A stretch of 64,000 nucleotides of DNA from Chthonomonadales bacterium (GTDB taxonomy: Bacteria; Armatimonadota; Chthonomonadetes; Chthonomonadales; CAJBBX01). The translations under genes and the position numbers were made by a program. This document shows positions 1 to 64,000 of this stretch, one piece after another; position 1 is the stretch's first letter, and every line of letters starts with the position of its first letter. The notes below the pieces were generated by a model. The model saw only the letters and a list, made by a program, of their open reading frames with translations, did not search any database and was not told the origin of the DNA. The stretch is taken from contig DAIDHP010000003.1 in assembly GCA_027459625.1 (NCBI GenBank), positions 186,001 through 250,000 on the forward strand, given 5' to 3'.

Positions 1-1494
1 CATCAATGAAGTCTGAATTATCAGATCCCCGCCTTCAGGCTGAAAACTGATCGAGTTTTCGATCAGTTCGGAAAAGGCGCGTTTCAACTTCACCGAATCG
101 CATCGTATGGGAGGAAGAGATTTATCCAGAATTAGTTTGAGCGCCACAGGCGAGCGTTTCGGGAAGCTTTCGGACACAACCTCCTTGATCAACGCATTGA
201 AATCCACTTCCGCAAGCGTGAGTTGGGTCGCTACAACGAAATCCCGAAACTCGCGCAGAAGCTCATCCAACTTATCCACGCCGTGGGTCATACTCTGCAA
301 GACCTCAGTCATGGACTCCTTTATAAGCGAATCCGGCAACTGAAGTATAAGGTGCTTTAGCTCATTGAGATCACCTTTCAAAGCGAAGGAGCGATTTCCA
401 ATCATATGCGCGGATTTAGCCGAGAGTTCCCCCCAAGCGGCCATTCTCTCGGACCGAATCAATTTACGGAAATTCCTCGCATTTTCAACAGCCGCGCCGA
501 GCTGACTGGCGATTGTTGTGAGCACCCTTTCGTCCGTTTGCGTGAAACGATTGGAAAACCAAGGGGAAAAGCTTTTTCGGCGCAGCACCCTTAAAACGCC
601 GATTATCCTGTCTCTGCTAATGATGGGTACGGCAAGAAACGCCCCAATCTCGTTGGATGGGAACTCGGTAAATCTTCCCTTCCACCTCGGATCGGATGGA
701 GGGTCCTCCAAGCGTATCGGTGTGCCGTGCATTGCAACCCATCCCGTCAACCCATCTCCTAACTCATACGCTGCTTCGCCTGCGTTGCCTGCCAGCACGC
801 CGCGAGAGGCCTGCAAAATCAATTGATTGGTGTTTTCATCGATAAGGAAAACGGAACAGTCCTCAAATTGCAGCGCCTCCGTCGTGATATCCACCACTTT
901 GTGCATCAATTCGGTGAGTTCCACAGTACTCGTCAGGTTTTTTCCTATCTCGATGAGAGCTGTTTCACGGGCGATGAATCCCTCCATGGTGAGATGCACG
1001 GAAGCCGCCACTCCCAAAGCCACCAAATGGGCGCAATCATCGGCGTCAAATGCGTTTTCCTCCGTGCTTTCTATGTTAATGACGCCTCGGATGCGTCCAA
1101 ATGGTCCCATGATAGGAACAGCGATTTCGCTGCGAGTATCCTCGAAATACCTGACATGAAAAGAATCATTTTCCACGTTTCCTGTGAAGTACGGTTCACC
1201 CGTCACCGCCACATGGCCTGTGATACCCCTTGTGTTTTCCTGGGCGAGATGAACCCTGAGGCGTTTGGCGTCTTCCGTCCAACCCTCCCCTGCGGTGCAA
1301 CGAACGCTTAATTCCCCGGTCTCATGATGCATTATCGCAAGGAAACCGCGTGTGCCGCCAAGCACATGCATGCCGGCATCCAAGGTCTTTTGCAAAATGT
1401 CCTGATCTCCGCCTTGAAAAGTGGCTTCCAAAAACAATGCGTTTAAATCTCTTAGAAAAATTTCCGAACGTTCCGGGTTTCTCATTAATAACAT
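1..1494 (-). CDS. GAF-GAF sensor histidine kinase (C-terminal end outside window)
   Basis: The reverse strand is open from ATG 1494 to base 1, giving 498 residues with no stop, so the ATPase domain is cut by the window edge. There are no membrane segments. Two GAF-like sensor domains lie at about 28-170 and 175-340; the second contains GLTGWVAMHGTP and IGAFLAVPIISRDRIIGVL. A dimerisation/phosphoacceptor helix follows with GELSAKSAHMIGNRSFALKG, where His363 is the likely phosphorylated residue, and the N-box of the ATPase domain starts at ELIENSISFQPEGG (Asn480). It is therefore a soluble two-component kinase. A GGAGG stands 3 bases before ATG 1494 and 12 before an in-frame ATG at 1485, so the start could be either. 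The H-box departs from the usual HELRNPL form. The signal sensed and the response regulator are not visible here. Confidence 0.85.
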   Translation of the reverse strand, partial: MLLMRNPERSEIFLRDLNALFLEATFQGGDQDILQKTLDAGMHVLGGTRGFLAIMHHETGELSVRCTAGEGWTEDAKRLRVHLAQENTRGITGHVAVTGEPYFTGNVENDSFHVRYFEDTRSEIAVPIMGPFGRIRGVINIESTEENAFDADDCAHLVALGVAASVHLTMEGFIARETALIEIGKNLTSTVELTELMHKVVDITTEALQFEDCSVFLIDENTNQLILQASRGVLAGNAGEAAYELGDGLTGWVAMHGTPIRLEDPPSDPRWKGRFTEFPSNEIGAFLAVPIISRDRIIGVLRVLRRKSFSPWFSNRFTQTDERVLTTIASQLGAAVENARNFRKLIRSERMAAWGELSAKSAHMIGNRSFALKGDLNELKHLILQLPDSLIKESMTEVLQSMTHGVDKLDELLREFRDFVVATQLTLAEVDFNALIKEVVSESFPKRSPVALKLILDKSLPPIRCDSVKLKRAFSELIENSISFQPEGGDLIIQTSLM

Positions 1495-1589
1495 ATACCT
1501 CCGTCACAATAAGGATTATAGCCCTTTTGGATCGGATATGACAAGAACTCCGTTCAACGCCAATTCCTAATCTTGGGTGAAAAGTCTGC

Positions 1590-2486
1590 CTATGTGTTAA
1601 CCCTTATGGTGTTTGCTCCATTCCCTGTCGGGTTACGTCTCAAGGTGAACACGGGGGCTTCGGGATTGCATAGAAATCTCGCCTTCACGTTTCCCGTTCC
1701 GAGACCTTTGGAAACGTAAAGTAGTTTAACTCCGGTTTTCCTTTTGATACGTTTTTCTATCTCGTGTGAGTAAAACCATCCGGATACGAAACCTTTTGTT
1801 TTGGAGGTGTTGCATATGAGTGCACCAATTAATGGCAATCGAAATTGTCCGCCGTGAGTATGTCCGCTTAATGTTAAATCCGCTCTTCTCTCGCCAACAC
1901 CGATTATCCCGTCGGGGGAGTGGCTTAGTAGGAGAGTCCACTTATTCGGATCAGCATTTGCATAAGAGATGTTCGCATCATCATTCTCCGTATGGGGATC
2001 ATCCAGCCCTACGACCTGGAGGTTCCCCGCTTTCCACTTGAAAGACAATGATTGGTTGATGAGCACCCAATCATCATATCGTTTCAATCCCTCGAAAAGC
2101 TCCTCATCTCGTAACCACGGCTTATGCTCCGCGTTCCCTAGTATAAGGATGAAAGGGTGCAGCGAATCCTTCATATCCTCAAGCCATCTTAAAAACGCTC
2201 CTATGCCCTCCTGCATGTATATCATGTCGCCCGTGAAAACATAGAGATCCGCATGCACCTTTTTAAGGGCCTCCGATATTGCCTCCTTATTGTACCAATG
2301 CAGGGAGCTATGAAGATCTGAAATCTGACAAATCCTCAAGCCATCCAAAGATTCAGGCAAGTTATCATCCACCACCTCGTATTCCGGTGTGGCGACCTGC
2401 AAAGGCTCAATGCGTGTCATATAATGCCACAAGCGGGGCAGAAGGTAGAGAAATCCGCAGCCTAAGATGGCGAGGAGGAAAATCAT
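1590..2486 (-). CDS. Membrane-anchored metallophosphoesterase (YkuE/YaeI-like)
   Basis: This 298-residue protein has an N-terminal hydrophobic helix (2-20) followed by a calcineurin-like phosphoesterase domain. Visible metal-site motifs are SDLH (Asp57, His59), TGD (Asp87), Asn118, LSHSPD (His189) and SGHTHGGQ (His209, His211). The GN motif is GNAEH rather than the usual GNHD/E, so the catalytic His is displaced or missing at its normal place. Relatives act on membrane-associated phosphate esters such as UDP-diacylglucosamine or phospholipids; the substrate here is not known. The start ATG overlaps the stop of the upstream methyltransferase (ATGA), which implies translational coupling. Confidence 0.85.
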   Translation of the reverse strand: MIFLLAILGCGFLYLLPRLWHYMTRIEPLQVATPEYEVVDDNLPESLDGLRICQISDLHSSLHWYNKEAISEALKKVHADLYVFTGDMIYMQEGIGAFLRWLEDMKDSLHPFILILGNAEHKPWLRDEELFEGLKRYDDWVLINQSLSFKWKAGNLQVVGLDDPHTENDDANISYANADPNKWTLLLSHSPDGIIGVGERRADLTLSGHTHGGQFRLPLIGALICNTSKTKGFVSGWFYSHEIEKRIKRKTGVKLLYVSKGLGTGNVKARFLCNPEAPVFTLRRNPTGNGANTIRVNT

Positions 2487-3229
2487 TTATCCGATACGGG
2501 GGAATGCTTATTCGCGATGCAAAACAGTGTCACGCCGAACGGGAAGGATTTGCGTTTGATCCACGCGTTTTCCATGTTCAGGAGGGAAGTTAAGGATCGG
2601 TTGATAAGTGAAGGCACCGGCACAAGGGATGCAGCGGGCTTATTACCGAAGAACCTGCTGATTTTACGATACGCCCAAACAACGGGGCAAAGGATGGTCA
2701 TCGCGTAGGATACCTTGTGCAAGGTAAATCCCGCCTCGCTCACCTTCTTCTGCAGTTCCCCGGTATGGTATCGGCGATGATGCATGAGAGCCACATCGTG
2801 CCCGCTCCAGAGCGACGCATACGCTGGTACGGTGGCGAAAAGCTTGCCTCCAGGTTTCAATACACGGATGTACTCGCGAAGCGCAGCGCAATCGTTAGGT
2901 AGATGTTCGAGAATATCCAGGGAGATTATCACGTCGAAGGATTCGGATTTAAAGGGCAAGTTCATTGCATCCGCATTACATAAACGATGCAAACCTCGTT
3001 TTTTGCTGAAGGTGAGAGCCAAGGGGTTGAAATCCGCTGAAACGACCAATCCTTTGGTATTTAACTTTTGAGACATAGCTCCCGTACCGCATCCGATATC
3101 CAATATGGTCAGGTCGTTTTTGGCTGGATACTCCATTTCCAAAAAGGTTTCGATCAGATTGTGGCGGCCCACAAACCACCAGTAGGAGTCCTCCAAACGG
3201 TACATCCGCTCATATTCTTCATTATTCAT
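2483..3229 (-). CDS. Class I SAM-dependent methyltransferase
   Basis: The protein is 248 residues long and has a Rossmann-type methyltransferase core. Motif I is LDIGCGTG at 43-50, followed by VVSADFNPLAL (acidic residue for the ribose hydroxyls) and a DVIISLDILEHL motif IV region. The N-terminal SYWWFVGR segment resembles that of small-molecule or polyprenyl-sugar methyltransferases that sit in glycosyltransferase clusters. A hydrophobic/basic stretch near 175-200 could make membrane contact. It overlaps the downstream phosphoesterase by 4 bases and lies 129 bases downstream of a GT2 glycosyltransferase on the same strand, so a role in glycan or lipid-linked sugar metabolism is likely but not proven. 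Confidence 0.85.
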   Translation of the reverse strand: MNNEEYERMYRLEDSYWWFVGRHNLIETFLEMEYPAKNDLTILDIGCGTGAMSQKLNTKGLVVSADFNPLALTFSKKRGLHRLCNADAMNLPFKSESFDVIISLDILEHLPNDCAALREYIRVLKPGGKLFATVPAYASLWSGHDVALMHHRRYHTGELQKKVSEAGFTLHKVSYAMTILCPVVWAYRKISRFFGNKPAASLVPVPSLINRSLTSLLNMENAWIKRKSFPFGVTLFCIANKHSPVSDK

Positions 3230-3358
3230 GCGTCATATCGGCTATCTATGATATCGTGTTTAAGTGTCGCAATGCGTATCCGTACGTAATATCTAATAAC
3301 CATGGCTTGATAGCGATTGATATTAACGATGAGTCGCAAACTTGCGCCGTATCGAAAT

Positions 3359-4141
3359 CTATGGTGTTGTGGTGTGTTTGACGCTTGCTTGCTTAATTTC
3401 GTAATTGGTGAGGCGGATGCGAAAAAGGGTCTTAAGCATGCGAATCGCGTCGCGAACAAAACGGACTTTGCTTCCTGCTTGATGCGCCCACCGAACCGGT
3501 ATCTCCTGAATTGAGTATCCGAGCAGACGCGCTATATATAAGGTTTCCACATCGAATGAAAAATTATCAATCTGACATCTGCCGAAAATGTTTCTTGCAG
3601 CAGCCCGGTGAAACAGCTTGAATCCGCATTGCGTGTCGTGTATGCCCGGTACGGCGATAATCTGAACGCAACGATTGAAGAGCTTTCCGCCCATTTCCCG
3701 AATGAAGGATTGACGTCGTTCGAGTTTTGCTCCTGGAATGTCTCGCGATCCGATTGCGATATCGCACCCACCATCCAGAGCTTGCATGAGTTTTTCGACT
3801 TCTTCAATGGGGGTGGCCAAATCCGCGTCCGTGAAAAGAATGAAATCCCCGGATGCCTGCATCACACCATAACGTACCGCATATCCCTTGCCTTTGTTTC
3901 CGTCGTAATGCAAAAGCTGAATTTTCGAGTTTATCTCCGCGAAGTTGTTCACAATTTCACGCGTTTTATCTGAACTTCCATCATCCACCACTAATATTTC
4001 ATAAGGATCACTCTTAGAATCAAAATAGTCCGACATTCTTTGCAATGTGGATACGATTCGGTGCTCCTCGTTATAGGCGGGTACGACAATGCTCAGCCGA
4101 GGCTGCAGTATTGAGGACTCCCCGCTCACTTGATCGGACAC
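3359..4141 (-). CDS. Family 2 glycosyltransferase (dolichyl-phosphate glucosyltransferase-like)
   Basis: A 260-residue GT-A enzyme of family 2. Motifs are IVVPAYNEE (19-26), VVDDGSSDKT (51-60, nucleotide binding), FTDADLATP (103-111, the DxD-type metal site) and GGKLFNRCVQ with CGFKLFHR near the C-terminal third, as in polyprenyl-phosphate mannosyl/glucosyltransferases (DPM1/ALG5 type). There is no C-terminal membrane anchor. It probably charges a polyprenyl phosphate with a sugar at the inner membrane. A strong sigma70-like promoter lies 85-113 bases upstream, and the methyltransferase/phosphoesterase pair follows on the same strand after 129 bases. Confidence 0.88.
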   Translation of the reverse strand: MSDQVSGESSILQPRLSIVVPAYNEEHRIVSTLQRMSDYFDSKSDPYEILVVDDGSSDKTREIVNNFAEINSKIQLLHYDGNKGKGYAVRYGVMQASGDFILFTDADLATPIEEVEKLMQALDGGCDIAIGSRDIPGAKLERRQSFIREMGGKLFNRCVQIIAVPGIHDTQCGFKLFHRAAARNIFGRCQIDNFSFDVETLYIARLLGYSIQEIPVRWAHQAGSKVRFVRDAIRMLKTLFRIRLTNYEIKQASVKHTTTP

Positions 4142-4225
4142 TTAAATCTCCTTTGCATTCGGATTATGAGAAGAGACTGATAATCATTCCCGCATCATTA
4201 ATCACGAACTCACGAAATACATTTC

Positions 4226-4254
4226 ATTATATCGGAATTGCGTTCTTTCGTCAA
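4226..4254 (-). promoter_or_regulatory. Sigma70-like promoter for the GT2 gene
   Basis: On the reverse strand TTGACG (4254-4249) and TATAAT (4231-4226) are separated by exactly 17 bases. The transcript would start near 4219 and run into the GT2 gene at 4141. Confidence 0.65.
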
Positions 4255-4343
4255 GGAACGAGGGATCGCGTTAGTCATGGATGCCGTCTTGGTCACTTGC
4301 TTATATGATGCGGACTCTCGAAATGAGAAATGACTATTTTCCG

Positions 4344-4349
4344 TATAAT
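4344..4349 (+). promoter_or_regulatory. Candidate -10 element of doxX
   Basis: A perfect TATAAT lies 38 bases before the DoxX start codon. No good -35 hexamer is seen 16-18 bases upstream, so this is a partial promoter call. Confidence 0.35.
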
Positions 4350-4387
4350 GGATATGCAAAAGTTTAGCCAGTAAAAGGAAGATCGCA

Positions 4388-4852
4388 ATGGATAATACTG
4401 AAGAATGCAAAAAGAAAAGTTCCCCTTTAGAAGGAATAACATTGTCCGACTGGGGGTTTTTATTTGTACGATTGGCTTTGGGAGTGGTGTTCTTCGCACA
4501 TGGAGCGCAAAAGGTGCTCGGCTGGTACGGGGGGCACGGAATTGCAGCGACGTTGACAATGTTCGGTCATATGGGTATCCCCGCTCCGCTGGCGATTATC
4601 GCTATGTTTACGGAGTTTTTGGGCGGTTTGGGATTGATATTTGGCGTTCTTACACGCCTGTCGGCGCTCGGCATATTCATCGACATGGTGGTGGCGGTAT
4701 TAATGGTGCACTTGAAAAACGGGTTTTTCATGAACTGGGCGTCGGTTCCAGGCAAGGGCGAGGGATATGAGTACCATATCCTTGTAATGGGCATATGCCT
4801 ATTGCTTCTTTTTGCAGGCCCCGGACGTCTGGCGATATTCAGAAAGACGTAA
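4388..4852 (+). CDS. DoxX family membrane protein
   Basis: A 154-residue protein with four predicted membrane helices. The pattern FVRLALGVVFFAHGAQK, then a glycine-rich helix GFLGGLGLIFGVLTRL and a last helix ending in LLLLFAGPGRLAI, is characteristic of the DoxX family. DoxX proteins are small integral membrane proteins, some linked to quinone-dependent oxidation or to oxidative stress; the role of this one is unknown. The start is ATG 4388 with AGGAAG nine bases before it. It stands alone between a divergent GT2 gene and a gene-free stretch. Confidence 0.85.
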   Translation: MDNTEECKKKSSPLEGITLSDWGFLFVRLALGVVFFAHGAQKVLGWYGGHGIAATLTMFGHMGIPAPLAIIAMFTEFLGGLGLIFGVLTRLSALGIFIDMVVAVLMVHLKNGFFMNWASVPGKGEGYEYHILVMGICLLLLFAGPGRLAIFRKT

Positions 4853-5364
4853 ATTGCAGCATGTAACCCAGAGCCAATATGGAATCCGTCTTTTTCTCTG
4901 GCTTTGAAAAATAAGGCGTGACAGACCTGAACTAGTAGGTTAATGGGAAAAAAGCGAATTTTTTACAAATCGAAGCCCAGAGGCTTTCTATCTTCAGTCT
5001 TCACCTTGAGCGGTGTGCGATTGGAATGGTAATTGAGTGAAAAATCGATCATCAATTGAATTTACCAATGCCAAGTGCCAATTCATGTCCGCTCTTGGAC
5101 TGATTGCATACCGTTCGGTATCCAAAAGGTGGAGTTAACTCATTGCATTGATAATGCTTGCCAAGCCATCGACGCAATGAGGCTACGTTTGGTGAACGAA
5201 CATTAACAAGCGCGTTCCTCATATCGACGGACCCCCTGGCTCGCTGCATATTGTTTCTCAGACGATGAAAAGCGTAGGGCGCCTGTCTCCATGATAGATT
5301 CAAAACTGAACGGCAACGGAATTTTCAAACTGGAGGTTTGAGGGCGCCTGTCTCCATGATAGAT
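4853..5364. other. Gene-free region between doxX and the GH20-like gene
   Basis: About 510 bases with no convincing gene. A weak stem (CCAGAG 4868-4873 with CTCTGG 4896-4901) follows doxX and is followed by a T-poor stretch, so it is not a good terminator. The right part holds a 31-bp direct repeat pair listed separately. An 83-codon reverse frame at 5052-5303 has no recognisable motif and begins inside the first repeat copy. Confidence 0.6.
5276..5306. repeat. 31-bp direct repeat, copy 1
   Basis: Identical over 31 bases to 5341-5371, beginning AGGGCGCCTGTCTCC and ending AGATTCAAAAC. The copies are separated by 34 unrelated bases (5307-5340). The flanking bases on both sides differ between the copies, so the repeat boundaries are sharp. 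Confidence 0.85.
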
Positions 5365-5371
5365 TCAAAAC
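5341..5371. repeat. 31-bp direct repeat, copy 2, overlapping a stop codon
   Basis: Second perfect copy of the 5276-5306 repeat. Its last seven bases cover the final codons and the TGA stop (reverse complement of 5365-5367) of the GH20-like gene. Only two copies are seen and no cas gene is in the window. Confidence 0.85.
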
Positions 5372-8061
5372 ACCCCCAACGCACCGATAAAGGGCTCAGC
5401 GTAGGGATGAACCGAGGTTATCTTCAAGGATTTCACCGTAAGCATGGGATTCGGGTTCTTTCCTTGCCAGAGCGTCCAATGCAGGCTCTTTCCCCCGAAC
5501 TCCCCGGCGGGAAGGATATCCGCGCCCAATAGCGGGTTGGGATCTGTGATAGCGTTGATATCATAACCGTATTTAAGTTGAACATCGGAATTTGAGCCAT
5601 CAATGTAATGGTAGGTGATATCCAGTATGGGGGCGTTTGATGAGGCATTGTAACGGCATCCTCCCGCCATCAGAATTCCATCCATCTTTCTGTTAACAGG
5701 GATGGTTACCATAGTCGGTGCGGCGGTGTTCGCGAGACCTCCGTGGAAATCCAGTCTGTCGTTCAAAGTTCCGAGATGAAAGCCGTTGAGATATCTCTTT
5801 TCCGGAACGCCGATTGTCGGGTCCGAAGTGGCGGCGGGTAGAGATGCAAGTTCGCCGTTAGTGATATGGGAAAAATCTCGCTCTCCGTTCCACAGTCGCC
5901 TGAACAGGTTGGATGGCACGTAAGGTAGAGAATCCGGCATCTCTTTTCGACCGCTCCATGCATAATCCGCCGAAAGTATATAGGCGATATACTGGATCGG
6001 AGCGTTGCGAAGAGTCTGCTCGCTTATGTTCCAGCCGGACCAATTCGTTTGCAGAGTTCCAAGGTTTTTTTCCTGGATGGCGGCAAGAGTGAAATTTCGA
6101 ATATTCATTGGATCGTACCATGTGGATGCCACAACTGGCGCATGAACCTCTTTGAAAAGAGACAGTGAAGTGAGGAAGTCCGAAATGGGGTTTCCTCCGT
6201 AATGCCAATCCGCCACAATATCGCCTGGAAGCAATGATGCCCTGCTGGATTGTGCGTCCTGAGCATTCACTGCGTTTGCGGAGCCGTCCTTCACCTCGTC
6301 CCTGCTGAGCATCATGTCGCCCCAAAGCATCGTGCGGATTCCCTTTTTCGCGAGCCAGGAACTGATGGTGCTCACGTCATCGTTAAAGATGCGGGTGGTT
6401 CCGATTTGGATATCCGCAGGCCGAACCGGATATTTGCCATTGATGTTGATTTCATCATGTCCGATGTGGAAAATACGGGGATGAAAGATATCTATCGCCT
6501 CGTCATAGATTTTATGCACAAAGTCATAAATCCCTGGGGCGGTGGGGGAGTATTCATGCGGATCGCCGTTCGTCTCCTCCGCCCATTGCCTATTTTGACC
6601 GTTCATAAACATCCATTCCGCGTGCCCAAGGGTTTCAATCAGCGGGATTGGCTCCATGAAATGCAGGCGGCTATATTCCACCTCTTTTCTCAAATCCAAT
6701 TTGGACATGCAGAAATTGGTCCAGATGCCGGGGTCGGTTTTCCATTTTGTGAATTCGCACTCTATCACTAGGTTGTTCATCTTCATATGGCTGAGCACGC
6801 GATTGATCAGTTTCTTTTCGAAAGGCAGAGCGTTCGCGCCCACAAAGAGATGCGCACCCCGGAAAGCAAGCGAGGGCCAGTCAATGATTTTGCACGCCGC
6901 CAATGCTGAGGCTTTCCGATAAGGAACCACAAGTTCGGTCAAGGTTTGAACACCGTTGAAAAGTCCATCGATGTCGTGACCAGTCACCGTCGCGCCATGG
7001 CTGTTGACCGTCAAATCGTATCCCTGAGGATTTCCCCGTCCGGCTTTTTTGTTGATAACAAGAAGTATTTTCGCTTTTCGTTTTTCGGATATCAGACGCA
7101 ACTTCACCCCTGAAAGTCGTTCCAACCATTCGGCAAGGTTATGACGGATAAGCTGCATCTTCCGGGATTTCTCTTGCATCCAACATGTCACATCCTTGGA
7201 AGAGAGTAACAGGAACGGCGCCCCTCCCCATACTGTTTGCTTTGGCAGTGGAACGAGGACGGGTCGATTGCCCGGATGATATAGTTCCACCGTTTGATCC
7301 GGCATGGAAAGCGTTGGCGATAGAGTTACGGGTGGCGCGATGGTACCTGGTGTGAACGCCATAGTGGCGTCACATGTGACCTTCTGATTGGATTTTAACG
7401 GAATTCCCAGCAATCCAAGCCAATAATCCGGATCACTTTGCGCCCATCCTCGTTCCGTGTTCCTTCCATCCAATAGCGTGGAACTGTTTCCTAAGTCCTG
7501 CAGGGTGACGGAGATATTGCACGCCTTTCCCGTCATGTTGAGTTGCGTATAGTTTGAAGCGAGGCTCACCGCATTGTTTCCGGAGGACTGGGTCACGATT
7601 GGAATATCCTTTTGGATATCTCCGCCCGTTCCCGAGAGCGGTGAGCCTACGAAGGGCGGAGCCCAAATTTGTCCGAGATTAAACTCGATGGAAGCAGGGT
7701 TGGGATTTTTCCAATCAGCCGTCAAGCGAACCCGTATGGTTTGGTTTTGGACGTCAAGTGTTTCGACCCCTTTGAACCCATTTTCCGCGGATTGGTACAT
7801 GACGGTGATTTGATTTCCGTTTTTCTGCACCGAGACAGGACCGTTGTAGTTGCTGAAATAGACCTGCGTCCAGCCAGGCGAGTATACCTGAATGGTGGAG
7901 GCGAGAATGATCGGTATGCCATTGTATTGCACGGACAATCCGTTACGGGCATCAAAGGTCACCGATAATGGACCGTTTGTGATCGACGCAGACTGCGCGA
8001 ATGCCTGCACACCAAGAAGGATAAGCGGAAGAATAAATGCCAATGCTTTCAGCCGTTTCAT
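5365..8061 (-). CDS. Secreted GH20-like beta-N-acetylhexosaminidase
   Basis: An 898-residue protein with a signal peptide (1-23, cleavage after FAQ-type site). Residues 25-245 form a beta-rich domain without a clear match. A GH20b-like accessory domain follows at about 265-380 (LPLPKQTVWGG and ITGHDIDGLFNGVQTL-like end). The catalytic barrel starts near RGAHLFVG (401) and contains HIGHDE at 532-537, whose Asp536-Glu537 pair is the family's substrate-assisted catalytic pair. The C-terminal 150 residues look like a further beta domain. The enzyme should release terminal N-acetylhexosamines outside the cytoplasm. Start ATG 8061 has AGGAGA nine bases upstream. It lies 40 bases downstream of the GH39-like gene on the same strand, and its stop codon lies in a 31-bp repeat. 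Confidence 0.82.
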   Translation of the reverse strand: MKRLKALAFILPLILLGVQAFAQSASITNGPLSVTFDARNGLSVQYNGIPIILASTIQVYSPGWTQVYFSNYNGPVSVQKNGNQITVMYQSAENGFKGVETLDVQNQTIRVRLTADWKNPNPASIEFNLGQIWAPPFVGSPLSGTGGDIQKDIPIVTQSSGNNAVSLASNYTQLNMTGKACNISVTLQDLGNSSTLLDGRNTERGWAQSDPDYWLGLLGIPLKSNQKVTCDATMAFTPGTIAPPVTLSPTLSMPDQTVELYHPGNRPVLVPLPKQTVWGGAPFLLLSSKDVTCWMQEKSRKMQLIRHNLAEWLERLSGVKLRLISEKRKAKILLVINKKAGRGNPQGYDLTVNSHGATVTGHDIDGLFNGVQTLTELVVPYRKASALAACKIIDWPSLAFRGAHLFVGANALPFEKKLINRVLSHMKMNNLVIECEFTKWKTDPGIWTNFCMSKLDLRKEVEYSRLHFMEPIPLIETLGHAEWMFMNGQNRQWAEETNGDPHEYSPTAPGIYDFVHKIYDEAIDIFHPRIFHIGHDEININGKYPVRPADIQIGTTRIFNDDVSTISSWLAKKGIRTMLWGDMMLSRDEVKDGSANAVNAQDAQSSRASLLPGDIVADWHYGGNPISDFLTSLSLFKEVHAPVVASTWYDPMNIRNFTLAAIQEKNLGTLQTNWSGWNISEQTLRNAPIQYIAYILSADYAWSGRKEMPDSLPYVPSNLFRRLWNGERDFSHITNGELASLPAATSDPTIGVPEKRYLNGFHLGTLNDRLDFHGGLANTAAPTMVTIPVNRKMDGILMAGGCRYNASSNAPILDITYHYIDGSNSDVQLKYGYDINAITDPNPLLGADILPAGEFGGKSLHWTLWQGKNPNPMLTVKSLKITSVHPYAEPFIGALGVF

Positions 8062-8101
8062 AGTTACATTCTCCTATGCAAAGAACCGTATGTTCAGGAT
8101 T

Positions 8102-9480
8102 TCATTTCATGACCACTAGATATCCAATTGAGGCATTCCAAGCATACCCGTAATAACTCGCCTCCTCCAGCTTGAAAAAATCCTTTCGAATCGAAATGTG
8201 CAATTTCTTTTTAGCATAGTAGGCGTCCAAATCCGATTCCGATGACTCGACGGCGGGGTTTGAACCGATGTTACGGCGAAGAATCCGAGAGCCGTCGCAC
8301 AACTCCAGTTCCATATTCGCGGGCGAATGGTTCATCGGGATTTCAATTTGTATTCTCGAATGGGCGTCAAGCGTGGGTTTGTCCAATATCATTGCGATGA
8401 TATAACTCGATTGCCCGCTCATAAAGCCGAAAGAGGCGGGTTGTTCCTCGTCAATCAACGGGGGTAGCGGAGGGATTATCCGATAGCCTTTCCAATCGGA
8501 GAGGGGGGCTTTCCCGAAAACGGAGTTGATGACGGATAGCCTGGTTCCGTGTGGTGAGAGTACGGGGTTGCCGTCCGAACCGTTTTGAGTCAGGCATTTC
8601 TCTCCATCCGATCCCGCTCCCCACGAGGCGTACCAGAAGAGCTTGTATTGATTTTGGCGGCGCCAATGGTGATTTAACGCCCAATGCAGAACTCGGATAT
8701 AGAAATATGGTAGATAGTTGGGGAAGCTTACGAATCCGATCTCCGTCTGCCATAAACCCTCGCATTTGCCTGTTTTTATCCAACGATCGTAATGGTTTTG
8801 CCAATCCGTGAGAGGGTCGTAGTGGATATCAATGATGTCCGTGTATTTCCATGCATCATGCCATTCAAGTTCACGGCTTAATTCCTGCATGGAATTAGAG
8901 CAGGGCCAACCGCCGAACACCACCTTGCAATGGTGTTTGCGGATGATTTTCGCTGCAGGGAGGTATATTTGATCGATAAAATCAAGGTTCGTTTCGCCTT
9001 GCCAGAATCCTGCTTGAATGGTGGGTTCATTCCAGACTTGGAAATACTTGAGATCAAACGGAGCGTGGGAGTATCGGGAAACGACATGCTCCACGTAATC
9101 CTCCCAATCCCGTTCATTTTTCGGGGGGGCCATGCTTTTCCGGAGGTTGCGGCAGCCCATGAGGCGGTATAGCAGAGAATTGGCAGAACCTGCATCTTTC
9201 TTTCGCGTACCTGCCTGACGAAATTATCCGCTGCAGTCCAGTCCCATACGCCACGTTGTGGTTCCACCGAAATCCATGGGTTTTCGCCAGTCCAGTAAAA
9301 CGGCATACGCACCCAGCCAACTCCAAGACTCGCGTTGGCGCCCTTGGGCGGAGCATAGACGGCGCCGATGAAGTTGCGAAGAATGTCTCTCCCGCCATTC
9401 AACTGTGCAGCCATTGAAATGGATGATAGAAGAACAAATACGAACGCAATTGGAATTGTCAGCATGGGTTGTGTGCGCAT
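8102..9480 (-). CDS. Secreted GH39-like glycosidase, interrupted by a one-base frameshift
   Basis: Two overlapping reverse frames together encode one protein of about 459 residues. The N-terminal part (start ATG 9480, signal peptide ending SISMAAQ) reads GVGWVRMPFYWTGENPW and ends its barrel strand at SGKAWPP. At a seven-base C tract (9123-9129) the frame must change to continue as PKNERDWEDYVEHVVSRY. The second part holds YFQVWNEPTIQ, where the Glu coded at 9028-9026 is the likely acid/base, and LWQTEIGF, with a likely nucleophile Glu near 8743. This is the clan GH-A layout of GH39 xylosidase-like enzymes. An eighth C would restore the frame. It may be a sequencing or assembly error, a real inactivating mutation, or slippage. 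It sits between an ABC ATPase and the GH20-like gene. Confidence 0.75.
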
Positions 9481-9509
9481 CCGTTTCTACTTCCTTCCGC
9501 GCGACGACT

Positions 9510-10445
9510 TCACGCGTCATGCGTGTTATCCTCACCCTCGACCACCCTGACGAAAAGATCCTCCAAACTCTCTTTTCGTGGGATTAACGCCTTTAGTTTC
9601 ACACCGTTTTCCACAAGCGCCCGAGCGATTTCCGGGGTTTGATTGGGTGAGTTGAAATAGGCGGTGAATTTGCGCGGCGGCATCTCCTCCATCCTGAGCT
9701 TGAAGGTGAGCTTTCGAAGTTCGGCGAGAGCCTTTTCGTTCATATCTTCGACCTCGATATCCACAGCATTCCTTGCAGCCAAAAGATCCTCCATGCCGCC
9801 CGCTTCTATCACTTTGCCTGCTTTAAGGATCGCGACCTCGTCGCAGGTCTTCTCTATTTCGGAGAGCAAATGGGAGTTTAGAAAGATGGTGCATCCCTGC
9901 CGCTTGAGATAGAGAATGACGTCCCGCACCTCTCTTCGTCCGATGGGGTCCAGTGCTGACGTGGGCTCATCAAGAATGATCAAATCCGGCTGATGCAATA
10001 ACGCCTGCGCAAGACCGAGACGTTGCTGCATGCCTCTTGAGTAGGAGCCAATGCGGTCCGATCCGCGATCACCAAGCCCCGTGAAATCAAGAGCCTCTGT
10101 CACTCGCGTGCGAAGAGATACACCGCCCATGCCGGAAAGTTTGCCCAAGGCGGTGAGAAACTCAACCCCGGTAAGGAAGGATTGAAATCCGATTTTTTCT
10201 GGAAGAAAGCCCACTTTTTTAAGAGCGGTTTTATCTCCGGCGGGATAGTCCAAGATGACTGCGGTTCCTCCGCTTGGATGGATAATACCGAGCAGCATGT
10301 TGATAGTGGTGGTTTTGCCCGCACCATTGGGACCCAGAAATCCGAAAACGGTACCGGTTCTCACTTGCAAATCAAGCTCATCCACCGCGGAAAATCCATG
10401 ATACTTTTTCGTCAATTTGTTGGTTTCTATCGCGTAATCGGACAT
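9510..10445 (-). CDS. ABC transporter ATP-binding protein
   Basis: A 311-residue ATPase of the type that drives drug, lipid or Nat/Gld-like exporters. Walker A is GPNGAGKT (38-45), the signature is YSRGMQQRLGLAQAL, and Walker B is LIILDEPTSALDP, followed by the H-loop LNSHLLSE. A C-terminal domain of about 90 residues follows, as in the CcmA/NatA class. Start ATG 10445 gives MSDYAIETNKLTKKY, the normal family beginning; longer in-frame starts exist but lack ribosome binding sites. No permease gene is next to it: the following genes on the strand are glycosidases, so its membrane partner must be elsewhere. Confidence 0.88.
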   Translation of the reverse strand: MSDYAIETNKLTKKYHGFSAVDELDLQVRTGTVFGFLGPNGAGKTTTINMLLGIIHPSGGTAVILDYPAGDKTALKKVGFLPEKIGFQSFLTGVEFLTALGKLSGMGGVSLRTRVTEALDFTGLGDRGSDRIGSYSRGMQQRLGLAQALLHQPDLIILDEPTSALDPIGRREVRDVILYLKRQGCTIFLNSHLLSEIEKTCDEVAILKAGKVIEAGGMEDLLAARNAVDIEVEDMNEKALAELRKLTFKLRMEEMPPRKFTAYFNSPNQTPEIARALVENGVKLKALIPRKESLEDLFVRVVEGEDNTHDA

Positions 10446-10539
10446 ACTCTTATCAGAACACATTTCACAATAGGATATGTGGATATTACCCTTTACCACG
10501 GGAGTGCGTAAAGCGAAACAAGCAAGGAGTAATTGGGGA

Positions 10540-11067
10540 ATGACCAAATATCAAATAATCGATTCCGAATACCTGTATCGCGGTCGGGTGGTGACTCTCA
10601 GGATAGACACGTTGAAAGGCGTAGACGGCAAGGAGAACAAGCGAGAGGTGGTTGAGCATCACGGGGCGGTCGCGATTGTCCCATATCTTGATCAAGATAC
10701 AATCCTCCTTATTCGCCAATATCGTCAGGCGGTCGGGGAGTATCTATTGGAGATCCCCGCCGGCACATTGGAGGAGGGAGAAAAGCCGGAGGATTGCGCT
10801 TACAGGGAACTCGAGGAGGAGATTGGCTATCGCGCTGCGGCAATGCGTCATTTGTTCACACAGTATCTCGCCCCTGGTTACTCCAGCGAAGTCCTGCACG
10901 TCTTTTTAGCGAGGGATTTGACCCGCACACAGACCCATTTTGACGAAGACGAGGATATCGAACTGTTCCCGATACGCCCCGATGAGGTGGAGCCGATGAT
11001 TATGGATGGGCGCATCCGCGATGCCAAGAGCATCGCCGCGCTCTTGGTGGCGATCCATCTATTGTAA
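10540..11067 (+). CDS. ADP-ribose pyrophosphatase-type Nudix hydrolase
   Basis: A 175-residue Nudix enzyme. The Nudix box occupies residues 75-97 with the conserved Gly75, the REL triad around 89-91 and EEEIGY, and is followed by FTQYLAPGYSSEVLHVF, which is the ADP-ribose pyrophosphatase (NudF) pattern. It should split ADP-ribose or a related nucleoside diphosphate sugar. Start ATG 10540 is chosen because AAGGAG lies about ten bases upstream and the sequence then begins like its relatives; an in-frame GTG-type extension to 10477 lacks support. It is transcribed divergently from the ABC ATPase. Confidence 0.88.
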   Translation: MTKYQIIDSEYLYRGRVVTLRIDTLKGVDGKENKREVVEHHGAVAIVPYLDQDTILLIRQYRQAVGEYLLEIPAGTLEEGEKPEDCAYRELEEEIGYRAAAMRHLFTQYLAPGYSSEVLHVFLARDLTRTQTHFDEDEDIELFPIRPDEVEPMIMDGRIRDAKSIAALLVAIHLL

Positions 11068-11210
11068 AGGCGAACCTTATGGCAGCTCGCAACGTACCGA
11101 CAACAAAACATCCGTCAAACATGCGTACCACGTTGAAATGACCTCCCCGCCCAGCCCCGTTTTTTTCATATTTACACGCATATTACGGGTTGATAAATCA
11201 ATCGTTACCC

Positions 11211-11238
11211 TGCGGGCGACCACAAGGGTCGCCCCTAC
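11211..11238. repeat. REP-like palindrome at a gene end, probable terminator
   Basis: GGGCGACC (11214-11221) and GGTCGCCC (11227-11234) form a perfect 8-bp stem with a 5-base loop. The element directly abuts the stop codon (reverse TAG at 11237-11235) of the GxGYxYP gene. Its sequence, a GTAGGGGCGACC...GGTCGCCC palindrome, is a type that I recall as dispersed in many unrelated bacterial genomes; that recollection is not tested here. Confidence 0.6.
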
Positions 11239-12821
11239 ACTTTCAGGTTTGCGATCATTCTTTCAATAAGTTGGTCCGCCGTCACAATGCGGGTGTTGTT
11301 CGGGAGAAGCGCCAGGGTCTGTTTCACCGCCTCCAGCGGCCCCCCGATACTCCCATAGGACCAAGCGTGCACCGTCACCAATGCATAACTTTCTTCATTG
11401 GTCAAAGGGGATGCAGGCATCTGATTCACACCTTCCGCCACCTGCTGAGGGGACATCAACCCTTCCCACAGCGCGAATTTGAATGATATGCATGGCTTTC
11501 CCTCATACCAGAACATCTTTCCCTGATGCCGATTATAGGGGGCGTAATCCTTGTACAATACCGCCCGCGTTTCCTGCAGACGAAGCAGCGGAATCGTCTC
11601 CCTGAGGTTCCCTTCATTAGCGTTGATAATGCCCACATAGGGGGTATCGGCTCTCCGCAAAATAGGCTCCGCTTGATTTGCCACGGAGATCGGATCCGTT
11701 TGATAGTGTATGTAGGTGTATCCGGGCACGCCCGCGCCTGTCACAAAACCCTCATTCTCCTTCGCCGTTTCGTAAAGATATTCGAGTACACGCGGAGCGG
11801 TTATGGTGAGCATCGGGGAAATCTCCCAGGTCATCGGGAAACTTCCTCGGAGCGGACTTCCCCAGTAACGCGAATTGCCTACGAAGCTTCCGCACAGCCA
11901 TTGGATATTGTCGCCGTCTGTCATTATGAACGCCACGTACCGTACTCCATCCTCCTTTTTGGGAAGAGGACGCTTAGGGCAATGTAGCGGCTTGCGTGCC
12001 GGTATATGCTGCAGAGCGGAGAGGTTTACGTTCCAATCCGAACCCACCCCTGTCGCGTTTTCCGAAGAAAGGTCTTCTATCCAACCGTATTCGTCCGGCC
12101 CCCAACCATAGAAGATGGCTTCGGGCCCAACCCCTCTCGCAACCTCCTTGCGAAACGTGTGATCCTGGGTGTAATAGGTGAAAGCGTTGTGAGCCACTGC
12201 GTAATCCCGAACAAAAGCCGGACCATTCCCTTCCACCGTTTGCTCCAATGCCATACCTTTGGCGAATCTCTTCCTGTATTTCCTAAACGTCTGTTTTTCG
12301 TCCATTTGCCTCGCATCAAGGAGTATCTTCAGTCCATTTTTTTCCGCCAGCGACTGAAGGGATTCATCCAAAGCGACGGAGTTCATTGGACCGCAGAGCG
12401 AGGTCGCCACGTTCATGCTCGGGGAATTCACATTGCATAAAATCGCCCCTTTGACATCGTTGCGAAAAACTTTTAGAAGCTCCCAAACGGATTTCACCAC
12501 ATGAAAATGCGCCCCTTCGATTTCCAATTGCCGTTGAATGATCTTATACATACTCCCAGCCTGCATCCAAATGCGTGGTTGAGTACGATTAGCCAAGCCT
12601 TGCAGGGTTATCGCCAAGGCGTTGTCAGGAAGAGGAAGCGTGTCATGAGGAACCAGCCAAATATCCTTTGGAGGTGTGAAATGAGTGCGTTCAGGTTTGC
12701 CGTGCACGATATTTGGCAAACAGGATTCTGCAAGCGCCGCGCCTGCCGCAGTGAGACCAGCTTTTCTAATAAACTCTCGTCGAGTAGGTTTATTGAATGG
12801 AGGAATTTCGATGTCGCTCAT
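11235..12821 (-). CDS. Tat-exported GxGYxYP-motif protein (putative glycan-active enzyme)
   Basis: A 528-residue protein with a twin-arginine signal (TRREFIRKAGLTAAGAAL near residues 12-29). The C-terminal half contains GAGVPGYTYIH, the hallmark of the GxGYxYP family, preceded by YVAFIMTDGDNIQW, a conserved acidic patch. Family members occur in gut and soil polysaccharide degraders and are thought to be carbohydrate-active, but no reaction is established as far as I know. Start ATG 12821 (MSDIEIPPF) is preferred over an upstream in-frame codon because AAGAGAG precedes it. The gene is divergent from a GH51 gene, which supports a sugar role. Its end abuts a palindrome that may terminate transcription. 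Confidence 0.75.
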   Translation of the reverse strand: MSDIEIPPFNKPTRREFIRKAGLTAAGAALAESCLPNIVHGKPERTHFTPPKDIWLVPHDTLPLPDNALAITLQGLANRTQPRIWMQAGSMYKIIQRQLEIEGAHFHVVKSVWELLKVFRNDVKGAILCNVNSPSMNVATSLCGPMNSVALDESLQSLAEKNGLKILLDARQMDEKQTFRKYRKRFAKGMALEQTVEGNGPAFVRDYAVAHNAFTYYTQDHTFRKEVARGVGPEAIFYGWGPDEYGWIEDLSSENATGVGSDWNVNLSALQHIPARKPLHCPKRPLPKKEDGVRYVAFIMTDGDNIQWLCGSFVGNSRYWGSPLRGSFPMTWEISPMLTITAPRVLEYLYETAKENEGFVTGAGVPGYTYIHYQTDPISVANQAEPILRRADTPYVGIINANEGNLRETIPLLRLQETRAVLYKDYAPYNRHQGKMFWYEGKPCISFKFALWEGLMSPQQVAEGVNQMPASPLTNEESYALVTVHAWSYGSIGGPLEAVKQTLALLPNNTRIVTADQLIERMIANLKV

Positions 12822-13146
12822 TATTTCTCTCTTGACGTTGATTTTGATGTTGATACGCACGTCATCCTAATCATGTTACCACCTGCATGGTATGAATCAC
12901 CGATTGCATCCGGTAAGATGAGCGATTAACGTTGGCATGTAGGTTGAGTTAATGAAGAATCTAATTGATTTCGAGGTGGGTCCAGTTTCACATCTCGAAA
13001 AAGAGGGATGCAAATTCGGACGGGTACTATGCCATGACCATTGGTTCGCCAGGCGCAAGCTTTCTTTGCATCCGATAACCTGACATCGATTATGTGTCAA
13101 AATGGTGATTATGACCGGTTTATTACGATTTGGAAAGGATTATCCC
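12822..13146. other. Divergent intergenic region
   Basis: It separates the GxGYxYP and GH51 genes and must contain both promoters. TTGCAT (13066-13071) and TTATGT (13090-13095), 18 bases apart, are a weak match upstream of GH51. No confident promoter, riboswitch or small gene was found. Confidence 0.4.
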
Positions 13147-15255
13147 ATGTCTGCGCAGTCCAACTCATCTCATGGAAAAACAAAAATCACTGTTTCCCCA
13201 AACGCAATCTCATCGAGACCCATATCCTCCCGCATCACCGGGAAGTTCTGCGAGCATCTGCGTGATAACATTCTCAACGGTATGTCCGCGCAAATCCTGC
13301 GGAATCCGACCTTCGCGGACTATCCAATCGCAACGGGTTGGATGACCCCCGACGGTGTGATCGCCCGACACAACACTCCTGAGACCATTGAGAAGGAGTA
13401 TCGTCGCATGCTCTCCGATCAAGGATGGATGGAGAAGGATGCGGACAGCGCGGTGCGAGGCTATTTTAATGGAATGGCGATGTGGTGGCTGCCGTTTGCC
13501 GTTCATGGCGAGGAAGAATATAGTCCGGATACCTCCTACGAGGCGGAGGGGAATAGGGCGCAATGGGTTTCGAGTTCCAAGGGGGAATTCGGTGTGTCGC
13601 AGTGGATTTATCTTCCCTTGCACCGTGTGAGAAGATATCAGGCTGATGCGTGGGTGAGAGGGAGGGACCAAAACATATGCGCTCGTTTTGTCCTTTCGGA
13701 CGCCTCCCAAATCGTAGCGGAAACCGAACTAATTCACTCCGACGGTATCCGGTTTCATGGTGAACTGACCATTCCCGAGAGTTTGCCGGAAGATGCAATT
13801 TATCGATTCGATCTTGTAATGATGAGTGGCGCCGAAGCGGTTGTGGAGCGCGTGCATCTGTATCCCGGGGATCATGTAAATTTCGCCGATCCGGATGTCA
13901 TCGGATTTCTGAGGGAATCCAAGCTGCCCCTTTTACGCTGGCCGGGAGGTAATTTCGTGAGTTGCTATCACTGGAATGACGGTGTTGGACCGGTCGAGCA
14001 AAGACCCACGTTGCCAAACTACGCTTGGGGAGGCGTGGAGCCAAACTATTTCGGGACGGATGAATTCATCCGATTCTGCAGGGATATAGAATGCGAGCCG
14101 ATGATCTGCGTCAACGTCGGGAATGGAACTCCTAAGGAGGCGGCGGAGTGGCTGGAATACTGCAATGGCGACACATCCACGCCCATGGGATCATTGAGAG
14201 CGAAATACGGTCACCCCGAGCCGTATGGGGTGAAATTGTGGGAGATCGGCAATGAGATTTGGGGGAGATGGCAGACCCATTGGACCACAGCATCCGGGTA
14301 TGTGGAGAGGTATCATGATTTCGTTCAAACGATGAAACAGGTGGATCCATCGATTGAGGTAATGGCGTGTGGTGCGCCCGTGCTGTGGGGAGAGAGTTGG
14401 AACACCACGCTGATCGGGAAAGCAGCCGAAGAAATTCAATGCATTACGGATCACCCGCTGGTCGGCGGAATGGTCTCCAGAAAAGATGATCCCATGGATG
14501 TATACAAGGATTTCATGGGGGTTCCGTCAGCTCTTTCGCGTCGGTGGAGAAAATTGCGTGAGGAGATGGAGAGTGCGGGGATATCCGATCCCAGGCTGGC
14601 GGTTACCGAGTTGCAGATGTTCGCGCACTTACCGTCGAAAAAGGACGGGGAGGATGAGAGATTAGGCTATGCGAATTTAACGAATCCTCCTTCCTTGGGT
14701 GAAGCTCTTTATGATATCCTCATCTACCATGAAGCGGTGCGTCTATCTCCGTTCATTGAAATCATCACCCACTCAGCCACAGTCAACCATGGCGGAGGAT
14801 TGCGCAAGGAGAGGGAGAGGGTTTACGCTAATCCATGCCATTACGCTCAGTCGTTATTTGCAATGATGCATGACGCAACTCCCATGCAAACAGTCATCGA
14901 TACCGAGGTTGTTCGGATGCCGGTTGTACTTGGCGATGTCAAATCGGCAGGGGAGAGCGGAGAGTATGGAAAGGTGGATGCATTGGCGGCTTTGTCGCCA
15001 TCGGGAGAATTGCTTCTCTCCATAGTCAATCGCTCCGAGGCGGGATCGATGCAGGTGGATACTGATATCTCCGCTTTTCGAATGGATGTAGTTGCCACAT
15101 TGTGGATATTGGGGTCGGAGCGACCATGGGATCGAAATACGCTGGAACTACCCGCAAAGATCGTTCCAAGTGAAAAAAGAGGTACGGTGCGAGAGGGGAT
15201 GCTCTCTTTTGAATTACCAGCGTTTAGCTATGTCTTTGTTAGAATTGCCTGTTGA
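13147..15255 (+). CDS. GH51-like alpha-L-arabinofuranosidase
   Basis: A 702-residue enzyme without signal peptide, so it should act in the cytoplasm on imported arabinose-containing oligosaccharides. Family features are LPLLRWPGGNFVSCYHWNDGVGP (start of the barrel; first 15 residues of that run are the diagnostic ones), a carbohydrate-binding-like beta region before it, and WEIGNEIWG with Glu370 as acid/base; VTELQMF with Glu488 is the likely nucleophile. The C-terminal region has the usual beta-sandwich ending in LPAFSYVFVRI. Start ATG 13147 is preceded by AAAGGA at a good distance, whereas the frame extends upstream to 13102 without such a site. GH51 is usually about 500 residues; the extra length is mostly N-terminal. 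Confidence 0.85.
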   Translation: MSAQSNSSHGKTKITVSPNAISSRPISSRITGKFCEHLRDNILNGMSAQILRNPTFADYPIATGWMTPDGVIARHNTPETIEKEYRRMLSDQGWMEKDADSAVRGYFNGMAMWWLPFAVHGEEEYSPDTSYEAEGNRAQWVSSSKGEFGVSQWIYLPLHRVRRYQADAWVRGRDQNICARFVLSDASQIVAETELIHSDGIRFHGELTIPESLPEDAIYRFDLVMMSGAEAVVERVHLYPGDHVNFADPDVIGFLRESKLPLLRWPGGNFVSCYHWNDGVGPVEQRPTLPNYAWGGVEPNYFGTDEFIRFCRDIECEPMICVNVGNGTPKEAAEWLEYCNGDTSTPMGSLRAKYGHPEPYGVKLWEIGNEIWGRWQTHWTTASGYVERYHDFVQTMKQVDPSIEVMACGAPVLWGESWNTTLIGKAAEEIQCITDHPLVGGMVSRKDDPMDVYKDFMGVPSALSRRWRKLREEMESAGISDPRLAVTELQMFAHLPSKKDGEDERLGYANLTNPPSLGEALYDILIYHEAVRLSPFIEIITHSATVNHGGGLRKERERVYANPCHYAQSLFAMMHDATPMQTVIDTEVVRMPVVLGDVKSAGESGEYGKVDALAALSPSGELLLSIVNRSEAGSMQVDTDISAFRMDVVATLWILGSERPWDRNTLELPAKIVPSEKRGTVREGMLSFELPAFSYVFVRIAC

Positions 15256-15581
15256 AAGATAATTGGAATTCCAACATAGTCAGGAGAGGGCAACACAATG
15301 TTCTCTCCTTTTCTATTATCTCAACATTCAGTTAAACACATGATATTATTGAAACACAAACTATAATGGCATGGAATATGCAGTATATGAAAATGAACTT
15401 GGGTCGTTAATCGCACTGCAAAACCAAGGCGGAATAAAATTACATTTATCCGCTTATATGTAAAAGAAAGGAGCCAATTTGATCACATTGCATTTTGAGG
15501 ATGAAAACTCCCGATTTTGATTCAAATGCTTTATTATGCCAAAGGTTTATTTGTTTTCTGGTTATCCAATGGAGACATATT
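15256..15581. other. Intergenic region before the PEP-CTERM gene
   Basis: It begins with a terminator (listed separately) and holds a TATAAT at 15362-15367 without a clear -35 partner. That would give a leader of about 210 bases for the PEP-CTERM gene. No known riboswitch fold was recognised. Confidence 0.4.
15282..15314 (+). terminator. Terminator of the GH51 gene
   Basis: AGGAGAG (15282-15288) pairs with CTCTCCT (15303-15309); inner AACA/TGTT pairing extends the stem. TTTTC follows. Confidence 0.65.
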
Positions 15582-17036
15582 ATGAACGGGATCACTAAAG
15601 TAATGATCATTACCTCATTGGTTGCAGGTTGCATTGTACTGACTTTTGGGAACGCCTTTGCCCAGTTGTTAATCGGGCAGAATTTTGCAGGAAGCGATCA
15701 AGCGCAGAGCGGATACATCCCTCCTGACACGGAGGGTTCCATAGGACCTAACAGTTACGCGGAACTGGTTAACGGCACTTTCGCTGTTTACAGCCGAACG
15801 GGTACTTCGCAGATGAGCGAAAGCCTTGATCAATTTTGGACGAACGCGGGCGTGATACCATCGAACTACGCGTATGATCCGAGAATCATATATGATAAAA
15901 GTTCCGGAAGGTGGTTCGCCTCATCGCTTGACAACCTCGGACAGAGTAATAGTTTTCTGGTTGCCTACTCAAAAACTTCCGATCCAACGCAGGGATGGGT
16001 GGGATACGCAATTCCCAGTTTTGGCTCCGGCACGACGAACTGGGCGGATTTTGACACACTCGGGGTCAACAGCAACGGCGTTTACTTGGGTGCTAATTAT
16101 TTTCCAATCAGCGGCAACAATTATTATACGGGATTTGTCGCCATTCCAAAAACGCCGTTTATCGCAGGCTTGAATCCCAGCTTCACACAGTTCCTTCAAG
16201 TGGATCCAAATAACACAGGATATTCCGTGCAACCGTCATTGGACTTAAACGGAAGTTTCTCGGCGGAAAACTTGCTATCCGATTACAACACACCTGCGGG
16301 GCTGTTGCAAACCTCGGTGATTACCCTTGGTAATCCTGGTACTCTCACCTCATCGCCTTCGGGAGTGATCACAACGAGTTACGCCGTTCCACCAAATGCA
16401 CAGCAACCCGGTGGAGTGAATTCCCTGGATGCGGGGGACAACCGCTTTAGCTCCAGTGTTCAGGCGTTTGTAAACCCCATTACCGGCAAACAAGAGTTGT
16501 GGGGAGTGCAGACCGTATTGGATAATGGGGTTCCCGCATTGCACTGGGTGCGTATAGATGTCGCGACGAATTCTATTGTCCAGGATGGATTAATTAACGA
16601 TCCAAACAGTGTGATGAACTATTTTTATGGTTCAATCGCCGTTAGCAACGCTGGAGTGGTGATTGGATTCAACGGCTCAAGTTCCAATCAATTTATAAGC
16701 TCTTATGCGATTGGCGGTCTGTTTAATGCATTTGGCAATGTAAGCTTCGGAAATCCCATTTTACTAAAAGCCGGATCCGGCGTTTACTCGCAACTCGCAA
16801 AAAGTGTGAATCGATGGGGGGATTACAGCGCGACCACTGTCGATCCGCTCAATCCTAACTCCTTCTGGACCATCCAGGAGTTACCCTCGTCAAATAACTC
16901 TTGGTCCACTCAAATAACTCAATTATTAATTCCACAGTCCTCGCCGAACGTTCCCGAGCCGAATACGCTTGTTTTTCTATTGTCCGGCGTGACAGGGATG
17001 GGTGGATTGATCCTGACAAAGCTGAAAAGAGCGTAA
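15582..17036 (+). CDS. PEP-CTERM sorting domain protein
   Basis: A 484-residue exported protein. It has a signal peptide (MNGITKV...FGNAFAQ) and ends in VPEPNTLVFLLSGV, a hydrophobic helix and basic KLKRA tail, which together make a PEP-CTERM signal cut by an exosortase. The body (about 30-455) is rich in Asn, Ser, Gly and Tyr and includes PDTEGSIGPNSYAELVNG and YDPRIIYDKSSGRWFAS, the pattern of a beta-propeller-like family of secreted proteins. It is probably displayed on the surface or released into exopolysaccharide. Start ATG 15582 has GGAG eight bases upstream; a 29-codon extension is possible but breaks the signal peptide. No exosortase gene is in the window. Confidence 0.82.
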   Translation: MNGITKVMIITSLVAGCIVLTFGNAFAQLLIGQNFAGSDQAQSGYIPPDTEGSIGPNSYAELVNGTFAVYSRTGTSQMSESLDQFWTNAGVIPSNYAYDPRIIYDKSSGRWFASSLDNLGQSNSFLVAYSKTSDPTQGWVGYAIPSFGSGTTNWADFDTLGVNSNGVYLGANYFPISGNNYYTGFVAIPKTPFIAGLNPSFTQFLQVDPNNTGYSVQPSLDLNGSFSAENLLSDYNTPAGLLQTSVITLGNPGTLTSSPSGVITTSYAVPPNAQQPGGVNSLDAGDNRFSSSVQAFVNPITGKQELWGVQTVLDNGVPALHWVRIDVATNSIVQDGLINDPNSVMNYFYGSIAVSNAGVVIGFNGSSSNQFISSYAIGGLFNAFGNVSFGNPILLKAGSGVYSQLAKSVNRWGDYSATTVDPLNPNSFWTIQELPSSNNSWSTQITQLLIPQSSPNVPEPNTLVFLLSGVTGMGGLILTKLKRA

Positions 17037-17058
17037 CCTATCAGCGCCAGATATGGGA

Positions 17059-17100
17059 AAAGGTCCGCATTTCGCGTGTGAAATGCGGACCTTTATCTTT
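17059..17100. terminator. Bidirectional terminator between convergent genes
   Basis: AAAGGTCCGCATTTC (17059-17073) and its perfect complement (17080-17094) form a 15-bp stem with a 6-base loop. T-rich bases follow on both strands, so it can end both the PEP-CTERM gene and the redox operon. Confidence 0.88.
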
Positions 17101-17126
17101 TGGAATGAATGGGATCGCATTTTGAA

Positions 17127-18122
17127 TTATATTAGTTTGAAGCCATCCTGCTTGCATATCTTCGGAGCGATCGCACCAAGGTTTTCCTGGAACATGTCGA
17201 AGTTTTGCAGACTGCTCACGCATACATCCACGATTGGCTTTCCGTCGCTGCCTTTATGCGTAAGGGCTTCCCGGATGCAGGAGCATCCTATTCTACCCGA
17301 CGCCTTCATCTTCGCTTGCTCGGCGGGGTTATTACGCATTGGGGTTCCTCCGTATGCCACGGTTTTCATCGCGGTGATTCCTATCCCCGCCTTATGGGCT
17401 TTCTCGAAAATCGCCCATGCGTCAGGAGGGGTGCCGTAATGGATGAAAGCTTGGATACTGCAAACGGTTCCATCATCGATAATGGCTTCAATAATCTCAG
17501 GATATGGAATCCAATCATGTTGACTCACCCCAAAATATTTGACTTTCCCCTCTTTTTTCAGCCTTTGAAAGGCTCGGTAAGTGCCCCTTTTGTTTTTGAG
17601 GGCGTCAACGGTTTTCCATCCGAAATGAGCGCGAAATATGTCGTAATATCCGAACCCGTTCTTTTGAAGCGATTGAACCACTTGCTGATACGCACCCTCC
17701 TCGTTATCGGGGTTGTTGGGTGTGGAATCTACGGTGATATCCGCGAAATAGGATTCACGCGGTATTTTCTTTAATTCGTTAGGCATGGAGTTCCAGTAGC
17801 CCGCCTTATGGATGAAATTCATTCCTGCGGCGAGGCAAGGCCCAAGCAGTTGAGGGTTTGAATCCTGGCATATAAGAATTGGAACCACCTCCATTTTGCC
17901 CATCTTTTTTCCTAATTGATGTTTTGGGAGCTTTCCGAATTGTGCAAGCATCGCCTCCGCTGCCTCGACTTGCTGGCTCGATGTGAGCATGTATCCACCA
18001 AATACGGATGAAAAAAGGCCACCCATAGCTGTTAAAGCGGATAAACGTTTCACGAATTCGCGACGACTCAGCGTGCGCGGCTCCCTCGATGATGAAGGTT
18101 CCGGCTGTTGGTTGTGTGGCAT
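17127..18122 (-). CDS. Tat-signal aldo/keto reductase-like protein with altered active site
   Basis: A 331-residue protein with a twin-arginine signal (SRREFVKRLSALTAMGG, Arg20-Arg21) and an aldo/keto reductase-like barrel. GMNFIHKAGYW corresponds to the family's NF(I/F)DTAxxY segment, but the catalytic Asp is His105 here while Tyr109 is kept. No Lys is seen at the expected ISTK position (the strand reads YFADITVD). The His of the third motif is kept (DIFRAHFGW, His166). KYFGVSQH and GGTPMRNNP mark later strands. A CSC pair occurs in GRIGCSCIREAL. It should fold outside the cytoplasm; normal NADPH-dependent reduction is doubtful. Start ATG 18122 has AAGGAG nine bases upstream. It is the last gene of a five-gene operon. 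Confidence 0.8.
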   Translation of the reverse strand: MPHNQQPEPSSSREPRTLSRREFVKRLSALTAMGGLFSSVFGGYMLTSSQQVEAAEAMLAQFGKLPKHQLGKKMGKMEVVPILICQDSNPQLLGPCLAAGMNFIHKAGYWNSMPNELKKIPRESYFADITVDSTPNNPDNEEGAYQQVVQSLQKNGFGYYDIFRAHFGWKTVDALKNKRGTYRAFQRLKKEGKVKYFGVSQHDWIPYPEIIEAIIDDGTVCSIQAFIHYGTPPDAWAIFEKAHKAGIGITAMKTVAYGGTPMRNNPAEQAKMKASGRIGCSCIREALTHKGSDGKPIVDVCVSSLQNFDMFQENLGAIAPKICKQDGFKLI

Positions 18123-18138
18123 CGAAATCTCCTTCCTA

Positions 18139-18501
18139 TTACAAATGATTTGAATATTCATGAGCGAGGGATATAGCATGATCGTATTCGCTTGAGTTCA
18201 TGATCCCCCGTAGACGAATGAAAAGTTTGACAGGAGCAAGGGTTTTTTCATCTCCCATTGGCTCACCCGTCCTGCCATTTACGTATTTGTGCCAAACGCC
18301 TTTTTCCGACTGGTTTACTTTCAGAATATGCGCCCAATGCGGTATTTCTCCCAGTAGAGCGTAATCCCTGGTATTTTCATAAGCATCCAACTTATCAAGA
18401 GCGATCCTTACGGTTTCCTCCAAACATATGCTCTCATTATGCCCTTCCTGGATGGGGAACAACGAATATCTCCACGAGATTGGCGATTGATCATAAATCA
18501 T
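18139..18501 (-). CDS. Hypothetical protein of the redox operon
   Basis: A 120-residue protein with no signal peptide, membrane helix or metal motif, and one Cys. I do not recognise a family. The sequence has TVRIALDKLDAYENTRDYALLGEIPHW and VKLFIRLRGIMNSSEYDHAI segments that look helical, and the whole resembles a small soluble partner protein. Its start overlaps the stop of the polyferredoxin gene (ATGA) and it ends 16 bases before the aldo/keto reductase-like gene, so it is made together with them and is very likely real. Confidence 0.75.
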   Translation of the reverse strand: MIYDQSPISWRYSLFPIQEGHNESICLEETVRIALDKLDAYENTRDYALLGEIPHWAHILKVNQSEKGVWHKYVNGRTGEPMGDEKTLAPVKLFIRLRGIMNSSEYDHAISLAHEYSNHL

Positions 18502-20438
18502 TGCCCTGATCCCGGGGTGGGCGGTGTGCCCGGCCCCATAATGTTTATCTCCTGTTGAAACTCTTTAACAATAGGAGCGTATTCGGCATCCTTGCCAGCC
18601 ACCTTGCGAGCGGTCCAATTGCGTCTGTAAAAACCATCAAGCGGAGATTCCGCGGGAGCTTTGTAATTACGCTCCTCTTGGAAGGTGTATACCTGAATGG
18701 CGTGATTAGGCAGCACCGGGCAATGGTATTCGCAAATACCGCAACCTGTACAAAGCTTTTCATCAACTGTGGGAACCCTCTTTGTACGCCCTTTATTACC
18801 CGGGGCCGTGATAGGTTGCGTGGGATCTTTTTGCAGACTGTCATCCCAGACATCTCTGAAGACAATCGCGGAATAGGGACACACTTCTGCGCAAACCACG
18901 CAATCCCTTCCTCCATTCCAAGCGATGCAAGTGGAATGGTTAACGTTAGCAAGTCCCATTTTAAGCTTGTAACGCTTATCCTGCCATGTGAAGGGGCGAA
19001 TTGCGTTCGTAGGGCATATATCGCCGCATGCGGTGCATTTTTCAGCGCATGGTCCGATGCTCGGCACCAGAATAGGAGTCCATATGCCTTCCAAACCTGT
19101 TTGCAGAAAAGCAGGCTGCAGGGCGTTGGTGGGGCAAACCTTCATGCATTCAGCGCAACGGGTGCATGCGGATAGAAACTCTCTTTCCGGCAAGGCTCCG
19201 GGCGGGCGCATCGCCTTGTCATCTCGCGGGTAACGTCTCATGATTCCCTGATAGTTGTCAGCCTGAGCGGTGGCGGTGGCGCCCCAGAACAGTCCCGCAG
19301 CTATGGCGCCGATGACATGACGTCTTCCAAGATTGATCTCCCCCTGTTTTTCCGGACGAGGGGCAGCTCCGTTCTTGGCAAGTTTCAAACGTTCCTTGAT
19401 TACTGCGGGAACCTTGGCTTGAATCTGAATAACGTCAGGAGGACATAGGGTTTCGCATCGAAAACACTGAATGCACTCGCTAATATTGTGTTCGACGGAC
19501 TCCTTCGCTTTTTTATCCAGGTTTTCGTAGCTTCCCATGCGGCTCTGGATTTCGCATTTCTTGCAGTGAATGCAACCCTCCATTTTGACATAGTGTCTGA
19601 GCCAAGAAATGCGGGATATAAGAGCCAGAAGCCCGCCATAAGGGCAGAGATTTCGGCACCAGAATCGTTCTTGATAGTATGAAAGAGCGATAACGCCAAT
19701 AAATATCAGCAAGACAGGCATGGCGTTGAAATACATCATTTTCGTCATATGCATCGTGTAAATATCGATACGGAAATGATGATAAATGGGCTTGCTCAGT
19801 CCCATATCGGTAAGGCCGTCCAGAAAACCGTTCCATATGTAAGCTATCGGAGCGTAGAAGCAGAGAGTGAATGTGCGTGTAATGAGCGATATCGGATCGC
19901 CGAAAGTTAAAATATCCACTCCATAGACGATAGCGCCTAAACCGATAAGCAGGTAAACGTATTTCCAGTTTCTGAAACGCCTGGTCTCGCTGCGTTTTTT
20001 GTTTTCGAAAAGTCGTCCCCTGCGATAAAGGAGCCTGTCACTAATGTCTATGAAGGTGCCCAGCGGGCATATCCAACCGCAGAATATTCTTCCCCCCCAT
20101 AATGTGAGCAGCAATATGAACAATCCCGGCCCTAACGCATAAACTGCGATATGATGCGAAGCGATGCCGTTTTTCAAGGTGTTCAGAAAATCCAACAGCA
20201 TGAAAAAGTTTTTGGGAATCCCAAAAAGGTATTGAGAGGAGACGGTACTCATGAAGAAGAAGATGACAAATATGCCGAATGTGACAATTTGTACGGTTCG
20301 GCGAATTTTGACGATTCGAAAAGCCGCAGGATTGCCGGGCGCTTCGACCATCTTTCTCTTCTCCTCCGGAGTGAACTGTTTTTTATTCTCAACCGGAATT
20401 TCACCGGGATGTATCAAATCTGTATCCGAAGTTGCCAT
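18498..20438 (-). CDS. NapH/NapG-type membrane polyferredoxin
   Basis: A 646-residue iron-sulfur protein that looks like a fusion of NapH and NapG/MauM. The N-terminal half has about five membrane helices and the two NapH-like motifs CGWICP (120-125) and CRNLCP (261-266). Then come an incomplete ferredoxin motif (CIHCKKC, 289-295, no closing CP) and a full one (322-333). A twin-arginine-like segment GRRHVIGAIAAGLFWG (371-386) follows. Four more ferredoxin motifs lie at 425-436, 464-476, 504-521 and 563-574. Such proteins pass electrons from quinol to partner enzymes across the membrane. The second half would be outside the cytoplasm if the internal signal is used. It overlaps the 120-residue gene downstream and follows the DUF362 gene after 41 bases. 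Confidence 0.88.
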   Translation of the reverse strand: MATSDTDLIHPGEIPVENKKQFTPEEKRKMVEAPGNPAAFRIVKIRRTVQIVTFGIFVIFFFMSTVSSQYLFGIPKNFFMLLDFLNTLKNGIASHHIAVYALGPGLFILLLTLWGGRIFCGWICPLGTFIDISDRLLYRRGRLFENKKRSETRRFRNWKYVYLLIGLGAIVYGVDILTFGDPISLITRTFTLCFYAPIAYIWNGFLDGLTDMGLSKPIYHHFRIDIYTMHMTKMMYFNAMPVLLIFIGVIALSYYQERFWCRNLCPYGGLLALISRISWLRHYVKMEGCIHCKKCEIQSRMGSYENLDKKAKESVEHNISECIQCFRCETLCPPDVIQIQAKVPAVIKERLKLAKNGAAPRPEKQGEINLGRRHVIGAIAAGLFWGATATAQADNYQGIMRRYPRDDKAMRPPGALPEREFLSACTRCAECMKVCPTNALQPAFLQTGLEGIWTPILVPSIGPCAEKCTACGDICPTNAIRPFTWQDKRYKLKMGLANVNHSTCIAWNGGRDCVVCAEVCPYSAIVFRDVWDDSLQKDPTQPITAPGNKGRTKRVPTVDEKLCTGCGICEYHCPVLPNHAIQVYTFQEERNYKAPAESPLDGFYRRNWTARKVAGKDAEYAPIVKEFQQEINIMGPGTPPTPGSGQ

Positions 20439-20479
20439 GGTGCATTTCCTATTTCAAGCGAGGAGGGAGTGAATAACCG

Positions 20480-21493
20480 TCAAACCGAAATTTCCTTTAT
20501 TTTCAGTTTGTTCACGTCAATCTCTCCGCGCCCAAGCTGGTTGGCGATAATAAGGTGAGGTACCTGATCGGGAGTGATTCCCAATACTGTTAGGAATCGG
20601 GTGCAGTATGAATCCACCGCAACGGGATCCAGACCCACGACCACGGTGTTCGGAGTGGTGACAATTCCCGGTCCCTTTGGCCCCCTTGTCTGAAGAGCGC
20701 GCGTGGCGTCGGCAACAATGAGGGTGGGGCGGACTGCCATGTTTAATTCCGCGATGCAGGGGTGCAGTCCATATCGATGATAATCCTTGCGATTCCAGAT
20801 ATCCCCCATCAGTTTTTTCATGCTGATTGTGATAACCGCCGCTTCGTGATTTTTCACCACTGGCATGCAGATCAGGGAATCGCAATCTATTATTTCGTTG
20901 GGTAGTTTTTGGTAGATGTGGTTTTCCTTGTGCACGCAGGTGTAAGGGGCGCCATTTGTAAGCTTCGTTGGCACGTAGGGTGGGATTTCCACATCCCTGT
21001 ACATGCTTGGATCGGTTGGGGAAAGAAGAGTTGCCATGGTTCCCTGCACCGCCTGCTCCGCCCCGCATATCTTGAATGCCAAGGTCCAATCGTCGAGACT
21101 GTAATCAATGCAGGTGATTTTAGATGCTCCCGCCTGTTGGCAAAGCTGCACCACCTTCCGTATCACATCCGGATGGGTGGTGGCTGCTTGGTCGGGGGTG
21201 CGCATCCAACCCATATTTGGGGTGAGAACCACGCGGTCCCCCTTATGAACGAATTTTTCGATACCGCCATACTCATTAATGGCTCTTTCCGTAATGGCGC
21301 CGTAATCGGTCGGATCGCCTTGAACCGCCACCAAATCCACTCCGGGAGGCTTCACCCCTTGCCGGATGTTGGTTTTCGCCACGGCGTTTTCATCCACGAA
21401 GGATAAACCATAAATTCCGCCGAGTATGACGGTGCCGCCGGCTATCTCAAGCAACTTACGTCGCGATATTTTTTGGGACTCATCCTTTTTCAT
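20480..21493 (-). CDS. DUF362 protein with Tat-type signal
   Basis: A 337-residue DUF362 protein. Family marks are GDRVVLTPNMGW, CMPVVKNHEAAVITISMKK (split over the central region), GDIWNRKDYHRYG and VVGLDPVAVDSYCTRFL. An N-terminal ISRRKLLEIAGGTVILGG resembles a twin-arginine signal. DUF362 proteins often come fused to or beside ferredoxins and are regarded as iron-sulfur partner proteins of unknown reaction. Start ATG 21493 is preferred to the TTG at 21508 because AAGGACAAGG precedes it. It lies between the DUF6599-like and polyferredoxin genes with short gaps. Confidence 0.85.
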   Translation of the reverse strand: MKKDESQKISRRKLLEIAGGTVILGGIYGLSFVDENAVAKTNIRQGVKPPGVDLVAVQGDPTDYGAITERAINEYGGIEKFVHKGDRVVLTPNMGWMRTPDQAATTHPDVIRKVVQLCQQAGASKITCIDYSLDDWTLAFKICGAEQAVQGTMATLLSPTDPSMYRDVEIPPYVPTKLTNGAPYTCVHKENHIYQKLPNEIIDCDSLICMPVVKNHEAAVITISMKKLMGDIWNRKDYHRYGLHPCIAELNMAVRPTLIVADATRALQTRGPKGPGIVTTPNTVVVGLDPVAVDSYCTRFLTVLGITPDQVPHLIIANQLGRGEIDVNKLKIKEISV

Positions 21494-21525
21494 TACCTTG
21501 TCCTTCAAATGGGCGACTAAAGAGG

Positions 21526-22452
21526 TTAACGCAGTCTACCCAACGCCACCTTGACGAGATGGATCGCCGGATCCGCCGATTTTGCGCGGATAACGCCAAC
21601 CAGATACTTGCCCTTTATTGCCACTACAACATTTTGCTGAAAAGTATCCACCACATGAAATCCGCCCTGTCCAACTCCTTTTAGAGGCGCCATTCCGGAA
21701 CCGGATTTCTCGTTCTTTTGATAAACAGCCAATAGTTTTCTTGCGGAAACGGGAGATGGCGTTTGGCAGATGAACAGCGTCGCGCCGAACCCCAACGAAG
21801 GATACATCGCCGTAACAGCGTTTTTCAAAAAAGAGTGACCTGCGACATTTGCTCGGACATACTGCTGGCTTCGAGCGCGGTATCCCGGAGGAAGAGCGTG
21901 AATGAGCGGGGGAATCTCTAATGAGCCGGATATTCTCGCCGCCGCTGCTCGTACAAGCTTGAATAATTCCACCTTGTTTTGAGGGGTGACGGTGCCCATG
22001 GCGACTATCGTGCCCCGCACAACATAATTTCCTTTCCAGAAGTTCAAACCTGTTTGACCGATTCTCACTCCTTCCGCTCCGATTTTGACGGGCGGACCGC
22101 TCATCCTGTCGCTGCCGAACATCCCGTAAGCGTTCAGGGGATTGGTCATGTCATACACGTCCATCGTGATGACCGGGCGAGACGCCTTTGCAGGACCGTA
22201 TTCCGCATGGGCGCAACTAACAAAATCGTAGGAAAGAACCGCATCCGCCTCGCCATCAATGAGGTTGTAGATGTTGCTGCGATTGTACACGCGTATGCCG
22301 TTGAAGAGTTTCCATCCCTTCACCACCGAGGCGGGCGGAAGTACGGTTTTTACGGTTTCCGCATTGGCGGATGGAACGACAACTATGACCGTAACTAACA
22401 ACAACATGTAAACCCAACTGGTACGAACTATCGACTTAGGTGAACCAAACAC
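21526..22452 (-). CDS. DUF6599-like exported protein, first gene of the redox operon
   Basis: A 308-residue exported protein with a signal peptide (about 1-31, ending PSANA). The body reads ADAVLSYDFVSCAHAEYG, MDVYDMTNPLNAYGMFGSDR and FWKGNYVVRGTI, which I associate with the DUF6599 family, where similar sequences stand near ferredoxins and DUF362 proteins; that name is a recollection and not verified. It starts at GTG 22452 with AAGGAG six bases upstream. It opens the operon that runs on to 17127. No cofactor motif is visible; it may be a binding or assembly protein on the periplasmic side. Confidence 0.7.
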   Translation of the reverse strand: MFGSPKSIVRTSWVYMLLLVTVIVVVPSANAETVKTVLPPASVVKGWKLFNGIRVYNRSNIYNLIDGEADAVLSYDFVSCAHAEYGPAKASRPVITMDVYDMTNPLNAYGMFGSDRMSGPPVKIGAEGVRIGQTGLNFWKGNYVVRGTIVAMGTVTPQNKVELFKLVRAAAARISGSLEIPPLIHALPPGYRARSQQYVRANVAGHSFLKNAVTAMYPSLGFGATLFICQTPSPVSARKLLAVYQKNEKSGSGMAPLKGVGQGGFHVVDTFQQNVVVAIKGKYLVGVIRAKSADPAIHLVKVALGRLR

Positions 22453-22973
22453 CTTAAACTCCTTTTCTCTCGTTTATGAGACTTACTCTTTTTTTCTCAG
22501 AGGTCGGTGTAATAAAAACCAAATCCATTTCTCAAACTCTCGGGCATTGTTTCAGCGCGCATGAAAGCAAATGCTCTTCAATCGAAATGTTGGCATATGG
22601 TGTCATTTGCCACATGGGAGCATATTAATACTCAGATTATAACTTCATATCAAGTAAGGAAAATTGACGGGAGCTTTTAATATCCCATTAAAATAGCTGC
22701 AATCATAAATCCCCATCTCCGTGAACACAGCCACCAAGATTTTTTTCATATTCAGAATACGAATAGTGTGATGCCACTGTTTCATCAAGTGATTTCAAGG
22801 AACGCGATTAGCTGAGGAGCGATCGACGTTTTCCTATAACGCAAGAAGGGAAAGAGCATGCCATGAAAGCCAAGGTGCGCCTTCCTTTTTTCGGAACGCG
22901 CACCTTGGCTTTAATTTTGAAACCGCTGAACCATATAACAAGACGGAATTGAGGAAAAGTCGCAAAATCCTTG
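22453..22973. other. Intergenic region upstream of the redox operon
   Basis: About 520 bases between two minus-strand genes, expected to carry the operon promoter. TATAAT on the reverse strand (22641-22636) has no good -35. TGGCA...TGCCA around 22603-22624 is a short inverted repeat that could be an operator. A strong hairpin near the left end of the MFS gene is listed separately. Confidence 0.4.
22866..22912 (-). terminator. Hairpin downstream of the MFS gene
   Basis: AAAGCCAAGGTGCG (22866-22879) pairs perfectly with CGCACCTTGGCTTT (22899-22912). The T tract on the reverse strand is short, so it may be a processing or weak termination site. Confidence 0.6.
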
Positions 22974-24194
22974 CTACGCTGCAACCTCCGTATCTATCTT
23001 GCCGCCTTCGTGGAAAGTCATGACAAATATCAAAGCGATGACGCCTGCGGCGATGCATGGGACTAACCAAAGCATCTGGAAATGAGTTACAGGTGAGTTA
23101 TTCACAACATTGGTGACTTTGGCAAATATATAGCCGGCGGACTTCGCACCTATAAGCATTCCAACTCCTTGAGTGACCAACACCAAGAATCCCTGCACCT
23201 GCCCTCGGATTTTGGGGGAGGTTACTCGGTCCACGTATATCTGCCCGGTTACGAAGAAAAAGTCATAGCAAATCCCGTGAAGGATAATGCCGAGCACCAC
23301 CAAAGCCTTGAGGTCATGCGCAGCGGCCGCAGCGAAGAGACCGTATCGAACCACCCACGCGCACATGCCCGCAAAGAGCATGTATTTTACTCCCAAACGC
23401 AGGAAAAGGAGCGGCATCAAAAGCATGAAGAATATCTCAAATATTTGCCCGAAGGACATCGTGACCGCAGGATCCGGGAACCCGACCGCCTTTACATAGA
23501 CTGAGGCGTATGCGTAATAGAAGGCGAGCGGAATGCAAATGAGCAATGAGCACACGATGAAGATCAGGAACATGGGGTTCTTAAGCAGCGAGAGGGAATC
23601 CAGTCCGAGGATGTCATGAACGGTGGCTTTTTTCCCGGCGGAAGGTGCTGGGGTGTGCGGAAGGGTGAAGCTATACAAACCGAGAATGACCGCAGCGACG
23701 CCCGCCACGTAAAACTGAACCACATGAGTGTCGCCATGGAAAATTCCACTCACCACCCAACCAGCGACAATCCATCCGATGGTGCCAAACACACGGATGA
23801 TGGGGAACTCCTTCTCCTGGTCTTGCACATGATGGAAAGCCAGGGAGCTTGTCAGGCTCAGCGTGGGCATGTAGCACAGCGTATGTATGAAAAGGATGGG
23901 GATAAAAAGCTTAGGATTATTATTTCCCGACGCGAATATCGGCACCGCGAGTAGGGAGATACCGCCTAGTAAGGACAAAACTCCAAGCACTTTTTCCGAG
24001 GCGAAGAATCTGTCAGCCACCATTCCCAGAAAGAACGGGGATATGATAGCGGCAATCGGACAAAGCGAAAATACAATCGCGATCTTCATATCCATGCCGT
24101 GGGCGGCCATGTAGTTGCTAACCGTAACATACCATCCGCCCCAGATGAAGAACTCGAGAAACATCATCCAGCCTAACTTCCAGCGCATACTCAT
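22974..24194 (-). CDS. MFS transporter of the nucleoside:H+ symporter type
   Basis: A 406-residue protein with twelve predicted membrane helices. The opening WKLGWMMFLEFFIWGGWYVT and SPFFLGMVADRFFASEKVLG loop are typical of the NupG-like nucleoside:H+ symporter family, as are RVFGTIGWIVAGW after helix 4 and GQIYVDRVTSP with RGQVQGFLVLVTQGVG late in the protein. In Bacteroidota and Planctomycetota members sit in sugar loci and probably import sugars or nucleosides. Start ATG 24194 has AAGGA about ten bases upstream. It follows the putative secreted glycosidase by 183 bases on the same strand and could import its products. Confidence 0.85.
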   Translation of the reverse strand: MSMRWKLGWMMFLEFFIWGGWYVTVSNYMAAHGMDMKIAIVFSLCPIAAIISPFFLGMVADRFFASEKVLGVLSLLGGISLLAVPIFASGNNNPKLFIPILFIHTLCYMPTLSLTSSLAFHHVQDQEKEFPIIRVFGTIGWIVAGWVVSGIFHGDTHVVQFYVAGVAAVILGLYSFTLPHTPAPSAGKKATVHDILGLDSLSLLKNPMFLIFIVCSLLICIPLAFYYAYASVYVKAVGFPDPAVTMSFGQIFEIFFMLLMPLLFLRLGVKYMLFAGMCAWVVRYGLFAAAAAHDLKALVVLGIILHGICYDFFFVTGQIYVDRVTSPKIRGQVQGFLVLVTQGVGMLIGAKSAGYIFAKVTNVVNNSPVTHFQMLWLVPCIAAGVIALIFVMTFHEGGKIDTEVAA

Positions 24195-24377
24195 AACGGA
24201 AATATCCTTTCTTTTTCATTCCAATGAAAGATGTACATCGGCTTCCTCTTCTATCGGAGGAATTGTTAGAGATGTTTGGATGGGCGCTTATACGACCCGG
24301 CTTAATGCAATGCAGCGTAAGTGACTGAAGAAACAGCGCACGAATATCCCCTTGTTTTTTAACGCTTGCTTGGATTA

Positions 24378-26555
24378 TTAGTCCTGTATATCCAGCAGTC
24401 TGGGGCTATCCGTTAATCGCAAATGCACGATTATTTGATGTGATAATCTTGACACAATTTTCACGTGATCGTATGTTCCATCGAGAGGATTTTTATACGA
24501 CACCTTGGCTTTCATTCCGTTCACTCCGCCAATTGTAAGATCATACGCCTCCGGGGGCATGTCGTATCTGGTCGGTGAGTTGGAGGGTGCGTTAGGACGG
24601 TAGACTTTCGACATGTTCCGGATCATGATATATAACGATACCACAAAGTGATGGTCGGAAACCTGAAAAGGGAAAAAGCCCAAAACATCCCTGTCATATA
24701 GTGGCGGGAAAGGATTAGGTTTATCATTCGCAGTAGCAGGATCGCCTTGGAACTGAATTTTATTATCGTAATCCTTTAACTTGTCGAGGGTGATATGCGC
24801 GGGATGATGAATGATCCCAACGGGCATTTCCACCGCCAATCTACGAACGGCGAGCATCTCCGGAGATGTCAAAGGAAGATCATCGGCGGGATATCGGTTT
24901 CCAGCGGCTTTCACCGCGTTAAAAAACGAGGGATTCACCAACCCAAGCCCCATCGGATTGTTGTCCTGAACGGCGAAGAAGTCAATCATTTGAACCCCTT
25001 TGTTTACGAAACAGGTCAAAAATCTGAGAAGGGCTTTCGCCTTCATCCGGTCAGCGACACCAACATCTCCCGGGCTTAGCTTCATTCCGGACGGATCCAT
25101 GTTCACTTCCGTAATCCACATGGTTGGCGCGGGAGCGAGTTTTCCATTTGTGTAGTCAGGATGCATGTATCGCCCATGTTCCGTCCCGTAAATATCCGTG
25201 GTGATGGGAGAGATGTCTCGTATGATTGTTTCGGTTTGTATCGCGGAGAGATAATACTCGGGGAAATAGGCGGTATACGCGGGAATAAAATCGTCACGCC
25301 ATTCGTTCGGCTTCACTTGAGTGCCTGCGGGCTTTTCGAGAGCGTTTAACGGAGTGATGCCGTTGAACTGTTGGTCTGCTGGGAAACGGCGCATGGGTGG
25401 ATAGGGGTGTTTGTCCAGCGCGGTCAGTCCCGGAGGCGCGGTGGAACCCGCGCCCCAAGGCCATTGATTATCGAAACCATCTCCGATTCCCACTCTTGGC
25501 AGATCGTTGCGAGGATCTCGTATGTAGGCGACAGTTTGGGCTCGAATGGCGTCAATCGCCGAATCCCCGTCGGCTATGGGTTGCTGGTAGTATTGGTTGA
25601 TATCAAGAAAATGAGAACCAAAGGTTAGCTCGTTCCATATCTCAACATCGAACCCTGCGTTTGGTTTTCCCTCCGTGCCTAACGCCTTCTTCGCCTCGGT
25701 TGTCACCACTTTGACGTAATCCAGCCATCCCCGCATCGTTTCCGTGAATTGTGTAGGGATTTCGCCATTGGATTTAAGTTTGGATGGATAGAACGGGAGG
25801 TATTTCAACGTGGCGGCGGGAACGTTCCCGGCGGGCAGGTCCTTGGGGAGGGGCTTGGAGAGTGTCACCTCGCCGTTGGAATCGATTTTCGTGAAAATGT
25901 CCTCCGCCGCCCAATAATCGGTTAGATTGTTCAGCCCGGATCTTCCTGGAACCGCCTGAGAAAGAGATGTTGGATTTGCGTAGATTACCGTGTCGCCCTT
26001 TCTGGCGGGTTTGGTTAGCCTCACATCATAGAACTTCACGGGGCAGGGGACTCCGGAATTGGCGTTTAACAACAGTAGCGGTCTTAATTTCCACCGTTTG
26101 CAGGCGATCATGTACGTGTCGAAGGTGGCGGGGTCCGATAGTTGGTCGGGATGATTCCACGATACGCCTCCCCACCCGAATTCTATTCTCACCCGCCTAA
26201 ATCCGTTTTTCGCCAGATGCTCCGCCACCGCATTCGCTTCGCTGGCGGGAACGTTGAAATTAATTCCAATTGCGTTTCGCAATACGGATGTGGGAACGGT
26301 GTCGGAATACGCCCTCCAGGGTTGGAGCCAGTGGGATCTAGCCCCGAACCACACCGCGGTTTGCTGTGTGGGATCTATGTAGTGATCGACGATGACAGGC
26401 GTGGTGGCGTCCGTTCGAGTTGATATGCCCAGGCATAGTGTTAGTGTGAGAACGAAAATGATACGAAGTCTCAGGGAAAACGATACGTTTTCCTCATGAT
26501 TGCAACATTTGTTTTTCGGGGTGCCCGTAATAAGGGGAGTGTTCGTGTCAGGCAT
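24378..26555 (-). CDS. Secreted putative glycoside hydrolase (GH-A clan-like, family not recognised)
   Basis: A 725-residue protein with an N-terminal hydrophobic segment (about 28-47) that acts as signal or anchor after an unusually long polar leader with CC. A barrel-like region follows: GFRRVRIEFGWGGVSW, RPLLLLNANSG, then FDVEIWNELTFGSHF with Glu309 as likely acid/base and MWITEVNMDPSG with Glu483 as likely nucleophile. A beta-rich domain ends the protein. This is the layout of GH-A clan enzymes such as GH39 and GH5, but an insert at about 170-260 is unlike them. Substrate unknown. The downstream MFS transporter suggests a shared sugar pathway. Confidence 0.72.
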   Translation of the reverse strand: MPDTNTPLITGTPKNKCCNHEENVSFSLRLRIIFVLTLTLCLGISTRTDATTPVIVDHYIDPTQQTAVWFGARSHWLQPWRAYSDTVPTSVLRNAIGINFNVPASEANAVAEHLAKNGFRRVRIEFGWGGVSWNHPDQLSDPATFDTYMIACKRWKLRPLLLLNANSGVPCPVKFYDVRLTKPARKGDTVIYANPTSLSQAVPGRSGLNNLTDYWAAEDIFTKIDSNGEVTLSKPLPKDLPAGNVPAATLKYLPFYPSKLKSNGEIPTQFTETMRGWLDYVKVVTTEAKKALGTEGKPNAGFDVEIWNELTFGSHFLDINQYYQQPIADGDSAIDAIRAQTVAYIRDPRNDLPRVGIGDGFDNQWPWGAGSTAPPGLTALDKHPYPPMRRFPADQQFNGITPLNALEKPAGTQVKPNEWRDDFIPAYTAYFPEYYLSAIQTETIIRDISPITTDIYGTEHGRYMHPDYTNGKLAPAPTMWITEVNMDPSGMKLSPGDVGVADRMKAKALLRFLTCFVNKGVQMIDFFAVQDNNPMGLGLVNPSFFNAVKAAGNRYPADDLPLTSPEMLAVRRLAVEMPVGIIHHPAHITLDKLKDYDNKIQFQGDPATANDKPNPFPPLYDRDVLGFFPFQVSDHHFVVSLYIMIRNMSKVYRPNAPSNSPTRYDMPPEAYDLTIGGVNGMKAKVSYKNPLDGTYDHVKIVSRLSHQIIVHLRLTDSPRLLDIQD

Positions 26556-26712
26556 TTTTTATGTAATTCATCTTTCACATTATTGGAACGCTCGCATATA
26601 AATACAGATTACCGCAAATCATAGGACTGCGTAAATATATATTGCTCAGTCGCTTGCATGCTTCCAAATCTTTTCCGACCTCATGCCCGGAGCGGACATG
26701 ATCATATTTGAC

Positions 26713-26741
26713 TTGACAGAGAATTGGGAATTAGACATAAT
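26713..26741 (+). promoter_or_regulatory. Promoter of the WecG-like gene
   Basis: TTGACA (26713-26718) and CATAAT (26736-26741) are 17 bases apart. Transcription would begin near 26748, leaving a leader of about 12 bases that contains AAGGA before ATG 26760. Confidence 0.75.
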
Positions 26742-26759
26742 ACCCTTAAGGAACTGAGA

Positions 26760-27503
26760 ATGACCAACGCATACTCCACACAACTTACAAAAATACCTCT
26801 TCTAAAAGTTCGCGTTAATGACGTGGATATGCGGGAAGCCCTTGCCATGTGCGATGAATATATTCTGTCCCGCAAGCCGCACCATATCATCACTTTGGAC
26901 GCCTCAATGTGCGTTATGGCTGAGCACGACGCGAAGTTACGGAAAGTCATTGAGGATTCCGACCTGATCACTCCGGACAGCGTGGGTGTATTATGGGCGT
27001 GCAAACGAATGGGGAAATCGCTTCGTGAGCGCGTATCAGGGGTGGAATTGGTGGAGATGTTATGTTCTCTGTCGCCCGAAAAACATTATCGTTTGTTCTT
27101 TTTCGGATCCGCGCCGGGGGTGGCGGAGCAGGCGGCGGAAAAAATGAGGCTGAAGTATCCTGGATGTGAGATCGTCGGAACTCGCAATGGTTTCTTCACT
27201 GAAAAGGATAACAACGATATCATCATGCAGATTCAAAATGCGAAGCCCGATATCCTCTGCGTGGCGCTTGGCATTCCGAAGCAAGAGATGTGGATTTCCG
27301 AACATATCCAGACACTCGGTGTTCCCATATGCATTGGAGTGGGGGGGACGTTCGATGTGCTCTCCGGAAATGTGCAGCGTGCTCCAATGTGGATGCGAAA
27401 GCTCTCAATAGAGTGGCTGCATCGCCTCATTAGCAACCCAAGGAAAATAGGCAAGGTAATGACATTGCCTAAGTTTGTCATGCTTATTCTTCGCCAAGGG
27501 TGA
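26760..27503 (+). CDS. WecG/TagA/CpsF family glycosyltransferase
   Basis: A 247-residue enzyme of glycosyltransferase family 26. Conserved parts are TPDSVGVLWACKRMG, RVSGVELVEML, DILCVALGIPKQEMW, GVGGTFDVLSGNVQRAP and EWLHRLISNPRKI. Members move ManNAc or a related sugar to a lipid-linked acceptor during exopolysaccharide, enterobacterial common antigen or teichoic acid assembly, at the cytoplasmic face of the membrane. The start is ATG 26760 with AAGGA before it and a strong promoter directly upstream. It stands alone and converges on the CDF gene with a single base between stop codons. Confidence 0.92.
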   Translation: MTNAYSTQLTKIPLLKVRVNDVDMREALAMCDEYILSRKPHHIITLDASMCVMAEHDAKLRKVIEDSDLITPDSVGVLWACKRMGKSLRERVSGVELVEMLCSLSPEKHYRLFFFGSAPGVAEQAAEKMRLKYPGCEIVGTRNGFFTEKDNNDIIMQIQNAKPDILCVALGIPKQEMWISEHIQTLGVPICIGVGGTFDVLSGNVQRAPMWMRKLSIEWLHRLISNPRKIGKVMTLPKFVMLILRQG

Positions 27504-27504
27504 T

Positions 27505-28590
27505 TCAAGAATCCATGTGACGGTCGTTATCATGGAACTCCCTCACTCCTTTTTTATTCGAAGATGCGTTCTCGTCTTTGGCCCTGTCCATTTCCTTCGG
27601 AAGCGGACCTCCGTGGAAAAGATACTGGTGCCGCTGCTCCTCTCGATATGGCTCCGTATGCAGGGTGATTTCACAGTTGGACAACCCCTCACGTATCCGG
27701 TCCTCAAGCAATTCAGTTAACGCATGAGCCTCCACCAAAGATAGATTATCATCAACCAATATGTGCGCATCAATAATTCTTGCGGAACCTGATTTTCTTG
27801 TACGCAGCTTATGGAACGCCAGCACACGGTTATCGCTAAGGAGGTTACGTTTAATAACATCGATCTCCTCGTCGGGCAGATTGGCGTCCATCAAGGGAGC
27901 CAAGGCGTTTAGTGTGAGCTGAGCTGCGGCATGGAATATCATAAGTGCGACAACGATAGCCGCAGCGGGGTCCATCCATCGGATATGGGTCACTCTTACA
28001 AGAACCAACCCGATCACCACCCCGAGGGATGTGAAGATGTCGGCGCGGAGATGTTGGGCGTCCGCCTCAAGTGCCATCGAATCGGTTTGTTTCGCCGTGT
28101 TAAAAAGATATCCTGACACCAGAATATTCGTGAACATCGAAAACGCCATGATTGCAATTCCGAGATCCACTTTTGGCGGTGGCGCTTGATGGAGGATACG
28201 ATGAATTGATTCATAGATGATGTAACCTGCGGCGCCGAAAATAAGCAATGCTTCCGCCATGCCTGAGAGGCTTTCCACCTTTCCGTGTCCGTAAGGATGT
28301 TTTTCATCAGCCGGCTGCTCGGAAACGCGGACGGAGAAAAAGGCGATCCAGGACGCCATAAGATCGGTTGCGGAATGAGCCGCCTCCGAGAGAACACTGA
28401 CGGATCCCGTCAGAATCCCCGCAACCAGCTTGATAATTGTCAAGGTGGTGTTGGAGAGGATGGAAAGCCTCGCTGCTTTCACCTTTGAAGAGGCTTTCGG
28501 AGATGGTGAGTTGGATTTGGTCATTTCATTGTTCCACAACGCGCAAGGCGGTAGAATAAGGTCTCCGTTTGGCTTGGCCGACGTTATCAT
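27505..28590 (-). CDS. Cation diffusion facilitator (CDF) family transporter
   Basis: Up to 361 residues with six membrane helices. The second helix region SEAAHSATDLMASW corresponds to the HxxxD metal site, HPYGHGKVESLSGM is the diagnostic loop, and the fifth helix region has HLRADIFTSLGVV with the second HxxxD. The C-terminal cytoplasmic domain (about 240-330) contains HKLRTRKSGSARIIDAHILVD. It should export Zn2+, Fe2+, Mn2+ or a similar ion using the proton gradient. The start is uncertain: ATG 28590 and ATG 28524 are both in frame and neither has a clear ribosome binding site. Confidence 0.9.
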   Translation of the reverse strand: MITSAKPNGDLILPPCALWNNEMTKSNSPSPKASSKVKAARLSILSNTTLTIIKLVAGILTGSVSVLSEAAHSATDLMASWIAFFSVRVSEQPADEKHPYGHGKVESLSGMAEALLIFGAAGYIIYESIHRILHQAPPPKVDLGIAIMAFSMFTNILVSGYLFNTAKQTDSMALEADAQHLRADIFTSLGVVIGLVLVRVTHIRWMDPAAAIVVALMIFHAAAQLTLNALAPLMDANLPDEEIDVIKRNLLSDNRVLAFHKLRTRKSGSARIIDAHILVDDNLSLVEAHALTELLEDRIREGLSNCEITLHTEPYREEQRHQYLFHGGPLPKEMDRAKDENASSNKKGVREFHDNDRHMDS

Positions 28591-28847
28591 TCATCACATC
28601 GAAACGCATCGATAATGTGTGGAGGCCTGTGAATATTGCGGTATTTATCCTATCTATTGGTTACAAGCCTGTATATGTCATTCCGAATACCCGATAATGG
28701 TGTCGGAGAATAATGGAAATGAGATATATCCTGCATATCATGTTGGTGGGTTGTTGTTGGATGTCGGCGATGATCCTATTGCCGAAGCATCCCATTCAAT
28801 CCGCAACCGTCATAAAAACTCGGGTTCAAATGGGTTCGGCTCAAAAC

Positions 28848-29786
28848 TCATATCATTTGAAAGTAACGAATGGTCTCCATCAACCCCGTAGCTAAATCGT
28901 ATTTGGGTTGATATCCTAAAACGGATGCGGCCTTGGTTATATCCGCTGATGAATTAAGGATATCCCCTTTTCGAGACGGAGCGTGTTCCGCTTTGAGATC
29001 AGACCCCATATTCCGAATGATTGTCTTGGCTAATTCATTCATGCTTATGGCTTTTCCTCCCGCTATGTTATACGCTTCTCCGAAGGAAACTTCATTCGCA
29101 GCCGCAAGCAGATTTGCGAGAACCACATCCTTTACGTACAGGAAATCCCTGGTTTGAGCACCGTCGCCGAATATTATCGGCGCCTTGCCTGCAAGCGTTC
29201 TTGATATGAATTTGGGGATGACAGCGGCATATTCCGAGTCGGGGTTTTGTCCTGGACCATACACGTTGAAATACCTCAGGGCGATAGTCTTGAGGTCAAA
29301 GAGTTGATAAAAGACATAACACATATTTTCCGCATACAGTTTTTCCACGCCGTAAGGGGATAGCGGATGCGGTGTGACAGCTTCGTGGGTCGGAACAACG
29401 GGAGTGTCACCGTAGACGGCGCTGGATGAGGAGAGGACAAATCGGCTTGCTCCCGAATCTCTGGCTGCTAAAAGCATGTTCAGGGTTCCCGATATATTAT
29501 TCGAATCGGCAAGTGCGGGGTCCGCCACCGATCCCGGAGCGGAGATATATGCCGCCAAATGAAAAATAACCGAGACATTTTCGCAGGCTCTGCGACATGT
29601 CTCCACGTCGCGGATATCGCCCTCATGCAACTCCAATTTGGTGATGACCGGTTCGAGCTTGGAACGGCTACCGGTTGAAAAGTTATCCAAAACGCGCACT
29701 CTCACACCGTTGGATACAAGAGCGTTAACCAAGTGGGAGCCGATAAACCCCGCTCCGCCGGTCACTAACGCGGATGGTATCTCCAA
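28848..29786 (-). CDS. NAD-dependent sugar-nucleotide epimerase (UDP-glucose 4-epimerase-like)
   Basis: A 312-residue extended short-chain dehydrogenase. It has the NAD motif TGGAGFIGSHL near the N-terminus, SSSSAVYG, and the catalytic YGVEK (Tyr-x-x-x-Lys), with YFNVYGPGQNPDSEYAAVIPKF in the substrate domain as in UDP-glucose/GlcNAc epimerases. It supplies sugars for surface glycans. AGGAGG lies seven bases before TTG 29786, so this TTG is the preferred start; GTG 29792 is in frame but too close to the ribosome binding site. It is divergent from the RluD gene. Confidence 0.88.
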   Translation of the reverse strand: MEIPSALVTGGAGFIGSHLVNALVSNGVRVRVLDNFSTGSRSKLEPVITKLELHEGDIRDVETCRRACENVSVIFHLAAYISAPGSVADPALADSNNISGTLNMLLAARDSGASRFVLSSSSAVYGDTPVVPTHEAVTPHPLSPYGVEKLYAENMCYVFYQLFDLKTIALRYFNVYGPGQNPDSEYAAVIPKFISRTLAGKAPIIFGDGAQTRDFLYVKDVVLANLLAAANEVSFGEAYNIAGGKAISMNELAKTIIRNMGSDLKAEHAPSRKGDILNSSADITKAASVLGYQPKYDLATGLMETIRYFQMI

Positions 29787-29948
29787 TGTCACGCCTCCTA
29801 TTGATAAATTGAGTTTACGTGCGACATATCTATTTTACTTCAAGAAATTGCGTGATCGGTTAGATAATTCGAATTCACCCCGCAGGATCAAGCTCGCCGA
29901 CTTAGTCCCAGTAAAAGGTAAAATGAATTCCCGGGGGAATAATAAAGC

Positions 29949-30923
29949 ATGGAATGGTTTGTAAGCGAGAATCAAGCGGGAATAAGATTGGACGTTTTTA
30001 TAGCGTCCCAGCTGAATGGCTCAAGAGCGGAGGCGCAAAGGCTCATCGGTTCCGGATGCGCTCATTTAAATGGTAAATTATCCAAATCAAGCGTGAAACT
30101 CCGAATGGGCGACAGAGTGGATGCAACTCGTCCAAACCCTGAGCCAACGGATATCCTCCCGGAGGATATCCCGTTAAAGGTAATCTTCGAGGACTCGGAT
30201 GTGCTGGTGATAAATAAGCCCAAGGGGATGGTGGTTCATCCATCCGCAGGACATTTTCACGGGACAGTGGTGAACGCGGCTCTCGCCCACGCCACGGATC
30301 TTTCAGGAATCGGCGGAGTGGCAAGACCCGGCGTGGTTCATCGTCTGGACAAGGATACCTCCGGGATCATGGTTATAGCAAAGAACGACGCCGCTCATCT
30401 TTCCCTTCAGTCCCAAATCAGAAACAGATCCGCCGTTAGGAGATATCAGGCGATCATATGGGGCAGATTACCATCCACCCCGTTGTTAGTGGACGCCCCC
30501 ATTGGGCGCAACCCGTCGGACCGTAAAAAGATGGCGATAGTTTTTTCGACTCACGGTTCACGCATCGCGCAAACCGAGTTGTCGGAGTTGGAGGTTTACA
30601 AGGGGTTCAGTTTGGTTGACGCCAAATTGCGGACAGGACGAACCCACCAGATACGGGTGCACTGCGCCTACATCTCTCATCCCGTTGCGGGAGACTATTT
30701 GTACGGCGGTGATGGAAAACCTCCAAAAGATTTATATTCCACGGAATACGCTAAAAGATTAGAGGAAGCGTTATCCGCCTTGCAGGGGCAAGCCTTGCAC
30801 GCCTACAGGCTCTCGTTTCGCCATCCATCAACGGGGGAGCCAATGGATTTCAACTGTCCGTTGCCTGATACAATGAATAAGTTGATTGCAATCCTGCGGG
30901 AAAGCGATGAGCGGATGGTCTGA
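29949..30923 (+). CDS. rluD: RluD-family 23S rRNA pseudouridine synthase
   Basis: A 324-residue protein with an N-terminal S4 RNA-binding domain (GIRLDVFIASQLNGSRAEAQRLI, of which RLDVFIASQL is the most typical part) and a pseudouridine synthase domain. The catalytic motif is VHRLDKDTSGIMVIAK, in which the Asp of HRLDKDT attacks the base. AKLRTGRTHQIRVH and HPVAGDYLYG complete the family pattern. RluD/RluC-type enzymes modify uridines of large-subunit rRNA; exact positions cannot be told. GGGGGA precedes ATG 29949 at a moderate distance. Confidence 0.92.
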   Translation: MEWFVSENQAGIRLDVFIASQLNGSRAEAQRLIGSGCAHLNGKLSKSSVKLRMGDRVDATRPNPEPTDILPEDIPLKVIFEDSDVLVINKPKGMVVHPSAGHFHGTVVNAALAHATDLSGIGGVARPGVVHRLDKDTSGIMVIAKNDAAHLSLQSQIRNRSAVRRYQAIIWGRLPSTPLLVDAPIGRNPSDRKKMAIVFSTHGSRIAQTELSELEVYKGFSLVDAKLRTGRTHQIRVHCAYISHPVAGDYLYGGDGKPPKDLYSTEYAKRLEEALSALQGQALHAYRLSFRHPSTGEPMDFNCPLPDTMNKLIAILRESDERMV

Positions 30924-31010
30924 TGATGCGGGACGGCTGGATCTATCTCGGAATGTCTCAGGCAAGGCGTATCAATCCCGTCAGGGCGTCAAGGACATGT
31001 TTACCGCACG

Positions 31011-31039
31011 AAAAAACACCCCGTTTTGAAAACGGGGTG
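31011..31039 (-). terminator. Terminator of pseudopilin gene 1
   Basis: CACCCCGTTTT (31017-31027) and its perfect complement (31029-31039) form an 11-bp stem. On the reverse strand six T follow (31016-31011). Confidence 0.88.
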
Positions 31040-31101
31040 CGGAGGATTGCGCTGATACAAGAAATCGATACAAATTTATATGTATATGTTTCGTTTGAAT
31101 T

Positions 31102-31890
31102 CTACTGCTGACACTGAGGATTCCAATACGCCGGATGGGTTGACACCCACATTTGCGTATCCGGGGCGAACTTGACATGACCATCGGCGAAAACGTAATT
31201 TCTACCGTTTGCATGCGGTGGAAGCCAGTCCGGGTTACATAACGGGCATGTGTACTGTTGGTTGAAGGAATTGGATCCTCCGCAACCGTTCCAACCATTC
31301 CATCCCATGATTTCGATCTTCCAGCAGGTTTTGCCGGTTTCGAAGAACAGAATTTGCTGGGCTGCGTCCTTTATGTTCGCCAGCTTCGCAGCGTCCCCCA
31401 TGTAGTTGCCCTGATCTCCGATCCAGTTTATGTAAGCGTAGCTTACGGCGTTGTTACTGTCCGCAGGGTCCCATTGTGATGCTACGGCCGAGGGGCATGC
31501 GTAAATACCCACGCTTTTGGTGTAGGGATACAGTTCGTAGCCCCAGTTCAAACCATACTGAACCGGGTTGTTGCTTGGCGCTCTGAACCAATCCAGAATA
31601 CCGTTTGGAGTGCTCCCCCAAGTGTCCGGAATTTGACAGGGCCATGTGTTGGAGCAATTATCCCCGTTGTAGTTCTGCCACTCACTCATGAATTGCTCAT
31701 CGTAATCCTGAACATACATCATCGCGGCCAAACCAAGCTGCTTCATGTTGGAGGCGCAGGTCGCCTGTTCAGCTTTCGCCCTTGCCTGCGCAAAAACGGG
31801 GAAGAGGATAGCGGCAAGAATCGCTATAATGGCAATCACAACGAGCAATTCGATCAACGTAAATCCATTCTTTGAAATGGTTTGCTTCAT
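31102..31890 (-). CDS. Type IV pseudopilin-like protein 1 (DUF1559-type)
   Basis: A 262-residue prepilin-like protein. The class III signal [12 protein letters not shown] is cut after Gly9 and keeps the Glu at mature position 5 (Glu14), followed by one membrane helix and the [11 protein letters not shown] stretch seen in Armatimonadota. The body is rich in Trp, Asn, Gly and Cys; it carries CPLC at 215-218 and ends with [16 protein letters not shown]. The protein should be processed by a prepilin peptidase and assembled in, or anchored by, a type II/IV system; which machine is unknown. A ribosome site AAGGAG precedes ATG 31890. It has its own promoter and terminator, and a paralogue lies 435 bases upstream. 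Confidence 0.9.
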
Positions 31891-31949
31891 AGTTCCACTC
31901 CTTCATAATGAATTCAGCACAATCTCAAAAACAAAAAAACAGATAAGTA

Positions 31950-31978
31950 ATCATATCACTTTGTCGTTTTTTTGTCCA
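31950..31978 (-). promoter_or_regulatory. Promoter of pseudopilin gene 1
   Basis: Reverse strand TGGACA (31978-31973) and TATGAT (31955-31950) are 17 bases apart. The leader would be about 55 bases. Confidence 0.65.
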
Positions 31979-32160
31979 GTGTTTGGCTAGATAATTGAAA
32001 AATCGCTCACGACAATATCATTATGTGTTGGAACACGCGTCTGCTCCTCACCAGAGTCTGAACATTGCTAATGCATTTTATCATTATTGTTGTACTATTT
32101 TACTGTAAATCACGGAAGGGTCTGGTGTGATCTATGGCCGGATAACATAGGGTATGCGTA

Positions 32161-32187
32161 AAAAAAAGCCCCGTTAGAAACAGGGCT
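32161..32187 (-). terminator. Terminator of pseudopilin gene 2
   Basis: AGCCCCGTT (32167-32175) pairs with AACAGGGCT (32179-32187) with one wobble. On the reverse strand seven T follow (32167-32161). Confidence 0.8.
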
Positions 32188-32324
32188 AAATGAGAATGTG
32201 CTGAGTTCGTTGTGATTTGCATTATTCAGGTGATTGCGTACTCTTCCGAAAAATACGTTGGACATCCAAGATGTCTTCCGAATCAAACCGTTCGGAGTTT
32301 TGCGATCACCCCGGTTAAGACTGT

Positions 32325-33104
32325 TTATTGCTGACAGTAAAAATACCAATCCTGAGGCACTTCGATATCCCACATCATGCCGTCCGGTGCGAACTTGGCG
32401 TGACCATCGCAAAACATATAGTTTCTTCCGCTATTATGCGGCGGCACCCAGTCCCCATAGCACATCGGGCACCAGCCACCGTTGGTAATGTTCGATGGAA
32501 TCGGGGATCTGGTGCATCCGTTACTTCCATTCCACCCTTGAATCTCCACAACCCTTTCGGTATCGCCCTTATCCCAAAACATGATTAAGTCGGATGGTTT
32601 AGGAATGGTGGCTTCCGTGAGAGCGTCACTGTATTGTCCGAAGTACCAGTTGCTGTCCCCCACGTCGCTGTTGTATACATAAGAGTTTGCGTCGGTGTTA
32701 TTGGCGGGGTTCCATCCACTGAGACGCGTCGCGGGACAGGTCATCAACTGGGTGCTCTTAATGTAGGGTTGCATTTCAAACGCCCAGTTCAATCCGTAGA
32801 GGTTGGGATTGGTTGAAGAGCCGGTGTACCAGCCGATTTGCCAGTTCGTGCATGGCCACCAAGTGGTGCATTGACCGTTGCGGAACTTTTGCCACTCCCC
32901 CATGAATTTCTGATCATAATCCTGAGAGTACATGTGCGAAGCCAAACCGAGTTGTTTTAGATTGCTTAAACAGGTTGTCTGCATCGCTTTCTCCCGTGCT
33001 TGAGCGAAGACGGGAAAGAGGATGGCGGCTAATATCGCAATTATTGCTATTACTACAAGCAACTCGATCAACGTAAAACCTTTTGATGAACGTGATAGTC
33101 TCAT
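32325..33104 (-). CDS. Type IV pseudopilin-like protein 2 (DUF1559-type)
   Basis: A 259-residue paralogue of the neighbouring pseudopilin. It has [12 protein letters not shown] with Glu14, the same membrane helix and [11 protein letters not shown], the [11 protein letters not shown] and [13 protein letters not shown] segments, and a tail [21 protein letters not shown] stands at 212-215, matching CPLC of the other copy. Start ATG 33104 (MRLSRSSKG) has AAGGAG ten bases upstream; an in-frame GTG at 33125 would begin before that site and is not used. It has a separate promoter and terminator. Head regions of the two proteins are nearly the same while the middle diverges, so they are old duplicates rather than recent copies. 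Confidence 0.9.
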
Positions 33105-33185
33105 CTTTCCATAACTCCTTTCCACGCTAACATAACTGTATTAGCACTTCTCACAAACAATAAATCACTGGTTCAGAGATATATA

Positions 33186-33214
33186 ATCGTATCACATATG
33201 TATCAGCTTGTCAA
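33186..33214 (-). promoter_or_regulatory. Promoter of pseudopilin gene 2
   Basis: Reverse strand TTGACA (33214-33209) and TACGAT (33191-33186) are 17 bases apart, with TG one base before the -10. The leader would be about 75 bases. Confidence 0.65.
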
Positions 33215-33314
33215 TAGATAAGACATGAAAATTCATTCCGATAAACCCGAATGAAACGAAATCAATCTTAACATATTCAGGAACGAGAGGTGAATTATAT
33301 CGTTGTATTCCGGA

Positions 33315-33363
33315 TAAAATACGGCTCACCCGGCTTGTTGATAATCGCCTGGGTGAGCCGTAT
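33315..33363 (-). terminator. Terminator of the Gfo/Idh/MocA pair
   Basis: ATACGGCTCACCC (33319-33331) and its perfect complement (33351-33363) form a 13-bp stem with a 19-base loop; TTTTAT follows on the reverse strand. Confidence 0.85.
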
Positions 33364-33388
33364 ATGGATACTGCGCGTTAAATAGAAC

Positions 33389-34762
33389 TTAGATGATCGT
33401 GGCGGGGTTGATGTGACTTCCCGGCCAATATTTGCGGGTTTTCGGATCAAAGTTCATCTCGGCGTTATTTCGATAGGAGAGCACCGCGAGCGAAAGGATG
33501 ATCTGTCCTCGAAGAGCCAAATTGATATTGCAGTTCGGTTCCGGAACTACGCCGCGAATGGCGTCGAGGAAGTTCCTTTCATGCACATCAATTCGATCCT
33601 CGCTCGGGGAGGATACTTCGGTGCCGTCTATCTGGTCAGCCCAAACTCTTTCAGGTTTCACCATGATGGTATCCCCGCCAAGTGTCAGGGTGGCTTTGTT
33701 CATACGCACCATATCCGTCCATCCCTCCTCATTGATGCAGGTTGTCATCAGCATGAGAGAAGGTCCGCCTTCGAAGTCCGTGATGACATCCACGAAATCC
33801 GGAACATGGCGGTCGACTTTGCCTTGCGCGTTGTATTTTTGGACGTACAACCCGCCACAGGATGCCACTCGCGTGGGGAATCCCTGGAAATCATCCTGCG
33901 GAATGTTAAGTGCTATCATCATGGGATAGAGTCTGTGCGGAAGCAAATCCCCAACAAGCCCCGTGCCGTAATCCCACCATTTTCTCCAGCGGAAGAAACG
34001 ATCCGGCACCCATTCCGCCGGTTTGGTGCCGCGTCGGAAAGTGTTCCAGTCGACGTAGTTATCTCCGGTGGCTTGCGGCCCCGTGCCAGGGTCGATGGGA
34101 TAGATGTTCCACTCACCCTCCTTTGAGTTGCGGCAATAGCTCGCCTGCCCCATCACACGTGTGCCGTACTGCCCGTTTTTGATGAGGTCCGCGCAGTTAT
34201 GATAGATGGGGGTCGAGGTTCCCTGAACTCCAACCTGCACCACTCGCTTGGTTTTTTTCGCAGTGTCATATAGTTTGTAGGCCTGTTCGACGGTTTTGCA
34301 CATCGGTTTTTCAATGTAGACGTGCTTGCCCGCCTCCATGGCGTCCAGGGCGACATCCGCGTGCCACTGATCCGAAGTGGTGACCCAAACCGCATCGATA
34401 TCTTTATTTTCCAACAGTTTCCGATGGTCGGCGAATATTCCACTATCATTGATGTTCAAAATCGCCGCCGCCTCTTTTCTGCGGCGGACGTACAGATCGC
34501 ATACCGCCACTTGATCGGTATTGTTCTTCAAACCATCCGTGGCGTTGTCATGTAACAGTCGAACATGGGTGGTTCCCTGCATTCCCACGCCCACATGTCC
34601 GATGATGATTTTGTCATTGGCTCCCAGCACTTTTGCCGGAGCAAGGGAGTAGACGGAACTTTTCGCAATCTGGGAAGCCGCCACGGAAACCGTGGCGGTT
34701 AGCGCTGCGTTTCGGATGAATTCACGTCGTGTCGATCCCTTGTTATCCTGATCCTGGCTCAT
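33389..34762 (-). CDS. Tat-signal Gfo/Idh/MocA family oxidoreductase 1
   Basis: A 457-residue protein with a twin-arginine signal (STRREFIRNAALTATVSVAA) and a Gfo/Idh/MocA fold. The dinucleotide domain starts at KIIIGHVGVGMQGTTHVRLL and contains VWVTTSDQWHADVALDAMEAGKHVYIEKPMC; EKPMCKT holds the conserved Lys. The C-terminal domain follows from VVQVGVQGTST. These exported relatives are common in Planctomycetota, Verrucomicrobiota and Armatimonadota, and the reaction is usually unknown though sugar or inositol oxidation and glycoside cleavage are known in the family. It is co-transcribed after the second family member (44-base gap). Confidence 0.88.
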   Translation of the reverse strand: MSQDQDNKGSTRREFIRNAALTATVSVAASQIAKSSVYSLAPAKVLGANDKIIIGHVGVGMQGTTHVRLLHDNATDGLKNNTDQVAVCDLYVRRRKEAAAILNINDSGIFADHRKLLENKDIDAVWVTTSDQWHADVALDAMEAGKHVYIEKPMCKTVEQAYKLYDTAKKTKRVVQVGVQGTSTPIYHNCADLIKNGQYGTRVMGQASYCRNSKEGEWNIYPIDPGTGPQATGDNYVDWNTFRRGTKPAEWVPDRFFRWRKWWDYGTGLVGDLLPHRLYPMMIALNIPQDDFQGFPTRVASCGGLYVQKYNAQGKVDRHVPDFVDVITDFEGGPSLMLMTTCINEEGWTDMVRMNKATLTLGGDTIMVKPERVWADQIDGTEVSSPSEDRIDVHERNFLDAIRGVVPEPNCNINLALRGQIILSLAVLSYRNNAEMNFDPKTRKYWPGSHINPATII

Positions 34763-34806
34763 TCAAAGCTCCTTTTGATTGGTTGTGTGGATTCACATAT
34801 TCTCTT

Positions 34807-36129
34807 TTAAAGCGTAAACATGCTCGGGTCAAAGGTTATTTTTTGACCTGTGAGTATGGATTCATTGGTTTTCAACGCCACGACATTGGCGGTGTATCCA
34901 TCCTGTGCAGTGCATTTCAGAGGATTCGCTTTCGGATCGCGTATCGTGTTCAGGAAAGCTCCCACGGATTGGTATAAAGCCGTCTTGCTTACGTCGTTGC
35001 CAACGCTTGCGGGTTGCTTGCCCAGAAGAAGCTGTTTGGTTGCATCGGCGACCAGCATAATTCCGGTGCCTGTCTTTGTGTCACCAATTCCCATTGTCTC
35101 TCTCTTGGCGTAAACCTCCCACCCAATAAGAGGCGCGTCGCTTTCCTTGAACATCCATGCGTTTTGATCTCGAATGACGACCGATGCCTGATTTCCGAAA
35201 ACAGACTCGAACGCACCGTCGAAAGAGGTCACCAATGATGCATCGTAATAACAGTTCACGTTGTTCGGATACTGAATGATCACTTCAATCGTATCCGGAA
35301 CCTGCATCCCATCCTTGCCCCATTCGATAATCCCTCCAAAGCCTTGTACGGAGATCGGGGTGTGGTTCATCACCCAGGAGAATACGTCGAGTTGGTGAAT
35401 TCCTATTTCGCCTGCGAGGCCGGAGGAGGTGTCCTTGTACATGCGCCAATTGAGAGCTTTCATCCTGGCGTCGCTCGGATCCACTCGTTGCCAGGAACCG
35501 CGTCGATGCCATTGGGAACGCCCCGAGAAGATGATGCCAAAGTCCATTGCATGTACGAATGTCATTACATGCAAATGCATGCCGTTTGATCGATATTGCA
35601 TACCCGGTTGGAAAACGGTTTTCGCCGCCGCCCCGGCCTGCGCGATCACTTTCGCCTCGTCCAAGTCGGAACTCATAGGTGCTTCGCAGTAGACATGCTT
35701 CCCCGCAGCGAGGGCGTCCAGAGTGATCTGTTTGTGCTGGTAGGAGGGAGTGGCAACGAAAACCGCCTGAACGTTGTTATCGTCAAGGATTTTATGATAA
35801 TCGGTTTGCACAGTGACATTCGGGATGATATTGGTTGATTTCTTGATGAAATAGGGATCGGTGTAGGTATCGCACATCCCAACCACAGGGGCGCTGTTCT
35901 GAGGCATTTTAGCCAATGAGGACAGTATCTCCCTCCCGCGCGGTCCCAAACCGATAACCGCGCATTTCACCGGAGCGCCGGTGTAGGGATCAGCAGTCGC
36001 CTTCACGGCTGTATCCGATCCGGTGTCGGCATTGGCAGTCAAAGCTTGCGCTCCAAGAGCCAATCCAACAGATGAGGCCGCCATCCCCTTTAGAAAATCA
36101 CGGCGGTTGATGTTTTCATTTGCAGACAT
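34807..36129 (-). CDS. Tat-signal Gfo/Idh/MocA family oxidoreductase 2
   Basis: A 440-residue protein with a twin-arginine signal (INRRDFLKGMAASSVGLALGA). The nucleotide domain reads VKCAVIGLGPRGREIL, then VFVATPSYQHKQITLDALAAGKHVYCEAPM; the conserved EKP is EAP here, so the usual catalytic Lys of that motif is replaced by Ala. SGLAGEIGIHQLDVFSWV marks the second domain. Start ATG 36129 has GGAAGG before it. It is the first gene of a two-gene operon. The pair is probably a heteromeric or sequential sugar-modifying set in the periplasm. Confidence 0.87.
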   Translation of the reverse strand: MSANENINRRDFLKGMAASSVGLALGAQALTANADTGSDTAVKATADPYTGAPVKCAVIGLGPRGREILSSLAKMPQNSAPVVGMCDTYTDPYFIKKSTNIIPNVTVQTDYHKILDDNNVQAVFVATPSYQHKQITLDALAAGKHVYCEAPMSSDLDEAKVIAQAGAAAKTVFQPGMQYRSNGMHLHVMTFVHAMDFGIIFSGRSQWHRRGSWQRVDPSDARMKALNWRMYKDTSSGLAGEIGIHQLDVFSWVMNHTPISVQGFGGIIEWGKDGMQVPDTIEVIIQYPNNVNCYYDASLVTSFDGAFESVFGNQASVVIRDQNAWMFKESDAPLIGWEVYAKRETMGIGDTKTGTGIMLVADATKQLLLGKQPASVGNDVSKTALYQSVGAFLNTIRDPKANPLKCTAQDGYTANVVALKTNESILTGQKITFDPSMFTL

Positions 36130-36479
36130 AAGTACCTTCCATTTTGGAGATTTTTGCCACGGGGGCGACATGAAACGTAGCGGTGTTACAATTGACTCGT
36201 AAAAATACCTCTACTCAATACTCCATCCAAGGTGCTTTTGTCAAGGGCTTGGAGCAGTGAACTTGAAAGGTTGAGATATTCCATGCACTTGTTAGATACC
36301 GCGTGAATAGACCAAGTCTTAAATCAGGGAATACGAATTCCCCTTTCATTAGAGAACGGATTTTCATATTTGTTACACCTTTTTTCAATTTTATGATAAG
36401 GGGGGATTGATTCATCTGCTCGACCGACTTCAGCGAAATCGCCGACCAAGCGGGACCAGGGATATTGAAAGTAGGAACA
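36130..36479. other. Intergenic region upstream of the Gfo/Idh/MocA pair
   Basis: It carries a candidate promoter for the pair. A reverse 50-codon frame (36367-36215, start ATG with AAGGTG nine bases upstream) exists but has no recognisable motif and overlaps the promoter, so it is not called as a gene. Confidence 0.45.
36215..36244 (-). promoter_or_regulatory. Candidate promoter of the Gfo/Idh/MocA pair
   Basis: Reverse strand TTGACA (36244-36239) and TATTGA (36220-36215) are 18 bases apart; the leader to ATG 36129 would be about 80 bases. Confidence 0.45.
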
Positions 36480-37799
36480 TCATGTTGATGGAAGAGACAT
36501 CTGATGGAACTTATCCTGCCAAATCACAGTTCTAAGCGCGTTGACGGCGTTGTCCGTCAACGCTTGTATGGTCGTATTTTGCAGTTTGGCGTCTTCCGCA
36601 TTAAATGTGATCAGCAACTCATTTCTCGCTATAACGCCTGTGTGATCGCTTGTGGCCCTCACGTCGCTAAGCAGCAATCCTTGGTCAAAAAGATCATTGA
36701 GGATGTTGCATATCTTATCCGCTCTTTGCTGTGCGGTTTCGCTGCCGTCGTTGGCAAGTGTGGCGATGGTCGTGCCGTACATTTGGATCTCCGCGGCGGG
36801 AGCTTTGTTGATGGTTGTTATTACGGTATCCGCGCGCAGGCTAGGATCCACAGCTCTCCTGTCGATAGGAATATGTAACTGATTGAGTTCGTTTATCAAG
36901 GCTTCGGCGCGAGCCGTGGAGGGAGGGTGAGTCCGGTAGATGCCCCATTGGACTTGCGGTTGCATAATCTCCTGTCGGGCGAGCCGCTCCATGAATGTCA
37001 GAATGCCCACCGGATTAAAGCCCGCAGCGCGCATGTAATACACGGCGGTGTGATCCGCATCCTCCTCCGCTCGCACGCTGTATGAGTTCATCTTCGCAGT
37101 GAGGTAGAGTTGGCTCGCCATCAACCAGTTACCAAGGTCGCTCGCGCTTGATTTCGTGGTGATCAGTCCGACTAACAGTGCGGCTAACGCCGGTTGAAGT
37201 TTGTTCTGCTCCTTCAATAGGTGAATCATGTGGTGATGTGCGGCGTGTGCGGTTTCGTGAGCGAGAACACCCGCCAATTCATCATCGGATTTCACAAACT
37301 TCAGCAAACCGGAGTCCACGTAGATGAACCCACCGGGAAGAGAATAGGCGTTTACATCGCTATCCTCCACGACATTGTATGTATAGGGGAAAACCTTCAG
37401 GGTGGAGTCACCGTAAAGGGCTGGTACCGAGAGCTTGTTTGCCACGCAAGCCAACCGAAAACCGATGGCGCGCACTCTGTTCACGATAGCGGGGTCCGTG
37501 ATCAGCTTTACCGCTTTATTGTTGGCGTCCGCGTTCTCCCTCCCCAGTTTCACCTCGGGATCGTTGTTCTCCGCCGGAGTTACCGGATAGGATGCGGGGG
37601 CTGGCCAACCATGATAGGTGGGGGTTCCCGGAGGAACTGGGACTTCGTATTTCGACCACGGTATGGTAGCGTCGATATTGGGAGCGGTGTTGGCGTTTGT
37701 ATTTTCAGACGTGAACACGACCGTGGCGTCGGAGACCCATGGTATGTGAGCCAACACTATGGTTATAATAATAACGCTTAAGACTTTATATGCTTTCAC
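36480..37799 (-). CDS. Exported M48 family zinc metallopeptidase
   Basis: A 439-residue protein with an N-terminal signal segment. The zinc site is LAGVLAHETAHAAHHH (HExxH) and the third ligand lies in YSVRAEEDADHTAVYYM (Glu of the ExxxD-type motif). DVNAYSLPGGFIYVDSGLL precedes it, as in periplasmic BepA/YfgC-like and LoiP-like M48 proteases that help outer-membrane quality control. The C-terminal 120 residues are a separate alpha/beta region. Start GTG 37799 is preferred to GTG 37820 because CGGAAG lies seven bases before it, and because the upstream -10 element would place the transcript start at about 37821. It is divergent from kdsD. Confidence 0.87.
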   Translation of the reverse strand: MKAYKVLSVIIITIVLAHIPWVSDATVVFTSENTNANTAPNIDATIPWSKYEVPVPPGTPTYHGWPAPASYPVTPAENNDPEVKLGRENADANNKAVKLITDPAIVNRVRAIGFRLACVANKLSVPALYGDSTLKVFPYTYNVVEDSDVNAYSLPGGFIYVDSGLLKFVKSDDELAGVLAHETAHAAHHHMIHLLKEQNKLQPALAALLVGLITTKSSASDLGNWLMASQLYLTAKMNSYSVRAEEDADHTAVYYMRAAGFNPVGILTFMERLARQEIMQPQVQWGIYRTHPPSTARAEALINELNQLHIPIDRRAVDPSLRADTVITTINKAPAAEIQMYGTTIATLANDGSETAQQRADKICNILNDLFDQGLLLSDVRATSDHTGVIARNELLITFNAEDAKLQNTTIQALTDNAVNALRTVIWQDKFHQMSLPST

Positions 37800-37827
37800 T
37801 TTATTGCTTCCGTTAAACACCTTGGGT

Positions 37828-37836
37828 ATTATATCA
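37828..37836 (-). promoter_or_regulatory. Extended -10 promoter of the M48 gene
   Basis: Reverse strand TG-A-TATAAT (37836-37828) is an extended -10 element; no clear -35 is seen. It supports start codon 37799 rather than 37820. Confidence 0.55.
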
Positions 37837-37904
37837 CACCAGTGGCGTTAAATTCACATGCGCCTTCGCCATGTTAATTTTCCGTCATAATCCGCCGGAA
37901 TAGT

Positions 37905-37933
37905 TTGAAGCCTGCAACGCGGAGTGCTATAAT
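37905..37933 (+). promoter_or_regulatory. Promoter of kdsD, near-leaderless
   Basis: TTGAAG (37905-37910) and TATAAT (37928-37933) are 17 bases apart, with TG one base before the -10. The expected transcript start (about 37940) is only two or three bases before ATG 37943. Confidence 0.75.
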
Positions 37934-37942
37934 CAATCCATC

Positions 37943-38917
37943 ATGAAAACAGATATGATATCTCGCGCTCGAAGAATCATCCTTGCGGAATCCGACGCAT
38001 TACGTGTTATATCCACTTATTTAGACGATCATTTTGGCGAAGCGGTCGAAATGATTTTGCGATGCCAAGGGCGTGTCGTCACCACGGGCATGGGCAAAGC
38101 GGGTGCGATCGCTCGTAAAATTGCAGCTACTCTCGCATCCACCGGTACGCCGGCTCTGTTTCTTCATCCTGCCGAGGGGGTGCACGGGGATCTCGGAGCC
38201 GTAACCCGGGAGGATGTGGTTTTGGCTCTTTCCTATAGTGGTGAAAGCGATGAGCTAGTACGCATTTTGCCCACCCTTAAGAGAATAGGCTCACCCATCA
38301 TTGCGATTTGTGGAAATAATCAATCCACGCTCAGCCGCGCCTCTAAAATCTGGTTAAATTGTCATGTGGAATCGGAGGCGTGCCCTCTCGGACTTGCGCC
38401 CACCACCAGCGCTATCGCTATGCTCTCGCTTGGCGATGCATTGTCGCTTGTCGCGATGGAGGCACGCGGTTTCACCCGGGAGGATTTCGCTCTCTATCAT
38501 CCTGCGGGCACATTGGGTCGCCGTTTGATTATGCGCGTTTCCGATGTCATGCGCACCGGTGACCTCATGTCCATATCCAAAATAAATACGGTTTTGCGTG
38601 AGGTTTTGTTTGATATCACTCGAGCCGGCGCGGGCGCTTCCTTCATTGTGGACGATTCGGGAAAACTGGTCGGAATCATCACGGACGGCGATGTCAGACG
38701 AGTTCTTTTGAAGGATAACGACGCTTTGGATAGACCGGCGGGGGATGTCATGGGAAGAAATCCCCTGACCATAGAAGGCGATTTGCTAGCGGTCGAGGCT
38801 TTATCCATCCTTGAAGAATCCCCGAGGAGGCCCGGCGAGGCGCCCGTGGTGGATGACGAGGGAAAACCCGTCGGATTGCTGATGCTGAAAGACTTGTTAC
38901 GTGCGGGAATAGTTTGA
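37943..38917 (+). CDS. kdsD: D-arabinose 5-phosphate isomerase (KdsD/KpsF family)
   Basis: A 324-residue enzyme with a SIS sugar-isomerase domain (about 30-165) and two CBS domains (about 205-320). Conserved segments are VVTTGMGKAGAIARKI, FLHPAEGVHGDLG, LALSYSGES and EACPLGLAPTTS. It makes D-arabinose 5-phosphate from D-ribulose 5-phosphate for Kdo, the inner-core LPS sugar, in the cytoplasm. GMGKSG of most relatives is GMGKAG here. No ribosome binding site precedes the ATG; the promoter lies so close that the message is probably leaderless. It overlaps kdsC by one base (TGATG). Confidence 0.92.
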   Translation: MKTDMISRARRIILAESDALRVISTYLDDHFGEAVEMILRCQGRVVTTGMGKAGAIARKIAATLASTGTPALFLHPAEGVHGDLGAVTREDVVLALSYSGESDELVRILPTLKRIGSPIIAICGNNQSTLSRASKIWLNCHVESEACPLGLAPTTSAIAMLSLGDALSLVAMEARGFTREDFALYHPAGTLGRRLIMRVSDVMRTGDLMSISKINTVLREVLFDITRAGAGASFIVDDSGKLVGIITDGDVRRVLLKDNDALDRPAGDVMGRNPLTIEGDLLAVEALSILEESPRRPGEAPVVDDEGKPVGLLMLKDLLRAGIV

Positions 38918-39507
38918 TGGCGGAAAACAGCGAACAGAAAAGTCTCGTGGACCGGCTTGGAGCCATTCGTCTCATAGCAATGGACGTGGATGGAGTGCTA
39001 ACGGACGGATGCATTCGCTATGTCGAGTCGGATTCCGACTTGGCGGATGCATTGGAACTCAAAACATTCAACGTCCAGGATGGCTTGGGCATACGTCTTG
39101 TGCAATTCGCAGGAATTCACGTGGCTTGGATTACAGGCAGAGCAAGCCGAAGCATAGAAAAACGCGCGAAGGAACTGCATGTTGGCGATCTTTATCAACG
39201 GAGCGGTGATAAACGAAGAGCGATACAGGATCTTCAACGAAAGTGGGAGTTGAAATCGGATCAGATCGCCTATATCGGAGACGATTTGAACGACCTGCCC
39301 GCATTTCAAATGGCGGGGATTGGGTTTGCCCCAGCTAACGCCGTCAATGATATAAAAGCAAGCGTGGATTTTGTGACCGAGAAGGCGGGAGGAGCGGGAG
39401 CGGTTCGTGAAGTGTGCGACATGATACTCAAAGTGCAAGGGAAATGGAATGACGCCGTCACTAAATATTTGAATCAAGCCATTCAATCCTCGGAGTCCCT
39501 CCAGTAA
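38917..39507 (+). CDS. kdsC: KdsC-like HAD phosphatase (Kdo 8-phosphate phosphatase)
   Basis: A 196-residue C0-type HAD phosphatase. Motif I is MDVDGVLTDG, then FNVQDGLGIRL, motif II in WITGRAS, and motif IV in AYIGDDLNDLPAFQ. This short, tetramer-forming class removes phosphate from Kdo 8-phosphate. Its place directly after kdsD, with stop and start overlapping as TGATG, supports that role. The related YrbI enzymes are the same family. Confidence 0.9.
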   Translation: MAENSEQKSLVDRLGAIRLIAMDVDGVLTDGCIRYVESDSDLADALELKTFNVQDGLGIRLVQFAGIHVAWITGRASRSIEKRAKELHVGDLYQRSGDKRRAIQDLQRKWELKSDQIAYIGDDLNDLPAFQMAGIGFAPANAVNDIKASVDFVTEKAGGAGAVREVCDMILKVQGKWNDAVTKYLNQAIQSSESLQ

Positions 39508-39513
39508 AACGCC

Positions 39514-40263
39514 ATGCCTCAACTTAAGATTCTCCATACAAACGATCTGCATAATCGCTTAACCACAGAGCAAGCCTGTTTCCTAGCCGCAAGACGAAGG
39601 GCATTGGAAGGTTTCGGTTTTCTCGTGGACTGCGGCGACGCCGTATCGGTGGGGAATATCGGTGTGCGTCCAGGCGGGGAGCCGATATTGGAGCGGATGT
39701 CGGATATAGGTTATGATCTGATGACAGCCGGTAATCGCGAGTTTCATTTTACACAATACGGATTTCTGTCAAAACTTAACAAAGCCAAGTTCCCTGTCTT
39801 GAGCGCGAATATCCAGCCGCGTGAAGGCGTGAAATCCCCCGTGGTTCCATCGATCACATTCAAGACACGGGACGGGGTGAGAGTTACTTATTTCGGTTTG
39901 ACTGTTCCAATGATTACTGAGCGCATGGCGGCGAGTAAAATATCTTCATACATTTTCCGCGACCCTATTTCCACGGCATCGGAACTAGCGCCTCTGCTCA
40001 GGATGGATTGCGATCTTTTGGTGTGTGTTAGCCATATCGGACTTCGCAAGGATATGGAATTGGCGAAGAGGGTACAGGGAATCGATATCATCCTGGGCGG
40101 GCATTCCCATGATACTCTGCCGGAAGGGATCATAGTGGAAGGCTCATTGATTGCCCAAACCGGTTTTTGGGGCCATTATTACGGTGTGATCACCGTTGAT
40201 ATTTCCGAAATGGGAAAAAAGTATGGTGCGAGGCTTTACCCTTTTAATCCTCCTTCAATGTAG
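39514..40263 (+). CDS. 5'-nucleotidase-like metallophosphoesterase lacking the catalytic dyad
   Basis: A 249-residue protein that matches only the N-terminal metallophosphatase domain of UshA-type 5'-nucleotidases; the C-terminal substrate domain is absent and there is no signal peptide. Metal ligands are visible: HTNDLH (Asp11, His13), VDCGDA (Asp42), Asn74, SHIG (His174) and LGGHSHD (His197, His199). The GNHEFD motif is GNREFH, so both residues of the UshA His117-Asp120 catalytic dyad are changed (Arg75 and His78). Function is uncertain; it may bind or slowly cleave a phosphoester. It sits between kdsC (6-base gap) and smc. Confidence 0.83.
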   Translation: MPQLKILHTNDLHNRLTTEQACFLAARRRALEGFGFLVDCGDAVSVGNIGVRPGGEPILERMSDIGYDLMTAGNREFHFTQYGFLSKLNKAKFPVLSANIQPREGVKSPVVPSITFKTRDGVRVTYFGLTVPMITERMAASKISSYIFRDPISTASELAPLLRMDCDLLVCVSHIGLRKDMELAKRVQGIDIILGGHSHDTLPEGIIVEGSLIAQTGFWGHYYGVITVDISEMGKKYGARLYPFNPPSM

Positions 40264-40274
40264 GAAACGAGCAA

Positions 40275-43200
40275 TTGCAGATCAAGAAATTACAACTGGT
40301 TGGCTTTAAAACATTCGCGGACAAGACCGAGATTGATTTCTCGGAAGGCATTACCGCAGTTGTCGGTCCGAACGGGTCCGGAAAGTCTAACATAGCGGAT
40401 GCTTTGCTATGGGTGATGGGGGAGCAGAATCCTCGGTTGCTAAGAGGCAACGATTCCCGCGATGTGATTTTCGCCGGATCCGATAAGCGTAAGCCGATGG
40501 GGATGAGCGAAGTCCGATTAACGCTGGATAATTCGGATCAGACGCTCGCCACGGATTTCAAGGAGATCACCATAACCCGTAGGATATACCGTTCGGGGGA
40601 TAGTCAGTATCTCATAAACGGCGGCGCATGCAGGATGAAGGATATCGTCGATATTTTTTTGGACACGGGAATGGGAAAGGGGGCGTATTCGTTCGTCAGT
40701 CAGAATGAAATCGATGCGGTTTTATCTTCAAAAGCCGAGGACAGGAGGGAGTTGTTCGAGGAGGCTGCGGGAATTAAAAAATATCGAGTGCGAAAACGCG
40801 AAGCCGTTCGCAAACTAGACCAAGCGGAATCCAATTTGAACCGCATCAGAGATATCACTCATGAACTCACCTCTCAACTCGCGCCCATGGAGGCTCAAGC
40901 GGAGCAAGCGCGAAGATATCGATTGCTTGTGGAGAGACTCCAGCAGATCGAAATAGATTTGCTGATAGCGGAGGCGAAAAGACAGGATTACGAGCTTTAT
41001 GCAGCCCGCAAGGAGCAGGAAATGGATTCCGATACCATAGCGGATTGCGAACGGAAATTGGCTCTGATGGAACGAGAGGCGGAAACGATCACAACAGAAT
41101 TGGAAGTGGCGGAGAAGGACTTGGACGCCGCTAGAAACTCTCGGCAATCCGCATTGACCTCTCGCGAACGCACCGAAAATCAGATTGCTCTCAACGAGGA
41201 GAAGATCAATAGCTTTAATACGATGAAAAGCCGGATGGAATTGGATCTTTCAGAGTCCATTCGAAGGATACAGGAACTGCGCGAACGGATTGAAAAGGAG
41301 ACCAAAAGTCTGGAGAGTCTGAAAACCAGCGAACGAGAGAAGATAGCCGCTCTGCAGGCTTCCCAATCCTCGCTTAATGAGTTTGAAAAAGCTTATCAGG
41401 AGTGCGTTCGACGCAATGAGGACCGCCAGGGGGCTCTGATGCGCCTGGCGGAGCAAAGAGCTCAAAGAGAATCCGCGTTAAATTCATGCCGCTTAAGAAT
41501 GGGTGAGATAGAAAGCCGCATCGAATTGCTGAAAAAAGGCGGGTCGGAATTATCGGCAAGACGGCAAGATTGCCTGATGCGCGTGGAAACGAATCGCTCC
41601 TTGTTGGTGTCATCGATGAAGCTCAAGGATGAATTGGCGGCGCGTCGGGTCTCTATCGAGAATGAACGACGCAAGAATCTAGACGAGCAGGAGAGCGCGG
41701 CAATTGCTTTGGATGCCGCACGGCGATTGTTGGCGGAACGTTCCAGTAGATTGAATACGTTGGTGGAATTGCAGGAATCCGGAGAGGGGTTTTTCCAAGG
41801 TGTCAGAGCGACTTTGAAAGCTTCTCGCGAGGGGATGTTGCATGGGGAATATCATCCGGTGGTAGAGCTTCTGAGTGTTCCTGAACATCTGCGGGTGGCT
41901 ATCGAAGTGGCTTTGGCGTCCAGTTTGCAGGACATTGTTTGTGATACGGAGAACGAAGCGAAGAGCGCAATACAATGGCTTAAAAATGAGAAGGCAGGCA
42001 GAGCGACTTTCCTCCCGTTGGATATGATTCGACTTGGGGATATTCTTGTCAAAGAGGACGTGGAACATATGGAAGGAGTTATTGGAATCGCCTCCGATCA
42101 TGTGCGAATGGATTCTCGTTATCAGAATGTTCTCAGGCTCTTATTGGGACGCGTGATTTTGGCGGAAAATATGGATGCAGCAATACGCACCTCTCGCATA
42201 ATAGGCAACTGGCATAGAATCGTAACGCTGGATGGAGAGTTGCTCACCCCGACAGGTTCATTGACTGGCGGCTCCCTGCAAGGCAGGGGTGCGCATCTGG
42301 TTGGGAGAAAGGGCGAAATTGACGATCTGAAACGCGCCATGCCCTCCCTGCAAGCGGATGTCGAAAAGCATTTTGATCAGATGAACCGCGCCGCCCAATC
42401 TGTGAACGATAGGGCGAAAGAGATGGCGGATATGAATTCTAGCTCGGCGCAAATTCAATCGGATATCGCTTCGATGGAAACCGAGTTGAAATCGGTGGAG
42501 CGAGAAATATCTCAGTTGGAAAGCTCGTTGGGGGACAATCAATCGGAAATTGAGAGATTGTTGTCGGCGCAAAGAAAGCTGAAGAATGAAGCCGAAGAGT
42601 GGGAAAAAGCCATTGAATTATCACGTCAGCGGGATATTTCCGAGGACGATGTATTAGCTTCAGAGGCGGAGGAGACAAAGAGCCTTCTGGCGTCGAGAGA
42701 TTCCTTGCGCGAGAGAGTGGTCGAACTTAAAATAGAGAGGGGACGCTTGACCGAAAAAATAGCGTCTCTGTCGCGCTCGTTGGAGGCTGACAGACTGGCT
42801 ATGACGCAAAGCGAGAAATCCAGGGATTCATTGTTGAATCAGAACGAATCTCATTCCGGACAATTGGGCGAGGCATTGCATGTTGGCAAGGATCTGATAA
42901 GGCAACGCGATGAGATAAACGAGCGAGTGCGTGAAACGGAGCGACTGTTCGAGGAGGCGACCGCCAATCGCGATAGGTACTTAAAGTTAAGTTTCGAAAA
43001 GCGCAATAGTATCCGTGAATTGAATCAAAAGCGAACGGATACGATGAAAGCCTTGCATGAGGCGGATTTACAGATCGCCAGGATGGAGGTGAAGGTCGCT
43101 CAAACGGCTCAGCGATTAATGGATGATTACGGATTGACCTTCGAAGAGGTGTTGCTGAGAGACGACCCTGCGGAAATAAGCCGTTCCACGGTGAATGAAG

Positions 43201-43883
43201 TATCCCAGTTGCGACGCGAAATCAAGCAGATGGGTCAGGTGAACATTGGAGCGGTTGAGGAGTACGAACGCTTGAAGGAGCGTCACGATTTTCTCTCCAA
43301 ACAGCGGGAGGATCTGGAAAAGGCTCGCAAATCGCTGCTTGACACCATTTCGGAGATAGATGAGAGCACAAGGGATGCCTTCATGCAAACCTTTTATGGT
43401 GTATCGGATCATTTCTCACGAATATTTCAGAGGCTATTCAATGGCGGTTCCACCAAACTGGTTTTAACAAACCCCGATGATCTATTGGAGACCGGGATAG
43501 ACGTTATCGTTCAACCTCCGGGAAAGAAGGCTCAAAGTCTATCCCTGCTATCCGGAGGGGAGCGGGCGTTAACGGCGACAGCGTTGTTGTTTAGTTTTCT
43601 TGCTTACAAGCCAAGCCCGTTTGTTTTAATGGATGAAGTGGACGCACCGTTGGATGGAGCGAATGTGGAGCGATTCGTGCAATTAATAAAGGAGTATTCG
43701 GATAACACTCAATTTCTTGTTATCACACACAATCCCGCAACCATGGAGGCGGCGCCGAGATGGTATGGGGTGACAATGCATGATCCAGGAATATCCAAAG
43801 TGCTCGCATACACCGTGCCAAGCGAGAGTATTCCGTCTGAGATTGACGAAGCCATCCAATTGCAGGAAAACTTACCTTTGTAA
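40275..43883 (+). CDS. smc: Chromosome segregation SMC protein
   Basis: A 1202-residue condensin subunit of normal length. The N-terminal head has LVGFKTFADKTEIDF and Walker A GPNGSGKSN (32-40). Two long coiled coils flank a hinge at about 515-680 (GEGFFQGVRATLKASREG, with HPVVELLSVPEHLRVAIE). The C-terminal head has LSLLSGGERALTATALLFS (signature) and PFVLMDEVDAPLDGANV (Walker B). It compacts and resolves the chromosome with ScpA/ScpB. The start is TTG 40275, which gives the family beginning MQIKKLQLVGFKTF and has GGAAACGAG just before it. It is the last gene of the kdsD-kdsC-phosphoesterase-smc set. Confidence 0.97.
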   Translation: MQIKKLQLVGFKTFADKTEIDFSEGITAVVGPNGSGKSNIADALLWVMGEQNPRLLRGNDSRDVIFAGSDKRKPMGMSEVRLTLDNSDQTLATDFKEITITRRIYRSGDSQYLINGGACRMKDIVDIFLDTGMGKGAYSFVSQNEIDAVLSSKAEDRRELFEEAAGIKKYRVRKREAVRKLDQAESNLNRIRDITHELTSQLAPMEAQAEQARRYRLLVERLQQIEIDLLIAEAKRQDYELYAARKEQEMDSDTIADCERKLALMEREAETITTELEVAEKDLDAARNSRQSALTSRERTENQIALNEEKINSFNTMKSRMELDLSESIRRIQELRERIEKETKSLESLKTSEREKIAALQASQSSLNEFEKAYQECVRRNEDRQGALMRLAEQRAQRESALNSCRLRMGEIESRIELLKKGGSELSARRQDCLMRVETNRSLLVSSMKLKDELAARRVSIENERRKNLDEQESAAIALDAARRLLAERSSRLNTLVELQESGEGFFQGVRATLKASREGMLHGEYHPVVELLSVPEHLRVAIEVALASSLQDIVCDTENEAKSAIQWLKNEKAGRATFLPLDMIRLGDILVKEDVEHMEGVIGIASDHVRMDSRYQNVLRLLLGRVILAENMDAAIRTSRIIGNWHRIVTLDGELLTPTGSLTGGSLQGRGAHLVGRKGEIDDLKRAMPSLQADVEKHFDQMNRAAQSVNDRAKEMADMNSSSAQIQSDIASMETELKSVEREISQLESSLGDNQSEIERLLSAQRKLKNEAEEWEKAIELSRQRDISEDDVLASEAEETKSLLASRDSLRERVVELKIERGRLTEKIASLSRSLEADRLAMTQSEKSRDSLLNQNESHSGQLGEALHVGKDLIRQRDEINERVRETERLFEEATANRDRYLKLSFEKRNSIRELNQKRTDTMKALHEADLQIARMEVKVAQTAQRLMDDYGLTFEEVLLRDDPAEISRSTVNEVSQLRREIKQMGQVNIGAVEEYERLKERHDFLSKQREDLEKARKSLLDTISEIDESTRDAFMQTFYGVSDHFSRIFQRLFNGGSTKLVLTNPDDLLETGIDVIVQPPGKKAQSLSLLSGGERALTATALLFSFLAYKPSPFVLMDEVDAPLDGANVERFVQLIKEYSDNTQFLVITHNPATMEAAPRWYGVTMHDPGISKVLAYTVPSESIPSEIDEAIQLQENLPL

Positions 43884-44039
43884 TAGAGGGATGTTCCTGT
43901 CAATTCCGGTAATTGCAAAATTCCATTATAAGGCGTTTCATCGAGAGCCACACAAGCGATATTTGCCTTATGTTCCGAATTTTGCATTTATCTCTATTTC
44001 CGAGAAGCCTAATTAAATCAAATTTGAAAGGAGGACTGA

Positions 44040-45152
44040 ATGAGACGATTTGCAATCTTATTCGGAATTGCGACTATATTGTTATATCCAATGTGCGCAC
44101 TTGCGGATATATCATTCGGAGGCAGTGCGCGGTCGGACGCCATGGGAGGCGCGGGTATCGCTATCGTTGATCGTTCCGACAGAAATAATATTCTGAACCC
44201 AGCCTCGCTGGCTTTGATGAATCGCAGAGTGACTATGGCTTTCCCGAGCATTGGATTTCATGCAAGCGGTATCCCCATCGGCAAGGCGTTCGATCACATA
44301 TTCGGTAATCCAAATGCATCGGATGCAGCGGGTTTGGCGAAGGATTTTGGAGGGAACCCCTCCGATTTCGGCGTAGATATCAACCTCGGTTTACGGTTGG
44401 GACACATGGACATCCAAGGCACCGGATCCGCAAAAGTGTATGTCGATCCAAATCCGGCGTTAGAGGCGTGGTCCAAGAATGGAAACGGGAACACCACGTT
44501 ATTATTAACCGACCCGGTTTATAAGAATAGTCAAGCCGATATCATCGGAGCCGCCGTCTATTCCTTGCCATCCGTCGGAATGGCGGAGAGAATTTCCCCC
44601 AAGGGCAGTCCGACACGGGTGGAGTTAGGGGCGAGAATGAAACTGATGACAGCTTATTACACTCACTATATCATGTCCGCCGCCTCCATCGCCAGCAATG
44701 GTCCTGCTGTGCCCGCATCGGAACTGAATGGAAACACCAATATTCACAAGACAGGTTTTGGCATGGACTTGGGGCTTTTGGTGCATCCATCAAATCACGA
44801 GGGCATCTCCGGCGCAGTGGTGATTACCGACGCTATCGCCCCGCACTTTACCTTTAACGGGACGGATGCAACCGGTCAACCGTACAAGTACGATCTCCAA
44901 CCCAGTTCCGCCACCATCGGCACGGCGTATGAAAACGGTCGTGTGTTACTTGCGGCGGACTTGGTGGATATCACCCATGGATATGGACCCACACAGGAAA
45001 GAGTTGGCGGGGAGTATCGAACCAAGAGAATCGCATTGAGAATGGGATACGCCAGTCCCGCCGGTTTCACTTTTGGTTTCGGCGTTCTTGGATTAGATTT
45101 GGCGTTGGGCGCCAGATCTCCTATTGTGGTGAGCGAACTGCTGCATTTTTAA
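44040..45152 (+). CDS. Outer-membrane beta-barrel protein (PorV/TraF-like)
   Basis: A 370-residue exported protein with a signal peptide (1-22, ALA-D). The mature start ISFGGSARSDAMGGAGIAIVDRSDRNNILNPASLAL follows the FadL/PorV-type pattern in which a G-rich N-terminus precedes a 'NPA(S/G)L' motif; shorter piece: ARSDAMGGAGIA. The rest shows alternating beta strands and ends with aromatic Phe, the normal last residue of a barrel. It may be a channel or a scaffold for secreted proteins; no ligand can be named. AAAGGAGG lies six bases before ATG 44040. It is 156 bases downstream of smc. Confidence 0.75.
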   Translation: MRRFAILFGIATILLYPMCALADISFGGSARSDAMGGAGIAIVDRSDRNNILNPASLALMNRRVTMAFPSIGFHASGIPIGKAFDHIFGNPNASDAAGLAKDFGGNPSDFGVDINLGLRLGHMDIQGTGSAKVYVDPNPALEAWSKNGNGNTTLLLTDPVYKNSQADIIGAAVYSLPSVGMAERISPKGSPTRVELGARMKLMTAYYTHYIMSAASIASNGPAVPASELNGNTNIHKTGFGMDLGLLVHPSNHEGISGAVVITDAIAPHFTFNGTDATGQPYKYDLQPSSATIGTAYENGRVLLAADLVDITHGYGPTQERVGGEYRTKRIALRMGYASPAGFTFGFGVLGLDLALGARSPIVVSELLHF

Positions 45153-45200
45153 TCCATCATTCGCACGAAACTCGTTTAGTCAGTTTGAATTGTATGTAAA

Positions 45201-45245
45201 AGGGAGGAGAACGAACATGCGCTGTTCTCTTCCCTCTATTTTTCG
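45201..45245. terminator. Bidirectional terminator between the barrel and VanW genes
   Basis: AGGGAGGAGAAC (45201-45212) pairs with GTTCTCTTCCCT (45224-45235) with one wobble. T-rich tails follow on both strands; the right one overlaps the end of the VanW gene. Confidence 0.85.
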
Positions 45246-46048
45246 ATGGCGATGATCCTGTTTAACGCCTGATAGTAGTTATCCCCCAACTGTTCGCATC
45301 TCACAAGCTTTCCATTGTGAACGAATAGACGATCCGTAATCACTCTGTAACCAATCGCTCCCGGGCATCGAACGAACGACCGATCCCCGAGATCTCCGGG
45401 TTCAAAAATCTCCGTGATTTTCGCCGGTTTTGTCATATTTACCAAATGAGTGGTTACATAGACTGAATTTGAGGGCTTGCGTTGTCCGTAGATTCCTATC
45501 ACAAGGGAATCATCGTTCCATTGTGTCTGGATGTGTATTGGCCAAGGATAAGGGTTTTTAAATCGAAGGTCAATAGTGTATTGAGCCACTGCGGCGTCCC
45601 TGCCCGGCGTGACGTAATGGGGTGCGAATACGTGCGAATGCCTTTCCACGATCGGCAGTCCGGCATAAAGCGCCGCGTTGTATAGCGTGGTGGATGTTTG
45701 ACACACTCCGCCGCCATATTGCTTCACAAGTTCTCCGTCATAACTCACTGGGGCCTTCACGAATCCCGCGTCTATTGTCCAGGATTTTACGCGTTTGTTG
45801 AAGGAAAAAACCTCACCGGGGGCGATGGTGGTTCCGTTCAATGCGGTCGCCGCTAGAACAGCGTTGTGTCTTTCACCGGGTGTGCGCCCGATCAGGCTGG
45901 TGCGATACGCTGCAAGAAGAACCTCATTTGCATGAATCGAGTTCAATTGACCTAAGAGATGAATTCCAACGCCGGCGAACCCGAAGATAAGCAGCAATAG
46001 GATGATATCACGATATGAGAAACGAAGATTTTTAATGTTTGAAATCAT
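45236..46048 (-). CDS. VanW family protein
   Basis: A 270-residue protein with one N-terminal membrane helix (about 14-33). The VanW domain contains GERHNAVLAATALNG, IAPGEVFSFNKRV, YGGGVCQTSTTLYNAAL and HSHVFAPHYV. VanW proteins occur in glycopeptide-resistance and in many non-resistance genomes; they lie outside the membrane and their reaction is not known. The start ATG overlaps the stop of the alpha-2-macroglobulin gene (ATGA), so the two are coupled. It is the last gene of the operon. Confidence 0.87.
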   Translation of the reverse strand: MISNIKNLRFSYRDIILLLLIFGFAGVGIHLLGQLNSIHANEVLLAAYRTSLIGRTPGERHNAVLAATALNGTTIAPGEVFSFNKRVKSWTIDAGFVKAPVSYDGELVKQYGGGVCQTSTTLYNAALYAGLPIVERHSHVFAPHYVTPGRDAAVAQYTIDLRFKNPYPWPIHIQTQWNDDSLVIGIYGQRKPSNSVYVTTHLVNMTKPAKITEIFEPGDLGDRSFVRCPGAIGYRVITDRLFVHNGKLVRCEQLGDNYYQALNRIIAIEK

Positions 46049-49000
46049 TTAATTGTGATTACGCTTTCCTGCGATTGCCCATGATATTCTGGATCATACA
46101 TTCCTTGTAAAACTGCGGGCATCGCATGGTAAACGCCGTTGATTCTCGCCTGCAGAGTGTAATCTATGATATGTTTGCCTTTTGGAATCGATCTGGCGAA
46201 AAAGACCACCTTGCTATCTCTAACGTCTATTGATGAATACCAGAAAGTCCAACTCTCATCCGATATATCCCCGCTCTGCGCCACTTCGCAACCAGCGGGA
46301 TAAGGGTCTTCAATTATCGCATAGGGAATGGCGGTTGGGGTTATGATGGTTAGCCGCACCCTGACATTATCCCCTGTATGCATGATATTTCCCGTTTTGT
46401 CCAGATGCAGCGTCCAAGGACTCCATGGGGTGATTCGTTCGAGATTCGAAGTTATTCGGAAATATTCACGTTGTATTTTAATAGGAGATGCTGGCGGGAG
46501 TGCGTTTACAGGTAATCGAATGGATTGCCGCAACAAAACGGAGTAAAAAATAGGCGTATTCCCCCCCCCTCTCGATATCAACAGACTGTTGTTGCCTGCA
46601 TGGAGTTGCGAAGAGGGTACGTTCACCAACAGGGCGTTCTCCTGGCTGATACTTTGAGTCAAATCGTATGTCCGAACGACCTTTCCGTTAAGACGCACGG
46701 ATATGGATCCTTCGGGATTGTATTTTTGAGTGGAGCGCATCACATATTCGCATAGGGCGTCGATGATATCCGATGTGCACCAAGTGGAAACCCAATAGTT
46801 GTCCGTTCTCTGCGCCATGATCCAGATCAGTAATGGTTCCACCCTGGAATCGTTGGGATTTCGCATAATGATGGCTTTGAAAATCCGAGCTGTGATATCC
46901 ACATCATCCGAATCCCACTTATTTACCTTGGAGCGATAATGCTCCATGGTCCCGTTTCTCACCAGATAGGGCGCTAACAAGGGGGAAATGGTGTCTGGCA
47001 GGTTTAGCTTGGCATCGACCAGCATCAGCCAGGATAGCGCTGTGAGATTGGCGAAGCGAGCCAAATAGACGTTACGTGCTTTAATAACCGCATGCCGATC
47101 CCCCAAACAGATCAGACCGTACATCAAAACGGGCTTGTCATTTTGACGTGCTGATTGCAGCATCTTCTCACCGCCCTTGATCGCTTTTGCAATGACGGCG
47201 TGGCTTACAGGGTAGCCGATATCCTTCGCGATGGAAAGAGCATACATGGCGTAACCTGTGAGGTAAGGATCATCGGGATCATTCTCCCACCATCCCCAGC
47301 AACCGGAAGGATGTTGGAAGCGATAGAGCCGCGTTAAGCTGTCGCGGATCATATCCGGCAACTCCCTTTCTCTGCGCAGGGGGAGGCGTAAACCATATTT
47401 TTCCAGTGCCCTCTTGACGAGGATATCCGGAATGAATTTGCTGAGCGTCTGCTCCGTGCAGCCATAGGGGTAATCCACGAGGTAGTCAAGGGAGTTGTCC
47501 ATGCAACTGAAGAGTGAAGGATTGATCCTGACACTTAATTGGCTAAGTTGCGGGATGGCGTTCGTGTCTAGTATTACATCAACATTCGCACCGCCTCCTT
47601 TCAAGAGCGACCCGGATGAGCCATTAAACTCATCCATCGCATGAGGCTTCAGCGGCAGAGCGATCTCAATACCATCCGTGAATTGCTTCCCCTGTTCAGG
47701 CAAGGTCCATGCCGTAAGCCGAATATGCGATGCTTTGTCCCCCATGGCGATTACCGACCATTTTAATTCTCCGACTGAGCCTGCGGGGATGATAGTGCGC
47801 AGTATGGGTTGATCCTGTATGATCACGTCGCTTGCTTGGAGATGCGCCATTACGGTTTGAGTTTCGCCGGTTTCGTTATGGATATACGCGTTGAAGTGCG
47901 AATGGTCGGATTGCGTTAGGTATCTCGGCGTGTCCAGCATCACAAAGAATCGTTTTTTCACAATAATCCGATTGATTCCGGCTCCCACTAATGTGGAGCG
48001 CGTCTGCGCTACGACCGTGGCGCGCCATTGGGTGATACTATCCGGCAAGGCGAATGCGACCGTGGCGACTCCGTTTTGATCTGTTTGAACGTCCGGAGCC
48101 CAGAACGCTGTGTCCGGAAATCTCTTTCGCGCCGTTATTTTCGGTTCGGATTTATCCGCGTCGCCTAAATATTGAATGGAGAAGGAATAGTCTGTTTGCA
48201 CATTATTGTATCTTTGGGGATAGAACGAGGATATCACTGAGTTCGGATCATCCTCTTGCAATGCGTAAATTGATTCATTCACGACGCCAAGCGAAAAATC
48301 GCTTTTCACCGGTTTTCCCTTGGAGTCCCTAACCGCCACGCGATATGCGATCTTCCTCCCCGGTTGATAAAACGCAGGGGCGGGACCGGGGGATTTATTT
48401 GAGACAGACGCAGGAGTTTCAGGTGTTATATGGACTGTTAACCGTTTCCGTTGAATTGAGACTTTAAGCGGAGCCTCCGTCGAAGAGAAATTCATATGAC
48501 GCACAAAACATGCGTCCAAATAGATATTCGGTCCGTACTCCGGTTTTATTGGGATACGCACCACCATTTGATGCCTGGTCATCTTAACGGTTCGAACCAT
48601 GTGAATGTTATTCCCCTCGATGGTTAAAAGCACAGTCTGCCCCGTATATTTTGAACTGATCAGGGTCCGTACGTTTTCACCCGGGAGATATTTAGTGCGA
48701 TCCGTGAAGAGTGATAGATCGGAAGCGCCGGAAATGTAATCCGACCCTTGGTCGGTGACGCAGTATATCTCCAAGTTATCCGAAATGAAGTGCATATGCG
48801 AATCCTGTGTATACGCCAATATCGCCGTATGTCCGCTTCTTGGAAAGGTTATATCAAATGTGGCGTGACCATTTTTATCGGTTACGGCGTGCATTGTCCC
48901 GACTTGAGCATACATCGTGGCTTGATCACCGTAATCGGAGTATTGAATCGTGCGCGTATAACCATAGTCCAATTCAACGGATTGGTTTATGATCGGTGCG

Positions 49001-50910
49001 CCTGAATAATCCGTGGCGACGAGATTGACTTTGTTGGGTTTGCCGGGTGTGAACAGGTAGCCGTTTGGTTGCAAGCGAATGCGAAAATCACCCGCCGTCA
49101 CCAAGGTGGAGGCGTTTGCCGTCGCCTGTTTGCCGGACGCCTCAATCACCGTCACGCTGATTGAGTAGTCATAATCCTGAGAATAATGATCTCCCCAGTA
49201 GGCGGTTATATCCGTGGCGTCCACCGGAGGCTTTTCGACGGATGTGGGGATATGCAGGATGCATTTCCCGTTCTGATCCAGCTTTGTAGTCCCGGACGCC
49301 ACGATATCCCCGTCGCCGAACCCCTGGTAACGAGGCGTCCAGGCGTCGCCATATCCGCCTTCCGACCAGGACGCCATATCGCTATCCTGCCAGTGAATGG
49401 ATCTAAAGACATTCCATTGCAATTTCGCGCCAGACAACGGCGAGCCAAAGTAATACTGGCTTGATACGTTCGCCACGAGCGTGGCGCCTTGGGTATAGCG
49501 ATCTTTCTCGAAAGAGACGGAGGCTTTAAACTCAGGTTTCTTATAGGAGGCGATTACGATGTCATGACTATGGATTTCTCCGCCTATCGTGCAGATCATG
49601 CTGTAAACACCCGTCGGCGCTTCCGGAGATAGATCAAGCTTGCCGTTGATTGAGCCGTAAGAGTTGGTATGTGTCACCGCATCCATGATTCGAATTCCTG
49701 ATGGATCGCGTACCTCTACCTTCACAGGCGCATGTATGGGTGGGGTGTATTTCCATCCTCGAACGATAATTTTACGGATGATGGATTTATAATAAATCGT
49801 CTGACCGGGGCGATAAAGAGGTCGATCCGTATAGGAATGCACTGCGTATGATTTATTGCCGTCGCTGGAATAGAGATAGGATTCCACGGCGGATTCATCC
49901 TTTCCGCGGATGGACACATACTCCATGTGATCGGATTGATGCTTCAAGACGGGGATGCGGAAACTAACGACGCCGTTATTGTTAGTAATACCGGAAGCGA
50001 TCAGTTTCCCTGCGTAATATGCTTTAACCGATGCGTTCGGCAGGGGTTGACCGGAGTTTATATTCACAGCCCAGGCTATGACATTCCTCCCCCCGCGTTT
50101 GACGATAAGCGCGGAGTCGGTAACCGTGAGCCATGCACAGGCTTGAGAACTTCCGTGGGTGATGTTGATAAAATACAGCCCGCTTCCCGGCTTGCCGAGC
50201 GGAAAGCGTTTGGCGTAGAACCCCTCTCTGTCCGAATGGGTCAGCGGAATGGAGACCGCTTCGTATCTCTCGGAATAATCTAAAAGGGATTTGGGGAGCG
50301 ATGTGGTGTTCTGGGCTTGAGTTTGCATTCCAATAAGCGCCCGAATGGCTTTGGGATGCATGAAAATGGTGGATAGAGTGCTTTTGTATATCTTGACTTT
50401 TAGTTTGTCCGCGCCGGCGGGCAGTCGAGAGTTTATGTATCCTCGCACTGATATGAATATCTTATCCTTTGAAGTGTAGACGCTTTGCAAACCTCCCACG
50501 TTCACATCGGGTTTGGAGCGCTTTAGGGATAGGATGGTCGAAGTATAGGAACCTTCGGTAACCTCTATGGGTATCTGGCCGCATGCGTGTGAATTGGTAT
50601 ACGCGCTTAAAACGTATTTCCCTGGCGTGATGTTTCGAATCCGAAAAACGCCGTTTCTGCCGCTTATCACCTCTCGTGAGCTTAGGGTGTTATTAGCACG
50701 ATTTGCCGGAGATAGGTTGATTACCGCATTCTTTATGGTTTTGAAATTATCCGCAAGGATCACCTGTCCGTCTATTCCGCCGATAGGCGGCTCTCGCATC
50801 TCGCCGTATGTCATAAATCCCGCCACGGCGATGATTGCAAGCAGGAGCATGTAATGTTCCGGGACTAGGAACCGATAAACGGATGAGATGATCGTCTTCG
50901 GAGGTCTCAT
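46045..50910 (-). CDS. Alpha-2-macroglobulin family protein with thioester motif
   Basis: A 1621-residue bacterial macroglobulin. One membrane helix at about 20-36 anchors it to the inner membrane or acts as signal. A carboxypeptidase-regulatory-like beta domain (about 45-115) follows, then MG domains; LYRPGQTIYYKSIIR and the A2M segment PDSITQWRATVVAQT are diagnostic. The thioester site YPYGCTEQ is intact (Cys1151, Gln1154), in an alpha/alpha toroid with SGCWGWWENDPDDPYLTGYA. Such proteins trap proteases in the periplasm. It is normally paired with PBP1C, which is absent here; instead it overlaps a polytopic membrane protein and a VanW gene by 4 bases each. A nine-base C tract (46561-46569) codes for three glycines. 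Confidence 0.93.
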   Translation of the reverse strand: MRPPKTIISSVYRFLVPEHYMLLLAIIAVAGFMTYGEMREPPIGGIDGQVILADNFKTIKNAVINLSPANRANNTLSSREVISGRNGVFRIRNITPGKYVLSAYTNSHACGQIPIEVTEGSYTSTILSLKRSKPDVNVGGLQSVYTSKDKIFISVRGYINSRLPAGADKLKVKIYKSTLSTIFMHPKAIRALIGMQTQAQNTTSLPKSLLDYSERYEAVSIPLTHSDREGFYAKRFPLGKPGSGLYFINITHGSSQACAWLTVTDSALIVKRGGRNVIAWAVNINSGQPLPNASVKAYYAGKLIASGITNNNGVVSFRIPVLKHQSDHMEYVSIRGKDESAVESYLYSSDGNKSYAVHSYTDRPLYRPGQTIYYKSIIRKIIVRGWKYTPPIHAPVKVEVRDPSGIRIMDAVTHTNSYGSINGKLDLSPEAPTGVYSMICTIGGEIHSHDIVIASYKKPEFKASVSFEKDRYTQGATLVANVSSQYYFGSPLSGAKLQWNVFRSIHWQDSDMASWSEGGYGDAWTPRYQGFGDGDIVASGTTKLDQNGKCILHIPTSVEKPPVDATDITAYWGDHYSQDYDYSISVTVIEASGKQATANASTLVTAGDFRIRLQPNGYLFTPGKPNKVNLVATDYSGAPIINQSVELDYGYTRTIQYSDYGDQATMYAQVGTMHAVTDKNGHATFDITFPRSGHTAILAYTQDSHMHFISDNLEIYCVTDQGSDYISGASDLSLFTDRTKYLPGENVRTLISSKYTGQTVLLTIEGNNIHMVRTVKMTRHQMVVRIPIKPEYGPNIYLDACFVRHMNFSSTEAPLKVSIQRKRLTVHITPETPASVSNKSPGPAPAFYQPGRKIAYRVAVRDSKGKPVKSDFSLGVVNESIYALQEDDPNSVISSFYPQRYNNVQTDYSFSIQYLGDADKSEPKITARKRFPDTAFWAPDVQTDQNGVATVAFALPDSITQWRATVVAQTRSTLVGAGINRIIVKKRFFVMLDTPRYLTQSDHSHFNAYIHNETGETQTVMAHLQASDVIIQDQPILRTIIPAGSVGELKWSVIAMGDKASHIRLTAWTLPEQGKQFTDGIEIALPLKPHAMDEFNGSSGSLLKGGGANVDVILDTNAIPQLSQLSVRINPSLFSCMDNSLDYLVDYPYGCTEQTLSKFIPDILVKRALEKYGLRLPLRRERELPDMIRDSLTRLYRFQHPSGCWGWWENDPDDPYLTGYAMYALSIAKDIGYPVSHAVIAKAIKGGEKMLQSARQNDKPVLMYGLICLGDRHAVIKARNVYLARFANLTALSWLMLVDAKLNLPDTISPLLAPYLVRNGTMEHYRSKVNKWDSDDVDITARIFKAIIMRNPNDSRVEPLLIWIMAQRTDNYWVSTWCTSDIIDALCEYVMRSTQKYNPEGSISVRLNGKVVRTYDLTQSISQENALLVNVPSSQLHAGNNSLLISRGGGNTPIFYSVLLRQSIRLPVNALPPASPIKIQREYFRITSNLERITPWSPWTLHLDKTGNIMHTGDNVRVRLTIITPTAIPYAIIEDPYPAGCEVAQSGDISDESWTFWYSSIDVRDSKVVFFARSIPKGKHIIDYTLQARINGVYHAMPAVLQGMYDPEYHGQSQESVITIK

Positions 50911-52586
50911 AATAGTTCATCCTGTTGAGGGGAGGGGGAGGCGGGTGTTGCGGAGCGTTTTAAAATGCTCCCTGTGATGCGTGGGATATATTCAAGCAGG
51001 AGAAGACAGACTACGATGGTTCCGGAAACCCAGATTATGATGTGCACCTTGTCGGATTTGGAAAGCGTGGCGGCGTTAAGCGCATAGCCCGCCCATTCCA
51101 AAATAGCCATACCCATCGCCGAAGCTAACATTGTCTGAAGGAATCTTATCTCCAGTTGCGTCGTTGGAGAGGGGGTGGCTCGATCCTCCTCACCGGACAG
51201 AATGGAAGAGAATGCCAAACCAATCAGAAACGCGATCATGCATTTGGCGCTCCATAGGAAAATCAAAAGCGCAGGTGGCATTAGCGTCAATATGCCAAGA
51301 AAGATGAGACGAATAAGGTTGTTCGCCAATCCGTTTTCCTGCAACATGTTATGAACGGAGTAGGAGAGAATTCGCGGCGTGAAAAATCCGGCCGCCAATC
51401 CGACGATAGCGAAGTGATCCGACAGGATGGCGTGATACGTATCTCCGACGTATTCAACATTCGTGATACGGAACACCAGGAGCAGCACCGCGAAAAAAAG
51501 ACCGCCAACGATCGCTTGGGAGGAGAGAATAAAAGGCGATTGCTCCATGTTTGATCGGTGAGGATGAAACGCAATAATGAACGGTGAAAGCATGCCAAGC
51601 CAGACCACGGCGATGCCATAACCATTCATCTCATAGAAGCCCACAATATAGCCGCCAATCAGCAATAAGGCGGTGAGCAGTGTGACGATTCCCGGGTTTG
51701 TTCTTTTTCCAGTCTCCTCGGATAGCTTCCAAACACAGATGCCGATTCCCATACCCACAAGAATGAGACGTATGATGGGCTCATCGCTCAGCAACCTATG
51801 CTCGATCGTTTTGCCGACCCACACGATAATCATAAGTTCAATCAGAACAATGAGGAAATGAAGCAGTCTGAAGGTGCCTCCTCCATCCTTGGCCCGTATG
51901 ATACGGGTGAGGATGGATTGGATGCCGGTGACAACCATCAAAACGGAGGGAACGCTTATCGCGAACAAGAGTATCGCAAGCTCCATCCGTATCCTAACTG
52001 CCGGGTCATCATTACGGTTGGATGCGAGCAATATCCCGATACAGGTTATGATTACGAACGCTGTGGCGATCGCCGCGCCTAGCAACACTGATTCCCGCCA
52101 TTGATCGGAAACGGATGAAGTCTTGTCGACGGGCTTCGGCTTCCCAATGATTGGCGCGAATTGAATGAAGGTGCAGGATATCCATCCGATGCATAAGCAT
52201 GGCAGCAAGTCGGTCATTACATCCCGCTTCAGCATGACGCCGAGGGATGCCATGACTCCAAAACTGAAGAGGGGTGCGGCGTAGGACGCCATGCCGGACA
52301 TATTATCCGACGGATTCATCGGATCTCGCATCAGGACTAGATAACCAAGCACCGATGCGACGCCACCGAGCAAAAAGCCGATTCCCAACGCATGACCGGA
52401 TGAGAAAGGAGGTTTGTGCGGCAATGTGCCAATATACACCAGCGCCATAAGAACAAGAGCCGCAATGACATGCGACCACTCTCCCTTGGGAACGGGCGAT
52501 CTTGAGGATGTGAGTTGAATCAATCCGGACGCGACCCACCCAAACGCGCTGACGAGACAGATGGTTAGAAGCAGATGCGAATACAC
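50907..52586 (-). CDS. Polytopic membrane protein of unknown function
   Basis: A 559-residue protein with about 16 predicted membrane helices and only short loops. No enzyme or transporter motif is recognised. Start GTG 52586 is preferred because GGAAGGGGG lies just before it; the frame extends to a TTG at 52616 without a ribosome site. Its stop overlaps the start of the alpha-2-macroglobulin gene (ATGA), so it leads the A2M-VanW operon. Possible roles are an anchor or a partner for the macroglobulin, or a flippase-like or sensor protein; nothing in the sequence decides between them. Confidence 0.82.
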   Translation of the reverse strand: MYSHLLLTICLVSAFGWVASGLIQLTSSRSPVPKGEWSHVIAALVLMALVYIGTLPHKPPFSSGHALGIGFLLGGVASVLGYLVLMRDPMNPSDNMSGMASYAAPLFSFGVMASLGVMLKRDVMTDLLPCLCIGWISCTFIQFAPIIGKPKPVDKTSSVSDQWRESVLLGAAIATAFVIITCIGILLASNRNDDPAVRIRMELAILLFAISVPSVLMVVTGIQSILTRIIRAKDGGGTFRLLHFLIVLIELMIIVWVGKTIEHRLLSDEPIIRLILVGMGIGICVWKLSEETGKRTNPGIVTLLTALLLIGGYIVGFYEMNGYGIAVVWLGMLSPFIIAFHPHRSNMEQSPFILSSQAIVGGLFFAVLLLVFRITNVEYVGDTYHAILSDHFAIVGLAAGFFTPRILSYSVHNMLQENGLANNLIRLIFLGILTLMPPALLIFLWSAKCMIAFLIGLAFSSILSGEEDRATPSPTTQLEIRFLQTMLASAMGMAILEWAGYALNAATLSKSDKVHIIIWVSGTIVVCLLLLEYIPRITGSILKRSATPASPSPQQDELL

Positions 52587-52765
52587 GGCTACCCCCTTCC
52601 TAAGATGCATGCGCAAAAAGCAATGCGCAATCGGATTGCCACAGTGAGAAAGCGGACAATGCCGCTTGAATCCATGGGGCTATCCTTTCGGGATGGATAA
52701 CTCTAATGGAAGCATATATTGAAAATTGCTTCAATATGTTTAAACGGATTTCATGTATGCTTACA

Positions 52766-52794
52766 ATATTAACGGTGATTCGCCCGATTGTCAA
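52766..52794 (-). promoter_or_regulatory. Candidate promoter of the A2M operon
   Basis: Reverse strand TTGACA (52794-52789) and TAATAT (52771-52766) are 17 bases apart. The leader to GTG 52586 would be about 175 bases. Confidence 0.5.
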
Positions 52795-52823
52795 GATATT
52801 ATTGAGGAGACGGTAAAAATATT

Positions 52824-55445
52824 TTACAAAGTAATAATGCAGTTTACCCCCTTTCGCGCAATAGTCTTTGGAGTCAAATCCCTCCTCTTTCCGTGGTAAT
52901 TCATGATGAGTCTGTCGACCAAAAGCTCCCCTTCGATCATCTGTATTGTAATGCTTTTTTCCTCCAAGTGAATAACCCCAAAGCCTGCGGCAACGCAGAA
53001 GAAACAGTGGAAAGGAGATGTGTCGATTTTAGGATACAGTTTCAATGTCTTATCTACGGCGGAGTATCGGAATCCCGAAAACGCTCCCATGAGAGTGTAA
53101 CTCGCCATGGCGCGGGCGTAGTAGGAGCCGCATTCATATTCGTTGAATGGATTACGCACATGCCCCTCGTACCGACTTCGTAACGACCTCACGATGATCA
53201 GCCCTTCCTCGATATATCCCTCCTCGATGAGATGTGAAGCCACTTGGTATTCAATGCCGGTCCATACTTCATCACTGTATACAAATGGGAGAGTGGGTTT
53301 TCCACCTCTCGGCCAAGTGCATAGGATCAAACCAGGCTCATGCCCTATGGCATAGCCGGACCTCTGGGTGCATGCGTGAGAGGAGAGGTCGTTTCTGAAA
53401 TTGTGCTGGAAAATCGCTCTAAGCGATGATCGAATATTCTCCGGGCTCAATGGGGTCTCCAAATCGTAAATCTTCGCCATCCATGCGCCGATCACTCCAT
53501 CGGAGAGGCATCCGCAACCGTATTGGTACCGCGGACCTTCCTTGCGAAGGAGTGCGAATAGTTCGCTTGTGTCATTTCCGACATTGGAAAGGTTCTCCTC
53601 GAAACTTGTGTTTCTCAATCCCTCCCATTGAACGTTTTGTTGGTAATAATCTCCGTTATAGAGTGTGTCGTCCATGAAACAGGCGGCTACTTCCGCCAGC
53701 TTTCGATATCTTTCACCATCCTCCGCGTATCCGAGGTGATCCGCCATCGCAGCCATAGCCGATAACGCTCCCACATACACACTGCCGCACATGCCATCCG
53801 GTCCCCAGAATTCGATATCGTAGGTGTTGTGATGAGGTTCGAAAAGTCCGCCGCGTTCATCCGGATCCCAAATAATAATGCAATACTCCAGACTCCGCTT
53901 TGCAAACGGGTAGAGTCGCTTAAGCCAGCCATCATCGCCGGATATCCTCCAGTCTCGAAAGAGTTTCATGATCCCGCCTAATTGCCCGTCGGCGGCGGCG
54001 TGAAAATCATGAGTTGTCGGTCCATCCGGTATCGCGGAACGGAAATTCACATGTCCCCGATCATCCATGGAGCGTTCATATTCCTGTTCTCGCAGAGTTC
54101 TTTCCAATGCGGGAAAAAGGTGAGGCATCACCTGTGCGTAATTCCAAACATGCGTACAACTTCCGTGACAACAGCCCGACTGCGGAAAGCAGCCCTCCCA
54201 CGCCCAGATATTACCGTTAGCCTGTCGCAGAACAGTGGGGGATTTGAGTATCGCCAGATTTGAGGATACGGCGTCCAAAACTTCGTTCGGAAGAGTGGAG
54301 GAGGCTAACGTTCTTTGAAACTCCAGAGTACGCGAACGCAGCGAATTGAAGTATTTGCACACGTATTCGGCGACATCCGCAGCGTCCTTCCATTTGGAAG
54401 TGTAAAACGGTTGCCAGGCGGGCGTGGTTTGCTCTGATACGGAGCATGCTTCGTCACACCCGCAAGCCTTTTTGGAAACGCCTCCAACGCTCAAAAATGA
54501 ATTCGGCATATGCCATGCGATCACAACAGGGAATGTGACGCTCTCCGTAGGTTTCAATATCGCATGTGTCAGGATGGATCCTCCGTTTCGACTATGCGGA
54601 TCGTCCACTGGTCGCGACCCGTCATTTTCAGCGAACAACCCGGTTGACACCTCCCTCCACAAAGCTGAGATGCCATCAAACCACCCTCCTCTAAGCCACA
54701 TCGCCTTGATTCCCGGCTCCCATCCTATGCTTGCAAGGGTTGCCGAGCCATAACGCTCGTCATTCCTTGGCAAATCAACCGAGAAGAGAACTCCTTGCCC
54801 TACAGCGCCGGTTTCCTGCAAAGTAAGGATTTGGTTTGTTGATCTCTCCCGTCCATTTCTTCCTTGCGAATCAACGGTATCCGCGACGAGGTGCGATAAA
54901 TGGAAGGAAAAATCAAACTCCACAGGTTCATCGGATGTGTTCTCAAACTCATACTCGATGATGGCGCATGGTATTCCGGACGCCACGTCGTCGAGAGGAA
55001 TGAAAGGGTTCCAGCCGGTTATCGATACTTTAAGAGGTACGGAGGGATCTTCCAAGTTCACCAGCCCGAAGGGATAGGCGGAGTGAAATTCGCAGTTTTC
55101 AAAGCGAGGCAACCCCTCGAATCCACCATGGCGATACCCTTGGGACTGCAGGGACTGATCGAATATTCTCTCCGTCGGCAATAATCCCTCAATCAATTTG
55201 GTGACAGGCTCTCGCCCGTAAATGCGTAACAGAGCGAACGCCGCGTCATTGTCCGAGTGTCCGTCCGGAAGCGCGGAGACGGATGGGTGGTTGCGGATGG
55301 AGAAATCCTGAAGTCCGCCGTATCCGTTGAGACAAATTGATCCCGCGCCTATACCGCCCATTGGCATGGATATCTGCAGGAGATTGGGGGATGTAAATGA
55401 GCGATACGCTATGGGTTTTGACGGGTTTGACGTGGTATTCGGCAT
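52824..55445 (-). CDS. GH116 glycosidase (GBA2-like beta-glucosidase)
   Basis: An 873-residue enzyme without signal peptide. The N-terminal domain (about 20-330) has MPMGGIGAGSICLNGYGGLQDFSIRN, of which GGIGAGSICL is most typical, and the catalytic alpha-toroid follows. NIWAWEG carries Glu417, aligned with the GBA2 nucleophile region, and HHNTYDIEFWGPDG carries Asp543, aligned with the acid/base. These assignments rest on motif position. GH116 members act on beta-glucosides, beta-xylosides or N-acetylglucosaminides. Start ATG 55445 has GGAG seven bases upstream. It lies 18 bases downstream of a UroD-like gene on the same strand. Confidence 0.88.
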   Translation of the reverse strand: MPNTTSNPSKPIAYRSFTSPNLLQISMPMGGIGAGSICLNGYGGLQDFSIRNHPSVSALPDGHSDNDAAFALLRIYGREPVTKLIEGLLPTERIFDQSLQSQGYRHGGFEGLPRFENCEFHSAYPFGLVNLEDPSVPLKVSITGWNPFIPLDDVASGIPCAIIEYEFENTSDEPVEFDFSFHLSHLVADTVDSQGRNGRERSTNQILTLQETGAVGQGVLFSVDLPRNDERYGSATLASIGWEPGIKAMWLRGGWFDGISALWREVSTGLFAENDGSRPVDDPHSRNGGSILTHAILKPTESVTFPVVIAWHMPNSFLSVGGVSKKACGCDEACSVSEQTTPAWQPFYTSKWKDAADVAEYVCKYFNSLRSRTLEFQRTLASSTLPNEVLDAVSSNLAILKSPTVLRQANGNIWAWEGCFPQSGCCHGSCTHVWNYAQVMPHLFPALERTLREQEYERSMDDRGHVNFRSAIPDGPTTHDFHAAADGQLGGIMKLFRDWRISGDDGWLKRLYPFAKRSLEYCIIIWDPDERGGLFEPHHNTYDIEFWGPDGMCGSVYVGALSAMAAMADHLGYAEDGERYRKLAEVAACFMDDTLYNGDYYQQNVQWEGLRNTSFEENLSNVGNDTSELFALLRKEGPRYQYGCGCLSDGVIGAWMAKIYDLETPLSPENIRSSLRAIFQHNFRNDLSSHACTQRSGYAIGHEPGLILCTWPRGGKPTLPFVYSDEVWTGIEYQVASHLIEEGYIEEGLIIVRSLRSRYEGHVRNPFNEYECGSYYARAMASYTLMGAFSGFRYSAVDKTLKLYPKIDTSPFHCFFCVAAGFGVIHLEEKSITIQMIEGELLVDRLIMNYHGKRRDLTPKTIARKGVNCIITL

Positions 55446-55463
55446 TTTCGTCTCCTGTGACGG

Positions 55464-56549
55464 TTAGTTGAGTTGAGAGCGCAGCGTGGCGGCTTTATCC
55501 CGAATTTCCTCCTCGGTGACTCCAACCGCTTCGTACATGGCAAGAATATTCTCTATCGGCGTTTCGGGAGGCACGGTGTGCGAAGCGGCGAGGATGTATC
55601 CGCCGCCGTCGGATGTCATACCCTCAACCAGTTTCTCTATCTCCCTGCGGACTTCGACCGCCGAGCCCTTAGGCAGCAACTCCTGGGTGTCAACCCCGCC
55701 CATGAAAGTTAGTTCCTTGCCGAATTCGCGTTTTAATTCAAAGGGGTCCATGCCCGGACAGTTGCTTTGAATAGGGTTCAATACATTCAACCCCATCTCA
55801 ATCAAATCCGGTATGATGGGGCGAATGGAGCCGCAGGAATGATAAGCCACCCATAGACGATGCGATTTGCCTACTTGAAACATCGGCTCCAGAAGCGGCT
55901 TGACCTTCGCTCTCCAGCATCTCGGGCTCATCATCATGGCGAGTTGCCCGCCGACATCATCACCGGTCCATAGCCAATCCAATGCGTAGCGCTCACAGGC
56001 GAGTTCCGCTTGCCTCAACGCAAACTTCGCAGCGCGTTCCCTGAGAACCCGTGGAGCTTCATCTATGGTAGCCAAATCGAGAAGAGCGTTCTCCATACCC
56101 CTTAAACGGCAAAGGAGTTCGAAGACACAGGGTGAGGTGTCGCATCCGATGAACATCTCCGCATATTTCTCCATAATAGGGTTCATATTACCGAGAAGTT
56201 CATCCATTTTATGGTAGGGGAAAGCGTAGTTTAGCATCTCCGTGTCGCCGGCGTTTAGCAAGGGATAATGGCGTATTTGATTGAAGGCGCCCTCCTTGAT
56301 CCATTCCACCCCCCAGTCATCCCAATGCGTTTCTCCTTGGCGTTCGTGGACGATTCCCTCCATGGCATGATTGTTTCCCACCCAAGTTTGCAGGACGTCA
56401 TTGCCCATAACGGTCGCCACCTTGGAAGAGGGAATTCCAAATATCTCTCCGAGCCGGATGGCTGTTTCGGGATGGAACCACATGAAAATCGGTATGCGAT
56501 CCACAGGATCTCTTCTCAACGCCGCATGAACTCTCTCTTTGGATGTCAT
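55464..56549 (-). CDS. Uroporphyrinogen decarboxylase-like (URO-D) family protein
   Basis: A 361-residue URO-D superfamily barrel. YHSCGSIRPIIPDLIEMGL and FMGGVDTQELLPKGS are the metal-methyltransferase-type motifs; the Cys of HSCG is a zinc ligand in related methyltransferases. DRIPIFMWFHPE replaces the R-x-P-x-W-M-R-Q start of true HemE, so haem synthesis is unlikely. Members next to sugar genes are common and uncharacterised. Start ATG 56549 (MTSKERVHAAL) has GGAGG eight bases upstream; ATG 56555 is too near that site. It precedes the GH116 gene by 18 bases, so the two are probably made together. Confidence 0.82.
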   Translation of the reverse strand: MTSKERVHAALRRDPVDRIPIFMWFHPETAIRLGEIFGIPSSKVATVMGNDVLQTWVGNNHAMEGIVHERQGETHWDDWGVEWIKEGAFNQIRHYPLLNAGDTEMLNYAFPYHKMDELLGNMNPIMEKYAEMFIGCDTSPCVFELLCRLRGMENALLDLATIDEAPRVLRERAAKFALRQAELACERYALDWLWTGDDVGGQLAMMMSPRCWRAKVKPLLEPMFQVGKSHRLWVAYHSCGSIRPIIPDLIEMGLNVLNPIQSNCPGMDPFELKREFGKELTFMGGVDTQELLPKGSAVEVRREIEKLVEGMTSDGGGYILAASHTVPPETPIENILAMYEAVGVTEEEIRDKAATLRSQLN

Positions 56550-56774
56550 TCCCATTTCCTCCGGGATTTTTGATATGAAACCTATGGAACCATGGGAGAT
56601 ATCTTACTTGAAAAATCGTTTTTTATCATGGGACAACCGGAGAAGTTATAGGAGTTTAATGGATATTCAACAGAACCATCATATCGCACGCAACAATTAC
56701 AATAAGCCAGTTAAACGCTTGAAGCGCAAATATCCGGAGTATTAATGGAAACACCAATGAGGGAGAAGAAAGTA

Positions 56775-57626
56775 TTATGATTCGAAAACAAAGTGTTCGA
56801 TTGCGATGGCGGCGCCATCATTGGCGAACGAGGACGTAACAAAATCGGCGGTGGCGCGTATCTCCTCGTGACCGTCCCCCATGGAGATTCCGAGTCCCGC
56901 CCACTGAAGAAGCTCCATATCATTGATCTGGTCTCCAATGGCGATAGCCTGTTCGCGAGGGATTTTTAGCAGGTCCGCCACCTTCTGAGCCGCGCTCGCC
57001 TTGTGCGCTCGGCTGGACTGCAAGTGCGCCCCTCGTCCGCCGTAATCACCTTGCTCCCATTCGTAAATTAAAGCCTCGTCGCCGAACTCCTCTCTCCATT
57101 GGGATGTCATGGATATCGTGGCTTCCGCTGGTCCGTAGGTCTCTATGCTTACGGGAGGGGACAAAAGATTGACAGCCAAATCATCCACAATGCGCATCCT
57201 TTCCGGAAAACGCTTCAGATAATCCGGGGGGGCGGGGCAGGGACGATCGGTGTAAACCCAGCGATCATCCTCCTCAACCGCAAAAAGCAGGGGAGCCAAT
57301 TCACAGGAATGAGCGATTTGAACGGCTCTTCGCGCAATATCCAAGGGAAGTGTATTTTTTTCGATGTAGCCTTCGTCGTGTACCTTGGCGATGATGGTGC
57401 CATTGAGAAATATGCCATATCCTTTTCCGATTTTATTGACGATGGCTTTGGAGGTGTAACGGCTTCGTCCGGTGCAGAGCACGGGAAGGCATCCCATCTC
57501 CTCCGCCGAAGCGATCGCTTGGAGAGTGCGCGGAGAGATGGAATCGTTTTTGCCAACAATGGTGCCATCCAAATCCAAAAAAAGGAGTTTATACTTCAAC
57601 ACGAATCTGATATCCTTCCATAACAT
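56775..57626 (-). CDS. Cof-type HAD family phosphatase
   Basis: A 283-residue class IIB (Cof) HAD enzyme. Motif I is LFLDLDGTIVGKND, then LCTGRSRYTSKAIV, and motif IV is AIGDQINDMELLQWAGLGISMGDG (core GDQINDMELL). It should remove phosphate from sugar phosphates or a flavin/pyridoxal phosphate in the cytoplasm. Most relatives start just before KYKLLFLDLDG; GTG 57602 with AAGGA ten bases upstream is a good alternative to ATG 57626. It follows the esterase gene by 7 bases and ends the aconitase-esterase-phosphatase series. Confidence 0.87.
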   Translation of the reverse strand: MLWKDIRFVLKYKLLFLDLDGTIVGKNDSISPRTLQAIASAEEMGCLPVLCTGRSRYTSKAIVNKIGKGYGIFLNGTIIAKVHDEGYIEKNTLPLDIARRAVQIAHSCELAPLLFAVEEDDRWVYTDRPCPAPPDYLKRFPERMRIVDDLAVNLLSPPVSIETYGPAEATISMTSQWREEFGDEALIYEWEQGDYGGRGAHLQSSRAHKASAAQKVADLLKIPREQAIAIGDQINDMELLQWAGLGISMGDGHEEIRATADFVTSSFANDGAAIAIEHFVFES

Positions 57627-57633
57627 ATCTCGA

Positions 57634-58338
57634 TTACAATACCCGGCACAGCGACGTCCCGCTTATCGAATTCATCCATTCCATGAAGATATCGGCGCAA
57701 TATTTGGTCATCTCATGCCTTAGTGGCGCCTCACGCCAAACGAGGTTTTCCGTTAATTGCTGCAACGCGTAACGGGAGGCTCGGGCGTGCCTTAGAGGAA
57801 GGATGGCATCCTCGGTGCCGTTGATAAGAAGGATGGGCAAGGATCTCAACGCGGGACTTTCGGGGATTTCTGGTAAATACTCGGGAATCACTCTGCTGCA
57901 AAAGCTCGCAACGCCTGCGATTCGTTCGGGATAGGAAATTGCGGCGGTTAACGCGATGGTGGCGCCCTGGCTAAACCCAGCCAGATAAACGTTACGAGCA
58001 TCGCCTGTGAGAGCGGGAATCTTTTCTATGTAGGATAGCAACGCGAGTTGGCTTTCCTCGGCTTCGCACGGATCGTCAACGGGACCGTTCGGCGTGAACT
58101 CGACGCTGCACCACGCATATGCATTGTTGTGAATTTCCAACGGGGCGCGAACGGAGACCACGCGCAAGGTTTTCAGTGAGAGAAGCCATTCAGGGTAAAT
58201 GGTTTCGTTTTCCCGATATCCGTGAAGCCAGATTAGGATGGGTGGGTCGTTATGCGGTGGATCCAAGGAAGAGAGTTCTATCGTTTTTAGAGTAATGTTT
58301 GAGTTCCAGCGTTTATCGAATGATCTCGGTGCGTTCAT
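57634..58338 (-). CDS. Phospholipase/carboxylesterase-type alpha/beta hydrolase
   Basis: A 234-residue hydrolase. The nucleophile motif is LAGFSQGATIA (Ser123); the acid is Asp177 in INGTEDAILP and the His is His208 in LRHEM. ILIWLHGYREN is the oxyanion loop. The fold and length match YpfH/EstB-type esterases. The natural ester is unknown. No signal peptide is seen, so it acts in the cytoplasm. It lies 76 bases downstream of aconitase, with a palindrome between them. Confidence 0.87.
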   Translation of the reverse strand: MNAPRSFDKRWNSNITLKTIELSSLDPPHNDPPILIWLHGYRENETIYPEWLLSLKTLRVVSVRAPLEIHNNAYAWCSVEFTPNGPVDDPCEAEESQLALLSYIEKIPALTGDARNVYLAGFSQGATIALTAAISYPERIAGVASFCSRVIPEYLPEIPESPALRSLPILLINGTEDAILPLRHARASRYALQQLTENLVWREAPLRHEMTKYCADIFMEWMNSISGTSLCRVL

Positions 58339-58378
58339 GCGTGAGAGAAAAACCCCCTCGATTATGGCGGTTTGAAGC

Positions 58379-58398
58379 GAAGGAGGAAATCCTCCTTC
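58379..58398. repeat. Palindrome between aconitase and esterase genes
   Basis: GAAGGAGGA and TCCTCCTTC form a perfect 9-bp stem with a 2-base loop. There is no T tract, so it may be a processing site rather than a terminator. Confidence 0.5.
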
Positions 58399-58414
58399 AC
58401 TTCGTTTGAAATGG

Positions 58415-60349
58415 TTAGGCGGAATGATGCTTCACCGTGTAATTCAGCAATCCACCTGCGAGAATGATCTGTGTCTCTCTCGGGGTTAGATTGTGTTTGG
58501 CTTGGATCGTGGAGCCCTTGGTTTTGTTTTTGATCGTAATCATGCTGCTGGTCACCTGTTCACGAATGTTCTCCATGACTAGCTCGTCGCCTTGATCAAT
58601 GGAGTCGTAATCGCTCTCGTTCACAAACACCAATGGAAGTATCCCGAAGTTAATCAGGTTCGCTCGATGGATGCGGGCGAAGGATTTCACCAGCACCGCC
58701 TTTATACCGAGATACATGGGAGCCAAGGCGGCATGCTCACGGCTCGATCCCTGACCATAATTCGCCGCTCCCACGATAAATCCGCCTCCCGCCTCCTGTG
58801 CGCGTTTTGCGAATGTTGGATCCACTCTCTCGTAAACATATTGGCTGATCGCTGGAATATTCGATCGCAGAGGGAGAATTTTGGAACCCGCAGGAAGAAT
58901 GTGATCGGTGGAGATATTGTCGCCGACCTTAAGAAGCACCGTTCCTTCGAAACTCGCCGCAGGCTCATGCGCGCGAGGAAGCGGTTTGATATTCGGTCCG
59001 CGGATGATTTCCGTCTCGGTGTTCGGGGGCGACGGAGGGATGATTAGGCTGTCATTGATGGAGTAGGAATCCGGTTCGTCTATCTTCCTATAGGCGATTC
59101 CCATCTTCTCCAAGTCACGTGGATCCGTGATGCATCCCGTCAAGGCGCATGCCACGCAGGTCTCCGGACTCGCAAGGTAGACCTGAGCGTCCATAGTGCC
59201 CGATCTCCCCTCGAAGTTCCGGTTGAAGGATCGGATGGATACCCCGCCGGTGGGAGGAGCCTGCCCCATCCCGATACAGGGACCGCACGCGGATTCCAGT
59301 ATTCGGGCGCCGCCGCGGATCAAATCCGCAAGCGCACCGCTTCTGGCAATCGTTTCGAACACCTGCGCCGAGCCAGGCGTAACGGTCATGGATACGATTG
59401 GATTGACCGTGTGATCATGAAGCACATAAGCGGCGGTTCCGAGATCATGGAAGGAGGAGTTGGTGCAGCTTCCGATGCACACTTGAACGACGGGTTTCCC
59501 CGCAATATCCTTGACTTTGACGACTTTGTCTGGGCTGTGGGGCTGTGCTATCATCGGTTCAAGTTGGTTCAGATCGATTTCAATGATTTCATCATACGTT
59601 GCATCCGGATCAGCTTTCAGCTCTGTCCAGGCCTCCTCTCGTTTTTGCGCTCTGAGGAATTCACGTGTGCGAGCGTCAGACGGGAAGAGGGATGTTGTGG
59701 CCCCCAGTTCCGCACCCATGTTCGTGATCGTGAACCGGTCTGCGACTGCAAGAGCTTCCACTCCCTCCCCGCAATACTCGAAAATGCGTCCCACGCCACC
59801 CTTCACGGTTTGACGTCGCAATATCTCAAGGATAATATCCTTGCCGCTCACCCATGGATGAAGTTTACCGATGAGTTTGACGCCAACCACCTTCGGCATG
59901 ATCATATTGAAGGGGCCGCCTGCCATCGCCACAGCCACGTCCAGTCCTCCGGCTCCAATGGCGATCATTCCCAATCCGCCGCATGTGGGGGTGTGGCTGT
60001 CCGAGCCCAACATGGTCTGACCGGGAACGGCGAAACGCTCCCTGTGCACTTGATGGCAGATGCCATTTCCGGGTCTGGAAAAATAGAGCCCGAATTTCGC
60101 CGCCACGGATTGCAGGAAGCGGTGGTCATCCGCGTTCTCAAAACTATTTTGCAGCATGTTGTGATCAACGTAGCTTACGGAGAGCTTGGTTCTCACCCTT
60201 GGCACTCCCATCGCCTCGAACTGAAGGTACGCCATGGTACCCGTGGCGTCTTGAGTGAGGGTTTGGTCAATGCGAATTCCAATCTCCTCCCCCGGAATCA
60301 TCTCACCGTTGACAAGATGATTCTTCAGGATTTTTTGCGTTAGGTTCAT
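58415..60349 (-). CDS. Aconitate hydratase, Aquifex type
   Basis: A 644-residue aconitase of the short class. Iron-sulfur ligands are seen in VCIGSCTNSS and SACGPCIGMGQAP; MLGSDSHTPTCGGLGMIAIG and GSSREHAALAP (swivel domain) are diagnostic. The order and length (small-subunit domain fused at the C-terminus, shorter than AcnA) match the Aquifex-type family. It interconverts citrate and isocitrate in the TCA cycle. ATG 60349 is preceded by GGAAGGAG at a rather long distance. It is the first of a three-gene minus-strand series with the esterase and Cof phosphatase. Confidence 0.93.
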   Translation of the reverse strand: MNLTQKILKNHLVNGEMIPGEEIGIRIDQTLTQDATGTMAYLQFEAMGVPRVRTKLSVSYVDHNMLQNSFENADDHRFLQSVAAKFGLYFSRPGNGICHQVHRERFAVPGQTMLGSDSHTPTCGGLGMIAIGAGGLDVAVAMAGGPFNMIMPKVVGVKLIGKLHPWVSGKDIILEILRRQTVKGGVGRIFEYCGEGVEALAVADRFTITNMGAELGATTSLFPSDARTREFLRAQKREEAWTELKADPDATYDEIIEIDLNQLEPMIAQPHSPDKVVKVKDIAGKPVVQVCIGSCTNSSFHDLGTAAYVLHDHTVNPIVSMTVTPGSAQVFETIARSGALADLIRGGARILESACGPCIGMGQAPPTGGVSIRSFNRNFEGRSGTMDAQVYLASPETCVACALTGCITDPRDLEKMGIAYRKIDEPDSYSINDSLIIPPSPPNTETEIIRGPNIKPLPRAHEPAASFEGTVLLKVGDNISTDHILPAGSKILPLRSNIPAISQYVYERVDPTFAKRAQEAGGGFIVGAANYGQGSSREHAALAPMYLGIKAVLVKSFARIHRANLINFGILPLVFVNESDYDSIDQGDELVMENIREQVTSSMITIKNKTKGSTIQAKHNLTPRETQIILAGGLLNYTVKHHSA

Positions 60350-60553
60350 CCCCGATATTGCTCCTTCCTCATGCTAAGTTTCGTTATGTTTGCGATATGC
60401 CTGATCAAAGATTGAAATATTCGATGCGAATATCATTGCACATTCTTTATTTTACCGCTTGAGGGCTTAAGGAATTGCAATTACAAGTATTCGATTGTTT
60501 AATTAATCTCATTCGGATGGAAAATGATCACCATGCACGATATTAATAACCCA

Positions 60554-60595
60554 CGAAAATGGAAAGCGCCGGATGCATCATTGCATTCGGCGCTT
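60554..60595 (-). terminator. Terminator of the tRNA-Leu gene
   Basis: AAGCGCCGGATGCA (60564-60577) pairs with TGCATTCGGCGCTT (60582-60595), 14 bp with one wobble and a 4-base loop. On the reverse strand it begins 7 bases past the tRNA and is followed by TTTCCATTTT. Confidence 0.82.
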
Positions 60596-60601
60596 AGTCA
60601 A

Positions 60602-60684
60602 TGCCCAGGAGAGGAGTTGAACCTCCAAGCCCTTGCGAGCACTAGAACCTGAATCTAGCGTGTTTGCCATTTCACCACCTGGGC
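60602..60684 (-). tRNA. tRNA-Leu (anticodon CAG)
   Basis: Reading the reverse strand, the acceptor stem GCCCAGG pairs with CCTGGGC and is followed by discriminator A. The anticodon stem CTAGA/TCTAG holds the loop TTCAGGT, giving anticodon CAG for leucine codon CUG. A long variable arm (class II tRNA) and the T-loop GGTTCAACTCC are present. CCA is not encoded and must be added by a nucleotidyltransferase. No other tRNA is near. Confidence 0.95.
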
Positions 60685-60701
60685 ATATCAGGTGCATTTC
60701 A

Positions 60702-60730
60702 TTGATAGATTATACAGTGTCTGGTATAAT
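60702..60730 (+). promoter_or_regulatory. Promoter of the small ORF / PfkB / tat / secG group
   Basis: TTGATA (60702-60707) and TATAAT (60725-60730) are 17 bases apart, with TG one base before the -10. The transcript would start near 60737, 34 bases before a small ORF and 160 before the kinase. Confidence 0.75.
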
Positions 60731-60770
60731 GAGTCAAGTATGGCATGCAGATTTTCGATGAGGAGATTAA

Positions 60771-60899
60771 GTGGATTCGCTGCGCATATCGAGCCTGCCA
60801 CGGTTAATGAGTGCGCCGAAATCACAATCGCATCAAATGCAAATTGAGACAATGCTGAGTTTTATCGCCGTCTCTCGAATGAAGAAGGAATATCGGTGA
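60771..60899 (+). CDS. Putative 42-residue small protein or leader peptide before the sugar kinase
   Basis: A short frame from GTG 60771 to TGA 60899 encoding 42 residues. GAGGAG stands five bases before the GTG and a strong promoter lies just upstream. The stop overlaps the GTG start of the kinase gene (GTGA), as in translational coupling. The product is basic, with several Arg, Lys and Ser and a short hydrophobic patch (MLSFIAV), and ends KKEYR. I recognise no family. It could be a regulatory leader or a small functional protein. It is too short for coding statistics, so the call rests on its signals. Confidence 0.45.
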   Translation: MDSLRISSLPRLMSAPKSQSHQMQIETMLSFIAVSRMKKEYR

Positions 60900-61846
60900 T
60901 CCTGACCGTAACGCCCAATCCATGCGTCGATCGTATCTATTCCGCGCCCGGCTTTCGGTCGGGGGGAATCCATCGAGTCAGCAAACCATTGGTGCGAGCG
61001 GGAGGGAAAGGGATAAACGTGGCGAGGACCTTGCATCTCTTAGGCGGTGAGGTGCATGCAACCGGTTTCCTAGGCGGATTGAACGGCGAGTATATACGGG
61101 GCGAATTGCGAAATGAGGGAATTGGAGACTTTTTTCTGACCGTTCAGGAAGAGACCCGCAGTAAGATCGCCATTACGGACACCCGCACCGGGGAGGAGAC
61201 GGAGATCAACGAGCCCGGTCCGATGATTACCGAGGAGCAGGACAAGTTTCTAAGACATCTTGACAGTTTGGTTAGGAGATACGGATACTCCTATGTGGCG
61301 TTTTGCGGGAGCCTTCCCAGAGGCGCGAACAACGATTTTTATTTTCGATGCGTGGAGTTGGTGCAATCCATAGGCGTAAAATGCGCTGTGGATACTAGTG
61401 GCGAGGCATTGAAGCGTAGCATTGAGGCGAAACCGTGGATAGTGAAGCCGAACAGGGCTGAGCTTTCCGAGATCGTGAAAGCGAAAATCGAGTCCTACGA
61501 TGATATCATGAAGCAATGTCATGCTATACTTGATTCCGGAGTAGGTAATATCGTGGTAACATTAGGATCGTGTGGAGCCGTCTATATTAACGGATTTGGA
61601 GCGTGGAGTGCATCGCCGCCCATGGTGCCCGTGGCGCATTCCTTGGGCTCAGGGGATGCTTTTCTATCAGGATTGTTGCGGGGTTTTGAGATGAACCTCG
61701 ACCCTCATGATTCCTTGAAATTAGCGATGGCCACGGCCGCGTTGCACATCCAGGGGGCGCTTCCAGACGAGTATGCGAAGCAAAAAATATCGGAACTCGA
61801 GACCAATGTGACAGTTGGCAAGTTATGCGTCGGGGGCGGAGTGTAA
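60896..61846 (+). CDS. PfkB-family sugar kinase (1-phosphofructokinase-like)
   Basis: A 316-residue ribokinase-fold enzyme. LTVTPNPCVDRIY and GGKGINVARTLHLLG are the N-terminal signatures of the FruK/LacC subgroup, and VAHSLGSGDAFLSGLL holds the GSGD anion-hole with the catalytic Asp. KPNRAELSEI lies in the middle. It probably phosphorylates fructose 1-phosphate, tagatose 6-phosphate or a similar phosphosugar. The start is GTG 60896 with AAGGA seven bases upstream. No PTS genes are in view, so the substrate remains open. tat and secG genes follow on the same strand. Confidence 0.88.
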   Translation: MILTVTPNPCVDRIYSAPGFRSGGIHRVSKPLVRAGGKGINVARTLHLLGGEVHATGFLGGLNGEYIRGELRNEGIGDFFLTVQEETRSKIAITDTRTGEETEINEPGPMITEEQDKFLRHLDSLVRRYGYSYVAFCGSLPRGANNDFYFRCVELVQSIGVKCAVDTSGEALKRSIEAKPWIVKPNRAELSEIVKAKIESYDDIMKQCHAILDSGVGNIVVTLGSCGAVYINGFGAWSASPPMVPVAHSLGSGDAFLSGLLRGFEMNLDPHDSLKLAMATAALHIQGALPDEYAKQKISELETNVTVGKLCVGGGV

Positions 61847-61865
61847 GGTGTTTGGAAATCTATTA

Positions 61866-62324
61866 ATGATTGATAGCATTGGGCAATGGGGGTTTGTATT
61901 GGTAATCGCCCTCATCATATTCGGCCCAAAAAAAATGCCGGAACTTGGAAGGCAAATCGGAACCTTCCTGAGGGATATGAATAAGGTGAAGAATGATCTC
62001 CTCGGGCAGATTCACTCTGAGATCGATAACGTTTCGGATACGGTATCCTATTCGGAACCTACGCCAAGCTATCGAACAACCTATCCTCAGATAACCTCCG
62101 CAAGCGCAACCGACACCATGGACGATATGACCGATTACACCATTGTTGGAGTGACTCCGAAGGAACAGAACGAAGAAAAATTGAAAGAAGAGTATCAACC
62201 CGCTTATCCGGGATATTCACCGGATGATCCTGCGAAAAGCCCGGCGGTTGAGCCATTGGCGCAAACGAAGGATCCGGAACCTGAAAAAACCGAAACGGAG
62301 ATTAAAGGAGAAAATCATGTTTAA
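61866..62324 (+). CDS. TatB/TatA-like twin-arginine translocase component
   Basis: A 152-residue protein with an N-terminal membrane helix (WGFVLVIALIIFG) directly followed by PKKMPELGRQIGTFLRDM, the hinge and amphipathic helix of TatA/TatB. The acidic, Pro-rich tail of about 110 residues is longer than in TatA, so TatB is the better guess. It sits in the inner membrane and recognises twin-arginine precursors with TatC. Start ATG 61866 is chosen because the helix begins right after it, although GTG 61848 is possible. It overlaps the next gene by 8 bases. TatC is not in the window. Confidence 0.85.
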   Translation: MIDSIGQWGFVLVIALIIFGPKKMPELGRQIGTFLRDMNKVKNDLLGQIHSEIDNVSDTVSYSEPTPSYRTTYPQITSASATDTMDDMTDYTIVGVTPKEQNEEKLKEEYQPAYPGYSPDDPAKSPAVEPLAQTKDPEPEKTETEIKGENHV

Positions 62325-62529
62325 TACATTGGCTATGATCGAAGGCCCCACCGGGTGGGTGATCATCGGGGTCATCGTTCTGCTTCTTTTTGGAGGAAGC
62401 AAGATACCTGAGATGATGAAAGGCCTTGGCACAGGAATGAAGGAGTTTAAGAAAGGCTTGAAAGAGGAGGAGGAACCTCCGAAAAAGGAGTTGACCGAGG
62501 GCGAGAAGGATTCGACGAAAAAGGAGTGA
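62317..62529 (+). CDS. tatA: TatA-like twin-arginine translocase component
   Basis: A 70-residue protein with one helix (WVIIGVIVLLLFGG), then SKIPEMMKGLGTGMKEFKKGLKEE (hinge and amphipathic helix; core GLGTGMKEFKKG), the pattern of TatA. A short charged tail rich in Glu and Lys ends it. It forms the pore-like assembly of the Tat system. AAAGGAG precedes ATG 62317, which lies inside the end of the preceding tat gene. At least five twin-arginine signals in this window would be its substrates. Confidence 0.9.
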   Translation: MFNTLAMIEGPTGWVIIGVIVLLLFGGSKIPEMMKGLGTGMKEFKKGLKEEEEPPKKELTEGEKDSTKKE

Positions 62530-62586
62530 TTTCAGGTTCCCGATCATTCCGTCAGCCTATTTTTCAGTTCTTAGAGGAGATAGAAT

Positions 62587-62826
62587 TTGAATATTATCAG
62601 CATATTGTTGAGCATCGTGCAAGTTTTATTGGCCCTGGGCTTAATATTTATCGTTTCAATTCAAACGACTAAAAGCGAAGGGTTAAGCGGAACTATTGGA
62701 GGCCAGGTTACCTCTTCATTCAAGGGAAAGCCGGGATTTGAAGAGCGATTGAACGATATCACGAAATATTTAGGGATAGGTTTTTTTGTAGTTAGTGTGT
62801 TGGTCGCCTTTACCATGAACAGATAA
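62587..62826 (+). CDS. secG: Protein translocase subunit SecG
   Basis: A 79-residue protein with two membrane helices (about 4-24 and 55-76) joined by a loop with QTTKSEGLSGTIGG, the SecG signature. It supports SecYEG activity at the inner membrane. The start is TTG 62587, with GAGGAG eight bases upstream. It follows tatA by 57 bases, and a terminator follows it. Confidence 0.9.
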   Translation: MNIISILLSIVQVLLALGLIFIVSIQTTKSEGLSGTIGGQVTSSFKGKPGFEERLNDITKYLGIGFFVVSVLVAFTMNR

Positions 62827-62849
62827 TCTTTCTCTTTTCACTTCAATAA

Positions 62850-62895
62850 GCGTTCCGGCTATAGCAAACCATAGCGCCGGAACGCATTTCATTTT
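62850..62895 (+). terminator. Terminator after secG
   Basis: GCGTTCCGGC (62850-62859) pairs perfectly with GCCGGAACGC (62876-62885); ATTTCATTTT follows. Confidence 0.82.
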
Positions 62896-62910
62896 CATAC
62901 CGCAACGCAC

Positions 62911-64000
62911 ATGCTAAGACAAGCTCATCGAAAAGCGGAATACTCCCTGCTTTTTTTTGTAACTTTGCTCCTATTATTCGGTTTTACGCTTGTCTTTTTG
63001 GCGCGGATAAGATTGGGCGTGCCCTCTAACGCTATTAACATCAACACGACGACCTCGGATCAACTCGCCCTCGCGTTCAAAATCGATCCATCTCTCACAC
63101 GTCGAATCATTGTCGCGCGTGATAAGATTGGAGGATTTGATCGTGTGAACCAGGTTATCGATATCCCGCTATTATCCGCTGCGGAATGCAGAGTCATCGA
63201 ATCCATCCTCCGTGCCGACAATATCGATTGGAGAATCGCTCCCCCTTCCGTCCTAAGACAAGCCCTCTCGCTTTCGACCCCCATCCTCAATCAACTTGTC
63301 GCAGAAAGAAACTCCATCCCTCCTTCGGCGGACATTTCACGCGTTAGATTGCTTACACCGTCCCAATGGATAATGATGCGCAACCTCTTGTATGTTCGCA
63401 CTCCTTTTCACATATTTTGGAGTTTCCTTTTCGCATCCATACTGTTTCTCTGTATGCCGTATGTTGTTATCGCTATTTACAAACGATTCAACATGGAGGG
63501 GGATCCGTACCTACTGCCTCTTACTTGGTTTTTGTCAGGACTGGGAGTGATTCTACTCTTTAGTATCAAGGATCCTTTTCGCGACTCCCCTGCATATCTC
63601 CATCAAATTGTAACTCTCTGTGCCGCCATCCTCTTAATGATGCTAGTCAGCCTGATTTCCACGCCCGCGCGCCGTCGAATGCGCCGTTATGTAAACTGGT
63701 GGGGACTAGGTTTTTTTGTTTGCGGCGTTCTTATGAAGGCTTTGGATGGAAAAACGATAGGGGGGCGCATGGTCATTCACCATTTTCATCCCGCCTCCCT
63801 GTTCTTTTTGCTGTTCACTCTATTTTTCGTCTCATACCTTTCATCTCATTCCGATCTCTATTCGGAGGCGAATCGCCGCTGGCGTAGTCCGAACCCTGTC
63901 GGAAAAACCCCCATTGGTTCCTCATTGTTTCGATTTCAACGGGAGGATATCACGCCGGCTCTGTTAGGCGCGATCTGTATTCTATTCACTTATGTCACCA
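62911..64000 (+). CDS. SEDS (FtsW/RodA) family protein with N-terminal helix-hairpin-helix, cut by window end
   Basis: The frame is open from ATG 62911 to the last base, 363 codons. After a membrane helix (12-31) comes a region that reads like a ComEA-type helix-hairpin-helix: ININTTTSDQLALAF then DPSLTRRIIVARDKIGGF (about 42-92). From about 170 the sequence is polytopic and SEDS-like: DPYLLPLTWFLSGLGVILL (198-216) and HPASLFFLLFTLFFVSYL (293-310), resembling the QPSE segment of FtsW/RodA. SEDS proteins polymerise peptidoglycan. The DNA- or protein-binding role of the extra domain is unknown. No clear ribosome site precedes the start, and the catalytic part lies outside the window. Confidence 0.72.
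   Translation, partial: MLRQAHRKAEYSLLFFVTLLLLFGFTLVFLARIRLGVPSNAININTTTSDQLALAFKIDPSLTRRIIVARDKIGGFDRVNQVIDIPLLSAAECRVIESILRADNIDWRIAPPSVLRQALSLSTPILNQLVAERNSIPPSADISRVRLLTPSQWIMMRNLLYVRTPFHIFWSFLFASILFLCMPYVVIAIYKRFNMEGDPYLLPLTWFLSGLGVILLFSIKDPFRDSPAYLHQIVTLCAAILLMMLVSLISTPARRRMRRYVNWWGLGFFVCGVLMKALDGKTIGGRMVIHHFHPASLFFLLFTLFFVSYLSSHSDLYSEANRRWRSPNPVGKTPIGSSLFRFQREDITPALLGAICILFTYVT

Follow-up and report, generated by a model that had tools for sequence, protein, structure and literature searches.

Organization of the five-gene cluster

Within the window, that is, the whole 64,000-nucleotide stretch of Chthonomonadales DNA analysed here (source genome size 4.55 Mb), five genes were confirmed on the minus strand in the order DUF6599, DUF362, NapHG, U120 and AKR-like (Table 1). 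The identities given to them in the initial annotation were borne out by Pfam/NCBIfam-type models, and its 120-residue protein matched nothing. Likewise, the tight packing, the ATGA overlap and the terminator that it had described were all found, with intergenic gaps of 32 nt (DUF6599–DUF362), 41 nt (DUF362–NapHG) and 16 nt (U120–AKR-like) and the overlap located between NapHG and U120 at 18498–18501. A second hairpin, 3' of the upstream MFS gene, sets the cluster apart, and from the packing and the terminators we infer that the five genes are probably carried on one transcript. A promoter scan gave a site count no higher than in shuffled sequence, and an Rfam scan of the window returned one tRNA only, with no riboswitch near the cluster. 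Glycoside hydrolases are abundant in the window.

Table 1. Features of the five-gene cluster and its flanks (positions in the window).
Feature	Position	Strand	Evidence
DUF6599 protein, predicted exported, 308 aa	21526–22452	−	Pfam PF20244, E=1.3e-34
DUF362 protein, Tat-type signal, 337 aa from ATG 21493	20480–21493	−	Pfam PF04015, E=3.8e-39
NapH-NapG fusion polyferredoxin (NapHG), 646 aa	18498–20438	−	NapH and NapG models, Fer4 matches
U120, 120 aa	18139–18501	−	Family alignment; no database match
Tat-signal aldo/keto-reductase-like protein (AKR-like), 331 aa	17127–18122	−	Aldo_ket_red, E=2.1e-8
Hairpin terminator, 16 pairs, between the AKR-like gene and a convergent plus-strand gene	17059–17094		z=−5.3
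Hairpin terminator 3' of the upstream MFS gene	about 22866–22912	−	z=−4.8

The DUF6599 gene starts with GTG, preceded by GGAG, and its product has one N-terminal hydrophobic segment (residues 8–26 by hydropathy). Judged from the sequence, the better start of DUF362 is the ATG at 21493 and not the TTG at 21508, although the residue numbers used below are counted from the TTG. Similarly, AKR-like is better started at the ATG at 18122, after AGGAAGGAG, than at 18179, in agreement with a relative from the same genus.

NapHG is a fusion polyferredoxin of a published type

NapHG is a single polypeptide that matches both the NapG (2e-25) and the NapH (about 1e-24) models. Its NapH half contains four hydrophobic segments (around residues 48–66, 97–115, 161–179 and 234–252 by hydropathy), corresponding to transmembrane helices, and two CxxxCP motifs, CGWICP and CRNLCP, and it weakly resembles CcoG and NosR. 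A predicted cytoplasmic 4Fe-4S domain carries CxxCxxC and CxxCxxCxxxC, that is, seven cysteines, with an invariant Ser299 at the site expected for the eighth. A fifth, weakly hydrophobic segment of Tat type (375–393) is preceded by GRR, and the NapG half that comes after it has 16 cysteines between residues 425 and 573, which are conserved in 11 homologues and fit four [4Fe-4S] clusters. The NapH/NapG architecture initially annotated was thus confirmed.

NapH-NapG fusion polyferredoxins (PFD) with dual Sec/Tat insertion were described by Tooke et al. (eLife 2017; PMC5449189), who relate PFD to the NapGH quinol dehydrogenase and whose rule for dual insertion is a twin-arginine motif with a weakly hydrophobic fifth segment. 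NapHG belongs to this type; its topology is assigned by homology, as the topology reporter experiments used another homologue (PMC5449189). NapHG resembles NapGH and PFD in that a single chain combines four transmembrane helices, cytoplasmic Fe-S motifs, a twin-arginine fifth segment and four periplasmic [4Fe-4S] clusters, but it differs in its neighbours, which are DUF362, DUF6599, U120 and AKR-like, with no adjacent NapA, NapB or NapC.

The gene set co-occurs in one lineage

The distribution of the genes was analysed in 31 genomes of the order and 291 genomes of the GTDB phylum Armatimonadota. Within the order, a single group of 15 of the 31 genomes possessed all five genes (one AKR-like being truncated), and the other 16 possessed none; NapHG and DUF6599 were each found in those 15 genomes and in none of the remaining 16. 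This conservation far exceeds chance. Presence of the genes coincided at the genus level in 11 genera of one family (seven with the genes) and eight of another (three with), and the chance of such a coincidence, taken as the product of the two per-family values, is about 5e-5 per gene pair if genera are independent, which they are not quite.

In the phylum, 18 genomes carry the cluster, as a single cluster in 13 and divided between two loci in five. The AKR-like family profile matched 17 of the 291 genomes at E<=1e-40, to which G030, with a gene truncated at a contig end, was added, and U120 (E<1e-15) was detected in exactly these 18. Close DUF362 homologues (E<1e-90) occurred in the same 18 genomes and in G065, so that every genome with AKR-like (one truncated) also possesses close DUF362 and U120. 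A gene order confined to one genome would have spoken against an operon, and this was not what we saw, as the DUF6599-DUF362-NapHG triad is collinear in 18 of 18 genomes, counting G002 across a contig break and G019, in which NapHG is cut by a contig end.

Gene order is therefore kept across genomes but is not rigid. Among genomes with a single cluster, inserted genes were seen in G013, G017 and G030, an extra AKR-like copy in G025, and U120 placed after AKR-like in G034. The genomes with two loci are G015, G016, G019, G021 and G028. In the complete genome G015 (3.44 Mb), AKR-like lies ∼1.7 Mb away and U120 is still beside NapHG; in the other four, U120 travels with AKR-like. The nearest relative among the genomes compared is the MAG JAJZOL01, with 98% identity in NapHG and DUF362, and the other matches from a pattern-based genome scan belong to Armatimonadota, Chthonomonadaceae, Chthonomonas and Abditibacteriaceae. 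As the Abditibacteriaceae form a separate phylum in NCBI but fall within Armatimonadota in the GTDB grouping, the cluster spans two NCBI phyla and one GTDB phylum.

DUF362 and NapHG form a widespread core pair

When distant homologues were included, the DUF362 profile matched 92 genomes of the phylum. In several Armatimonadota families examined, the distant DUF362 adjoins a NapHG homologue (33–38% identity) without DUF6599, U120 or AKR-like. Outside the phylum, where the sample consisted of one pattern-based genome scan and plasmid records, Parabacteroides distasonis (L083) has a DUF362-NapHG pair and Bacteroidales (L084, L085) have NapHG-AKR tandems; Bacteroidota records also annotate pairs of DUF362 with a 4Fe-4S protein and of a 4Fe-4S protein with an aldo/keto reductase. 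Profile alignment showed the DUF362-NapHG pairs of the window and of Parabacteroides to be homologous over most of their length, NapHG aligning with the Parabacteroides fusion at 100% in hhalign. As in the window, the P. distasonis pair consists of a twin-arginine DUF362 directly upstream of a NapH-NapG fusion, but no DUF6599, U120 or AKR is adjacent. In the Bacteroidales tandem a twin-arginine AKR likewise comes after a NapH-NapG fusion, but this AKR, unlike the window AKR-like, has the complete tetrad and carries a ferredoxin domain at its C-terminus.

As DUF362 and NapHG are found without the other genes in several families and in Parabacteroides, they constitute a widespread core, and AKR-like, U120 and DUF6599 are an add-on of one lineage. 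NapHG is invariably partnered by DUF362; AKR-like lies elsewhere in five of the 18 genomes, and most genomes with the DUF362-NapHG pair lack it altogether, at variance with the earlier view of the reductase-like protein as the end point of the chain. The same observations could mean that the pair and the AKR-like/U120 module are two unrelated systems joined by co-inheritance, as the two-locus genomes have AKR-like apart from the pair (accompanied by U120 in four of the five, U120 remaining with NapHG in the fifth) and DUF362-NapHG does without the add-on in several families. We consider this quite improbable, since no genome has AKR-like and U120 without close DUF362, DUF6599 and NapHG, whether linked or not.

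It had also been suggested that no such pathway is described. This does not hold for its building blocks, as NapH-NapG fusions are published (PMC5449189) and related pairs annotated, but for the cluster itself neither a function nor a paper was found in the open-access literature searched; nor did we find literature on DUF362 with a polyferredoxin or on DUF6599.

AKR-like has lost the catalytic tetrad

AKR-like carries the Tat signal LSRREFVKRL, which was also matched by a Tat-signal model. Its AF2 model (pLDDT 88) supports the (beta/alpha)8 AKR fold, a TIM barrel, as the 50 best PDB matches in Foldseek are all AKR-type oxidoreductases, and the closest solved relatives include L-galactose dehydrogenases. 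PHROGs gave one uninformative match for this protein. When the family was aligned together with canonical and Tat-type AKRs, the Asp of the tetrad was found replaced by His in 16 of 16 members, the Lys by Thr (15) or Cys (1), and the Tyr by Trp (13) or Phe (1), being kept in two; only the His is kept in all 16. The window protein itself has Asp to His, Tyr to Trp and Lys to Thr. All four tetrad residues are kept in the same alignment by canonical AKRs of this lineage and by Bacteroidales Tat-AKRs. Furthermore, all 16 sequences have Gln for the Asn of the SN motif and Met where the stacking Tyr would stand, and among the residues invariant in the family are H105, K106, Y109, H166, Q201 and H202.

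With the Asp, Lys and mostly the Tyr positions replaced, the reductase function initially proposed was not upheld: an ordinary exported NADPH reductase, considered as a candidate, was rejected as unlikely because the tetrad is lost, and AKR-like is likely a pseudoenzyme. The Glu-Asn pair in the AKR helix that contacts the cofactor is conserved, which leaves room for NAD(P) binding.

U120 and a possible role in maturation

U120 had no match in Pfam, NCBIfam, PHROG or PDB. It has neither a signal peptide nor a transmembrane segment, and its family alignment shows an invariant HxxH and a QxxxGxW pattern. A pattern, QxxDGxWPxxxNxRTGE, also occurs in larger proteins weakly similar to glycosidase families, a likeness too short to be conclusive. 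As a neighbour of Tat substrates, U120 sits where a Tat chaperone might be encoded.

One could imagine that NapHG, like CcoG or NosR-type proteins, supplies electrons with which DUF362, AKR-like and U120 assemble or reactivate an exported metalloenzyme. The weak likeness of NapH to CcoG and NosR, the small, apparently cytoplasmic U120 in a chaperone position and the probable pseudoenzyme status of AKR-like would all fit. Such a role is unlikely, however, because no client enzyme consistently adjoins the cluster in the loci read and neither Pfam nor NCBIfam, with their Tat chaperone models, recognised U120.

DUF362 and the LarA fold

DUF362 has the Tat-type signal SRRKLLEIAGG, and its Pfam domain scored 135 bits against a curated cut-off of 24. 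K219, H221, K231 and H244 are invariant across distant NapHG-linked homologues. LarA-type proteins take the first two places among its PDB fold matches (9q3j, E=9e-6; 4nar, E=3e-4), with TM-scores of 0.33–0.38 obtained from a model of pLDDT 72 that is weak around the conserved motif. DUF362 and LarA/DUF2088 are placed in one Pfam clan, CL0471 (PMC11770544). Sequence searches of the PDB were of no use for DUF362, U120 or DUF6599, and hhalign produced no alignment of DUF362 with one or with 19 LarA sequences. The spacing H-x9-K-x12-H of DUF362 (H221, K231, H244) recalls the H-x9-K-x15-H of the LarA encoded in the same genome, whose positions in our reading correspond to His174 (numbered as in PMC12611868), Lys184 and His200 in LarA from Lactiplantibacillus. 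Equivalence of these residues is an idea that stays unproven, because the profile–profile comparison found nothing. DUF362 thus shares with the nickel-pincer LarA superfamily the clan, the best fold matches and an H-x9-K spacing with a later His, but differs in lacking a profile-level sequence match, in its predicted export and its link to Fe-S proteins, and in that DUF362 with NapHG also occurs in genomes without LarC.

Genes for synthesis of the cofactor are present in the cluster genomes (LarC in 18/18, LarE over the cut-off in 16/17), and LarA was undetected in 11 of the 18, where a nickel-pincer cofactor would then lack its known user. LarC and DUF362 tend to coincide in genomes lacking LarA (48/67 versus 7/99), an association confounded by clade. 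A specific link between LarC and the cluster is weak and was set aside, since LarC is widespread in the phylum (163/291, including most relatives without the cluster) and nine genomes with a homologous DUF362 gave no LarC match. We assign very little probability to DUF362 being a quinone-linked oxidoreductase that is loaded in the cytoplasm, before Tat export, with a LarA-type nickel-pincer or similar hydride-carrying cofactor and wired to the quinone pool by NapHG. If true, it would perform net redox chemistry on a fold whose known members so far are racemases and epimerases.

Direction of the proposed electron relay

We tentatively favour, as a reading that falls just short of probable, a quinone-linked relay of NapGH type leading to a predicted-exported DUF362 of putatively LarA-like fold, supplemented by AKR-like, U120 and DUF6599. 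The NapH half would draw electrons from quinol, as in NapGH, and pass them through the cytoplasmic [4Fe-4S] domain; after crossing the membrane they would reach the four periplasmic clusters in the NapG half, which would deliver them to the Tat-exported DUF362 as the core redox partner. AKR-like and DUF6599 would most likely bind or prepare substrate in the periplasm, and U120 would most likely assist in the cytoplasm. This relay is supported by the match of NapH and NapG models to one polypeptide, by the GRR and weakly hydrophobic fifth segment that follow the rule of dual Sec/Tat polyferredoxins, by the Tat signals of DUF362 and AKR-like and the N-terminal hydrophobic segment of DUF6599, by the adjacency of DUF362 and NapHG in distant Armatimonadota families and Parabacteroides, and by the co-occurrence and joint absence of the five genes in the order. 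It is weakened by the lack of a recognisable redox-cofactor motif in DUF362 and by the fact that some NapH/NapG relatives, such as MauN/MauM and CcoG, have assembly or undefined roles. The separate locus of AKR-like in five of 18 genomes further suggests that this protein may act on its own.

Electrons might instead run inward, with DUF362, AKR-like or both oxidising a periplasmic sugar or hydroxy acid and NapHG feeding the quinone pool. LarA-type enzymes, the best fold matches of DUF362, perform hydride transfer on alpha-hydroxy acids (PMC12611868). The kinship of AKR-like with L-galactose dehydrogenases and the glycoside hydrolase-rich window would also agree with an oxidative role, as would some homologous AKR loci in which a canonical AKR is accompanied by a conserved gene of 235 aa, deacetylase-like by eye. 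We nevertheless regard this direction as doubtful, because AKR-like is devoid of the tetrad, the likeness of DUF362 to LarA is structural only and, to our knowledge, those polyferredoxins of the NapHG type whose function has been tested carry electrons outward from quinol.

Implications

The cluster is a real, conserved gene set built on a published type of electron relay. Its AKR-like family offers a clear case of a predicted Tat-exported AKR barrel in which the tetrad has been replaced by other invariant residues. The strict co-occurrence of AKR-like, U120 and DUF6599 with DUF362 could help to place three uncharacterised families, and for DUF362, a common domain of no known function, the association with the proposed relay, seen both in Parabacteroides and across several Armatimonadota families, provides a testable role.

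Features of NapHG and of the genes around it

In the window, position 299 of the NapH-NapG fusion polyferredoxin (NapHG) is held by a Ser that is invariant in 11 of 11 aligned homologues; a Cys would be expected there, as the fourth ligand of one of the cytoplasmic [4Fe-4S] sites. A Gly/Cys-rich N-terminal extension (GCGSGCGC...) was found on NapHG at four loci of other genomes, and the NapHG of the window lacks it. In four genomes, DUF362 and NapHG are separated by a ParB-like gene, and the single one scanned matched PF02195.

At six loci (L039, L040, L041, L042, L046 and L047) the gene for the AKR-like protein has two companions: one encodes a canonical AKR, the other a conserved protein of 235 aa, which by eye resembles polysaccharide deacetylase and for which Pfam gave zero matches. 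Another Tat-type AKR, at locus L188, carries C-terminal Cys motifs; its catalytic Asp is likewise replaced by His, and its catalytic His by Gln.

Glycoside hydrolase genes of the GH20, GH116 and GxGYxYP types are abundant in the window, which also carries tandem Gfo/Idh/MocA oxidoreductases. The 513-aa product of the gene convergent with the cluster showed a weak C-terminal PEP-CTERM match, below the cut-off.

Coordinates of features in the window and in other genomes
Feature	Location	Position	Strand
NapHG	window	18498-20438	minus
NapHG with N-terminal extension	L043	7907-10072	
NapHG with N-terminal extension	L045	12663-14906	
NapHG with N-terminal extension	L046	6709-8859	
NapHG with N-terminal extension	L048	4691-6835	
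ParB-like gene	L127	10748-11509	
ParB-like gene	L128	3168-3938	
ParB-like gene	L129	4465-5199	
ParB-like gene	L053	7204-7983	
Tat-type AKR	L188	6819-7907	
Tandem Gfo/Idh/MocA	window	33389-36171	minus
Convergent gene (513 aa)	window	15495-17036	plus
LarC, two genes	G015, C1	3233253-3233969 + 656941-657399	

LarC and the occurrence of DUF362

LarC (Ni_insertion), a single gene in other families, appears in one family as a pair of genes that are widely spaced or do not share a contig (G015, and likewise G013, G016, G017, G021, G022, G025 and G028). Among 291 Armatimonadota genomes, 67 have LarC and no detectable LarA; DUF362 is present in 48 of these, as against 7 of the 99 genomes in which LarC and LarA are both missing; the remaining 19 of the 67 have LarC and neither LarA nor DUF362. 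This contrast (48/67 versus 7/99) is confounded by clade but may be a hint about the cofactor of DUF362.
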